Of a stretch of 47,979 nucleotides of DNA, positions 1-47,979 are shown in pieces. This stretch comes from an uncultured Alphaproteobacteria bacterium (GTDB taxonomy: Bacteria > Pseudomonadota > Alphaproteobacteria > Micropepsales > Micropepsaceae). The stretch lies in contig CAIUCH010000043.1 in the NCBI GenBank assembly GCA_903897605.1, positions 1 to 47,979 on the forward strand. The letters are read 5' to 3'. The position numbers and the translations under genes were made by a program. The number at the start of each line of letters is the position of its first letter. Position 1 is the stretch's first letter. Under the pieces are notes generated by a model. That model had not been told where the DNA came from. It worked only from the letters and a program-made list of their open reading frames with translations, and did no database searches.

Positions 1-9
1 ACAACACGA

Positions 10-132
10 TCAGGCCGCACTCAGCGCTTGGATATAGGCCACCAGCACCGCAGGCATCGAACCCGTTCCTAAACCCTCTGGAGCAAAACGGGCATATGCA
101 GTAGTCTCAATCAACTTGGTACAAAAAATACG
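10..132 (-). pseudogene. Possible tyrosine-integrase C-terminal fragment
   Basis: An open frame without its own plausible start reads on the minus strand from about 132 down to a TGA at 12-10. Its translation contains TTAYARFAPEGL followed by a hydrophobic helix-like tail. The YARFAP piece resembles the region just after the catalytic Tyr segment of phage-type integrases (TxxYAxxAP), so this may be the last 40 residues of a broken integrase. No catalytic residues can be checked because the rest is missing. It directly abuts the truncated IS1595 transposase, which fits a rearranged mobile region. The identification is tentative. Confidence 0.25.
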
Positions 133-701
133 TCAGGCCAGCGGTTGATGACGCGCGCCACCACGTTGCCTTTGCGCTCTACAGCACCAATGACAATGGT
201 TTTGCCTTTGCTGCCCTTCTTGTTCTTGAGGTGCCGGTTGCTGTCGTCGCCGCCAATAAACGTCTCATCGACTTCCACCACGCCCATCAGCTTGCGAAAA
301 TCCTCGTTAGCGAGGCCAGCGCGGACCCGATGGCACATATACCAAGCGGTTTTGTAGGAGCCGAAACCCATCGTCCGGTAAATCTGGAGGGCAGAAACGC
401 CCTTCTTGCTGGTCAGCATCATGTGGATGACCCGAAACCAGTCCCGAAGGGGCTTGTTCGTGTTCTCGAAGATCGTCCCGGCGATCACGGAGAAGCGATA
501 GCCATCAGACGAACAGGAATGGCACTGCCAGTGGTGTTCGCGGGTGAGGTGATAAATCTTGTCGTTGCCGCAGCGCGGGCATTTGACGGCACCGGAAGGC
601 CAGCGGTGGCGGGTCAGATAGTCACGGCAGGCTTCCTCGGTAGGAAAGGCGGCTTCCCACTGGGAAATCGTCATCTGCTGGATAGTTTTCCTAGTAGCCA
701 T
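111..701 (-). pseudogene. Truncated IS1595-family (ISXO2-like) transposase
   Basis: The N-terminal zinc ribbon (CPRCGND ... CHSC) and the first part of the ISXO2-like DDE domain are present, including VVEVDETFIGG with the first catalytic Asp. The match to the family stops at about VVARVI (near position 147). The last 11 residues before the stop are unrelated, and the second acidic residue, the final catalytic residue and the usual C-terminal 110 or so residues are missing. Family members are usually about 300 residues; this one is 196. The ATG at 701 is preferred over an upstream TTG because a TGAGG motif precedes it. The protein should be inactive. Downstream sequence appears to be a different gene fragment, so the break is a true junction and not a point frameshift. 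Confidence 0.85.
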
Positions 702-727
702 GGCCTGCAACCTCAGTTTGCAAAGGC

Positions 728-756
728 AATATAGCCATGAAAGGGCTAACTGTCAA
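728..756 (-). promoter_or_regulatory. Sigma70-type promoter of the IS1595 remnant
   Basis: Reading the minus strand, TTGACA (756-751) and TATATT (733-728) are separated by exactly 17 bases, a near-perfect housekeeping promoter pointing into the transposase remnant that starts at 701. Such promoters commonly sit close to the terminal repeat of insertion sequences. The element's terminal repeat probably lies just outside, around 757-770, but the second copy is lost so it cannot be confirmed. Confidence 0.6.
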
Positions 757-872
757 GTCCGGGATAATCGCCCAGAGATCATTTAATTGCTGGCACGCTC
801 CTACACCGCCGATTAATCCGGGGCGGGCCACAATCGGCGCGGGTCACAACCACCGCCATCAGTTCAAATCTC

Positions 873-1952
873 ATGACGCTTCAGACACCTCGCTTCGCCA
901 TGCTGGCCGATTTCGCCAAGGAAACCACCAGCGAGGGACGCCGGGAGCTTCTGCGCAAGGTGACCGAGGCGCTCAATCCCGCCACCCCACTGGCGGAAAA
1001 TGAAATCGCCGAATTCGACGATGTCCTGGCCACCATTGCGTCGGATTATTCGGCCCAGGTCCGTGCCCAGATCGCGCGCCTGATCGCCAGCAATCTTTCT
1101 CCATTTAGCCGTTCGGCGCAGCGATTTGCGATGGACGACATCGAAGTGGCACGCCCGATCCTGGAGCATTCCGATGTCCTGAGCGAAGACACACTGCTGC
1201 GGGTGGTCGAACAGAAGTCCCAGGACCACATGATGGCGGTGACGCGGCGCAAACGGATCAGCGAGGCAGTCTCCCACGCCCTGGTCGAGCGCGGCGATGA
1301 TGCCGTGGTGACTTCGCTGTTGACCAATGAGAAGGCGGAAATCGGCGCCACCGCCTATGACATTGTGGCCAAGCGGGCCGAAACCAGCACGGCCCTGCAG
1401 GCGCCGCTGGTGCGCCGGTCGGGCGTGCCGCTGGAGTTGCTGAACGATCTTTACATGAAAGTCGAAGCCGATCTGCGCCGCGTGATCGTCGGCAAGTATG
1501 AATCCGTTCCACCCGAGGAATTGGAGGCGGCATTCCAGCGCAGCCGGACGCGCGTTTCCAACCGCTATGCCCAGCCGGATGATTTCGAAACTTCAAAGCG
1601 CCGGATCGACGGCCTCGAACGCAAGGGCGCCTTGACCCCGCCAGTGCTGATCGCGCTGATGCGCGAAGGCGTCTCGGCGCGCACCTCGTTCAAGCTGGCC
1701 TTCGCGCGCCTGGCGGATGTGGATTATGATTTGGTCGAGCGGGTGGTCGAAGGACCCGACCTGGACACCATCGCGCTGCTGTGCCGCGGATCGCAATTCG
1801 ACCGCGCGCTATTCATCTCGCTGGCGGCCGGTCTCAGTCATGCCGAAAATGCGCTGGCGGGCGCCGAGGATTTCGGCAAGCTTTATGAAAGCGTGCCGGT
1901 ACAGGCGGCGCAGCGCGCGATCCGCTTCTGGAAAGTCCGCGCCGCAGCCTGA
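873..1952 (+). CDS. DUF2336 domain-containing protein
   Basis: A 359-residue, mostly alpha-helical soluble protein matching the DUF2336 family that is largely confined to Alphaproteobacteria. It shows repeated short helix-pair units (for example the segments around residues 55-75, 85-105, 115-150 and 260-300) reminiscent of HEAT-like repeats. There is no signal peptide or membrane segment. No biochemical function is established for the family; some members are discussed in relation to signalling or motility, which is not visible here. The ATG at 873 lacks a clear ribosome-binding site; an internal Met at 900 is an alternative. The next gene, a tiny membrane protein, begins 50 bases downstream on the same strand. 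Confidence 0.8.
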   Translation: MTLQTPRFAMLADFAKETTSEGRRELLRKVTEALNPATPLAENEIAEFDDVLATIASDYSAQVRAQIARLIASNLSPFSRSAQRFAMDDIEVARPILEHSDVLSEDTLLRVVEQKSQDHMMAVTRRKRISEAVSHALVERGDDAVVTSLLTNEKAEIGATAYDIVAKRAETSTALQAPLVRRSGVPLELLNDLYMKVEADLRRVIVGKYESVPPEELEAAFQRSRTRVSNRYAQPDDFETSKRRIDGLERKGALTPPVLIALMREGVSARTSFKLAFARLADVDYDLVERVVEGPDLDTIALLCRGSQFDRALFISLAAGLSHAENALAGAEDFGKLYESVPVQAAQRAIRFWKVRAAA

Positions 1953-2002
1953 GGGCCGCCAGTCCTTATCGCCTTTCAGCGACAGCTCGGTTAAAACCGC
2001 GC

Positions 2003-2188
2003 ATGCCCGAAACGCCGCCAGACGATGATGACCGCGACGCCAAGACCTTGGCCGGTTTGGCAGTCGCCATCGTGCTGGTGGTGATCACGGTCTTCTTGCT
2101 GGTGGAACTGAAGCGCGGCACGGCCACGCTCGACTGCATCGCAGCAGGTCACAAGAATTGCGTGCCGGTCGACACGTCAAAAATGTAA
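2003..2188 (+). CDS. Small single-pass membrane protein
   Basis: This 61-residue protein has an acidic N-terminus (PPDDDDRD), one clear transmembrane helix at about residues 15-35 and a short C-terminal tail with two Cys residues (DCIAAGHKNC). The tail might form a disulfide if it is periplasmic. I do not recognise the family. It follows the DUF2336 gene and is closed by a strong terminator 15 bases after its stop, so the two probably form one transcription unit. The composition of the helix makes a real gene likely in spite of the size. Confidence 0.55.
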   Translation: MPETPPDDDDRDAKTLAGLAVAIVLVVITVFLLVELKRGTATLDCIAAGHKNCVPVDTSKM

Positions 2189-2202
2189 GCGGCGTCAAAA
2201 CA

Positions 2203-2226
2203 AGCCCCGCCGTTTCCGGCGGGGCT
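2203..2226. terminator. Bidirectional intrinsic terminator
   Basis: A perfect 9-bp stem (AGCCCCGCC / GGCGGGGCT) with a 6-base loop lies between two converging genes. On the minus strand it is followed by TGTTTTG, a reasonable U-tract for ending the NHL gene transcript read through in that direction. On the plus strand the tail is weaker (GTTGTCGCATTATTT). It most likely serves both the small membrane protein and the NHL protein. Confidence 0.8.
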
Positions 2227-2235
2227 GTTGTCGCA

Positions 2236-3351
2236 TTATTTCGCGGGATGCAGCGTGATCTTCTGCACCCGCCAGTTCACCAACTCGGCCGCGAAAAGCG
2301 TGTTCTCGTCCGGGCAGGCCAAACCGTGAATCCAGCCGAATTCCTTTAGCGACTTGCCTTCGCCGCCCAGCCAACCGATCACATGGCCGTCCAAACTCAT
2401 CTTGAAGATGCGAAACGCGTCCGCGGCGAAGAGATATTGCGGCGATCCGGCTTTCGGCGGTGTGATGCAGACCGACCAGGGCGCGCCCGGGAAGAACAGA
2501 GACAGGTTTGATCCGGGCCCGCGCAAATCCTTGCCATACATAATCAGGTGCTTGTTGTTGTCTGGAATGTCTATGGTGATGATGCGTTTGACATGGCCTT
2601 CATCGTCGAGAACCTGGATGCGGCGATTGGCGCGGTCCGCGACATAGAGATTGCCATCCTTGTCGGCAGCGATCGCATGCACCGTCCGGAATTGACCGGG
2701 ATTGCTGCCACGTTCGCCGAACGATGTCACCCAGTTGCCGTCCTTGTCGAATTTCGCGACGCGCGAGTTGATATAGCCGTCGCTGACATAGATGTTTCCC
2801 TGCGGATCCCAGGTCATGTCCGTGACTTGGCGGAACATGCCGTCAATCGGCTGTAAGGGCGGATTGGGATGTTCCCAGGGATGGGAGTTTTCGTCCGATG
2901 CTTCCGTCTTGCGGCCCAGCACCAAGGTCACGCGGCCTGCGGGATTGAAGCGGACCACCATGTCCGAGCCCTTGTCCGCCACCCAGACATTGTCATGGCT
3001 GTCCACCCGCACGGCATGGGCATAAGACCAGGCATAAAGATTATGCCCGATCTCACGGACGAATTTTCCGTCCGGCGCGAATTCCAGAAGCTGCGAGGCC
3101 GTGGCGCCATAAGCCGGTCCCGTGGAACTGCCACGGCTGTAGATGAAGACATGGCCCTTGGAATTGACGGCCACGCTCGAGGCTTCGCCCATAAAGATAT
3201 TCGATGGCAATTGCCCGAACTCCACCGACGTGAACGGGATCTCCGGCGCATTCGTCTGCTTCGGGCTGGTCGGGACATCGCTTTGCGCCCAAAGCGGCGT
3301 CGGGCCCAAAAGAAGCAACGCCAGTGTGGTGACTGTCTTCCTGATCGTCAT
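2236..3351 (-). CDS. Secreted NHL-repeat beta-propeller (PAL-like)
   Basis: A 371-residue exported protein: the signal peptide ends near TPLWAQS (residues 1-23) and several NHL-type blades follow, seen as repeated motifs such as DSHDNVWVADKGSDMVVRFN, GNIYVSDGYINSRVAKFD and GNLYVADRANRRIQVLD. The fold and the blade motifs match the bacterial proteins annotated as peptidyl-alpha-hydroxyglycine alpha-amidating lyase-like. In animals that lyase finishes peptide amidation; in bacteria the substrate is unknown, so the enzymatic label should be treated as family resemblance only. The start at 3351 is chosen because GGGGGG lies just upstream and the signal peptide begins there; the frame is open 24 codons further. 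It converges with the DUF2336 pair. Confidence 0.75.
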   Translation of the reverse strand: MTIRKTVTTLALLLLGPTPLWAQSDVPTSPKQTNAPEIPFTSVEFGQLPSNIFMGEASSVAVNSKGHVFIYSRGSSTGPAYGATASQLLEFAPDGKFVREIGHNLYAWSYAHAVRVDSHDNVWVADKGSDMVVRFNPAGRVTLVLGRKTEASDENSHPWEHPNPPLQPIDGMFRQVTDMTWDPQGNIYVSDGYINSRVAKFDKDGNWVTSFGERGSNPGQFRTVHAIAADKDGNLYVADRANRRIQVLDDEGHVKRIITIDIPDNNKHLIMYGKDLRGPGSNLSLFFPGAPWSVCITPPKAGSPQYLFAADAFRIFKMSLDGHVIGWLGGEGKSLKEFGWIHGLACPDENTLFAAELVNWRVQKITLHPAK

Positions 3352-3463
3352 GACATCCCCCCTGAAAGCCGCTGTGTCCGCGGCAGGTGAGCAACTCTTC
3401 CAGATCACAGGCCGCCCGTCCATCGGGCCAAAGCCGAACGAACCGCTATTTTTCCATCAAGCT

Positions 3464-4012
3464 TTATCTCTCCGTAAGTCTGGGCATGATCTCGATGAAA
3501 TTGCAGGGACGGTGGCGGACATCCAATTGCCATTTCAGTATGCCGTCCCAGCCGTCCTTCACCGCGCCGGGCGAACCGGGCAGGGCGAAGAGATAGGTGC
3601 CGCCCGCCACCCCGGCACACACGCGTGACTGCACGGTGGAGGTGCCGATCTTGGCGTAGGAAATCTGGTGAAAAAGAGCCGCGAAACCGTCGATCTCTTT
3701 CTCGAACACGCTTTTGAACGCTTCGACGGTGACGTCCCGCCCGGTCAGTCCCGTGCCGCCGGTGGAAATCACCACATCGCAGCGCGAATCGTCGATCCAG
3801 GTTTTGAGTTGCGCGGCGATCCGGGCTTGGTCATCGGGCACAATGGTGCGGGCGCAAAGAATATGTCCCGCCTCCTGCAATCGCTTCACCAAGGTATCGC
3901 CCGAAACATCGTCATCCTTGGTGCGGGTGTCCGACACGGTAAGGACGGCGATATGCACCGGCACAAAAGCGATGCTGGTGTCTATTCTATCCGCGTCAGA
4001 GAGTGCTGGCAT
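3464..4012 (-). CDS. moaB: Molybdenum cofactor biosynthesis protein MoaB
   Basis: A 182-residue MogA/MoaB-family protein that acts in molybdenum cofactor synthesis, where the family binds or adenylylates molybdopterin. The family signatures are present: SDTRT at residues 27-31, STGGTGLTGRD at 83-93 and ALPGSPGAV at 143-151. The length is typical of MoaB. Its start overlaps the end of the lytic transglycosylase gene by 17 bases, so it is probably translated from the same mRNA although the functions are unrelated. No other moa or moe gene is in the window. Confidence 0.9.
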   Translation of the reverse strand: MPALSDADRIDTSIAFVPVHIAVLTVSDTRTKDDDVSGDTLVKRLQEAGHILCARTIVPDDQARIAAQLKTWIDDSRCDVVISTGGTGLTGRDVTVEAFKSVFEKEIDGFAALFHQISYAKIGTSTVQSRVCAGVAGGTYLFALPGSPGAVKDGWDGILKWQLDVRHRPCNFIEIMPRLTER

Positions 4013-5858
4013 CGGGATCTTGCGGTGTTGGGTTCGGGACCGGCGCGGACGGTGGTGGCACGGGCGCTAAGGCGGGATGATAGATCGGCCATTCGCCGTG
4101 CGCGATCTGGTCGAGGCTGCGGGCATCTTCGCCGAACCGGCGGCGGTACATCCATTGATATTCCATCAATCGGCGGACATAGGAACGGGTCTCGGCGATG
4201 GGGATGCTTTCCACGAACAGCAAGGGATCGTCCTTGCCTGCCTTGGTCTGCAGCCAGCGTGCCGCCGCGCCGGGACCGGCGTTATAGGCGCCGCCCAGTT
4301 CCAGGAGATTGCCGTTCAGATGATCCAGCAATTCCGAGATGTAACGCTGGCCCAGCGACAGGGAATAGGCCGGGTCATCCAGTTGCGAGACCGAGCGGGG
4401 TCCGGCCAGAAGTTTGGCGGTGGCGGGCATCAGCTGCATGACGCCATGGGCGCCCGCGACCGAGGTCGAGCCGTTCTGGAACCGGCTTTCGATCCGGGCA
4501 AACGCCAGTACCAGCGAATTGTCGATGCGATAGCCGCCTTCGGGTTGATAGGGCGGCACTGGAAATAGGCCGGTAAGCAGAAGCCCGTGCGCCACACTGG
4601 CCTCGCTGGCGCGCAGTTCGATATTGGTGATGCCCAGATCGTGCGCCAGCGCCGCCATCGCCGGGTCGAGCGCCTCATTGTTGCCGACGAAGGCGCGGTT
4701 GAGTTCGGTGCCGACATTTTCGCTCTCGCCGATTTGCCAGAGCGCCACCGCGCGATGCGCCGCCGGCACCCTCATCAAGGCAGCAAAGTCGGTCTGGCTG
4801 AGAACGGGATCGGAAAAGCCGGTATGGGTATCCACCCCGATCATGCGTTCGGCGATCAGGCCGTAAAAAGTGGGCTCTTCCTTCGCCGCCGCCGCCAGCA
4901 GGCTCAACACGCGCTCGGGCTCACCCGCCTGCATATGGGCGCGCGCCGCCCAGAACGCGGCTTGGGCGCGCATCGTGCCTTGCACATTGCCGTTCTGGGC
5001 CAGCTTCTCCAGATGCGCTGCCGCATCGGCCCAGCGGCCCAGCCGATAGGCGGAAAAGCCCGCATCCCAATCCAGTTGCGGCGCCGGATTGGTGTTGCCA
5101 ACCCCGGATGCAAGCTGGAAGGCTTGGGCGTCCATGCTTTCCGCCAGATAGGAGGCCGCGATGCGGTGGGACAGAATGGCAATGTCGTCGGCGGTTCCCG
5201 CGCCCGAGGATTGAAGCCCGCGCAGCCGCACGGAGGCCGCATCGGGTTGCCCCGCCTTGATGTCGGTCAGGATCTGCCCCAGCGCGGCGCGTGCCGCCGA
5301 GCCGGAAGGCGTAGGCTCCGGCAGTTCCTGGTCTTCAAAGCCGCCGGTGCGGCGCGGTACGGCGGAAGGAGCGGGAATATTTGTCACCACCGCGACGGTG
5401 ATGGTCTTGTGATGTTTGCGGATCTTCTTGGTCGAATGCCCGACGGCCAGGCGATAGACCTTGTCGGCAACCGACAATTCGCGGTGCTGCCCAAGCCAGC
5501 TCACCAACTCCTGGATAGTCACGTGTTTGGCGGACTGAAGCCTCGCAGCCTCGGCATATCCTTCAAGTATTGGATCGGAAGCCTTCGCCAATAGCTTATT
5601 GGCCTTTGATATTCCGCCATTCCGTTCAGCGGCAAAAATCTGGCGGTACAAGGAAACATCGCCGGGGCTCAGCACCTGGGGCCTGACGGAAATGGCGGGC
5701 GGCGGCGTCAACACGGACTGAAGCGGATTGGCTGGCTGAACTGGCGCAACGGCGGGAGCGGTGGCGGGCGGCAGGACGAGGCTATTGTCCTGGCCGCCTT
5801 GCGCCAATGCGGCCTGCGCAAAGATCAGCGTGAATCCAAGCGTTAATGCGATCCGCAT
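3996..5858 (-). CDS. Soluble lytic murein transglycosylase
   Basis: A 620-residue periplasmic enzyme that cleaves peptidoglycan glycan strands with formation of 1,6-anhydro-muropeptides. The first 19 residues form a signal peptide ending ALA. A long alpha-helical superhelical region (about 60-420) is followed by the SLT domain, with catalytic Glu near residue 457 in ARIESRF, then the GVMQLMPATA and AYNAGPGA motifs. The C-terminal 25 residues are Pro-rich. The architecture matches Slt70-like enzymes of alphaproteobacteria. It lies 24 bases after the uracil-DNA glycosylase gene and overlaps moaB, suggesting a three-gene transcript. Confidence 0.9.
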   Translation of the reverse strand: MRIALTLGFTLIFAQAALAQGGQDNSLVLPPATAPAVAPVQPANPLQSVLTPPPAISVRPQVLSPGDVSLYRQIFAAERNGGISKANKLLAKASDPILEGYAEAARLQSAKHVTIQELVSWLGQHRELSVADKVYRLAVGHSTKKIRKHHKTITVAVVTNIPAPSAVPRRTGGFEDQELPEPTPSGSAARAALGQILTDIKAGQPDAASVRLRGLQSSGAGTADDIAILSHRIAASYLAESMDAQAFQLASGVGNTNPAPQLDWDAGFSAYRLGRWADAAAHLEKLAQNGNVQGTMRAQAAFWAARAHMQAGEPERVLSLLAAAAKEEPTFYGLIAERMIGVDTHTGFSDPVLSQTDFAALMRVPAAHRAVALWQIGESENVGTELNRAFVGNNEALDPAMAALAHDLGITNIELRASEASVAHGLLLTGLFPVPPYQPEGGYRIDNSLVLAFARIESRFQNGSTSVAGAHGVMQLMPATAKLLAGPRSVSQLDDPAYSLSLGQRYISELLDHLNGNLLELGGAYNAGPGAAARWLQTKAGKDDPLLFVESIPIAETRSYVRRLMEYQWMYRRRFGEDARSLDQIAHGEWPIYHPALAPVPPPSAPVPNPTPQDPDASTL

Positions 5859-5882
5859 CCGCGCATCCCTTCGACACGAATC

Positions 5883-6695
5883 CTAGTTACTCCGCACTGC
5901 CGGTTCCGGCAACCCGAGCGATTCCATGCGGGCCGCAACCGCCTGCAGATCGCGCCAGGCCAATCTCTTGTGTGCGGGTTGGCGCAGAAGATAGGCGGGA
6001 TGCAGGGCCGGCATCACCGGGACCATGGCGTTCCCGACCCGATATTCCATCCAGCGGCCGCGCGTTTTCATGATCCCCTCGGTGTTGCCCATCACATGCC
6101 GGGCCGCGACCGCGCCCAGAAGGACGATCAAGCCAGGATTGGCGAGTTCGATATGACGGCGCAGAAAGGGCAGGCAGACCGCCGCTTCCTCCGGCGAGGG
6201 ATCGCGATTGTCCGGCGGACGCCAGTTGATGACATTGGTGATGTAGCAATTGCGGCCGCGGTCCAGCCCGATACTGGCCAGCATCTTGTCCAGCAATTGC
6301 CCGGCGCGGCCGACAAATGGCTTGCCGATGCGATCTTCGTCGCGCCCGGGCGCTTCGCCGATGAACATCACCCGGCCCGCCGCCGTTCCGTCAGCAAAGA
6401 CTGTGTTGGTGGCGGTGCGCTTCAGGGCCGAGGCATCAAAGGCTTCCATCGCCGCCTTGAGTTCGACCAGGCTGGTGGCTGCGGCAGCGACTGCCATGGC
6501 ATTTCCGATCGGGTCACCACTGGAAGACGCAACATTCATCGGCGCGGCGCGCGGCGCCAAAGGCACCGGGTTCGGCGATACAGCGGCGGCCACCGGTTTT
6601 GCCGTCAGGCGGTTGACCGGGTTTTCCCCAGCCGCCTCATCGGCGCCCGCCTCGACCAGCCAGGCCAATGTTGCCAGTGCGTCCTTGTCCTGCAT
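5883..6695 (-). CDS. Uracil-DNA glycosylase, family 4-like
   Basis: A 270-residue base-excision repair enzyme that removes uracil from DNA. Motif A is GEAPGRDEDRIGKPFVG (113-129) and motif B is HPAYLLR (232-238), both typical of family 4 (UdgA) and its relatives. A poorly conserved Ala/Pro-rich stretch of about 75 residues precedes the domain. The four Cys that hold the [4Fe-4S] cluster in classic family 4 enzymes are mostly absent: the CxxC region reads FDAS (86-89), the third position is Trp158 in NWRPP, and only Cys174 remains. Activity is still plausible because the catalytic motifs are intact, but the cluster is probably missing. It is divergently oriented to the ETF oxidoreductase gene. 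Confidence 0.85.
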   Translation of the reverse strand: MQDKDALATLAWLVEAGADEAAGENPVNRLTAKPVAAAVSPNPVPLAPRAAPMNVASSSGDPIGNAMAVAAAATSLVELKAAMEAFDASALKRTATNTVFADGTAAGRVMFIGEAPGRDEDRIGKPFVGRAGQLLDKMLASIGLDRGRNCYITNVINWRPPDNRDPSPEEAAVCLPFLRRHIELANPGLIVLLGAVAARHVMGNTEGIMKTRGRWMEYRVGNAMVPVMPALHPAYLLRQPAHKRLAWRDLQAVAARMESLGLPEPAVRSN

Positions 6696-6781
6696 GGCGC
6701 CATTGTAATGGGCAATCGGCCCGAGGCGACAGGCCCCGCAGGGCGGTGTTAAATAATCCCTGAAAAAATCCGCCGATTCCG

Positions 6782-8437
6782 ATGAGCCAGCAGCGCGAAA
6801 GCATGAATTATGACGTGGTGATCGTGGGCGGCGGACCGGCAGGCCTGTCGGCTGCCATCCGGCTGAAGCAGCTGGCGCAAGCCAAGGGCGGCGAGATCAG
6901 TGTCTGCGTGCTGGAGAAGGGTTCGGAGATCGGCGCCCATATCTTGTCCGGCGCGGTGCTGGACCCCGGCGGCCTCAATGAACTTATCCCGGATTGGAAG
7001 GAAAAAGGCGCTCCGGTCGAAACCGAAGCGACCGACGACCGATTTTATTTTTTCACGCGCGGCGCGGCGATCCGGATACCCAATTTCCTGTTCCCGCCGC
7101 TGATGAGCAATCACGGCAATTATATCGTCAGCCTGTCCAATCTTTGCCGCTGGTTGGGGTCCCAGGCTGAGGCCTTGGGCGTGGAAATCTATCCGGGCTT
7201 TCCCGCGCGTGATTTGATTATCGAAGAAGATGTCGTCAAAGGCGTCATCACCGGCGATCTGGGTGTGGCGAAAGATGGCCATCACAAGCCCGACTTTCAG
7301 CCCGGCATGGAGCTTCGTGGCAAATACACATTGTTCGCGGAAGGGGCGCGCGGATCGCTGTCGAAAATCCTGGGCCAGCGTTTTGCTCTGCATGACGGGC
7401 GCGAGCCGCAGAAATACGGCATCGGCCTGAAGGAATTGTGGGAGCTGGCCCCCGGAAAACATCGCAAGGGCTTGGTGGTTCATGGCTTCGGCTGGCCGCT
7501 CCAGAACGATACCGGCGGCGGCCTCTTCATGTATCACTGGGGCGAGAATTACTGCTCCATCGGTTTTGTGGCGCATCTCAATTACAGCAACCCTTATCTG
7601 GAGCCCTTCTCGGAATTCCAGCGCGCCAAGACCCATCCGGCCATCCGGACGTTCCTGGAAGGCGGCAAGCGGGTGGGATATGGCGCGCGCGCCATCACCG
7701 AAGGCGGCTTTCAATCGGTGCCGAAACTGGCTTTCCCGGGTGGGGCGCTGATCGGCTGTGCCGCCGGCTTTGTAAATTTGCCCAGGATCAAGGGCAGTCA
7801 TAACGCCATTCGCACCGGCATGATGGCGGCGGAGGCGGCCTTTGCCGCCATAGCGGCGGGAAGGGCGGGCGACACGCTCGAACGTTATGAAGACGCCTAT
7901 GCCGCCAGCATCGTCGCCAAGGATCTGAAACAGGTCCGCAATGCCAAGCCGCTATGGTCGAAACTGGGAACTTTGCTGGCGCTGCCGTTCATTGGCCTGG
8001 ATCTGTGGACCAACCAGCTTCTGGGGTTTTCCTTCTTCGGAACCCTCGGCCATGGCAGGCCGGATTTCGCCACCTTGGAGAAAGCGAAGGATTCCAGGCC
8101 GATCGCCTATCCCAAACCGGACGGCATACTCACTTTCGATCGCCTGTCCAGCGTTTTTGTCTCAAATACCAACCATGAAGAAGACCAACCCGTGCATCTG
8201 GTGCTGCGCGATCCGACAATTCCGATTAGAGTGAATCTGCCGGACTATGCGGAACCGGCGCAGCGTTACTGTCCGGCTGGTGTCTACGAAGTTGTGGAGG
8301 AGGCCGGTGCTGCACGGTTCCAAATCAACGCGCAGAATTGTGTTCACTGCAAAACCTGCGACATCAAGGATCCGGCGCAGAACATCACCTGGGTCACGCC
8401 CGAAGGCGGCGGCGGTCCCAATTATTCGAATATGTGA
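6782..8437 (+). CDS. Electron transfer flavoprotein-ubiquinone oxidoreductase
   Basis: A 551-residue inner-membrane-associated flavoprotein that passes electrons from ETF (fatty acid and amino acid oxidation) to ubiquinone. The FAD-binding Rossmann motif VGGGPAG lies at residues 15-21. The C-terminal ferredoxin domain has the cluster ligands Cys497, Cys520, Cys523 and Cys526 (NCVHCKTC). Length and layout match bacterial and mitochondrial ETF-QO. The ATG at 6782 is used; Met8 (6803) is an alternative since neither has a strong ribosome-binding site. The stop codon overlaps the ribosome-binding site of the TPR lipoprotein that follows. Confidence 0.93.
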   Translation: MSQQRESMNYDVVIVGGGPAGLSAAIRLKQLAQAKGGEISVCVLEKGSEIGAHILSGAVLDPGGLNELIPDWKEKGAPVETEATDDRFYFFTRGAAIRIPNFLFPPLMSNHGNYIVSLSNLCRWLGSQAEALGVEIYPGFPARDLIIEEDVVKGVITGDLGVAKDGHHKPDFQPGMELRGKYTLFAEGARGSLSKILGQRFALHDGREPQKYGIGLKELWELAPGKHRKGLVVHGFGWPLQNDTGGGLFMYHWGENYCSIGFVAHLNYSNPYLEPFSEFQRAKTHPAIRTFLEGGKRVGYGARAITEGGFQSVPKLAFPGGALIGCAAGFVNLPRIKGSHNAIRTGMMAAEAAFAAIAAGRAGDTLERYEDAYAASIVAKDLKQVRNAKPLWSKLGTLLALPFIGLDLWTNQLLGFSFFGTLGHGRPDFATLEKAKDSRPIAYPKPDGILTFDRLSSVFVSNTNHEEDQPVHLVLRDPTIPIRVNLPDYAEPAQRYCPAGVYEVVEEAGAARFQINAQNCVHCKTCDIKDPAQNITWVTPEGGGGPNYSNM

Positions 8438-8444
8438 GGCGCGC

Positions 8445-10124
8445 TTGAAAAATACTCTTCTTCCCATCGCGGCACTGCTGCTCTTGGCGGGCTGCGCCAA
8501 CATGCAGGGATTCAAGCATCCCGCCAACACCGATGCCGACCGCGAGGCGAATGCCTTTTCGACCTATCTGTCGGCGCGCTTTGCCGCCGGTGAACATGAG
8601 ATGCCGCGGGCGGCACGATACTATGCTCAGAGCCTCAAGAACGATCCGGGCAACGCCAGCATCCTTTCGCTGGCTTTTTTCTACGCAACGACTTCGGGCA
8701 ATGTGGAAGGGTCCGGCAAATTCGCCACCCAGATCATAGCCCAGACGCCCGATGAACGTTCCGCGCGCCTTGCCCTGGCGGTGATTGCCTTCAAGCACAA
8801 GGATTTCGCCGAGGCGCGCAAAAACCTTTCGCTTTCGGCCAAAGGCCCGTTCCAGGCCTTGGTGGTGTCGCTGTTCGACGGCTGGGCCGCCGCCGCGGGC
8901 GGCGATGCCGCCGGCGCCATGGCCGATATGAAGCAACTTTCGGCCCAAAGCGGCGCCGAAGGCCTTGCCGCGTTTCACACCGCCCTGATTGCCGATTTTC
9001 TTGGCCGGCCTGAAGCAGAGGCCGATTACCAGAAAGCGATCCTGACCAACCGCGTCAGTCCGCGGGTGATCCAGGCCTATGGCGTTTTTCTGGAACGGGC
9101 CGGACGCGGCGCCGATGCACGGGCGGTTTATGATAAATTCCTCGGCGAAGGCGCGATCACGCCGATCGCCAAGGAAGGACTGGCGCGCATTGCCGCCGGC
9201 AAAAAGCCCGATCCCTTTATGCGCAATGCCGAGGATGGTGTGGCCGAAAGCCTGTTCGGCATGGCTGCGTCGCTCAACGACCGGCAGAGCGCCGATGTCT
9301 CAATTCTCTATCTGCGGATGGCGCTCTATCTGAGGCCGGACCTGGCACTCGCCAACCTGCTGCTGGCGGACCGTTTCGAGACCTTGGGCAAGTATGACGA
9401 TGCGGTTGCGATCTACCGCCAGATCGACAAATCCTCGCCCTATTACCGGATGGCGGCGACACAGGCCGCGATCGATGAATCGCGTCTCGACAAGAAATCC
9501 GTCGCGCTCGCCGATCTGCGCATACTGGCACAGGCATTTCCCGACGACACCGAAAACTGGATCGCGCTGGGGGACGCTTATCGCGATCAGAACGATCATG
9601 ACGCGGCGATCGAAGCCTATGATCATGCCGAAAAAACCATCGCCAAGCCCGACAAGCGCGATTGGCCGCTGTTCTATGCTCGCGCCATGTCGCAAGACGC
9701 CGCCAAGCATTGGGACAAGGCGGAAGCCGACATCAACATCGCCTTGAAATTGTCACCCGATCAGCCGGAGTTGCTCAATTACCTGGGTTATTCCTGGGTG
9801 GACCGCAACCAGCATATCGCCGAAGCCCTGGTGATGCTGGAGAAGGCGCGGCAGCTTCGGCCCTATGACGGTTATATCGTCGACAGTGTCGGCTGGGCCT
9901 ATTACCGGCTTGGCCGCTACGATGATGCGGCACGGACCTTGGAAGCCGCCGTGCTGCTGGTGCCCGGCGATCCCACGGTCAACAACCATCTGGGCGATGC
10001 CTTGTGGAAGGCTGGCCGCAGGATCGATGCCAGATTCCAATGGAATCATGCCCTGACCTTCAGCGCCGAAGGCAGCGAGAAGATCGAGATCGAGCAGAAG
10101 CTCAAGACCGGATTGACCGGATAA
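8445..10124 (+). CDS. TPR-repeat lipoprotein
   Basis: A 559-residue protein made mostly of tetratricopeptide repeats, expected to be lipid-anchored on the periplasmic side. The start is a TTG at 8445, chosen because GAGG (within the TGA stop of the previous gene) lies 6 bases upstream and because translation then opens with a textbook lipoprotein signal ending LLLLAGC, with Cys17 as the lipidation site. The frame extends upstream but that part overlaps the ETF-QO gene and has no signal. TPR units are clear in the C-terminal third (around DQPELLNYLGYSWVDRN and YDGYIVDSVGWAYYRLGRYD). The specific partner is unknown. Its TAA overlaps the ispE start by one base. Confidence 0.85.
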   Translation: MKNTLLPIAALLLLAGCANMQGFKHPANTDADREANAFSTYLSARFAAGEHEMPRAARYYAQSLKNDPGNASILSLAFFYATTSGNVEGSGKFATQIIAQTPDERSARLALAVIAFKHKDFAEARKNLSLSAKGPFQALVVSLFDGWAAAAGGDAAGAMADMKQLSAQSGAEGLAAFHTALIADFLGRPEAEADYQKAILTNRVSPRVIQAYGVFLERAGRGADARAVYDKFLGEGAITPIAKEGLARIAAGKKPDPFMRNAEDGVAESLFGMAASLNDRQSADVSILYLRMALYLRPDLALANLLLADRFETLGKYDDAVAIYRQIDKSSPYYRMAATQAAIDESRLDKKSVALADLRILAQAFPDDTENWIALGDAYRDQNDHDAAIEAYDHAEKTIAKPDKRDWPLFYARAMSQDAAKHWDKAEADINIALKLSPDQPELLNYLGYSWVDRNQHIAEALVMLEKARQLRPYDGYIVDSVGWAYYRLGRYDDAARTLEAAVLLVPGDPTVNNHLGDALWKAGRRIDARFQWNHALTFSAEGSEKIEIEQKLKTGLTG

Positions 10125-11053
10125 TGGCGGTGTCCGGTTTGGGCGGCGTGCAGCCGGCGAGCGCCAAGGTCAACCTGTTTCTGCATGCCGGTGCCAAACG
10201 CGCTGATGGCTTTCATCCCTTGCAAAGCCTGGCGGTCTTCACCGAATGCGGTGATCGGCTTGAAGCCGAAGACTCCGATAATCTTTCATTGTCGCTGCAG
10301 GGTCCTTTCGCATCGGCGCTGGCGGACGACGACAATTTGGTCTTGAAGGCCGCCAGGATGCTGGCGGACCGCGCCGGCCGGAATGTGGGCGCAAAATTGA
10401 CCCTCACCAAAAATCTCCCGGTCGCGTCGGGGATCGGCGGCGGCAGCGCCGATGCCGCAGCCGCGTTGCGGGCATTGGCAGGCCTTTGGCGGCTGGATCT
10501 GGACGAAGGCGCCTTGCGGGAAATCGCGGCGATGCTGGGCTCCGATATTCCCGTCTGCGTTTCCAGCGCACCCGCCTTCATGGAGGGGCGGGGGGAAATT
10601 CTGACACCGATTGCGGCTTTGCCGCGCCTGCCGCTGCTGCTGGTCAATCCCGGCGTGGCGGTGCCGACCAGGGATGTGTTTGCCATGCTCGTCGACCGGC
10701 ACGGCACGGATATGACGCTGCCTCGCGGACAGTTCAACGATCTGGCGGATTTGTTGCGGTTCCTGGAAATCACGGCGAACGATCTGGAAGCGCCGGCGAT
10801 CAAGCTGCAACCGGTGATCGGCGAGGTCTTGTCTGAATTGAGATCTCTGCCGGGCGCGCTTTTCACGCGGATGTCGGGATCGGGCGCAACCTGTTTTGCA
10901 CTGATGCCCGACGATGACGGTTGCAAACGGGCCGGGGCCTTTTTGAAAAAAAAGCATCCCGGCTGGTGGGTTCAGTCGACCTTCGTAGCGGAGACCGGTC
11001 TTGTGCACGAGGATCGCGGCCAGGACATCGGTCCCACCCCGGACGGGCTCTAG
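10124..11053 (+). CDS. ispE: 4-diphosphocytidyl-2-C-methyl-D-erythritol kinase
   Basis: A 309-residue GHMP-family kinase that phosphorylates CDP-methylerythritol in the non-mevalonate (MEP) isoprenoid pathway. The N-terminal substrate motif ASAKVNLFL (12-20) and the Gly-rich ATP loop PVASGIGGGSADAAAAL (99-115) are intact, and MSGSGATCFAL near the C-terminus is the third GHMP motif. It starts at the ATG in TAATG, overlapping the previous stop, so it is translationally coupled to the TPR lipoprotein. The last 25 or so residues after WWVQ are longer than usual. It converges with a polyprenyl synthase gene that uses products of the same pathway. Confidence 0.93.
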   Translation: MAVSGLGGVQPASAKVNLFLHAGAKRADGFHPLQSLAVFTECGDRLEAEDSDNLSLSLQGPFASALADDDNLVLKAARMLADRAGRNVGAKLTLTKNLPVASGIGGGSADAAAALRALAGLWRLDLDEGALREIAAMLGSDIPVCVSSAPAFMEGRGEILTPIAALPRLPLLLVNPGVAVPTRDVFAMLVDRHGTDMTLPRGQFNDLADLLRFLEITANDLEAPAIKLQPVIGEVLSELRSLPGALFTRMSGSGATCFALMPDDDGCKRAGAFLKKKHPGWWVQSTFVAETGLVHEDRGQDIGPTPDGL

Positions 11054-11131
11054 GAGCATCGGCCAGGAAAAGCGCGATCACGAGCGGCAGCGTGGTGACG
11101 TTTTCCGTCAGGCCGTCAGACCGAAATAAAT

Positions 11132-12148
11132 TCAGTGGGCGCGTTCGACGCAGAAATCCGCGATGTCCGACAGCGCGTGATGAATCTCGCTTTGCGGCAA
11201 TTCCGCCAACGCCGCTTTCGCGCGATCGGCATAGTCGCGGGCCCGGCGCATGGTTTCTTGAATGCTGCCGGTCTGTTCGACCAGGCTGATGGCATGATGC
11301 AGATCCGCCTCGGTCTGGTTGCCGGTCTCAATCACCCGCTGCCAGAAGGCGCGCGCGGGTTCATCGGCGCGGGCGAAGGACAAAATGATCGGCAAGGTCA
11401 TCTTGGCTTCACGGAAATCGTCGCCGACCGATTTGCCCATCAGCGCCTGGCGGCCGGAATAATCCAGCGCGTCATCCACCAGCTGGAAGGCGATGCCCAG
11501 ATTTTCGCCATAGGCGCGCATCGCCGTGACGAAATTGGCGCCGCGCGCCGCCAGCACCGCGCCACCTTCCGCCGCCGCGGAGAACAGGGCGGCAGTCTTG
11601 GCCGATACCACTTTCATGTAATGCGCTTCGCTGACGCCCAGATTGCGCGCCGAGCCCAGTTGCATGACCTCGCCCTCGGCGATTACCGCGCTGGCGCCGG
11701 AGAGAATGCCCAGGACGGTGAGATTGCCGGTCTCCACCATCAACTGGAAGGCGCGGGAGAACAGATAGTCGCCCACCAGCACGCTGGGCTTGTTGCCCCA
11801 CACCAGATTGGCCGAAACCTTGCCGCGCCGGAGCGTGCTTTCATCCACCACATCGTCATGCAAAAGCGTCGCGGTATGAATGAACTCTACCGCCGCCGCC
11901 AGGCGGACATGGCCCTCACCCTGATAACCACCGGCCTTGGCCGCCGCCAAGGTGAGCAGCGGGCGCAAGCGCTTGCCGCCCGAATCGATCAGATGCCGCG
12001 CCAGGTCCGGAATCAGCTCAACACTGGACGCCATGCCTTTGTGAATCAGCTTGTCGGCTGCCTTCATATCGGATGCGACCAGCGCATTGAGCCGCTCGAC
12101 CGGGGAAATCCCAGCCGGGCTCGAAATCGTGCGGTCCTGTGTCAGCAT
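11132..12148 (-). CDS. ispB: Long-chain polyprenyl diphosphate synthase
   Basis: A 338-residue trans-prenyltransferase that extends farnesyl diphosphate with isopentenyl diphosphate to make the ubiquinone side chain. The two Asp-rich motifs are DDVVD (98-102, in LLHDDVVDES) and DDALD (224-228, in QLVDDALDYS). The GGKRLRP motif lies at 57-63. Chain length (C40 or C50) cannot be read from sequence with confidence, so the symbol stands for the octaprenyl/decaprenyl class. It is divergent from the DUF2007 gene, an arrangement common in alphaproteobacteria. A short GCCCC/GGGGC hairpin (12159-12171) sits close to its ribosome-binding site. Confidence 0.9.
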   Translation of the reverse strand: MLTQDRTISSPAGISPVERLNALVASDMKAADKLIHKGMASSVELIPDLARHLIDSGGKRLRPLLTLAAAKAGGYQGEGHVRLAAAVEFIHTATLLHDDVVDESTLRRGKVSANLVWGNKPSVLVGDYLFSRAFQLMVETGNLTVLGILSGASAVIAEGEVMQLGSARNLGVSEAHYMKVVSAKTAALFSAAAEGGAVLAARGANFVTAMRAYGENLGIAFQLVDDALDYSGRQALMGKSVGDDFREAKMTLPIILSFARADEPARAFWQRVIETGNQTEADLHHAISLVEQTGSIQETMRRARDYADRAKAALAELPQSEIHHALSDIADFCVERAH

Positions 12149-12264
12149 GACAAATCCTGCCCCTCCGGGGCCGTATGAGCCGACATTAAGAACGACCCAT
12201 AAGCGGGGTCAAGCAACCGGACAGACTGTCGCGGCGGGGAGGGGTTTCGGTTTATACCCCTGTC

Positions 12265-12480
12265 ATGCGTGTGGTGCTGAAATCCAACAATCCCGTCGTT
12301 CTGAGCTATGCCTCGCATGTGCTTGAGGAATCCGGGATCAAGGCACTGGTCTTCGACACCCATGCCAGCATCATGGACGGAAGCATGGCCATGGTGCCGC
12401 GCCGTCTGATGGTGGCGGACGAGGATTTCAGCCGGGCCGAAAAGCTGCTGCGCGACGCAGTCCCCGAAGCGATGCCATGA
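12265..12480 (+). CDS. DUF2007 putative signal-transducing protein
   Basis: A 71-residue protein of the DUF2007 family, small soluble proteins with a PII-like or ferredoxin-like fold whose role is not established. The pattern fits: an N-terminal strand (VVLKSNNPVVLSYA), a helix containing LEESGIKA, and the final PRRLMVADEDFSRAEKLL segment. It stands between the divergent prenyl synthase and the methyltransferase, whose start overlaps its stop by four bases (ATGA), so it is co-translated with the methyltransferase. Confidence 0.85.
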   Translation: MRVVLKSNNPVVLSYASHVLEESGIKALVFDTHASIMDGSMAMVPRRLMVADEDFSRAEKLLRDAVPEAMP

Positions 12481-13196
12481 GCGAGGAGAGATTTCTTGGC
12501 GGAAGCCTCATCGTGCGTCAGCCGGAGAAAGGATTCCGCGCCGGTTTGGATGCGGTGATGCTGGCGGCGGCGGTGCCGCAGGGCGCCACCGCGCTGGAAT
12601 TGGGCGCGGGCGCGGGCACCGCTAGCCTGTGTCTGGCGGCGCGGCTTCCGGCGATTACAATTACCGGCATCGAGATCGATCCCGAACTGGTGCGTCTGGC
12701 CAATGGCAACGCCGCTGCCAATGCCATGCAGGAGCGGGTGCGCTTCGCGGCGGCCAACATCTTTGCCCTGCCGCTGGAATTCAAACGCGAATATGACTGC
12801 GTGTTGGCCAACCCGCCTTTTCATGGCGAAGGCCAGGCCTCACCCGATCCGGGCCGCGCCCGCGCCTTGATGGATGATGGGGCTCTCGGCGACTGGCTGG
12901 CGGCCGGACTGAAGCGCACGATTTCGGGCGGCACATTCACCGCGATCCTCCGCGCCGACCGCCTGAACGAGGCGCTGGCAGCGCTGCCTTTGACGGGCGT
13001 CAGCGTGCTGCCGCTTTGGCCCCGGACAGGTGAGGCGGCCCGTCGTGCGCTGGTCCAGGTCCGCAAATGTTCCAATGCCGCTTTCTGCCTGTTGCCCGGC
13101 CTGTCTTTGCATGACAATTCAGGGGCTTACACGCCGCAAGCGGATGCGATATTGCGCGGTCAGGCCGCGCTTGCCCTGGGGGTACCCCGTCTGTAG
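12477..13196 (+). CDS. TrmN6-like SAM-dependent methyltransferase
   Basis: A 239-residue class I methyltransferase. Motif I is ALELGAGAGT (39-48), the acidic motif II lies around GIEIDPE (64-70), and the catalytic N6-adenine-type NPPF is at 112-115. It resembles the tRNA1(Val) adenine-37 N6-methyltransferase (TrmN6/YfiC) and the related small-methyltransferase (COG4123) group. The exact RNA substrate is inferred from the family. It overlaps the DUF2007 gene and precedes glyQ by 30 bases, placing it among translation genes. Confidence 0.85.
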   Translation: MSEERFLGGSLIVRQPEKGFRAGLDAVMLAAAVPQGATALELGAGAGTASLCLAARLPAITITGIEIDPELVRLANGNAAANAMQERVRFAAANIFALPLEFKREYDCVLANPPFHGEGQASPDPGRARALMDDGALGDWLAAGLKRTISGGTFTAILRADRLNEALAALPLTGVSVLPLWPRTGEAARRALVQVRKCSNAAFCLLPGLSLHDNSGAYTPQADAILRGQAALALGVPRL

Positions 13197-13226
13197 GTTC
13201 CGGCCCATTCCGGAGAGCAGCGACTC

Positions 13227-14126
13227 GTGCCCAAACCGCCCAAGGCAAAGACTTTCCAGGACCTGATCCTGACCTTGCAGGATTTCTGGGCGTCCAAGGG
13301 CTGCCTGATCCTGCAGCCTTACGACAATGAGATGGGCGCGGGCACGTTTCATCCCGCCACGACCTTGCGGGCACTGGGACCGAACCCGTGGAAGGCGGCT
13401 TATGTGCAACCCTCGCGCCGGCCCAAGGATGGCCGCTATGGCGAGAACCCCAACCGGCTGCAGCATTACTATCAGTTCCAGGTGATCCTGAAGCCCGCGC
13501 CGGAAAATGTGCAGGAGCTTTACCTGGAGTCGGTGAAGGCGATCGGCCTCGATCCCGCGCTGCACGATATTCGTTTTGTCGAAGACGATTGGGAAAGTCC
13601 GACCCTGGGCGCCTGGGGTCTGGGATGGGAAGTGTGGTGTGACGGGATGGAGATCACCCAGTTCACCTATTTCCAGCAGGTGGGCGGAATCGATTGCGAT
13701 CCGGTGGCGGCCGAGATCACCTATGGCCTCGAACGCCTGGCCATGTATGTCCAGAATGTCGAGTTCGTTTACGACCTCGCTTTCAACGATCAGTTCCGCT
13801 ACGGCGAAGTTTTCTTTCAGAACGAACAGGAATTCTCGGCTTATAATTTCGAGCGGGCGGATACTGAAATTCTGTTCCGGCATTTCATCGATGCCGAAAG
13901 ACAGTGCCAGGAATTATTGGTCGGTAAAAAGTTAGCGCTGCCCGCTTATGACCAGTGCATCAAGGCCAGCCATGCCTTCAATCTGCTGGATGCGCGCGGC
14001 GTCATCAGCGTAACCGAACGCGCCGCCTATATCGCCCGCGTCCGGGCGCTGGCGAAAGCCTGCTGCGAAGCCTGGCTGCAAACGCCGATGGGCAAATACA
14101 AATCCCGCGACCAGGGGGGCCGCTGA
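13227..14126 (+). CDS. glyQ: Glycyl-tRNA synthetase alpha subunit
   Basis: A 299-residue catalytic subunit of the bacterial-type alpha2beta2 glycyl-tRNA synthetase, which charges tRNA-Gly. The family's opening ([17 protein letters not shown]) and the following [12 protein letters not shown] and [18 protein letters not shown] segments are highly conserved. Translation begins at a GTG at 13227 with GGAG about 11 bases upstream. The stop overlaps the glyS start by one base (TGATG), as expected for two subunits made in equal amounts. Confidence 0.97.
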
Positions 14127-16147
14127 TGCCCGATCTGTTGCTGGAACTGTTCAGCGAGGAAATCCCAGCCCGCATGCAGGCCGGCGCGGCGCGCGATCTG
14201 GATCGCCTGGTGGTCGGTGGGTTGTCGGATCGGGGCCTCCTGTTCGAAGGCATCAAGGCCTTTGCAGGGCCGCGCCGCCTGACTTTGGCGGTCAGCGGGC
14301 TGCCCGCGAAGCAAGCCGATGTGAAGGAAGAGCGCAAAGGCCCTCGCGTCGGCGCGCCGGAAAAAGCCATTGAAGGCTTTCTGCGTGGAGCCGGCGTCAC
14401 ACTGGATCAATGCCAGAAGCAGAATGACGGCAAGGGCGAGTTTTATGTCGCGGTGATCGAGCGCGAGGGCCGCGAGACCGCCGCCGTGCTGGCGGAGATC
14501 CTGCCGGAAGTGATGGCAAAATTGCCCTGGCCCAAAAGCATGCGCTGGAAACCGGGTGTGACGGCCCGCTGGGTGCGGCCGCTGCATTCCATTCTCTGCA
14601 CCTTTGACGGCGAGGTGGTGCCGTTCGGCTTTGCCGGCGTCTCCAGCGGGCGGCATACCTTGGGCCACCGTTTTCTGTCACCCGGCAAGATCGAAGTCCG
14701 GCGTTTCGATGACTATGCCGCCGCGCTGAAAAAGGCCCATGTGGTGCTGGAGGCGGAAGAACGCGCCGCCATAATTTTCGAAAACGTCAAGCAGGCGGCC
14801 TTCATTCATGGCCTGGATTTGATCTCGGACGAGGGACTGCTTGCGGAAGTCAGGGGCTTGGTGGAATGGCCAGTGGTGCTGATCGGCACCATTGAGGACC
14901 AGTTCATGGATTTGCCGCCGGAAATCCTGCAGACCTCGATGCGGACGCATCAGAAGTATTTCGCGTTGCGCGATCCAAAGACCGGGAAAATGGCCAACCG
15001 TTTTGCGTTGGTCGCCAACATGGTGGCGGAGGATGGCGGCAAGGAAATCGTGGCCGGTAATGAACGCGTTCTGCGGGCGCGCCTGTTCGACGCCAAATTC
15101 TTCTGGGACGAAGACCGCAAGCGCAGTCTGGAAAGCCGTGTCGCCGATCTCAAGGGTATCGTTTTTCACGCCAAACTCGGTACCCAATATGAACGGGTCG
15201 AGCGCATCGCCAAGCTGGCGGGTGAAATTGCCGCCAGGATTGGCGCCGATCCCAAAAAGGCGGAACGTGCGGCCAGGCTGGCCAAGGCCGATCTCACCTC
15301 GGGCGTAGTGGGTGAGTTTCCCGAACTGCAAGGCGTGATGGGCCGCTACTACGCACTGCACGACAAGGAAGATGCGGATGTCGCCGACGCCATACGCGAT
15401 CACTACAAGCCAGTCGGCCCCTCCGACGCCGTGCCATCAGGCAAGACTTCGATAGCCGTGGCGCTTGCCGACAAGCTGGATGCTCTGACAGGATTTTTTG
15501 CGGCTGGCGAAAAACCAACCGGCTCCGGCGATCCATTCGCGCTCCGCCGCGCCGCGTTGGGCGTCATCCGTATTCTGTTGGAAAACAAGTTAAGGCTGCC
15601 GCTCGCGCTTTCGGATGAATTGCTTTCCTTCATCGCGGATCGCTTGAAAGTCGCGCTGCGTGAAAAAGGCATCCGCCACGACCTCATCGATGCCGTATTC
15701 GCGCTGGGTGGCGAAGACGATCTGGTGCGGCTGGTGGCGCGGGTCGAGGCGCTGCAGGCGTTTCTCAAGACCGATGACGGGGTCAATCTGCTGGCTGGCT
15801 ACAAGCGTGCCGCCAATATCCTCAAGGCGGAAGAGAAAAAGGACGGCAAGATCTTCTCGGGCAAAATCGATGAGAACAAATTAACGGACCCGGCGGAAAA
15901 GACTTTGTTCGCTGTGCTCCAAACGGCAAAGGGTCAAATCTCTGCGGCCCTGCAAAAGGAAGATTTTGCCGCCGCCATGCGCCAAATGGCGGGGTTGCGC
16001 GTTCCGGTGGATGGGTTTTTTGAAAATGTGAAGGTCAATGCCGAAGATGCCAAGATCCGGGAGAACCGATTGCATCTTCTTGCCGCCCTTCGCGGTGTGA
16101 TTCATCAAATCGGAGACTTCTCCAAAATTGAAGGTGGTTCGGTATGA
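14126..16147 (+). CDS. glyS: Glycyl-tRNA synthetase beta subunit
   Basis: A 673-residue partner of GlyQ. It contributes tRNA recognition and an HD-like region, with a C-terminal anticodon-binding (DALR-like) domain. The start [17 protein letters not shown] is the family signature, which fixes the ATG at 14126 over the longer upstream open frame. The length is close to the usual 690. It overlaps glyQ by one base and ppdK by four (ATGA), so glyQ-glyS-ppdK are likely one operon. Confidence 0.97.
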
Positions 16148-18819
16148 CGAAGTGGGTTTACGCATTCGGCGACGGCAAGGCGGAAGGCCAAGCCGGAATG
16201 AAGAACCTTCTGGGCGGCAAGGGCGCCAATCTGGCGGAGATGAGCAATCTCGGCCTGCCGGTGCCCCCGGGTTTCTCCATCACCACCGAAGTCTGCACCT
16301 ATTACTATGCCAACAAGGAAAATTATCCCGCCGAATTGAAGGACCAGGTCGCCGAGGCCTTGCGCCAGATCGGCTATCTCGCCCATGGCAATTTTGGCGA
16401 TCCCGAGAAGCCGCTGCTGGTTTCGGTGCGCTCGGGCGCCCGCGTTTCCATGCCCGGCATGATGGATACGGTGCTCAATCTGGGCCTCAACGCCGTCACC
16501 ACCGAAGGCCTCGCCCAGCTTACTGGCGATGCGCGCTTTGCCTATGACAGCTACCGCCGCTTCATCCAGATGTATTCCGACGTGGTGCTGGGCGTCGAAC
16601 ATGCCCTGTTCGAGGAGATCCTGGACGAGGAGAAGGATGCCAAGGGCGTCGAGCTGGACACCGATCTGGACGCCGACGATCTCAAACGCATCGCCGGCAA
16701 GTTCAAGCAGCGGGTCGAGAAAGAGCTGAACAAGCCCTTCCCGGAAAATGTGCAGGAGCAATTGTGGGGCGCCATCGGGGCGGTGTTCGGTTCCTGGCGC
16801 AGCCCGCGTGCCAATACCTATCGCAAACTGCACAACATCCCCGAAGACTGGGGCACAGCGGTGACCGTACAGGCGATGGTGTTCGGCAACCGGGGCGAGA
16901 CCTCGGCCACCGGCGTCGCCTTCACCCGCGATCCCGCCACCGGCGAGAAGCTGCTCTATGGCGAATTCCTCATCAATGCCCAGGGCGAAGACGTGGTCGC
17001 GGGCATCCGCACCCCGCAGCCCATTTCCAAAGTGGTGCGCGAGCGCCAGGGCGGCCGCAAACCCTCGATGGAAGAGGCGATGCCCAAGACCTTCGCCGAG
17101 CTGAAGGCCATCGGCGAAAGGCTGGAGCAGCATTACCGCGACATGCAGGACGTCGAATTCACGGTGCAGGAAGGCAAGCTCTTCATGCTCCAGACCCGCT
17201 CGGGCAAACGCACGGCGGAAGCGGCGTTGAAAGCGGCCGTGGACATGGTGGGCGAGGGCCTGATCGATCAGGACATGGCCGTCAGCCGCGTCGATCCCGC
17301 CGCGCTGGACCAGTTGCTGCATCCCACCCTCGATCCCGACGCCGCCAAGATCGAAATCGCGTCCGGCCTGGGCGCATCGCCCGGCGCCGCCACCGGCGAA
17401 GTCGTGTTCACCGCCGACGAAGCGGAAAAACTCGCCGCCGATCACCATGCGGTGATCCTGGTGCGCACTGAAACCAGCCCGGAAGACATTCACGGCATGC
17501 ATGCCGCCAAAGGCATTCTCACCGCGCGCGGTGGCATGACCAGCCACGCGGCCGTCGTGGCGCGCGGCATGGGGCGCCCTTGCGTTTCCGGAGCGGGCTC
17601 GCTGAAGATCGACATCGCCAAGGGGGAAATGACCGCCGGCGGCGTCACCATCAAACGCGGCGAGATCATTACCATCGATGGCGCGGCCGGCAAAGTTTAC
17701 AAAGGCGCCGTCAAGATGCGCCAGCCGGAACTGACCGGCGACTTCAGCACTTTGATGGCCTGGGCCGACAAAGTGCGCACTTTGAAAGTCCGCACCAACG
17801 CCGACACGCCGGCGGACGCCGCCACCGCCCGCAAGTTCGGCGCCGAGGGCATCGGTCTTTGCCGTACCGAGCACATGTTCTTTGAATCCGACCGCATCAT
17901 CGCGGTGCGCCAGATGATCCTGGCGGACACGGAAAAGGAGCGCGAGGCCGCCCTGGCCAAGCTGCTGCCGATGCAGCGGGGGGATTTCGAGGCAATCTTC
18001 AAGGCGATGGCGGGCCTGCCGGTCACCATCCGCCTGCTGGACCCGCCCCTGCATGAGTTCCTGCCCCATAAGCCGGCGGAGGTCGAAGAAGTCTCCAAGG
18101 CCAGCGGGGTTTCCGTGGAAAAGCTCCAAGCCCGGGCTGCCGCCCTGCATGAATCCAACCCCATGCTGGGCCATCGGGGCTGCCGGCTGGGTATTACCTA
18201 CCCGGAAATCTACGAAATGCAGGCCCGGGCCATCCTGGAGGCAGCCGCCAATGTCGTGGCTGCCGGGGGCAAGCCCGTCCAACTCGAGATCATGATCCCC
18301 CTGGTGGGGTTCAAGGCGGAATTGGACCGGCTTTCGGCCCGCATCGCCCAGGTGGCCGAGGACATCAAGACGGCCCGCGGTTCGGTGCCCGAATACATGA
18401 TCGGCACCATGATCGAATTGCCACGTGCCGCCTTGCGCGCGGCCGAGATTGCCGAGACCGCCGAATTCTTTTCCTTCGGCACCAACGATCTCACGCAAAC
18501 AACTTTGGGTCTGTCACGCGACGATGCCGGAATGTTTCTCAACGAGTATCTCAACAAGGGTGTGATCGCGCGCGATCCTTTCGTCACGATCGATGTCGAA
18601 GGCGTTGGTGAGCTGATCCGCATCGCGACAACGCGCGGCCGTCAGACGCGCAACAGTCTCAAGCTCGGCATTTGCGGCGAACATGGCGGCGATCCGGACT
18701 CCATCCGCTTCTGCCATGACACCGGTTTGGATTACGTCTCATGCTCTCCATTCCGCGTGCCGGTGGCGCGCCTGGCTGCGGCACAAGCAGCTCTTGCTCA
18801 ACGTGGTAAAAAAGCCTGA
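16144..18819 (+). CDS. ppdK: Pyruvate, phosphate dikinase
   Basis: An 891-residue enzyme that interconverts pyruvate, ATP and phosphate with phosphoenolpyruvate, AMP and pyrophosphate. The N-terminal ATP-grasp domain begins [21 protein letters not shown], the phospho-carrier His is His468 in [13 protein letters not shown], and the C-terminal PEP/pyruvate domain has the catalytic Cys844 in GICGEHGG. The length and residue spacing match the clostridial and rhizobial enzymes. The regulatory protein (PDRP) is not next to it. It is translationally coupled to glyS, a neighbourhood seen in other alphaproteobacteria, though a functional link is not obvious. A 10-bp stem-loop follows the stop. Confidence 0.96.
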
Positions 18820-18829
18820 CGCGTAACAG

Positions 18830-18854
18830 CCAAGAAAACATTGGGTTTTCTTGG
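18830..18854 (+). terminator. Stem-loop after ppdK, probable terminator
   Basis: A perfect 10-bp inverted repeat CCAAGAAAAC / GTTTTCTTGG with a 5-base loop starts 10 bases after the ppdK stop. There is no clean U-tract behind it (TTCATGAGC), so it may terminate weakly or protect the 3' end of the mRNA. It is AT-rich compared with its surroundings. Confidence 0.5.
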
Positions 18855-19109
18855 TTCATGAGCATGGTTCATGACGCCGTGTCAGATTTGTGAAAATTTT
18901 CATTTGACGATTCGGGCTTGCTTGATGCAAACCGCCGTGCCCGTGCGTGGACCATTCGGAACTTTTTGAGGACGTAGCGAAATCGAACCAGCCTAATCGA
19001 AATAGCAAACGCGATGCGATGCCATCAAGGGGCAAAGAAACGCGGGACGCGAAATAGACCAAGCCAGATAGACGAAGCGAAACCAAAAGCCGAAAGAGCC
19101 AGTTTTCCA

Positions 19110-19739
19110 ATGACGAAAAAAACCAATGATGCGTTATCGCGGTCGGACCGCGTGCTGATCGCCGCGCTGGCGATCGTTCTTGCAACGGCCAGCGCCGCTG
19201 TCGGTGCGTCTCTCACCAATCATGCCGCCATCGCCAAGCTGGCGATGGCCAAGCCCGTCAGCATCAAGATGGACCCCGCGCCGGTCGTCAAAACACTCAC
19301 CACCGACGCGGCGATGAACCAGCTTCTGGCCGAGCATCGCTGCCTGTCGGAAGTGCTTTATTACGAAGCCCGGGGCGAGGGCGATAAGGGCCAGAAGGCG
19401 GTCGCCGAGGTGGTCTTTCACCGCATGAATTCCGGCAATTACGGCCATTCCATCTGCGCCGTGGTCTATGAGGGCGCCAGCCATCCCGGCTGCCAGTTCT
19501 CCTTTGCCTGCAATGGCGACCTGAACCGCGAAAAGGACGCCCGCGCCTGGACCGAATCCGAGCGTCTGGCGGCCGAAATCCTGACCGACCAGGCCTGGCG
19601 GAAAGATTCCACCGGCGGCGCCACCAATTATCATGCTTCCTCTGTGAGCCCGGACTGGGCGCCGACCCTGGAGAAGACCGGCCAGATCGGCAACCACATC
19701 TTCTATCGCGGCAGCGTCAGCCATTCGCGCGACAGCTGA
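19110..19739 (+). CDS. SleB/CwlJ-type cell wall hydrolase
   Basis: A 209-residue protein with an N-terminal membrane anchor or signal (RVLIAALAIVLATASAAVG, about 14-32) and a Hydrolase_2 (SleB-like) domain from about 75 on, recognisable by CLSEVLYYEARGEGDKGQKAVAEVV, the Cys-containing QFSFACNGD and the terminal TGGATNYHA. The family cleaves peptidoglycan; in alphaproteobacteria it is associated with growth or division remodelling, not with spore germination. The ATG at 19110 is used because it begins the signal; the open frame reaches 19014. The leader upstream is unusually purine-rich. It converges with nadC with three bases between the stops. Confidence 0.85.
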   Translation: MTKKTNDALSRSDRVLIAALAIVLATASAAVGASLTNHAAIAKLAMAKPVSIKMDPAPVVKTLTTDAAMNQLLAEHRCLSEVLYYEARGEGDKGQKAVAEVVFHRMNSGNYGHSICAVVYEGASHPGCQFSFACNGDLNREKDARAWTESERLAAEILTDQAWRKDSTGGATNYHASSVSPDWAPTLEKTGQIGNHIFYRGSVSHSRDS

Positions 19740-19742
19740 CCG

Positions 19743-20606
19743 CTAGAAGTCCAATCCAATATCGAGATTGGCGGCGCTGTGTGTGATCGCGCCTGAGCTG
19801 ATATAGTCGACGCCGGTTTGCGCGATGGCGCGCACGCTTCCCAGCGTGACATTTCCCGACGCTTCCAGCACCGCACGGCCCTTCGCCAGCGCGACGGCGC
19901 GCCGCAAATCATCAATTGTCATATTGTCGAGCAGGATCGTGTCAGCCCCGAGCGACAAGGCCTCCTCGAGTTGCGCCAAGGTATCCACTTCGATTTCGAC
20001 CTTGACCATGTGACCCAGGCCCTTGCGCACGCGCGCCAGGGCCGGACCGATGCCGCCAGCCGCCGCGATGTGATTGTCCTTGATCAGCACCGCGTCATCC
20101 AGGCCGAAGCGATGGTTGAAGCCGCCGCCGCAGCGAACCGCATATTTCTGCAGAATTCTAAGATTGGGGAGGGTCTTGCGGGTACAGACGATGCACGCCT
20201 TCGTCCCCTTGACGGCGTCGACAAGGGCCGCGGTCGCGGTGGCGACCCCGGACAGATGGCCGGCAAAGTTCAACGCCACTCGTTCTGCCGTGAGAATGCC
20301 GCGGGCTGTACCGGAAACCGTGGCGAGCAGGGTGCCCTTTTCAATCGCGCTGCCGTCGGGCGCCGCGACCACGAAATTCAACGACGGATCGACCAGCCGA
20401 AAAGCAATCTCGGCCGCGATCAAGCCGGCGACGCGGCCCGGTTTGCGCGACACCAGCCGTGCTTCGGCATTCTGGTCGGACGCAATGGTGAGCTCGGACG
20501 TGATATCTCCGGCACGGCCAATATCTTCTTCCAGCGCCGCCCGGATCTGGGGCTCGATCAGCAATCCGGCAGGCGGTCTGGTGAATTCCAGGGCGGTCGG
20601 CATCAT
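19743..20606 (-). CDS. nadC: Quinolinate phosphoribosyltransferase
   Basis: A 287-residue enzyme that condenses quinolinate with PRPP to give nicotinate mononucleotide, the last step of the de novo branch of NAD synthesis. Family motifs are present: the RKTLPNLR segment, GGGFNHRFGLDDAVLIKDNH, and LEASGNV followed by VDYISSGAITHS at the C-terminus. The ATG at 20606 overlaps the nadB TGA (ATGA), fixing the start; the frame is open much further upstream but inside nadB. It is the third gene of nadA-nadB-nadC. Confidence 0.95.
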   Translation of the reverse strand: MMPTALEFTRPPAGLLIEPQIRAALEEDIGRAGDITSELTIASDQNAEARLVSRKPGRVAGLIAAEIAFRLVDPSLNFVVAAPDGSAIEKGTLLATVSGTARGILTAERVALNFAGHLSGVATATAALVDAVKGTKACIVCTRKTLPNLRILQKYAVRCGGGFNHRFGLDDAVLIKDNHIAAAGGIGPALARVRKGLGHMVKVEIEVDTLAQLEEALSLGADTILLDNMTIDDLRRAVALAKGRAVLEASGNVTLGSVRAIAQTGVDYISSGAITHSAANLDIGLDF

Positions 20607-22174
20607 GAGTGCACGCGGCGCTGGGCAAAGTCTTCGACGCGCCCAACATCGGCCAAGGTCACGAAGGTGCGTGCGCCACTTTTTTGCGTCAGCGGGAAAT
20701 CGCTGCGCCAATGGCCACCGCGCGATTCCCGGCGCGCCAGGGCGGCCGCCGTCACCAGCCGCGCCGTCGCCAGCATGTTGAGCAATGCCGGTTCGCCGCC
20801 ACTGGCCTGTTCCAGGCGGGCAATGGTGGCGAGGGCTTCGCCCAGGCCTTCGGCGTTGCGTTCCAGGCCGACATGACGGTTCATCGCGGCGCGCAGGACA
20901 TGCGGCGGCGCAGGCAGGGCAAAGGCGATCGGCGCGGGCGGCAGGCCCCGATTTGTCCCGCTGGAGATGGTTGCCTTGACGTCCTCTGCGACGCGCGCGC
21001 CGAACACCAGCCCTTCCAGCAGGGAATTGGAAGCCAGCCGGTTGGCGCCATGAAGGCCGGTGGCCGCGCATTCACCTGCCACCCAAAGGCCCGGCAGGGA
21101 CGTACGGCCTTCGGCATCCGAGGCAATGCCGCCCATATGGTAATGGGCGGCCGGCGCCACCGGAATCGGCTGTACCGCCGGGTCGATGCCGGCGGACATG
21201 CAGGCGGCATGGACTGTGGGAAAATGATTGGCGAAATGCGCGCCGATGGCCGCGCGGCAATCCAGGACCACGCGATGGCCGCCGGCGATCTGGCGATGGA
21301 TGCCGCGCGCCACCACATCGCGCGGCGCCAATTCCGCATCGCTGTGCAACGCGGTCATGAACCGTTCGCCCTTGTCATTGATCAGCACCGCGCCTTCGCC
21401 CCGCAGCGCCTCGGTCGCCAGCGGCGCCGGGTCGCGGCCGATAGCGATCGCGGTGGGATGAAACTGGACAAACTCCGGATCGGCGATCAGTGCGCCCGCG
21501 CGCGCCGCCATCCCCAAGCCTTCGCCGCGCGCTTCCAGGGGATTGGTGGTGACGGCATAGAGCGCGCCCAGCCCGCCGGTGGCGAAGATCACCGCCCGCG
21601 CCTTGAACATGACCAGCCGGGCGTCAGCGCCGGTTCCTTGCCGGGCGAAAAGACCGACCGCGCGGCCATCTTCCATCGCCAGTTCGACGGCGTGAAAGCC
21701 TTCCAGGATCTTGATGGAGGGTGTCGCCAGGGCACGCGCGGCTAGGGTGCGGGAGATTTCCGCACCGGCGCGGTCGCCCGTGACATGCACGATACGAGCC
21801 CTGGAATGCGCCGCCTCGCGCCCCAGCGCCAAGGCACCGCTGGCATCGCGGTCGAACGGCGTGCCCATCGCCACCAGATCGGCGATACGGTCCGGTGCTT
21901 CGCGCGCCACCAGATTGACGATTTTGGGATCACAAAGCCCTGCGCCGGCCGCTATCGTATCGGCGGCGTGGCTAAGCCAGTCATCGCCTTCGCCCACCGC
22001 TGCGGCGATGCCGCCTTGGGCCCAGGCACTGGAGCCGGACGTGCCAGGCCGCGAACTGGCCAGCACCAAGGCCGGGAAGGGCGCCAGTTTCAGCGCCGTG
22101 AACAAGCCTGCGATGCCGGCGCCCAAGATGAGCGCGCCATCGGTCTCAATGACGTTGTCTATGGCGCGATTCAT
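20603..22174 (-). CDS. nadB: L-aspartate oxidase
   Basis: A 523-residue FAD enzyme that oxidises L-aspartate to iminoaspartate, the substrate of NadA. The dinucleotide-binding motif LGAGIAGLFTAL lies near residues 17-28, SSAWAQGGIAAA and the active-site region HYHMGGIASD are present, and the helical C-terminal domain contains RRESRGGHWRSDFP. The length is typical. It starts four bases after the nadA stop and overlaps nadC by four bases, which implies coupled translation of the three enzymes. Confidence 0.95.
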   Translation of the reverse strand: MNRAIDNVIETDGALILGAGIAGLFTALKLAPFPALVLASSRPGTSGSSAWAQGGIAAAVGEGDDWLSHAADTIAAGAGLCDPKIVNLVAREAPDRIADLVAMGTPFDRDASGALALGREAAHSRARIVHVTGDRAGAEISRTLAARALATPSIKILEGFHAVELAMEDGRAVGLFARQGTGADARLVMFKARAVIFATGGLGALYAVTTNPLEARGEGLGMAARAGALIADPEFVQFHPTAIAIGRDPAPLATEALRGEGAVLINDKGERFMTALHSDAELAPRDVVARGIHRQIAGGHRVVLDCRAAIGAHFANHFPTVHAACMSAGIDPAVQPIPVAPAAHYHMGGIASDAEGRTSLPGLWVAGECAATGLHGANRLASNSLLEGLVFGARVAEDVKATISSGTNRGLPPAPIAFALPAPPHVLRAAMNRHVGLERNAEGLGEALATIARLEQASGGEPALLNMLATARLVTAAALARRESRGGHWRSDFPLTQKSGARTFVTLADVGRVEDFAQRRVHS

Positions 22175-22178
22175 GCCG

Positions 22179-23192
22179 TCAGGCTTTCACCGCCAGCATG
22201 CGCTCGATCGCCACCCGGGCGCGTGCCGAGACCGAGGGATCGATCACCACTTCCGTGGTCATGGTCTGCAGCGAATGAAGAATGCCGTCCAGGGTGATGC
22301 GCTTCATATGGGGGCAGAGATTGCAGGGGCGCACAAACTCGATGTCGGGATATTCCACCGCGACATTGTCGCTCATCGAACATTCGGTGATCATCACCAC
22401 CCGTGCGGGATGATGCTTTCCCACATAACCGACCATGGCGGCGGTCGAGCCGGCGAAATCGGCTTCCGCCACCACTTCTGGCGGGCATTCGGGATGCGCC
22501 AGAACAGTGACGCCAGGATGCTGCGCGCGATAGGCGCGGATTTCCGCGGCCGTGAAACGCTCATGCACTTCACAGGAACCCGCCCAGGTGATCACTTTGA
22601 TGCCGGTCTTGGCCGCGACATTGCGCGCAAGATATTGGTCCGGGATCATGATCACCGTGTCGGTGCGAAATTCCTTGGCGATGATCTCCACGATCCGCAC
22701 CGCATTGCCCGAAGTGCAGCAGATGTCGCTTTCCGCTTTGACATCGGCGGAGGTGTTCACATAGGTCACCACCGGCAGGCCGGGATGCTTTTGGCGCAAC
22801 AGCCGCACATCGGCGCCAGTGATGGATGCGGCCAGCGAGCAGCCGGCCTTGGCATCCGGGATCAGCACGGTCTTTTCGGGTGAAAGAATCTTCGAGGTCT
22901 CAGCCATGAAATGCACACCGGCCTGCACGATAACGTCGGCATCGGTACGGGCGGCTTCGCGCGCCAGGGCCAGACTGTCGCCGGTGAAATCGCTGACGCA
23001 ATGGTAGATTTCCGGCGTCATGTAGTTATGACCCAGAATGACCGCGTTCTTCTCCCGCTTGAGGCGATTGATCTCGGCGATCAAAGGCGCGTGAACCGGC
23101 CATTCGATTTGGGGAATGACCCTTGCCACCCGGGCGTACAGGCCGCTCGTGGCCCGTGCGACGGCGTTGGTATAGGCAAGCTCGACTCCCAT
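22179..23192 (-). CDS. nadA: Quinolinate synthase
   Basis: A 337-residue [4Fe-4S] enzyme that joins iminoaspartate and dihydroxyacetone phosphate to form quinolinate. The likely cluster ligands are Cys118 (AGCSLA), Cys207 (WAGSCEVHE) and Cys293 (PCNLCPHMK), with GHNYM near residue 54 and ICCTSGNAV around 157-165. Translation starts at the ATG at 23192, preceded by GGGAGA. It is the first gene of the nad operon. Upstream lie two palindromes and an intrinsic terminator, described separately, which suggest repression of the operon by a dimeric regulator such as the NadQ-like protein encoded nearby. Confidence 0.95.
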
Positions 23193-23228
23193 GCGACTCT
23201 CCCGTGTGTCCCTTGCTACCGTCTAATA

Positions 23229-23245
23229 ATGCTCAATTCGAGTAT
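23229..23245. promoter_or_regulatory. Palindromic operator candidate 1 upstream of nadA
   Basis: ATGCTCAATTCGAGTAT is an imperfect 17-bp dyad lying 37 bases before the nadA start. It overlaps a TATACT -10-like hexamer on the minus strand (23246-23241), a position suited to repression. It shares the half-site ATGCTCA with a second palindrome at 23293-23309. I infer a NadQ-type operator; the sequence alone does not prove which protein binds. Confidence 0.5.
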
Positions 23246-23256
23246 ATATCTGGGGC

Positions 23257-23281
23257 AAAAAACCCGGCATTCAAGAGCCGG
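23257..23281 (-). terminator. Intrinsic terminator between the SRPBCC gene and nadA
   Basis: On the minus strand a CCGGC / GCCGG stem with an 8-base loop is followed by GTTTTTTG, a good intrinsic terminator. It is 144 bases beyond the SRPBCC stop and 65 bases before the nadA start, so it would insulate nadA from the ArsR operon. It lies exactly between the two nadA palindromes; a role in attenuation cannot be ruled out. Confidence 0.65.
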
Positions 23282-23292
23282 TCAGCAGGTTA

Positions 23293-23309
23293 ATGCTACA
23301 CCTGAGCAT
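23293..23309. promoter_or_regulatory. Palindromic operator candidate 2 upstream of nadA
   Basis: ATGCTACACCTGAGCAT is a 17-bp dyad with ATGCT/AGCAT arms. Its reverse complement matches candidate 1 at 12 of 17 positions. The centres of the two sites are 64 bases apart, about six helical turns. A promoter-like pair on the minus strand, TTGACC (23320-23315) and TAGCAT (23298-23293) with a 16-base spacer, overlaps this site. Confidence 0.45.
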
Positions 23310-23424
23310 AAGGAGGTCAAGGCCACCGACCCCACCGTCCGGCATGGCTGACCCTCTGGAAGGGCCTTTTGCCCGGGCCTCCCGACGGGATTTGCCGCGC
23401 TTTCCGGGCCTTTGCGGAACGCGA

Positions 23425-23907
23425 TCAGGTCTCCAGCAAGCGCGCCAGCTTGTCGAAGCTCTGGCCCCAACCCTGCTCCATGCCCTGCAGCATGCCGACC
23501 GCCATGGGGACCAGCGCTTTGGCAACGGTGGTCATCTCCATCAAGGTCCCATCGGGGTGATCGGAAAAAGTGACGGTGGTGAGAGCATCCATGAACCGCT
23601 CGCCATTAGGTCCGACCGGTTCATTCTCGAACACCAGCCTGCGGCCCGGAACGATTTCGCGATAGCGCTTCACCATCGGCATATCCATGTCGTAGGGCGT
23701 ATTCTTGGGCCCATGCATGGTGATGTGAAGGACACCGCCGACCTTGATATCGCCGTCCACCACCGGATTGGTGAATTGCTCCGGACCCCACCATTGTTTC
23801 AGCATGGCGGTGTCGGTCCAGGCCCGCCACACCAGATCGCGCGGAGCCTTCAGCACGCGGGAGATGGTAACACTGCGCTCGGCGTGAATCGTCGGCATTG
23901 CGGTCAT
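23425..23907 (-). CDS. SRPBCC (AHSA1-type) domain protein
   Basis: A 160-residue protein of the START/Bet v1-like SRPBCC superfamily, the type related to the activator of Hsp90 ATPase C-terminal domain. Typical features are the opening SVTISRVLKAPRDLVWRAWT, the WWGPEQ segment and a Gly/Met-rich C-terminal helix MLQGMEQGWGQSFDKLARLL. The fold binds hydrophobic ligands in a central cavity; the ligand is unknown. The ATG at 23907 has GGAAGGA upstream and overlaps the ArsR stop (ATGA). The ArsR plus SRPBCC pairing is common in bacteria. Confidence 0.88.
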   Translation of the reverse strand: MTAMPTIHAERSVTISRVLKAPRDLVWRAWTDTAMLKQWWGPEQFTNPVVDGDIKVGGVLHITMHGPKNTPYDMDMPMVKRYREIVPGRRLVFENEPVGPNGERFMDALTTVTFSDHPDGTLMEMTTVAKALVPMAVGMLQGMEQGWGQSFDKLARLLET

Positions 23908-24302
23908 GATTTTTTCCTTCCCGTGGGAGCCGGTAATTTGCTGGCATGGTGTTGCGGCCTGGTCTTGCGCCTTGGCTTTGCGACCCGGTGCTGCACTTTG
24001 GCGAGATAGGCTTCCAGCCGGTCCAATCGTGCTTCCCAGAGCCGGCGATAATCCTCCAGCCATTCGTCGACGCTTTTCAAAGCTTGCGGCTCCAACCGGC
24101 AGGGCCGGGTTTGCGCGTCCCGGCTTCTGGAAATCAGACCGGAGCGCTCCAGCACCTTTAGATGCTTGGAGACGGCCGGCTGGCTCATGTCGAACGGCGC
24201 GGCAAGTTCACCCACCGATGTCTCGCCCAGCGCCAGCCGCGCCAGGATCGCGCGGCGGGTGGGATCGGCCAAGGCTTGGAATGTGCTGGACAATCTGTCC
24301 AT
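23904..24302 (-). CDS. ArsR-family transcriptional regulator
   Basis: A 132-residue winged-helix repressor. The DNA-recognition helix lies in DMSQPAVSKHLKVLERSGLI (around 39-58), after LADPTRRAILARL, the usual opening of this family. No Cys metal-binding motif is visible, so it is probably a non-metal-sensing ArsR, as is usual for those paired with SRPBCC genes. The C-terminal tail is rich in Lys and Arg. It starts 16 bases downstream of a perfect palindrome that probably mediates autoregulation and is coupled to the SRPBCC gene. Confidence 0.9.
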   Translation of the reverse strand: MDRLSSTFQALADPTRRAILARLALGETSVGELAAPFDMSQPAVSKHLKVLERSGLISRSRDAQTRPCRLEPQALKSVDEWLEDYRRLWEARLDRLEAYLAKVQHRVAKPRRKTRPQHHASKLPAPTGRKKS

Positions 24303-24318
24303 AAAACCATCCAGTTAA

Positions 24319-24334
24319 ATAACCATATGGTTAT
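24319..24334. promoter_or_regulatory. Perfect 16-bp palindrome, ArsR autoregulatory site
   Basis: ATAACCATATGGTTAT reads the same on both strands and lies 17-32 bases before the ArsR start codon. Its position over the expected promoter and its symmetry fit binding by a dimeric ArsR protein. A partial copy of the half-site (ACCAT) occurs 12 bases nearer the gene. Confidence 0.7.
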
Positions 24335-24377
24335 ATTCAGGCCGAACAAAGCCGTCAACCACGCATTGGGAAGTTTT

Positions 24378-24629
24378 TCAGCGCGGCGCGGAGCCCGTGT
24401 TTCCGGGCATGGCGGAACCGCTGGTGCCCATCGCGGGCGAGTCGGACGGCAAGGACGCGTTGGGATTGTAAGTCACGGTGCCGTTCGTGCGGGGCGGATT
24501 GGCGGCGCTGTCATAGGTGCCGCCATGGCTTCCGACATAGACGTCGCCGTCGGGATTTCCCGCATTCGGCGATACGCAGGCACCAAGGCCAAGACAAAGC
24601 GTCCCAATGACAAGTACCGGATATTTCAT
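24378..24629 (-). CDS. Small putative lipoprotein
   Basis: An 83-residue protein with a lipoprotein signal ending LGLGAC (Cys18) and a mature part rich in Gly, Ser, Asn and Pro, with no visible fold. The ATG at 24629 is preceded by GGAGGA. I do not recognise a family; it may be an outer-membrane-attached small protein. It stands alone between the nadQ-like gene and the ArsR operon. Confidence 0.6.
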   Translation of the reverse strand: MKYPVLVIGTLCLGLGACVSPNAGNPDGDVYVGSHGGTYDSAANPPRTNGTVTYNPNASLPSDSPAMGTSGSAMPGNTGSAPR

Positions 24630-24681
24630 GAAATCCTCCACAGACTTAGGGACGGTAAAAAGCATAATGACACGATTGGTT

Positions 24682-25638
24682 TCAACGTCGCACCCCCAGG
24701 CGCAGGCCGGGCGCGGGCCGTTCCCGCAACACTTCGCGGCGAAACCGGAAAAGCTCTGCTGGCCGGCCGCGGGCGGAGGCCGCGAATTTCCCGGTGCCTT
24801 CGACCAAGCCCTGTTCGCCGACCAGGCGGCGGAAATTCTGTTTGTGCAGGCGCCTGCCCAAAAGCGATTCCACGGTGCGCTGCAATTCCAGAAGGGTGAA
24901 GGAGGGCGCCATCAGTTCGAACACCACCGGGCGGTATTTCATCTTGGCCCGCAGGCGCGCGATCGCGGTCGCCAGAATGCGGCGATGATCGAACATCATC
25001 GCCGCGCCCAATGTTTCTTCCGCCCGGCCGCCATTGTCGCGCGCGAACTCCTGCACCAGCCCCGCCTCGTAAAGAAGCTCATAGCGTTCCAGAACTTTCT
25101 CTTCGTCCCAGGCGACGCCGTCGGTGCCAAAACACAGACGAACCCGGTCGCGGCGCAGTTCGGCTGCCTTGGCGTCGTTCGCGGCTTTCACGAAAGATTT
25201 CAGCCGGGGCAGGATGACGCCCTCGATCATTCTGGGCTTGGCGTCGCGCCAATCCTCCCACGGGAAATAATGATACCAGCCACGCCAGCGCGTATCGCGG
25301 GCCGCCGCAGCAGCAGCGTCCTCATCCTGCCGCGTCAGCGCCAGATATCCGATCGAGACCACACGCCCGTCCGCGCCGCCGCCCGCACCGGCGGGGGCGC
25401 GGCGGCCATGATCGCCGAAGGTGTAGAGCTGTTCGGTGTAGCCCAGATCAAAATGGGTTTGTTCGCCCACCCATTTGCGCAGGCCCTGTTCCAAGGTGCG
25501 CTGGGAGCCCGGATCGAATGGACCGAACGGCAGCGCGTCCTCGTCGCCGTCATGCGCAACCACCAGGGCGCAGGGCCGTTCGCCTTCGACCGACACGATC
25601 GCCGCCGAAAGGCCGATGCTGATAGCGCCGCGGCTCAC
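24682..25638 (-). CDS. nadQ: NadQ-like NAD biosynthesis regulator (Nudix-related)
   Basis: A 318-residue protein with an N-terminal Nudix-like domain and a C-terminal winged helix, the layout of NrtR-type and NadQ-type (COG4111) NAD repressors. The Nudix helix region (about 39-63, GPFDPGSQRTLEQGLRKWV...) keeps the spacing but lacks the REUXEE catalytic acids, so it should sense a ligand, not hydrolyse one. YTEQLYTFGDHGR (68-80) is typical of the family. The wing region contains FTLLELQRTVE, NFRRLV and GRPAELFRF. A GTG start at 25638 overlaps the phosphatase stop (GTGA). The symbol is assigned from family resemblance and from the nadABC operon 1.5 kb away. Confidence 0.75.
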   Translation of the reverse strand: MSRGAISIGLSAAIVSVEGERPCALVVAHDGDEDALPFGPFDPGSQRTLEQGLRKWVGEQTHFDLGYTEQLYTFGDHGRRAPAGAGGGADGRVVSIGYLALTRQDEDAAAAAARDTRWRGWYHYFPWEDWRDAKPRMIEGVILPRLKSFVKAANDAKAAELRRDRVRLCFGTDGVAWDEEKVLERYELLYEAGLVQEFARDNGGRAEETLGAAMMFDHRRILATAIARLRAKMKYRPVVFELMAPSFTLLELQRTVESLLGRRLHKQNFRRLVGEQGLVEGTGKFAASARGRPAELFRFRREVLRERPAPGLRLGVRR

Positions 25639-26153
25639 AGATCGACCAATGGAAAAACCGTGGTGACGCCTTCCGCCACCATCAGCGGCTGGCCCATCAC
25701 CTCCAAGGCCGCCGTCATGCGGCCGCCGCGCCCCAGGGCATCGTCGGCATGACGCACGAACAGGGTGTTGGGACTGGCGTGCGGGGCGCGCCGGCGCATC
25801 GCCAAGGCGATTTCGACTTCACGGTCCCGGCCCAGGCGGTCGCACAGCACCGTGAATGCCGACGCCATCGAACGGCTTATGCCCGCCCAGCAATGGATCA
25901 ACAATGGAGCCCGCCCGTCCCAACTGCGGGCAAATGCGATCAGCTGGTCAACATGTTCGCGCCCCGGGGGATGCTCGGCGGTCGCCGGATCGCTGACATC
26001 GTTGATACCCAGGCGAAGGTGGCGGTCAGGGTCAAATCCGGACGGAGTGAGGATCATATGCTGGGGCGAAAGCAAGGTCACCAGATGTGAAGGCCGGTGG
26101 CTTTCAAGCGCATCGTCAAGACCGGACAGTGGGGCGACCAAAAGACGGGGCAT
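25635..26153 (-). CDS. Cysteine-based protein tyrosine phosphatase-like protein
   Basis: A 172-residue protein with the CX5R phosphatase loop HCWAGISRS (Cys88, Arg94) and an upstream loop NDVSDP (51-56) able to supply the general acid Asp. The size and motif fit the dual-specificity or tyrosine phosphatase fold common in alphaproteobacteria; the substrate is unknown and could be a protein or a small phosphorylated metabolite. The ATG at 26153 has AGGTG upstream; a GTG at 26168, directly after the HD gene stop, is an alternative. It overlaps the regulator gene by four bases. Confidence 0.8.
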   Translation of the reverse strand: MPRLLVAPLSGLDDALESHRPSHLVTLLSPQHMILTPSGFDPDRHLRLGINDVSDPATAEHPPGREHVDQLIAFARSWDGRAPLLIHCWAGISRSMASAFTVLCDRLGRDREVEIALAMRRRAPHASPNTLFVRHADDALGRGGRMTAALEVMGQPLMVAEGVTTVFPLVDL

Positions 26154-26168
26154 GGCTGTATTTAGCAC

Positions 26169-26762
26169 CTAGCGCGGCGAGAGCCGGTGAAATCGCTCCA
26201 GAAACTGTGCTTGGGCTTCGGCGGTGGGTAAAGGGACCAGCCGGGGGGATTTCATGCCACCGGGTGGAGCGCCAAACAGTTTGCGCGCCACTGGCTCTTC
26301 GAACCCCGCCAGCTGGGTGGCTTCGTGATAGGCCGAAAGATGATCGGCCTTCTTGAACAGGGCGGCCAAGGCCTTTGGCACCAGGGCCGGCAAGCCAAAC
26401 CGTAGATGAATTGCCGCCTGAAGTCTTAACTCTAAGTCTTTGTAGTTGAAACCAATTGCCGATTTGAACGGACTGATGAGGTCCCCGACAACATATTCTG
26501 GGGCATCATGCAGAAGGGCCATAAGCTTGGCCTCCCGGCCCAGGCGGGGGTTGAGATCGGCCACCAGACGCTCCACCAGGACACAATGCTGGGCAACCGA
26601 GAAGGCGTGCGGGCCCTTGGTTTGGCCGTTCCAGCGGGCCACCCGGGCCAGGCCGTGGGCAATGTCCTCAATCTCGATGTCGAGCGGACTGGGCTCTAGC
26701 AGGTCGAGCCGCCGGCCGCTCAGCATGCGTTGCCAGGCGCGCGGGCGACCGGAACCCGGCAT
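26169..26762 (-). CDS. HD-domain hydrolase, YfbR-like
   Basis: A 197-residue metal-dependent phosphohydrolase. The HD ligand set is visible as His59 (SVAQHC), His85-Asp86 (LLHDAPEY) and Asp140 (KKADHLS), the pattern of YfbR-type 5'-nucleotidases that act on deoxynucleoside monophosphates. The substrate here is not proven. The ATG at 26762 overlaps the TauE stop (TGATG); the frame upstream is open but lies inside the transporter gene. With the phosphatase and the NadQ-like regulator it forms a tightly packed set. Confidence 0.85.
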   Translation of the reverse strand: MPGSGRPRAWQRMLSGRRLDLLEPSPLDIEIEDIAHGLARVARWNGQTKGPHAFSVAQHCVLVERLVADLNPRLGREAKLMALLHDAPEYVVGDLISPFKSAIGFNYKDLELRLQAAIHLRFGLPALVPKALAALFKKADHLSAYHEATQLAGFEEPVARKLFGAPPGGMKSPRLVPLPTAEAQAQFLERFHRLSPR

Positions 26763-27547
26763 CAAGCCGTCAGCAGGCGAAGGCCGCTCACCGTCAAGGT
26801 AGCGGCAAGAACGAGACGCAGCGCCAGATCGGGCATCCGGGGGGCGAACAGGCTGGCAAGTACGACGCCGGGCAGGGAACCCACCAGCAAGGATTCCAGT
26901 ACCGTGACGTCGATGCCGCCATTCATCAGATGGCCCAGCCCCGCCACCAGGGTCAAGGGCACGGCATGGGCGATATCGGAGCCCGCGATCTTGACCACTG
27001 GAAGCTCGGGATAAAGCAGAATCAGGGCGGTCACGCCCAGGGCACCGGCGCCGACTGAGGAGATCGTCACCAGCACACCCAAGACAATACCCGTCATCAC
27101 GGTAAAACGAACAGTCTGCCGTTGACTCAGCACGCCGACACGGCGGGCATAGGAGGCCAGCAGCCAACGTCGGAATATCAGCGCCAGCGCGGTGGCCAGC
27201 AGCGCAGCACCCAGAACCCGGGTAATCAGGGCACCTGCGGCGGCCTGGTCCAGCTTGAGCACATGAAAGGCCAGCAGGGTGAGAAGCGAAGCCGGGATCG
27301 AACCCGACGCCAGACGGATCACGATGCGCCAGTTGATGGTGCGATTGACGGCATGCACCAGCGAGCCGCCGGTCTTGGTGATGCTGGCATAAAGAAGGTC
27401 GGTGCCGACGGCCGTGGTGGGATGGACGTGAAACAGCAATATGAGAAGCGGGGTCATGAGCGAGCCGCCGCCAACGCCCGTCATGCCGACCAGGAAGCCG
27501 ACGGCAAAGCCCGACAGGACATAAAGCGGGTGCAAGGCAAACGGCAT
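26762..27547 (-). CDS. TauE/SafE-family sulfite/organic anion exporter
   Basis: A 261-residue membrane protein with about eight transmembrane helices and the family's [16 protein letters not shown] motif near the N-terminus and a second [19 protein letters not shown] repeat in the middle. Family members move sulfite, sulfoacetate or other anions across the inner membrane; no substrate can be read from sequence. The ATG at 27547 is preferred to a TTG three codons upstream. It is the first gene of the coupled group TauE - HD hydrolase - phosphatase - NadQ-like regulator and diverges from queC. Confidence 0.88.
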
Positions 27548-27612
27548 GGCGTTCAACAGGCTCGGTCTGGGATTTTAAGGTTGAGGCTACGCAATCTCTC
27601 ATATCGGGGCGC

Positions 27613-27627
27613 GAGCGACAATCGCTC
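27613..27627. promoter_or_regulatory. Inverted repeat between tauE-like gene and queC
   Basis: GAGCGA CAA TCGCTC is a perfect 6+3+6 inverted repeat in the 125-base divergent spacer, 46 bases before queC. It could be an operator or a small hairpin in the queC leader. No known binding protein is implied. Confidence 0.3.
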
Positions 27628-27672
27628 TGTATCCGGTGTTTTTTCGGAAGAAATGCTTTAGTAGAGCGCGCC

Positions 27673-28467
27673 ATGACAAATACGCAGGCCCTGGTGTTGT
27701 TTTCCGGCGGGCAGGATTCCACCGTTTGCCTCGCCTGGGCGCTGTCGCGATTCGATTGCGTCGAGACGGTTGGTTTCGACTATGGCCAGCGCCACGCCGC
27801 CGAACTGGCGGCACGCCCGCGCCTGCTTGCGGAATTGAAAAAGCAGTTTCCGCAATGGGCGGACCGGATGGGCCAGGATCATCTCATCCCTCTCAGCGCC
27901 CCGGGCGCCATCGGCGGTAGTGCCTTGACCGATGTCATGGCGATCGAAATGGGGCGCGACGGCTTGCCCAACACATTCGTGCCGGGACGCAACCTGATGT
28001 TTCTCACCGCGGCTGCGGCGCTTGGTTATCGCCGCGGCATCGCCGATCTGGTCGGCGGGATGTGCGAGACCGATTTTTCCGGCTATCCGGACTGCCGCAA
28101 CGACACGATCCAGGCGACCGCGAAAGCCTTGTCGCTGGGTCTGGCGCGCGAGGTGCGGATTCACACGCCGCTGATGTTCATCGACAAGGCAGCGACCTGG
28201 AAACTGGCGCAGGATCTGGGGGGCGCGGCGCTGGTGGACCTGATCGTGGAGGAAAGCGTCACCTGTTATGAAGGGGATCGCACCCACCGCCACGATTGGG
28301 GATATGGCTGCGGCGTTTGCCCGGCCTGCGGTCTGCGTGCCAGGGGTTATGTGGAATATCGGAGCGGAGCGACGGCCAGGAAAAGCGCAGACCCGTCCGC
28401 GCCCGTTTTACAGGACGAGGATCTGCGATTTTCCGTCCGGCCGCGTGACCTAAAAAATGACCTATAG
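27673..28467 (+). CDS. queC: 7-cyano-7-deazaguanine synthase
   Basis: A 264-residue ATP-dependent enzyme that turns 7-carboxy-7-deazaguanine into preQ0, a precursor of queuosine in tRNA (and of DNA deazaguanines in some genomes). The PP-loop SGGQDST lies at residues 11-17, and the zinc-binding Cys cluster is in the C-terminal part (SVTCYEGD then [14 protein letters not shown]). The last 25 residues are an unusual low-conservation extension. It overlaps queE by 11 bases. queD, queF and folE are not in the window. Confidence 0.96.
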
Positions 28468-29092
28468 CGTCAAAGAGATCTATTACACGTTGCAAGGCGA
28501 GGGCGCGCAGACCGGCCGCGCCGCGGTCTTTCTGCGGTTCGCGGGCTGCAACCTCTGGAGCGGCCTGGAAAAAGATCGCGGTCATGCGGCCTGCCAGTTC
28601 TGCGATACGGACTTTGTCGGCACCGACGGACCCAATGGCGGAAAATTTTCCGACGCCGCCTCGCTGGCGGGGGCCGCGCGGGCGCAATGGCCGGACCATG
28701 TGGGCGGCCAGCCTTATATCGTTTGCACCGGCGGAGAGCCGCTTTTGCAGTTGGACGATGCGGCGATAGCAGCATTGAAGTCACAGGGTTTCGAGATCGG
28801 CATAGAAACCAATGGCACGTTGTTGCCTCCGCCAGGGATCGATTGGATCTGTGTCAGCCCCAAGGCCGATGCGGCGCAAATCCTGACGCGCGGCAATGAA
28901 CTGAAACTGGTCTATCCGCAAGACCGGGCAATGCCGGAGCGATTTGCCGGTCTGGATTTCGCCCACTTCTTCCTGCAGCCCATGGACAATCAGAATCGTG
29001 CCGCCAATACGAAGGCCGCAGCAGCCTATTGTCTCGCCCACCCGCAATGGCGGCTGTCGCTTCAGACCCACAAATTGCTGGGAATTCCCTGA
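28457..29092 (+). CDS. queE: 7-carboxy-7-deazaguanine synthase (radical SAM)
   Basis: A 211-residue radical SAM enzyme that contracts 6-carboxytetrahydropterin to 7-carboxy-7-deazaguanine, the step before QueC. The cluster-binding Cys are Cys31, Cys46 and Cys49, i.e. the CX14CX2C variant known from some QueE proteins and not the common CX3CX2C motif. [19 protein letters not shown] precedes it and the Gly-rich CTGGEPLLQ follows. It is translated from within the 3' end of queC. Confidence 0.94.
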
Positions 29093-29203
29093 TCCGCGTG
29101 CGGAATTAGCCATGCAGGGGAGACATAACGCCCCCAGAGGGATCGCACCTCCTGCAATGGCTGGCCAACCCCATCTGACATTGTGGTTCAGAAGGGTCGT
29201 GTG

Positions 29204-29287
29204 ATGGAGTCCTGGTATGTCTCGCTGGTTCCCGCCTCGGTGGCGCTGGCTGTCATCAGCTACAGTTTTTATCTGGCTTACGTCTGA
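29204..29287 (+). CDS. Possible 27-residue membrane microprotein
   Basis: A short frame with an ATG at 29204 and GAAGGG eight bases upstream encodes 27 residues that are almost entirely one hydrophobic helix (from SLVPASVALAVIS to LAYV). Its TGA ends one base before the convergent nitroreductase stop. The ribosome-binding site, the hydrophobic content and the complete fit to the gap support a small membrane protein, but no family can be assigned. Confidence 0.4.
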   Translation: MESWYVSLVPASVALAVISYSFYLAYV

Positions 29288-29875
29288 TCAAAAGTAACTG
29301 ACGATCTTGTCCATTTCCGGCCGCGGCCGTTCCTCCAATTCGACAGTTGCCGTTCCGATATAGATGAAACCGGCAATGCGCTCGCCAGGCTTCAGTCCAA
29401 TCTTCTCCTTCACCTTGGGGTGATAGGCATACCATTCGGTCAGCCAGTTGCCGACAAAGCCCGACGCATGCGCGGCAATCAGAATGTTCTGACAGACCGC
29501 GCCCGCCGACAATTCCTGCTCCCACACCGGTATTTTGATCGACTCGCGCGCCGAGGAAACAACGGCGATCACGGCGGGTGCGCGCAGAAAACGGTTGCGC
29601 TCGTCCTCGATCTGCTTGGAACGCTCATCCTCGGCCTCCAGAACTTGCGCCAGAACATCGCCAAATCGGCCGCGGGCATCGCCTTCGAAGACGACGAACC
29701 GCCAGGGAAACAATTTGCCGTGGTCCGGCACCCGCGCGCCCGCCTTCAGGATATCGGCCAATTGCTGCCTGGAGGGGCCTGGGTTGCCCATTGCTTTTGC
29801 GGAGCCGGAGCGGCGGGAGAGCAGCAAATCGAGCGCGGCTGGCGCCGGGTGGTTGAATAGGGGTTTGTCCGTCAT
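29288..29875 (-). CDS. Nitroreductase-family flavoprotein
   Basis: A 195-residue FMN-dependent oxidoreductase. It shows the family's early RRS motif (LLLSRRSGSAKAM), ARVPDHGKLFPWRF in place of the usual APS-xx-N-qPW, and the later ASGFVGNWLTEW and GFIYIGT segments. The nearest described relatives are YdjA-like nitroreductases, which lack an assigned natural substrate. The start at 29875 has GAGAG upstream and begins before the first conserved helix; the frame continues upstream into non-conserved sequence. It is divergent from cysE. Confidence 0.88.
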   Translation of the reverse strand: MTDKPLFNHPAPAALDLLLSRRSGSAKAMGNPGPSRQQLADILKAGARVPDHGKLFPWRFVVFEGDARGRFGDVLAQVLEAEDERSKQIEDERNRFLRAPAVIAVVSSARESIKIPVWEQELSAGAVCQNILIAAHASGFVGNWLTEWYAYHPKVKEKIGLKPGERIAGFIYIGTATVELEERPRPEMDKIVSYF

Positions 29876-29984
29876 AATCTCTCGCAGGAAGAAGAGACCC
29901 CATATAGCGCGGATTGCCGCGAAAACCACGCAGCCGCCCGGTTGTTTTGAAAATGCCCAAATCCCTATGCTAAAAGCAGGACCC

Positions 29985-30803
29985 ATGGCGATCACCCGCG
30001 AGAAACTTGCAAGCGTCGATCCGGTCTGGGCGCAACTGCGCGCCGAGGCCGAGACGATGGCGGCGGGGGAACCGGCGCTTGCCGGTTTCATCCATGCCAC
30101 CATTCTCAAGCATGACAGGCTCGAAAACGCGCTCTCGTATCATCTGGCGCGCAAGCTGGGAGGAGGCGATCTCGATCCGCTCCTGGCGCGCGAGACGTTC
30201 GAGGAAGCGCTTGCAGACGATGCTGGAATTGGAGAGGCAATCCGCGCCGATTTGTCCGCGGTATTCGACCGCGATCCAGCCTGCCATTCCTTGGTCGAAG
30301 CCTTTCTCTATTACAAGGGCTTCCACGCCTTGGAAAGCTATCGCGTCGGCCATTGGCTGTGGCGCCACGACCGTCACGCATTGGCTCTGTTCTTTCAGAG
30401 CCGGGTTTCGGAATTGTTCGCCGTCGACATCCATCCCGCGGCGCAACTGGGACGCGGCGTGATGATCGATCATGGCACCGGCGTCGTGATCGGCGAGACT
30501 GCCGTGGTGGAGGACGATGTTTCCATGCTCCACGGTGTTACCTTGGGCGGAACCGGCAAGGGCACGGGCGACCGCCATCCCAAGATTCGTCGCGGCGTGT
30601 TGCTGTCGATGGGTGCCAAGATTCTCGGCAATATCGAGATCGGAGAATATAGCCGTGTCGGCGCCGGTTCGGTGGTGCTGAAATCGGTGCCCGCCGGCTG
30701 CACCGCCGTGGGCATTCCCGCCAAGCTGGTCAATTGCACCGGGCCCCAACGTCCTTCGCACGAGATGAATCATCTCATCGACGAACAGGACGGACCGGGT
30801 TAA
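29985..30803 (+). CDS. cysE: Serine O-acetyltransferase
   Basis: A 272-residue enzyme that acetylates L-serine with acetyl-CoA, the first step of cysteine synthesis. An N-terminal helical domain (about 10-140) precedes the left-handed beta-helix of hexapeptide repeats with DIHPAAQLGRGVMIDHGTGVVIGE (catalytic His) and LHGVTLGGTGK. The ATG at 29985 is chosen because GCAGG lies just upstream; an in-frame ATG at 29967 is possible. It is followed by a DUF3126 gene, a pairing seen in other alphaproteobacteria. Confidence 0.95.
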   Translation: MAITREKLASVDPVWAQLRAEAETMAAGEPALAGFIHATILKHDRLENALSYHLARKLGGGDLDPLLARETFEEALADDAGIGEAIRADLSAVFDRDPACHSLVEAFLYYKGFHALESYRVGHWLWRHDRHALALFFQSRVSELFAVDIHPAAQLGRGVMIDHGTGVVIGETAVVEDDVSMLHGVTLGGTGKGTGDRHPKIRRGVLLSMGAKILGNIEIGEYSRVGAGSVVLKSVPAGCTAVGIPAKLVNCTGPQRPSHEMNHLIDEQDGPG

Positions 30804-30867
30804 GCCGGCGCCTTGACCGCGCCGGGCGGTCATGCGACGTCAAAGCCCGCATTCCTATGAGGACAGC

Positions 30868-31101
30868 ATGACCCGCGGCGAAATTTGGCGTCTGGAAAAA
30901 TACCTGCGCAACCTGTTCCGCCTCGATACCATCACCATCGTCGAGCGGCCCAAGCAGCAGGATTCCGTCGAGGTCCATATCAATGGCGAATTCGTCGGCG
31001 TGCTGTTCAAGGATGAAGAAGACGGCGAAACCTCCTATGCCTTCAACATGGCGATCCTGGAAATGGATTTGCCCGAACCGCCGGCTGGCCGCGCGGGCTG
31101 A
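30868..31101 (+). CDS. DUF3126 family protein
   Basis: A 77-residue protein matching DUF3126, a short family largely restricted to Alphaproteobacteria. It has a clear alpha-beta pattern (EIWRLEKYLRNLFR then ITIVERPKQQDSVEVHI and GEFVGVLFKDEEDGETSYAFNMAILEMDL). The ATG at 30868 has GAGG upstream. The function is unknown. It follows cysE on the same strand by 64 bases. Confidence 0.88.
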   Translation: MTRGEIWRLEKYLRNLFRLDTITIVERPKQQDSVEVHINGEFVGVLFKDEEDGETSYAFNMAILEMDLPEPPAGRAG

Positions 31102-31127
31102 ACGCTCTCGATATCATCGATTCCGTT

Positions 31128-31862
31128 TTATTTCCGGAACTCCGCGACCAGGTGGTTGACGCCGTCGCCGATCGCCTTCCAGCGCGCGAGCTGAGCGCGC
31201 TTGAAGCGGTAGGAGAGATTGACCCCCGGTGCGATCGGCTGGTCGATCGCCAGACAGTTGGGATTGGGCAAATCCTGAGCTGGGCGTTCGCACAAAAGCA
31301 GAGGCTCACTGCTCTTGCCCACATAGAGATCGTCGCGGCCATAGCCGGAATCGGGGCGAAAGACATAATGCGTCAGACCAAAGGGGGCGGGCTCGCCTTT
31401 CGGATCCACCACATACGGCAGATAAATGCGGTTGAGCCGTTTTTCTGGTTCCAGACTGTTGGTATCGGCCCGGATGACAAGATGCACCGCCGGTGAATCC
31501 GCCGCATTGCCCGTGAACAGAGCCGCTTCCGTATCGGTATAACCGCGCATATCCGGCAATGCGGCGAACAAGGGGACGACGTCCTGATCGCCACCGCCGC
31601 GCGCCGCCCGGGACTCGATATAGCGGGCAGGGACATGCAGTCTCAGCCCGCGGACACTGAGTTCGACCATGGTGGCCGCAGTCGTGGGTCGATTGTCCCG
31701 AAACGGGTCAGTTGGCGGGCGCAGATAGTAAAGCAACAGAATACCGCCAAGGGCGACGACAACGCCGAACAGGCCCAGCGGGATCAGCCAGCCGGAATGC
31801 TGGTGGATTTCGCTTTCTTCGCGCACGGGCCCCCGCCGATCTTTCCTGCCGGGTTCTACCAT
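31128..31862 (-). CDS. Uncharacterised membrane-anchored protein
   Basis: A 244-residue protein with a charged N-terminus, one transmembrane helix at about residues 24-46 (WLIPLGLFGVVVALGGILLLYYL) and an approximately 195-residue outside domain. That domain contains VELSVRGLRLHVPARYIESR, two Cys spaced about 15 apart (LLLCERP ... NPNCLAID) that may pair in the periplasm, and an aromatic C-terminal strand LSYRFKRAQLARW. AAGG lies before the ATG. I do not recognise the family; a conserved hypothetical protein of alphaproteobacteria is likely. Confidence 0.7.
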   Translation of the reverse strand: MVEPGRKDRRGPVREESEIHQHSGWLIPLGLFGVVVALGGILLLYYLRPPTDPFRDNRPTTAATMVELSVRGLRLHVPARYIESRAARGGGDQDVVPLFAALPDMRGYTDTEAALFTGNAADSPAVHLVIRADTNSLEPEKRLNRIYLPYVVDPKGEPAPFGLTHYVFRPDSGYGRDDLYVGKSSEPLLLCERPAQDLPNPNCLAIDQPIAPGVNLSYRFKRAQLARWKAIGDGVNHLVAEFRK

Positions 31863-32055
31863 TCCCGGCCTTTGCCAATAAGCCGCCTGGCCCGGCCTCG
31901 CCCAATTCTTGCGATGCGTGACGTGGAAACATCATTTTCGCGTCAGTTTGGCACATGAGACCTTGGTGGAATGCAGCTTTTGGCAAAGCCCTTGAGGGGG
32001 CCGGTCCGGACCGTTTCGAAGCGGCCGTGAACCGTCATGCCCCACGGGCGCCGCG

Positions 32056-32373
32056 ATGATGGAGTTTCTGGGGCATAATTTTCTGCGGGACATCACCGTG
32101 CTGTTCTTCGCGGTGAGCGGCGGTCTGACATTGTCAGGCATCATCGCCAACCTTTATCGCCTCCTTGCCGGCAAACCACGGAGTCGTTCCGGCACCGCGG
32201 TCTATTACGCGGTGATGGTTCTGGCCGGCGCCAGCGTGCTCTTCGAGAACGCCACACGCTCCTATCGCAAGAAGGACTGCTCGGCCCTTGCTTACGGCTT
32301 TGCCGTGGCAATCGTCGGCTATTGGTGCTTCATCCTCGGCATGGGCGTGCTAGCCGTGGCAATTCACATCTAA
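32056..32373 (+). CDS. Small multi-pass membrane protein
   Basis: A 105-residue protein with three hydrophobic segments (about 9-32, 50-66 and 77-103) and a basic loop NATRSYRKKDCSALAYG. It is not recognised as a known family. Two adjacent ATG codons can serve as start, and no strong ribosome-binding site is visible. Its stop overlaps the convergent phoH stop by four bases. Confidence 0.65.
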   Translation: MMEFLGHNFLRDITVLFFAVSGGLTLSGIIANLYRLLAGKPRSRSGTAVYYAVMVLAGASVLFENATRSYRKKDCSALAYGFAVAIVGYWCFILGMGVLAVAIHI

Positions 32374-33116
32374 AGCACGGTCAGCATCGAAGCCACCAGC
32401 GGGTGGCGCACAATGTCACCTTCGGTCAAACGCACCACCGGCACCTCCGCGATCGGTTCCAGGCGGCGAGCGATGTCGTTGAGCCCTGACATGCCTGGCA
32501 GCAGATCGGTCTGATCGGGATCGCCGGTCAACACCATGGTCGAGCGCCAACCAAGCCTGGTTAGGAGCATCTTGATCTGGCCATAGGTGCAATTCTGCGC
32601 TTCGTCTATCACCACGAAACATTCGCCCAGGGTGCGGCCGCGCATATAGGCCACCGGCGCAATCTCGATCACGCCTTCCGCCAGCAAGGTCTTGAGGCGC
32701 TTGGTCCCCAGCCGTTCGGTGAGCGCGTCATAGAGAGGACGCAGATAGGGCGCCAGCTTTTCGCTGAGATCGCCTGGCAGAAAACCGAGGGATTCACCCG
32801 CCTCCACCGCCGGGCGCGACAGCACGATGCGATTTACCTTGCCGCTTTCCAGGGCTTCGACGGCCTTGGCGACGGCCAGATAGGTCTTGCCGGTTCCGGC
32901 AGGACCAAGCGCCAGCACCACGCTTTTGGTGTCAATCGCGTCCATCAGCTGCTGCTGGGTCGGGCTCATGGCCCGGACGTTCTTTACATAGCGGCGATCG
33001 CGATTTTCCTGATCGCGATCATGCGGACTCCAGGGGCGATTGGGGAAAAGGGGATGCACATTCTGGTTGGCGGAAAGATTGTCACGGGACTTCGAACGCT
33101 GCGAGCGCTTTGCCAT
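32370..33116 (-). CDS. PhoH-family ATPase
   Basis: A 248-residue P-loop protein. Walker A GPAGTGKT is at 71-78 and Walker B CFVVIDEAQN at 165-174; the RPAVEAGESLGFLPGDL and LTGDPDQTDLL motifs are typical. The basic N-terminal 50 residues are variable. PhoH proteins are RNA-associated ATPases or helicases. This copy is not in the ybeY/miaB cluster where the main phoH of alphaproteobacteria usually sits, so it is probably a second paralogue or the gene has moved. The ATG at 33116 has GGAG upstream. Confidence 0.92.
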   Translation of the reverse strand: MAKRSQRSKSRDNLSANQNVHPLFPNRPWSPHDRDQENRDRRYVKNVRAMSPTQQQLMDAIDTKSVVLALGPAGTGKTYLAVAKAVEALESGKVNRIVLSRPAVEAGESLGFLPGDLSEKLAPYLRPLYDALTERLGTKRLKTLLAEGVIEIAPVAYMRGRTLGECFVVIDEAQNCTYGQIKMLLTRLGWRSTMVLTGDPDQTDLLPGMSGLNDIARRLEPIAEVPVVRLTEGDIVRHPLVASMLTVL

Positions 33117-33358
33117 ACCTGCTCCATGTGAAAATGATTTTGCTGTGCGGAAAAGCGTGTGACATGGGGAAGGGGCGGCCAACTGGCCCCTGATGCCTGG
33201 TAAGATCCACAGTGCGATGCTGCACTCCGACCCCTAAGCGAATCACGACGCTTGGATTCAGCCTATCGTTTTTCGCACCGGGCTGGGGATAAATGCGCGG
33301 CCGGCGCAACAAGCTTTTGCGAAAGCGCGACGCGTCGACGAGATTCTCTAACGAGACG

Positions 33359-33931
33359 TTAAGCGCTGTTCCTGACAGCGACATTGTCGCGCTGCCACAG
33401 CCGGCGCACTTTGGTGTCGACTTCGGGACCGAAGTTGAACCAGGCGGCCTTATCGTTGGTCGTATCCACCACCATCAGCATATCGAGCTTGCCCAGCTTC
33501 TGGATCAGCTCGCTGCGCAGCGTGTTGAGGGAAACTTCCGTGGTCAGGATCCAGGCCTGTGGCATGACCTGATAAGAGGGGCCGAAATTCGAGATTTCCT
33601 CATCCAGCGCGCTGATCGAGCTGGATTTCATCTCGGCGAGGATGACATAGCGGTTGCGCTCACGCGGTGCCTGGGCGTCGCGCCCAAACGTTTGCGTTGC
33701 GGGTTCACTCTCTTGAACGGCATCAGGTTGCTGGAGCGCGGGTTGCGCCGGCGAAGGAAACAGCTGCGCCAATTCGGCATCCTCGGTGGCATAGCGAAAT
33801 TGTTCCTCGCCATTGCGAACCACCAGGGAATGCAAGGCCAGCCGCCCTTCCACTTGGAAGGCCTTCATTTGTTCCAGGGAGTAGGGGCCGTAGGAGCGGC
33901 CGCCAACGCTGATCGTCCAGGTCACTGACAT
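33359..33931 (-). CDS. GYF_2-domain protein with SinR/Cas2-like C-terminal region
   Basis: A 190-residue soluble protein in two parts. Residues 1-57 match the GYF_2 domain (GRSYGPYSLEQMKAFQVEGR then SLVVRNGEEQFRYATE), a presumed peptide-binding module. After a Pro/Gln-rich linker, residues about 94-180 show strand RYVILAEM, helix, QAWILTTEVSLNTLRSEL, LGKLDMLMVVD and AAWFNF, a pattern I associate with the SinR/Cas2-like ferredoxin fold. That second assignment is by eye only. The start at 33931 opens the GYF_2 domain. It lies on the same strand as phoH and downstream of two glycine-zipper genes. Confidence 0.65.
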   Translation of the reverse strand: MSVTWTISVGGRSYGPYSLEQMKAFQVEGRLALHSLVVRNGEEQFRYATEDAELAQLFPSPAQPALQQPDAVQESEPATQTFGRDAQAPRERNRYVILAEMKSSSISALDEEISNFGPSYQVMPQAWILTTEVSLNTLRSELIQKLGKLDMLMVVDTTNDKAAWFNFGPEVDTKVRRLWQRDNVAVRNSA

Positions 33932-34051
33932 CGCGTGCTTCTGTTGGAAGTGAGTCCAATGCAAGAGTGCAATGGTTACCCAATTCTCTGGCCAAAATGC
34001 AAACCCGAGTCCCTGGGCCCGAGCAATCCGTCCGGTTCCAGGGACCCTGTC

Positions 34052-34516
34052 TTACAGGAATTCCCAATCGCCCCCGCGGCTGCGGCAGGCGGTGCCATCG
34101 CGGTCGAGCTCGCGCCCATGGCGATAAACGACCTGGGTGAAGTCGCGGCAGAGCCGGTGACCGCGATAATATTCGCGGTTGGTGACGACATAGCCGCGAT
34201 CCGGCCCACGGTTCCATTCGTAGCGACGGCCCACCGGACCGGAGAAGCTGTCATGGTAGGAACCCACGGCGGCAGACCTGTCGTCGCAATCCATATCCCG
34301 GCTGATGGCATTTCCAGCCAAGCCGCCCAATAGCGCGCCGCCGACAATGCCCAGACCGTTGCCATGGCTGGCCAGGCCGCCGATAACCCCGCCACCGATC
34401 GCGCCCAGAACCGTGCCGCCGCTATGATCGCGGCCGCTGCATTCATCGGCAAAGGCGCCCGAACCGCTCATGACCAGCGTCGCCAAAGCAATCATCATGG
34501 TGCTTTTCTTAAACAC
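34052..34516 (-). CDS. Glycine-zipper surface protein, paralogue A
   Basis: A 154-residue exported protein with a signal peptide ending FADE and a Gly-zipper hairpin (GTVLGAIGGGVIGGL ... GIVGGALLGGLAGNAISRD), as in the 17-kDa-antigen or YMGG-type outer-membrane proteins. The mature C-terminus carries the Cys-containing motifs DCDD, HRLCRDFTQ and DGTACRSRGGDWEFL. The GTG start has GGGAGG upstream. The next gene upstream encodes a clear paralogue with the same Cys pattern, 28 bases away, so the two arose by tandem duplication and are probably co-transcribed. Confidence 0.82.
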   Translation of the reverse strand: MFKKSTMMIALATLVMSGSGAFADECSGRDHSGGTVLGAIGGGVIGGLASHGNGLGIVGGALLGGLAGNAISRDMDCDDRSAAVGSYHDSFSGPVGRRYEWNRGPDRGYVVTNREYYRGHRLCRDFTQVVYRHGRELDRDGTACRSRGGDWEFL

Positions 34517-34544
34517 GCGTGCCTCCCGATTGGAAATCTAAGAC

Positions 34545-35210
34545 TCAATCAAACCGCCAATTGCCACCGGTTTCTCGGCAGGCCGTGCCGGTGCGCGTGA
34601 CGTTGCGGCCATCGCGGCCATAGGAGGTCTCGGTGAAGTCGCGGCAGACCACGCCGCCCCGGCGATATTCACGGACCGGCGTGAAATAGCCGTAGGAATT
34701 TTCATGCCGCCAGTCATAGCGTTGACCCAGATTGCCGTTGAGACCATCGGCATAGACCCGGAAAGCATAGGGCTGGTCGTCGCAATCAATGTCACGCGAC
34801 ACGGTGTTGCCCAGGAGGCCGCCCAGGATCGCGCCACCGACAACCGCACCGCCATTGCCGTGCGATACTGCCCCGCCGATCAGCCCTCCCGCCAGGGCGC
34901 CGAAGATGGTGCCGGCGGCGGCATTGCCGCGATGGCAATCCGCTTCATAGCGGCCCTGCTGATAATAGGCGCCGCCCGGCGGAGGTGGCGGCGGGCCATA
35001 GGCACCGGGGGGCGGAGGCGGTGGCCCATTGTCGAAATCGCGATGACGGATGCGGCGATAACGGCCATCGCGGTCGTAATAGCCGTTCTGGTCATATTGG
35101 CTGTAATAGCCGTACGGATCGCTGCCCTGCGGCACAGGCTGGGCTTTCGCCGCCATGGTGCCAATCGACAGAACCGTCGCCGCTGCCATCAAAACGCGCT
35201 TCATGGACAT
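34545..35210 (-). CDS. Glycine-zipper surface protein, paralogue B with Pro-rich insert
   Basis: A 221-residue exported protein with a signal peptide ending AAKAQ. It has a Tyr/Asp/Arg-rich segment, two runs of six prolines (PPPPPPGAYGPPPPPPG), then the same Gly-zipper (GTIFGALAGGLIGGAV ... GGAILGGLLGN) and the same SRDIDCDD, VCRDFTET and GTACRETGGNWRFD motifs as its downstream neighbour. It is therefore an outer-membrane-type paralogue with an added Pro-rich linker. The ATG at 35210 has GGGAGA upstream; ATG at 35204 is possible. Confidence 0.82.
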   Translation of the reverse strand: MSMKRVLMAAATVLSIGTMAAKAQPVPQGSDPYGYYSQYDQNGYYDRDGRYRRIRHRDFDNGPPPPPPGAYGPPPPPPGGAYYQQGRYEADCHRGNAAAGTIFGALAGGLIGGAVSHGNGGAVVGGAILGGLLGNTVSRDIDCDDQPYAFRVYADGLNGNLGQRYDWRHENSYGYFTPVREYRRGGVVCRDFTETSYGRDGRNVTRTGTACRETGGNWRFD

Positions 35211-35470
35211 ATCGGGTCTCCCTTGATTTTCCGTCGTTCCACAATGTCTCCAGCTTTTGCAGATTTCGCTGAACCTTGTCTGAACGGAATGAGGCGGGAA
35301 TGCGGCACTCCACCGGATCCTTGGCAATGCTAACATGCAGGCGGGGCGATCTGTTCCCCCAGACGCGCGGGATAAAGACTATTTGATGAAATAACCGATC
35401 ACCGACCGGGCGTTTTTTCCGACACCAGGATTGCCGATTCCAACGGACGTGGGAAACAAATGCTCCGCGC

Positions 35471-37258
35471 TCAGTAAGTCCGCGCCTTGGGCGGAATATA
35501 CTCGACGTCCTGCGTCAAGGTGTAGGTGTGCACGGGGCGATAATCGATCCTGGTCTTGCCGGTCTCGGGATCGAGCCAGGCGAGCGTGTGCTTCATCCAA
35601 TTCTGATCGTCGCGCTGGGAAAAATCCTCGCGTGCATGGGCGCCACGGCTTTCCTGACGATTGGCGGCGCCTTCGATGGTGACAACCGCCTGCTGGATGA
35701 GATTATCGAACTCCAGGGTCTCCACCAGATCGGTATTCCAGATCATCGATCGATCGGTGACCCCCAGATCGGCGCGCTGGGCATAGATTTCCTGAATGCG
35801 CCGCTTGCCCTGTTCCAGACTCTCTCCGGTGCGGAACACGGCGGCGTCGTCTTGCATCGCCTTTTGCATCGCCTTGCGCAACATCGCGGTCGGCGTCTTG
35901 CCCTTGGCATGACGGAAATGATCGAAACGCGCCAGCGCGACATCGCCAGCGTTTTTGGAAAGCTCCTGATGGCCGCTGTTGCCGCGCAGTTCCTTGGCGG
36001 CTTGCAGTCCTGCCGCCTTGCCGAACACCACCAGGTCGATCAGAGAGTTGGAACCCAGACGGTTGGCGCCATGCACCGAGACGCAGGCCGCTTCGCCCAC
36101 CGCCATCAATCCGTGCACCACCGTATCGGGATTGCCATCGGCCAGGGTCAGCGCATCGCCGGTATAGGCGCAAGGAATGCCGCCCATATTGTAATGCACC
36201 GTGGGCAGGACCGGGATCGGTTCCTTGGTGACGTCCACCCCGGCGAAGATGCGGGCGGATTCGGAGATGCCGGGCAGGCGCTCGTGAATGATCTTGGGAT
36301 CCAGATGCGACAGATGCAGACTGATGTGATCCTTGTTGGGGCCGACGCCGCGGCCTTCGCGGATCTCGATGGTCATGGCGCGGCTGACCACGTCGCGTGA
36401 GGCAAGGTCCTTGGCGTTGGGGGCATAGCGCTCCATGAAGCGCTCGCCTTCCGAATTGGTGAGATAGCCGCCTTCGCCGCGCACCCCTTCGGTGATCAAC
36501 ACGCCGGCGCCGAAAATACCGGTGGGATGGAATTGCACGAACTCCATGTCCTGCAGCGGCAAACCGGCGCGCAGCACCATGGCGTTGCCGTCGCCGGTCT
36601 GGGTGTGTGCCCCCGTGCAGGTCGAATAGGCGCGGCCATAGCCGCCGGTGGCCAGAATGACGCGATGAGCGCGGAAGCGATGGATGCTGCCATCGTCCAG
36701 ATTCCACGCCATCACGCCACGGATCGCGCCGTCTTCCATGATGAGATCCAGCGCGAAATATTCGATGAAGAAATTGACCTCGTGCTTGACGCACTGGCCA
36801 TACAGCGTGTGAAGCATGGCATGTCCGGTGCGGTCCGCCGCGGCGCAGGTGCGCTGCGCAATGCCCTGGCCGTAATTGCTGGTCATGCCGCCAAAGGCCC
36901 GCTGATAGATTTTCCCGTCCTCGGTGCGTGAGAAGGGCAGGCCGAAATGCTCCAGCTCATAGACCGCGTCCGGCGCGTTGCGGCAGAGATATTCGATGGA
37001 ATCCTGATCGCCCAGCCAGTCCGAACCCTTGACGGTGTCATACATGTGCCAGCGCCAATCGTCCGCGCCCATATTGCCCAAGGCCGCGGCCACGCCGCCC
37101 TGCGCCGCCACGGTGTGACTGCGGGTGGGAAACACTTTGGTGATGCAGGCTGTCTTCAGGCCTTGCGCCGCGCATTCCAGGGTCGCACGCAAGCCCGCGC
37201 CGCCCGCGCCGACAACGACGACGTCGAAAGTGTGATCGACAATTTCATAAGCGGACAT
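35471..37258 (-). CDS. sdhA: Succinate dehydrogenase flavoprotein subunit
   Basis: A 595-residue subunit that carries covalent FAD and oxidises succinate to fumarate in the TCA cycle and respiratory chain. The FAD-attachment His is in the [15 protein letters not shown] segment near residue 47; HPTGI and the C-terminal [15 protein letters not shown] are also typical. It follows sdhD by 21 bases. The iron-sulfur subunit gene sdhB is not next to it but 4.8 kb away on the other strand. Confidence 0.97.
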
Positions 37259-37279
37259 GGAAAACCTTTACGCGAACTG

Positions 37280-37663
37280 TCAGGTGGAAGCGGCGATGCG
37301 GATGAGGGCGAAAAGGCAAGTGGATGTGCCGGCGATCCAGGCAAAGCGAATCAACAGCAACAGGAAAATCCGCATTCCTGCGCCATGGACATAATCGTCG
37401 GTGACAACCTGCAGACCCAGCGACATGTGGTAAAACATGATCGTGGCAAATGCCGCCATCAGAAGCGCGTTCCACCAATGGGAGAGAAAGCTCAATATGG
37501 CGACTTCATTGGTGTCGATCAGGCCGAGCACCGCGAACGCAAACCACAATCCCAGCGGCACCAGCGCAAGGGCGGTGATGCGCTGGCGCCAGAAATGGCC
37601 AGTGCCCGAATGTGCCGCGCCCAGTCCCTGAACCTGGTGCAGCGGGGTTTGCAGCGAACTCAT
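37280..37663 (-). CDS. sdhD: Succinate dehydrogenase membrane anchor subunit
   Basis: A 127-residue protein with three transmembrane helices (about 31-50, 61-82 and 95-120), the small anchor that with SdhC binds heme b and ubiquinone. GSGTGHFWRQRITALAL-like sequence at the N-terminus (here HSGTGHFWRQR) and HMSLGLQVVTDDYVH are typical of alphaproteobacterial SdhD. Its start overlaps sdhC by four bases. Confidence 0.9.
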   Translation of the reverse strand: MSSLQTPLHQVQGLGAAHSGTGHFWRQRITALALVPLGLWFAFAVLGLIDTNEVAILSFLSHWWNALLMAAFATIMFYHMSLGLQVVTDDYVHGAGMRIFLLLLIRFAWIAGTSTCLFALIRIAAST

Positions 37664-38079
37664 TGCAGATACCCCGCATGGCCGGTCCAGACAAAGGCGA
37701 AGGCGCCAATCGCCAGCACCAGGGACAGAACATAAACGAGCGATCCGGTCTGGGTGGCGGTGACCTTGTTGAAGCCATAGCCCAGGTCCCAGGCCAGATG
37801 ACGGATGCCGTTCAGCAGATGAAAGGCCAGCGACCAGGCGAAGCCGAACAGCACCAATACGCCCAGTGGCGTCGTCGCGACCGACATGAAGCGTTCATAG
37901 CCCTCCGGACCATTGGAAATCGAAACCAGCCACCAGGCCAGGACCAGCGTGCCGAACGCCAGCGCCACGCCGGTGGCGCGGTGGGTGATCGAGGCCAGCA
38001 TCGTCACTTGCCAGCGATAGATCGACAGATGGGGGGAAAGTGGGCGTTCGTGGCCCGGCTTTTGCGGAGTATCCGCCAT
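37660..38079 (-). CDS. sdhC: Succinate dehydrogenase cytochrome b556 subunit
   Basis: A 139-residue subunit with three transmembrane helices. The conserved opening RPLSPHLSIYRWQVTMLASITHRATG and the heme-ligand motif HLLNGIRHLAWD identify it. The ATG at 38079 has GAGGG five bases upstream; a TTG one codon earlier is less likely. It is the first gene of sdhC-sdhD-sdhA. A GGGG-CTTCA-CCCC hairpin lies in its leader. Confidence 0.94.
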   Translation of the reverse strand: MADTPQKPGHERPLSPHLSIYRWQVTMLASITHRATGVALAFGTLVLAWWLVSISNGPEGYERFMSVATTPLGVLVLFGFAWSLAFHLLNGIRHLAWDLGYGFNKVTATQTGSLVYVLSLVLAIGAFAFVWTGHAGYLQ

Positions 38080-38238
38080 CAAACCCTCGATAAATGCTGC
38101 TTTGCGAATGGGCGGAGTTTAGGGGTGAAGCCCCGTTAGTCAACCGCGGAAAATGCCGATTTCAGGGGCTTTTGCTGTCGCGCGGCGCGGGGCTTTGCGG
38201 CATTGTCGCGCCCCGTGGGGCAGACCGGACTTTTTGTC

Positions 38239-39594
38239 ATGGCATTCGCGCGCGACAGGATGCGCACGGCCCAGCTTGCCCTGGGATTGGCGATTCTAAC
38301 CGCCCTGTTTCTTGCTGTCGCACTATGGAACGGCTTCCCGCTGGTGTTCTACGACACCGGCGGCTATCTCGCCGAGGGACTGCAAGGCGCGTTCCTGGCG
38401 GAGCGCTCACCGGTCTATTCCCTGCTTCTGTTCGTCACCGGCGGAGCGGTCAGCCTCTGGCCGGTGGTGATTCTGCAGGCGGCGATGACGGCCTGGCTGG
38501 TCGGCGAAACCGCCCGCATCGAGGCAGCGCAGCTTTCGTTGCAAGGCCTGGTCGGCGTGGGGCTGGTGCTGATGCTGGTCACCGGCATCGGCTGGTACAC
38601 CGGGCAGGTCGAACCGGACTGCATGACCGCCCTGGTGGTGTTGGGCGCCTATCTCCTTCTGTTCCACAGCACCGTTCTGGGACCGGTGCGCGCCACGCTC
38701 GCCGCGGTCATCACCGGGCTGGCGGTGGCGTGCCATCCTTCACATCTGGGGTTGATGGCGGGATTGTTGCTGCTGGCGATCCTTCTGCGGCTGATGCGGC
38801 GCGATCTGCGTTTGAAAATCCTGCCCGGCCTGGTCGCCTTGGCAATCGCCCTGGGATTGATCCTCGCCAGCAATTATGCGCTAACCCGCCAGGTTTTCCT
38901 CAGCCGCTCCGCGTCGCAATTCGTATTCGCGCGACTGATGCAGGACGGCATCGTCAAACGCCTGCTCGATGACACATGCCCGCAATCGGGCTACCGGCTT
39001 TGTGCCTACAAGAGCCGGCTCAAGACCCGCGCCGATGCCTGGTTGTGGGCACCCGACAGCCTGTTTCGCAGCGAAGGCGGTTTCAACGGCGATCACGCCG
39101 AAGAGGGGCGCATCATCGCCGACAGTGTCCGCCGCTATCCCCTGCTGCAGGTGGAAGCGGCGGTGCGCGATTCGGTGCGGCAATTCTTTACCTTCAAGAC
39201 CGGCGACGGCATCGAATCCCAGGAATGGATTTTAAAGCCGGAAATCCAGAAAATGATGCCTGCCCAGCTTCCCGGTTATCTCGCGGCCGAGCAGCAGCGG
39301 GGAAAGCTGCGCTTCGTGACCTTGAACATGATCCATGTCACGGTCGGAATGCTGTCTCTGCTGGGTCTGCTGCTGCTGCTCCAGCGCGCCCTGATTCGCG
39401 GGCGCTGGAACGAAGCGGCCTTGCCGGGATTGGTGCTGAGTGCCCTGATCGGCAACGCCATCATCTGTGGAACCTTCTCCAATCCGCATGATCGTTATCA
39501 ATCGCGCCTGATCTGGCTTCCCACGCTGGTTCTTCTTCTGGCGCGCATGAAAGATCCGAATGCCTTGCGGCCTTTGGAGGAATCCGGCACTTAG
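38239..39594 (+). CDS. Multi-pass membrane protein, GT-C-like
   Basis: A 451-residue membrane protein with roughly nine helices. The first extracytoplasmic loop holds FYDTGGYLAEG (Asp39), followed by ERSPVYSLLLF, a layout reminiscent of GT-C glycosyltransferases that use lipid-linked sugars; the terminal NPHDRYQSRLIWLPTLVLLL is also like that class. A soluble loop of about 110 residues (Cys-containing DTCPQSGYRLCAYKSR) interrupts the helices. The family is not recognised, so the enzymatic role is inference. It lies 23 bases before rpe on the same strand. Confidence 0.6.
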   Translation: MAFARDRMRTAQLALGLAILTALFLAVALWNGFPLVFYDTGGYLAEGLQGAFLAERSPVYSLLLFVTGGAVSLWPVVILQAAMTAWLVGETARIEAAQLSLQGLVGVGLVLMLVTGIGWYTGQVEPDCMTALVVLGAYLLLFHSTVLGPVRATLAAVITGLAVACHPSHLGLMAGLLLLAILLRLMRRDLRLKILPGLVALAIALGLILASNYALTRQVFLSRSASQFVFARLMQDGIVKRLLDDTCPQSGYRLCAYKSRLKTRADAWLWAPDSLFRSEGGFNGDHAEEGRIIADSVRRYPLLQVEAAVRDSVRQFFTFKTGDGIESQEWILKPEIQKMMPAQLPGYLAAEQQRGKLRFVTLNMIHVTVGMLSLLGLLLLLQRALIRGRWNEAALPGLVLSALIGNAIICGTFSNPHDRYQSRLIWLPTLVLLLARMKDPNALRPLEESGT

Positions 39595-39616
39595 GCCCTG
39601 TCAGAAAGGCAGTTCC

Positions 39617-40288
39617 ATGTCCCGCGGCATCAAGATTGCGCCTTCAATCCTGTCCGCCGATTTCTCGCGGCTGGGCGCGGAGATCGAGGCGATCGAGGCG
39701 GCGGGCGCCGACGTCATCCATGTCGATGTCATGGACGGACATTTCGTGCCCAACATCACCATCGGTCCGGCGGTGGTCAAAGCATTGCGGCCGCATGCCA
39801 AAAAGCCATTCGACGTGCATCTGATGATTTCGCCGGTGGATCCCTATCTGGAAGCCTTTGCCGATGCCGGCGCCGATGGCCTGAGCGTCCATCCGGAAGC
39901 CGGTCCCCATATCCACCGCACGCTTCAACATATCCGCAAGCTGGGAAAGAAAGCTGGCGTGGTGCTCAGTCCCGGCACGCCTATCGAGGCAATCGACAAT
40001 CTGATGGATCTGGTGGACCTGATCCTGATCATGACCGTCAATCCCGGATTCGGCGGCCAGAGCTTCATCGAAAGCCAGCTCCAGAAAATCGCGGCAGCGC
40101 GCCTGCGCATCGATGTTCAGAAAAAATCAGGCGGCCGCGACATTGCATTGGAAGTCGATGGCGGCATCACGCCGGAAACCGCCCGGCGCGCCATCGCCGC
40201 CGGCGCCGATATGCTGGTGGCCGGAACAGCCGTATTTCAGGGAGGCCCGTCCCGCTACGCGGCCAATATCGCCGCACTGAGAGGCTGA
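39617..40288 (+). CDS. rpe: Ribulose-phosphate 3-epimerase
   Basis: A 223-residue TIM-barrel enzyme interconverting ribulose 5-phosphate and xylulose 5-phosphate in the pentose phosphate pathway. Motifs: IAPSILSADFSRLG, HVDVMDGHFVPN, FDVHLMI, MTVNPGFGGQSFI and the phosphate-binding EVDGGITPETA with GADMLVAGTAVF. The ATG at 39617 has AAAGG upstream. Its stop is only two bases before the start of the heparinase-like gene. Confidence 0.97.
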   Translation: MSRGIKIAPSILSADFSRLGAEIEAIEAAGADVIHVDVMDGHFVPNITIGPAVVKALRPHAKKPFDVHLMISPVDPYLEAFADAGADGLSVHPEAGPHIHRTLQHIRKLGKKAGVVLSPGTPIEAIDNLMDLVDLILIMTVNPGFGGQSFIESQLQKIAAARLRIDVQKKSGGRDIALEVDGGITPETARRAIAAGADMLVAGTAVFQGGPSRYAANIAALRG

Positions 40289-40290
40289 TC

Positions 40291-41988
40291 GTGGGCGCGG
40301 CAGTTCCCCTGAACCTGCTGCCAGAATTGATTCAAGCTGGCGCTTGGCGCGCCTTGGCGCCTGTTCGCGTATGGGGCCGGCGCAACTGGTTCTATCGCCG
40401 CCTGCTGCGCGGCCCGCTGACCGATCACATCGCCTTTCATCCCCATGATGCCAATCCTCAGCGCCTCGAAGACGCCGACGCGCTGCTGCGCGGCCGTTTC
40501 CGCTTTAATGGCGAGAGCCTCGATGTCGCCGGTGGCGCATCGGTGTTCGATCTGACGCCGCCATCGCCAGACTGGCTGAAGGAACTGCACGGTTTTTCCT
40601 GGCTGGCTTCCTTGTCGGCGGCCGGCGGCGAGGCGGCGCGGCTGCTCGCCACCAATCTCATCACCCAGTGGATCAGGCGCCATGGGCGTTATTCGGAGCC
40701 CGCATGGTCGCCCCACATCATGGCGCGGCGGCTGATGAGCATTTTCTGCCATGGCAGATTCGTCATCGCCAATTCCGACATGATGTGGCGCTCCAGGCTG
40801 TTCGTCAGCCTGCGCGAACAGTCCCGAATGCTGGAACGGATTTGCGCCGAAGCGCCGGACGGCTTGGCGCGCCTGGAAACATCGGTTGCGCTCGCTTTGT
40901 CCGGTGTCTGCATGAATGACTGTGCCGGACGGCTGCAAACCGGGCTGGAGCGGCTTGAAGTCGAAATCGCGCGCCAGATTCTTCCCGATGGCGGCCATGT
41001 CGATCGTTCCCCCGAAGATCTGCTGCACGCCTATAATTATCTGACCATGATCATGGATGCGCTGGCGGCGTCGGATCTGGAACCGCCGCATGGGCTGCGC
41101 AACGCGCGCGACCGCATGGCGCCGATGCTGCGTTTCTTTCGCCATGCCGATGGCGCGCTGGCGCTGTTCCAGGGCGGCCAGGAAGGCAGCGCGCGCATGA
41201 TTGCCAGCTTGCTGGCGCGCGACGAGGTGCGGGGGCAGCCTTTCGGCCATGCCCGTCATTCCGGCTATCAGCGGCTGACGGCGGGGCGCAGCATAATCCA
41301 GATGGATTGCGGCAAACTCCCCGAAGGCGCTTTCGCGGAGCAGGCGCATGCCGGATTCCTGGCATTCGAATTAAGCTCGGGGCCGTACCGACTGGTCGTC
41401 AATTGCGGGGCGGGCGGCAAACACCAGCGCGGCTGGGACGAGGCGCTGCGCGTTACCGCCGCCCATTCCACCTTGACCCTTGCCGACCGTTCCAGCGCCC
41501 AGATTTTGCCGCCAGGTCTGGGACGCGATCTTCTGGGGCCGCGCATGACCGGGGGCCCCCATCAGCCATTCTCCCGCCGCAGCGAAACCAGCCTGGGCTG
41601 GATGGTGGAAGCCAATCACGACGCCTATGTCCCCGAATTCGGCCTGCGTCATGAGCGCAAGATCACCATGTCGCATCAGGGCCAGGTGGTGACGGGGGCC
41701 GACCGCATTGTTCCGGTGACGACCGGCGGTCATGCCGTGGCCTTTACCTTGCGCTTTCACATCCATCCCGATGTGCGGATATCGCGGCTGGAAGGCGGCG
41801 GCATCCTGCTCAAACTTCCCAATGCCGAGGGCTGGCGGTTTCGCGCCGGGGGCGGGGAAGTGAGCGTGGAGGAAAGCGTCTATCTGGGCGGTGAGACCGT
41901 GCGGCGGACCGAACAACTGGTCGTCGCCGGACAGGTTCATGACACAGCGGCCGAGGCGGCCTGGGTATTCGAGCAGATTGTGGTATAG
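40291..41988 (+). CDS. Heparinase II/III family protein
   Basis: A 565-residue protein with an N-terminal alpha-helical toroid (about 90-310) and a C-terminal beta-sheet domain. The SILPDGGHVDRSPEDL-like segment (here QILPDGGHVDRSPED, about 230-244), GYQRL and the later HERKITMS...GADRI motifs match the heparinase II/III-like lyases of alphaproteobacteria. The natural polysaccharide is unknown; the gene is common in genomes that do not degrade heparin. It starts at a GTG with GAGAGG upstream, two bases after rpe. In many relatives purH follows; here sdhB does. Confidence 0.88.
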   Translation: MGAAVPLNLLPELIQAGAWRALAPVRVWGRRNWFYRRLLRGPLTDHIAFHPHDANPQRLEDADALLRGRFRFNGESLDVAGGASVFDLTPPSPDWLKELHGFSWLASLSAAGGEAARLLATNLITQWIRRHGRYSEPAWSPHIMARRLMSIFCHGRFVIANSDMMWRSRLFVSLREQSRMLERICAEAPDGLARLETSVALALSGVCMNDCAGRLQTGLERLEVEIARQILPDGGHVDRSPEDLLHAYNYLTMIMDALAASDLEPPHGLRNARDRMAPMLRFFRHADGALALFQGGQEGSARMIASLLARDEVRGQPFGHARHSGYQRLTAGRSIIQMDCGKLPEGAFAEQAHAGFLAFELSSGPYRLVVNCGAGGKHQRGWDEALRVTAAHSTLTLADRSSAQILPPGLGRDLLGPRMTGGPHQPFSRRSETSLGWMVEANHDAYVPEFGLRHERKITMSHQGQVVTGADRIVPVTTGGHAVAFTLRFHIHPDVRISRLEGGGILLKLPNAEGWRFRAGGGEVSVEESVYLGGETVRRTEQLVVAGQVHDTAAEAAWVFEQIVV

Positions 41989-42007
41989 GCGAGTAAATTC
42001 CTGGGTT

Positions 42008-42034
42008 GTTTGCCTTCGCGCGCGCGTGGCAAAC
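42008..42034 (+). repeat. Inverted repeat in the sdhB leader
   Basis: GTTTGCC and GGCAAAC form a perfect 7-bp stem around a 13-base CG-repeat loop. It sits 29 bases before the sdhB start and just after the heparinase stop. It may be a weak terminator or a leader hairpin; no U-tract follows. Confidence 0.35.
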
Positions 42035-42062
42035 TGGGCGCAAATCAGGTCCGGAGCATTTT

Positions 42063-42857
42063 ATGGTTCAGTTGACACTGCCCAAGAACTCGACAGTCAA
42101 GAAGGGCAAGGCCTGGCCGGCCGAGACGGCGGCCAACGGCAAGAAGCCGAAACGCTCCAAGGAATTCAAGGTCTATCGCTACGATCCGGACAATGGCGCC
42201 AATCCGGCGGTGGATACCTACACGGTGGATCTGGACAGTTGCGGTCCGATGGTCCTGGACGCCCTGATCAAGATCAAGAACGAGATCGATCCTACCTTGG
42301 CTTTTCGCCGCTCCTGCCGCGAGGGCGTGTGCGGTTCCTGCGCCATGAATATCCAGGGTGGCAACACCCTGGCTTGCACCAAGGCGATCAGCGATTGCTC
42401 CGGGGCGGTGGCGATCTATCCCTTGCCGCACATGCCGGTGGTGAAGGACCTGGTGCCCGATCTCACCAATTTCTATGCGCAATATTCCTCGATCGAGCCT
42501 TATTTGAAGACCAAGACGGCCGAGCCGGAAAAGGAATGGAAGCAGTCGCCGGAAGACCGCGCCAAGCTGGACGGGCTTTACGAATGCATCCTCTGCGCTT
42601 GCTGTTCCGCCTCCTGCCCAAGCTATTGGTGGAATTCGGAGCGCTATCTGGGCCCGGCGGCGTTGCTGCAATCCTATCGCTGGCTGATCGACAGCCGTGA
42701 CGAAGAGACGGGCGAGCGGCTGGATGGCCTGGAAGATCCGTTCCGGCTTTATCGCTGCCACACCATCATGAACTGCGCCCAAACCTGCCCGAAGGGATTG
42801 AACCCTGCCCAGGCGATTGGCGAGATCAAGCAGATGATGGTGAAGCGCAAGACCTGA
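42063..42857 (+). CDS. sdhB: Succinate dehydrogenase iron-sulfur subunit
   Basis: A 264-residue subunit linking SdhA to the membrane quinone site. All three clusters have their ligands: [2Fe-2S] in [10 protein letters not shown] ... LAC, [4Fe-4S] in [16 protein letters not shown], [3Fe-4S] in [17 protein letters not shown]. An unusual Lys-rich N-terminal 30 residues precede the ferredoxin domain. The ATG at 42063 is chosen because the family begins near there. The gene is separated from sdhCDA and lies on the opposite strand. Confidence 0.97.
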
Positions 42858-42909
42858 TGGCCATCATCGGGCGCGATGAACGCATGGCGCAAATGGACCG
42901 CGCCTTTTA

Positions 42910-43761
42910 TCAGGCCGCCGCGGCGGCTTTCCGCTGCATCACGCGCCAGAGCAAGGCGCCGCCCCAATTGGCCAGCGGGCCATGCGGATTGGCGCCCACT
43001 ACCTTTGCGACCATCTGGACCAGCTTCTGAATGTGCTGCTGGCGGTAGCTGGTCATCCCCGCCTTAGTCGCCAGCCGCGAATAGAGCGCCCGGTCATACG
43101 GCTTGGCCGCTTCCTCGTCCGGCGGAATATTGGCGCAGTAATAGGCATAGGCGAGCTCGTCATCGTCGCTTTCGCGCACCCGCATCACCGCCACCCAGAC
43201 TTTGCGCCAGAACGGCAAGTCCGGCTCATCTTGTTTGTGAAGCGTGTCGTAGAACAGCTTGTAATGCCTGTATTCATCGGCCGCGATGCGGCCGGCGATC
43301 TCTTTGAGGACGGGTTCCTCGGTCGCATCGCGCATTGCCGAATAATAGGATGACGTGCCGCTTTCCACGACGCAGCGTGCGATCATTTCGCCGCGGCGGG
43401 AGCCGCGAACCGAGCCCAGGGCCTCCTGATCGGCGAAATGGGCTGGGACATATCCTTTGCGGAAACGGGCAAAGGATTCTTCCAGCTTGAAGCCTGGGTC
43501 GGCGATTTCGGCCCAGCGGCCCAAGGCGCGGCCATGCTGGCTTTCCTCGGCGCCCCACTGTTCGATCGATTCGAGCATGTCGTTGCCGGAGTTCCAGAAC
43601 ACACGCTTCAAGTAAGTGACATAATCCGGTGCGTTATATTCAACCAAGGCAGCGGCCTTGACCGCCGCCAGCATAGTGAGATCCACGCGCGCGGGATCGA
43701 ACAGATCCCAGGACACATCGTCCAGCTTCCAGCCTTGATGGTAGACGGGCTGCGCCGCCAT
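42910..43761 (-). CDS. Ferritin-like diiron protein
   Basis: A 283-residue protein with a four-helix ferritin-like core carrying the diiron ligand set Glu41, Glu73/His76 (EESQH), Glu133 and Glu163/His166 (DEYRH). This is the carboxylate-bridged diiron pattern of rubrerythrins, ferritins and acyl-ACP desaturase-like proteins. The substrate is unknown. The C-terminal part beyond 180 is helical with an Ala-rich end. The ATG at 43761 has GGAGAT upstream. It lies downstream of atpC in the same direction, with its own spacer of 104 bases that probably contains a promoter. Confidence 0.8.
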   Translation of the reverse strand: MAAQPVYHQGWKLDDVSWDLFDPARVDLTMLAAVKAAALVEYNAPDYVTYLKRVFWNSGNDMLESIEQWGAEESQHGRALGRWAEIADPGFKLEESFARFRKGYVPAHFADQEALGSVRGSRRGEMIARCVVESGTSSYYSAMRDATEEPVLKEIAGRIAADEYRHYKLFYDTLHKQDEPDLPFWRKVWVAVMRVRESDDDELAYAYYCANIPPDEEAAKPYDRALYSRLATKAGMTSYRQQHIQKLVQMVAKVVGANPHGPLANWGGALLWRVMQRKAAAAA

Positions 43762-43865
43762 GACATCTCCATTCCCCAACAGATGGAACGGGTTATAACA
43801 GAATTGGCCGCCGTGCCAGAAGCCGGGCCAAATGTTTACAGTGCATTTTTTGGTTGTTTTTGGAC

Positions 43866-44261
43866 CTAGAAGGCAGCGCGGACGAGCTTCAGGTCGTCCA
43901 CCAGCTGGGCCGCGCGGGCCCGGTCGGCATCGGTCTTGGCGGCGATCTCGTCCTCCTGGGCGTCCACGATCCGCTGGTCCAGGGTCGCCAGTTCCAGCTC
44001 GCCAAAGGGAATCGCTTCCTCGGCCAGAACGGTGATCTTGGTGGCATTGATCTCCACAAACCCGCCCCGGATGAAGAAGCGGCTGTCCTGGTCGTCATCG
44101 CGCATGTCGATCATGCCGGCGCGCAGGGTCGAGACCAGGGAGGCATGGCCCGCCATCACGCCCATATAGCCTTCGGTGCCAGGCACGGTGACCATATCCA
44201 CCGATTTCGAGAGCAACAGCTTCTCGGGTGAGACCAGGTCGAAGAGGATCTTGTCAGCCAT
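43866..44261 (-). CDS. atpC: ATP synthase F1 epsilon subunit
   Basis: A 131-residue subunit of the F1 stalk, with the N-terminal beta-sandwich (FDLVSPEKLLLSKSVDMVTVPGTEGYMGVMAGHA) and a short helical C-terminus. It couples rotation and can limit ATP hydrolysis. It follows atpD by six bases as the last gene of the F1 operon. Confidence 0.95.
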   Translation of the reverse strand: MADKILFDLVSPEKLLLSKSVDMVTVPGTEGYMGVMAGHASLVSTLRAGMIDMRDDDQDSRFFIRGGFVEINATKITVLAEEAIPFGELELATLDQRIVDAQEDEIAAKTDADRARAAQLVDDLKLVRAAF

Positions 44262-44267
44262 CTGTGC

Positions 44268-46608
<2,341 letters not shown>

Positions 46609-46624
46609 GGGCGATCAGTCTTTC

Positions 46625-47979
46625 TCAGGCCGCGAAGCTCTTGGAAACTTCGTTCAGGGCCGCTTTCAGCATCTCTTCCAGCGCGGGCGTCAAAGCCTTC
46701 TCCTTGCGGATGCCTTCCATGAATTGCGGATAGCTGGTCTTGAGCTTGCTGATCAGGGCGTCCTGGAACGGGCCGACCTTGGCGGTGGGGAAGGGATCGA
46801 GATAGCCGCGCGTGCCGGCATAAATCACCGCCACCTGCTCTTCGACCGCGAAGGGCTTGTATTGCGGCTGCTTGAGCAGCTCGGTGAGGCGTTCGCCGCG
46901 CGCCAACATTCTTTGGGTCGAAGCGTCGAGGTCCGAACCGAATTTGGCGAAGGCCGCCATTTCACGATATTGCGCCAGTTCGCCCTTGATCGGGCCAGCG
47001 ACGGTTTTCATCGCCTTGATCTGGGCCGATGAGCCCACGCGCGACACCGAGATGCCGACATTCACCGCCGGGCGAATGCCCTGATAGAACAAATCGGTTT
47101 CCAAAAAGATCTGGCCGTCGGTGATCGAGATCACGTTGGTGGGAATATAGGCCGAGACGTCATTGGCCTGGGTTTCGATGATGGGCAGGGCGGTCAGCGA
47201 ACCGGCGCCATTGTCTTCGTTGAGCTTGGCGGCGCGCTCGAGCAGGCGGGAATGCAGATAGAAGACGTCGCCGGGATAGGCTTCGCGGCCCGGCGGGCGG
47301 CGCAGCAGCAGTGACATCTGGCGATAGGCGACGGCCTGCTTGGAAAGGTCATCATAGATGATGAGCGCATGCATGCCATTCTCGCGGAACCATTCGCCCA
47401 TGGCGCAGCCGGAGAAGGGCGCCAGGAATTGCAACGGCGCGGGCTCGGATGCGGTCGCCGCCACCACGATGGTATATTCCATCGCGCCGGCATCGGTCAG
47501 GGTCTTGACGATCTGCGCCACGGTCGAGCGCTTCTGGCCGATGGCGACATAGATGCAATAGAGCTTGGCCTTCTCGTCGGTACCGGCATTAACGCTCTTC
47601 TGGTTAATGATGGCGTCGATTGCGACGGCGGTCTTGCCGGTCTGGCGGTCGCCGATGATCAATTCGCGCTGGCCGCGGCCGATCGGGATGAGGGTATCGA
47701 TGGCCTTGAGGCCCGTCTGCACCGGCTCATGCACCGACTTGCGGGGAATGATGCCGGGCGCCTTGACGTCGACACGGCGGCGTTCGGCGATATTGGTCAG
47801 TTCACCCTTGCCGTCGATCGGATTGCCCAAGGGATCGACGACGCGGCCGAGCAGGCCCTTGCCAACCGGCACTTCCACGATGGCGCCGGTGCGCTTGACG
47901 GTGTCGCCTTCCTTGATGGTGGAGTCGGTACCGAAAATAACGACGCCGACATTGTCGGTTTCCAGGTTCAGCGCCATGC
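46625..47979 (-). CDS. atpA: ATP synthase F1 alpha subunit (5' end outside window)
   Basis: The C-terminal 450 or so residues of the non-catalytic nucleotide-binding subunit. The Walker A motif GDRQTGKT and the [10 protein letters not shown] segment are present. Full-length proteins are about 510 residues; the missing N-terminal 60 residues lie beyond position 47979, so the internal Met at 47977 is not the start. It precedes atpG in the order expected for the alphaproteobacterial atpHAGDC operon. Confidence 0.98.

Follow-up and report, generated by a model that had tools for sequence, protein, structure and literature searches.

A terminator-like hairpin at a constant step before a predicted NadQ operator in alphaproteobacterial nadA leaders

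Introduction

The closest described relative of the locus examined here is the NadQ regulon of nadABC (PMC5343134; PDB 7q91-7q94), with which it shares the operator consensus, the target operon and the encoding of NadQ near nadABC. A comparative paper of 2016 gives the NadQ consensus as ttATRCTCannntGAGYATaa (PMC5343134). Its passages on NadQ treat palindromic sites and the genes they control, and present neither a promoter-fused upstream operator nor a downstream operator coupled to a terminator; "terminator" and "roadblock" are absent from the vocabulary of the main text.

Other bacterial systems provide examples of repression by roadblock. LacI, CcpA and CodY can be bound downstream of a promoter and stop the elongating polymerase (PMC4132739; 2014), and the EcoRI Gln111 roadblock halts Escherichia coli RNA polymerase with the RNA end 14 nt upstream of the site (PMC5499547). 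For LacI, about 90% of termination was attributed to Mfd, and a roadblock 30 bp from the promoter passed more polymerase than one at longer spacing; in the passages of that paper concerned with the leak, the authors raise the Mfd resistance of a polymerase that still holds sigma, and their modelling at 30 bp favoured easier dislodging of LacI (PMC4132739). In the trpRBA intergenic region of Chlamydia, the repressor YtgR likewise sits on an internal operator and inhibits read-through from an upstream promoter, and the passages of the report on this operator describe no pairing with an intrinsic terminator at fixed distance (PMC7755916; 2020).

A layout with all three components, a hairpin, a T-rich stretch and a downstream protein site, has been reported for the terminator of RNA polymerase I, where the protein is Reb1, Nsi1 or TTF1 (PMC12366685; 2025). 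There the polymerase pauses 15 bp before the protein site, within the T-rich stretch, and roadblock, T-rich stretch and RNA hairpin together cause release (PMC12366685). That system is eukaryotic, stands at the end of the rRNA gene and has some 20 nt between its hairpin and the RNA end, which makes backtracking necessary (PMC12366685).

Here we describe the leader of nadA in a window of 47,979 nucleotides, the whole of the stretch that we analysed, from an uncultured alphaproteobacterium of the Micropepsaceae (contig CAIUCH010000043.1), and its counterparts in related genomes. NadQ and its motif are already known. Open-access literature on NadQ, on roadblocks with terminators or operators and on nadA leaders yielded no bacterial description of the layout reported below, which we interpret, by way of an inferred mechanism, as a variant of roadblock repression.

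Materials and methods

We gathered 257 nadA loci, from which removal of 8 duplicates left 249 unique loci. O2, the operator nearer nadA, was called in relatives at one mismatch or fewer, with GAG preferred in the right half, and O1, the upstream operator, was counted as found when it lay at most 140 nt upstream of O2. NadQ was scored as present at E 1e-30 or better, a threshold passed by 101 of the 105 genomes with any match. Co-occurrence of NadQ and O2 was tabulated in a sample of the class, for 147 loci from 146 of its 161 nadA-bearing genomes.

Results and discussion

Read on the minus strand toward nadA, the leader in the window contains TTGACC, O1, a hairpin, a T-tract and O2, in that order (Table 1). 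The gene for the NadQ orthologue lies about 1.5 kb 5' of nadA, and between the two genes (23425-24302, minus strand) lies a pair comprising an ArsR-type regulator and an AHSA1/SRPBCC protein. A minus-strand open frame at 25635-26168, sharing 4 bases with the start of nadQ, had no Pfam or NCBIfam match at 0.001; it contains HCWAGISRS, which we take to be a tyrosine-phosphatase-like signature. NAPRTase (PF04095) was not matched in the genome of the window, which is 95.78% complete, and nicotinate salvage via PncB may be absent from it.

Table 1. Predicted control elements and genes of the nadABC region in the window, in minus-strand order
Feature	Position	Strand	Remarks
nadQ, repressor with C-terminal NrtR-type winged helix	24682..25638	-	PDB 7q91 'NADQ transcription factor' E 5.1e-84; PF21906
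P1 -35 element TTGACC (predicted)	23315..23320	-	5' of O1
O1, upstream NadQ-type operator (predicted)	23293..23309	-	reads ATGCTCAGGTGTAGCAT on minus strand; one mismatch to consensus
P1 -10 element TAGCAT (predicted)	23293..23298	-	right half of O1; spacer of 16 to TTGACC; 9/12 consensus matches
Leader hairpin CCGGC-loop(8)-GCCGG	23264..23281	-	stem-loop of intrinsic-terminator-like element
T-tract	23257..23262	-	directly after hairpin; -17 to -12 from first base of O2
O2, NadQ operator (predicted)	23229..23245	-	reads ATACTCGAATTGAGCAT on minus strand; sole exact consensus match in genome
nadA, quinolinate synthase	22179..23192	-	PF02445 E 1.5e-110; TIGR00550
nadB, L-aspartate oxidase	20603..22174	-	NF005701 E 1.9e-208
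nadC, nicotinate-nucleotide diphosphorylase	19743..20594	-	TIGR00078 E 1.1e-94; start approximate

The initial annotation of this DNA had drawn attention to two related palindromes upstream of nadA, and its description proved accurate: O1 and O2 lie where it placed them, match each other at 12 of 17 positions in opposite orientation, have centres 64 bp apart, overlap a TTGACC-N16-TAGCAT pair and a TATACT box, respectively, and enclose a terminator-like stem-loop with a T-tract, on the minus strand and reading toward nadA. An exact match to ATRCTC-N5-GAGYAT occurs in the 2,788,515-base genome at O2 only, and eight sites genome-wide have one mismatch, among them O1, whose right half is the asymmetric TAGCAT. 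Around the other seven, four stop-to-stop frames of at least 100 codons were viewed by eye for each site, and no NAD gene was recognised in them that would point to a wider NadQ regulon in this genome; five of the seven fall within such a frame.

Both operators recur 5' of nadA in many relatives. O2 has a counterpart at 190 of the 249 unique nadA loci, nearly all of them from Alphaproteobacteria, with 151 of the 190 exact and 59 loci lacking it, and the refuting condition set by the initial annotation, a motif without conservation 5' of nadA in relatives, is thus not borne out. Across the class sample, NadQ and O2 were both present at 92 loci and both missing at 49, NadQ occurred alone at six, and O2 never occurred alone. 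One of the six exceptions, L187, appears by eye to carry a degenerate form of the same layout. Because the sites match the consensus, a NadQ orthologue is encoded close to nadA and O2 is found only together with NadQ, we read them as NadQ-type operators, in agreement with the initial annotation: O1 and O2 look like binding sites through which the repressor of NAD synthesis would control nadABC. O1 is probably the weaker site, with TAGCAT in place of GAGCAT, since its right half must double as a -10 element.

That -10 element would belong to a predicted promoter, P1, fused to O1, with transcription starting near 23286; O2 would then lie downstream of the start, as deduced from the consensus, at about +42. 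Among the 122 loci with O1, an exact TTGAC precedes the right half of O1 with a spacer of 15-18 in 81 (0.4% in shuffles), and in 71 of those 81 the spacer is 16 or 17. Scores for P1 are also above those of shuffles (mean 8.6 vs 7.1), and in 59 of 74 hairpin-bearing loci T is the first base of the right half of O1. Most simply read, the half-site GAGCAT was altered to TAGCAT so as to act as a -10 element.

The leaders of relatives frequently share a terminator-like element as well, and its placement is regular. Such an element lies within 75 nt before O2 at 120 of the 190 loci (38.5 ± 5.4 in shuffles); windows placed further upstream as controls contained one at 39/188, 26/187 and 18/185 loci, and the 75 nt downstream of O2 at 10/190. 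The T-tract starts 13-21 nt before O2 in 104 of the 190 leaders, with a peak at 18, compared with 6.4 ± 2.5 (maximum 14) for the same band, -21 to -13, in 200 dinucleotide shuffles; this band was chosen after the distribution of positions had been seen, the 18-nt step having first been noticed by eye. Without any conditioning, 104 of the 120 detected terminators fall in the band, and real terminators peak at -18, a peak that shuffled ones do not have. Over all 190 loci, the T fraction at -18 to -12 is 0.50-0.72. By scan, the other 86 loci with O2 are without the element.

By group, the 104 in-band elements come from the family of the window (34/36), from named records (34/68) and from the remaining loci (36/86, or 34/83 with three duplicates of earlier records removed), the last lying outside that family and having been fetched after the idea was formed. 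The loci are related rather than independent, and as a correction one locus was drawn per family, which gave the element in about 19.6 of 42 families; in total it occurs in 23 of the 42 sampled families that have O2. At the 59 loci without O2, 10 had a terminator-like element in the 225 nt upstream, vs 101 of the 190 with O2. The string TTTT-N13-operator was present in 29 of 387 genomes (0 for the reversed control), and 25 of the 29 sites immediately precede nadA and are correctly oriented.

At all 74 loci where both hairpin and O1 were found, the two operators flank the hairpin; its position downstream of P1 argues against its being a read-through terminator of the upstream gene. The distance from O1 to the hairpin varies (sd 11.7), as does that from O2 to nadA (sd 41.9), whereas the hairpin-to-O2 distance has an sd of 1.2, a spread narrowed by the -21 to -13 band used for selection.

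Stems are of 5-7 bp in 81 of the 104 hairpins, the median hairpin energy is -9.0 kcal/mol, and the sequences are diverse, the 3' arms having 35 distinct terminal 4-mers. The arms appear to covary, as judged from a swap test on 94 leaders (one locus per family or named record, not chosen for a hairpin): pairing of each arm with its own partner scored 13.4, vs 10.4 ± 0.23 for swapped partners (maximum 11.2 of 5000), and 41% of loci exceeded the 90th percentile of their own swaps, while a control region 60 nt upstream gave 9.2 vs 8.9 (p 0.10). On a MAFFT alignment of 36 leaders, whose stems and loops vary in length, RNAalifold found no base pairs, and the evidence for covariation is therefore the swap test.

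In the window itself, a GC-rich hairpin followed immediately by a T-tract on the non-template strand has the layout of an intrinsic terminator, the release itself being predicted. The hairpin has an energy of -10.6 kcal/mol (z -1.34), with 21 of 200 shuffles folding equally well, and a terminator scan of the region found 1 vs 0.5 in shuffles; its significance stems from the comparison of relatives, not from energy. An Rfam search of 23100-23500 returned four matches, all far under the gathering score (E 1.6-2.7), and no family of known structured leader RNA was above threshold there.

Sequence comparison establishes the sites, their order, the fixed distance between hairpin and O2, the covariation and the link to NadQ. 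On this basis we propose, with a probability of about 0.5, that NadQ on O1 blocks initiation and that NadQ on O2 forms a roadblock, stopping RNA polymerase in the T-tract, where the hairpin brings about release. The roadblock enters this proposal because the step from hairpin to O2 is constant while the distances on either side of that unit vary. Under such a scheme, nadABC would be transcribed from one promoter, P1, whose output NadQ would repress twice. On O1, NadQ would cover the spacer and -10 element of P1 and so block initiation. Polymerases that escape would make a short leader with the GC-rich hairpin and T-tract, and would then meet NadQ on O2. A polymerase halted by a DNA-bound protein is expected to have its RNA end roughly 10-15 bp before the protein; if the 14-nt distance of the EcoRI Gln111 roadblock (PMC5499547) is applied to NadQ at O2, the RNA end of the halted polymerase would lie within the T-tract or at its far edge, some 5-8 nt beyond the hairpin, which is the point of RNA release in intrinsic termination. 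The restriction enzyme used as roadblock presumably covers a few bases past its own site, and the RNA end would then come closer to 8 nt from the hairpin. In this way NadQ on O2 would make a short terminator efficient. Once NadQ leaves (going by the title of a 2022 structure paper, it is reportedly ATP-responsive), polymerase would read through more readily and nadABC would be made. Binding of NadQ at this locus, P1 as the start, halting of polymerase at O2 and NadQ dependence of termination are the steps that we infer.

Published roadblocks bear on this proposal in both directions. A LacI roadblock near the promoter is leaky, whichever cause is correct, and a terminator placed where polymerase stalls would be of use; where termination at LacI is attributed largely to Mfd, the nadA leader has a hairpin and T-tract at the expected stall position. 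As a counterpoint, a LexA roadblock gave no efficient termination of RNA polymerase I where backtracking was needed (PMC12366685). The spacing in the nadA leader, unlike that of the RNA polymerase I terminator, would need no backtracking, and the protein would be a metabolic repressor acting in a leader; the likeness between the two is one of layout, not of membership. Tentatively, and at somewhat less than even odds, we suggest that the repressor on DNA and the RNA hairpin with its T-tract together form one composite, switchable terminator under metabolite control in the nadA leader, a bacterial counterpart of the RNA polymerase I terminator whose geometry would be fixed in 23 of 42 sampled alphaproteobacterial families having the operator.

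A constitutive attenuator would account for much of the same arrangement. Hairpin and T-tract would then end a fixed share of P1 transcripts regardless of NadQ, giving low basal nadABC, and O2 would be an ordinary second operator; the element does resemble a normal intrinsic terminator and in principle needs no helper. The constant step to O2, peaking at -18 where other leader distances vary, has no explanation on these terms, however, and we regard such an attenuator as unlikely. Attenuation had already been raised in the initial annotation without its form being spelled out, and the part of that suggestion that stands is a terminator at a constant distance from the operator that follows it.

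It is also conceivable that the hairpin insulates against upstream read-through and that nadA is transcribed from a second promoter, P2, overlapping O2, with its -35 element, in the family of the window, being the TTGAA of the hairpin loop. In that family the loop CTTGAA (-30 to -25 from O2, e.g. L086-L114) is strongly conserved, as is ATAT before O2, and the conservation of the loop (TTGAA) goes beyond what a terminator would need, so that it may have another role. P2 scores are somewhat raised there (at least 8 in 18 of 34 loci, vs about 22% when all hairpin loci are shuffled), so that this family may have a second promoter. CTTGAAA also occurs at -28 or -29 in L063, L067, L181 and L188, in which no hairpin was detected, and in L050 (and L086) TTGACC or TTGCCC ends the T-tract 16-18 nt before the GAGYAT of O2, echoing the TTGAC-TAGCAT pair of O1. 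Over the 104 loci, promoters whose -10 element falls on the right half of O2 or beyond it score a mean of 7.03 vs 6.69 in shuffles (7 in the window), a small excess that we consider unlikely to mark a promoter. Outside the family, by contrast, P2 scores resemble those of shuffles (at least 8 in 14 of 70), the region around -29, where a -35 element would be expected, is unconserved, and L050, L069 and L083 have, by reading, no TTGA at -29. Candidates for P2 in the window score 7-8 of 12 and P1 scores 9, the two scans spanning different numbers of positions and each being compared with its own shuffles. A hairpin downstream of P1, as at all 74 loci, would on these terms make P1 useless, and we consider an insulated second promoter improbable.

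NadQ on O2 might instead hold polymerase poised just past the hairpin, which would prevent backtracking until NadQ leaves and transcription resumes. In vitro, a transcript hairpin stabilised colliding polymerases instead of releasing them, extending the life of a head-on collided pair from about 6 to 150 min (PMC13082048; 2026 preprint), a result that also counts as a counterpoint to release at O2. A T-tract beside the hairpin would destabilise a waiting complex, though, and the T-tract is evident across all 190 loci; we therefore think a poised polymerase very unlikely.

The initial annotation had further suggested cooperative repression, possibly with DNA looping, between sites about six turns apart, and two operators of one repressor do flank the region, 64 bp apart in the window. 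At the loci with a hairpin the layout is extended, with O1 and O2 separated by 55-78 bp in 71 of 74 and by 94-131 bp in three. Their spacing has no clear helical phase at 10.5 bp in the family of the window (n=32, R 0.24, p 0.17) nor over all 74 loci (p 0.43); the 42 loci outside that family reach R 0.25 and p 0.07 at 10.5 bp and p 0.05 at 11.0 bp. Spacings of 22-34 bp at compact loci also speak against looping, which is disfavoured to the point of being extremely unlikely.

The compact layout was found at 30 loci, none with the element at the fixed step and 6 with some terminator-like match in the 75 nt. Of six positions in the tract, T occupies a mean of 4.8 in hairpin loci, 1.7 in compact loci and 2.8 in the rest, a difference partly built in by the T-rich stretch required. 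Compact leaders such as L026, L048, L057 and L079, with O1 and O2 26-28 bp apart and no hairpin, appear to be an alternative layout of NadQ control, and since compact leaders do without the element, NadQ control in itself does not require the terminator. At further loci a promoter-like pair was seen, by reading, to run directly into O2. Two loci, L023 and L051, in records labelled Acidobacteriota and Thermoanaerobaculia, also show the extended layout, and their nadA is 67% identical to that of the window; transfer or mis-binning would account for its presence in such lineages.

P1, hairpin and T-tract would together produce a leader RNA of about 30 nt, and the conserved loop of the window's family might point to a separate function for it. 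We regard such a functional short RNA as extremely unlikely, given that the loop is unconserved outside that family, that no Rfam family reaches threshold in 23100-23500 and that the fixed step to O2 would go unexplained.

In conclusion, roadblock repressors are known, but a roadblock near the promoter was leaky in one systematic study. Provided that NadQ bound at O2 does block polymerase, a conserved terminator standing roughly one polymerase front upstream of the operator would be a built-in answer to that leakiness and would tighten control of NAD synthesis. The layout also suggests a rule that can be measured, a hairpin-to-operator step of about 18 nt, for seeking similar terminator-operator pairs in other regulons.
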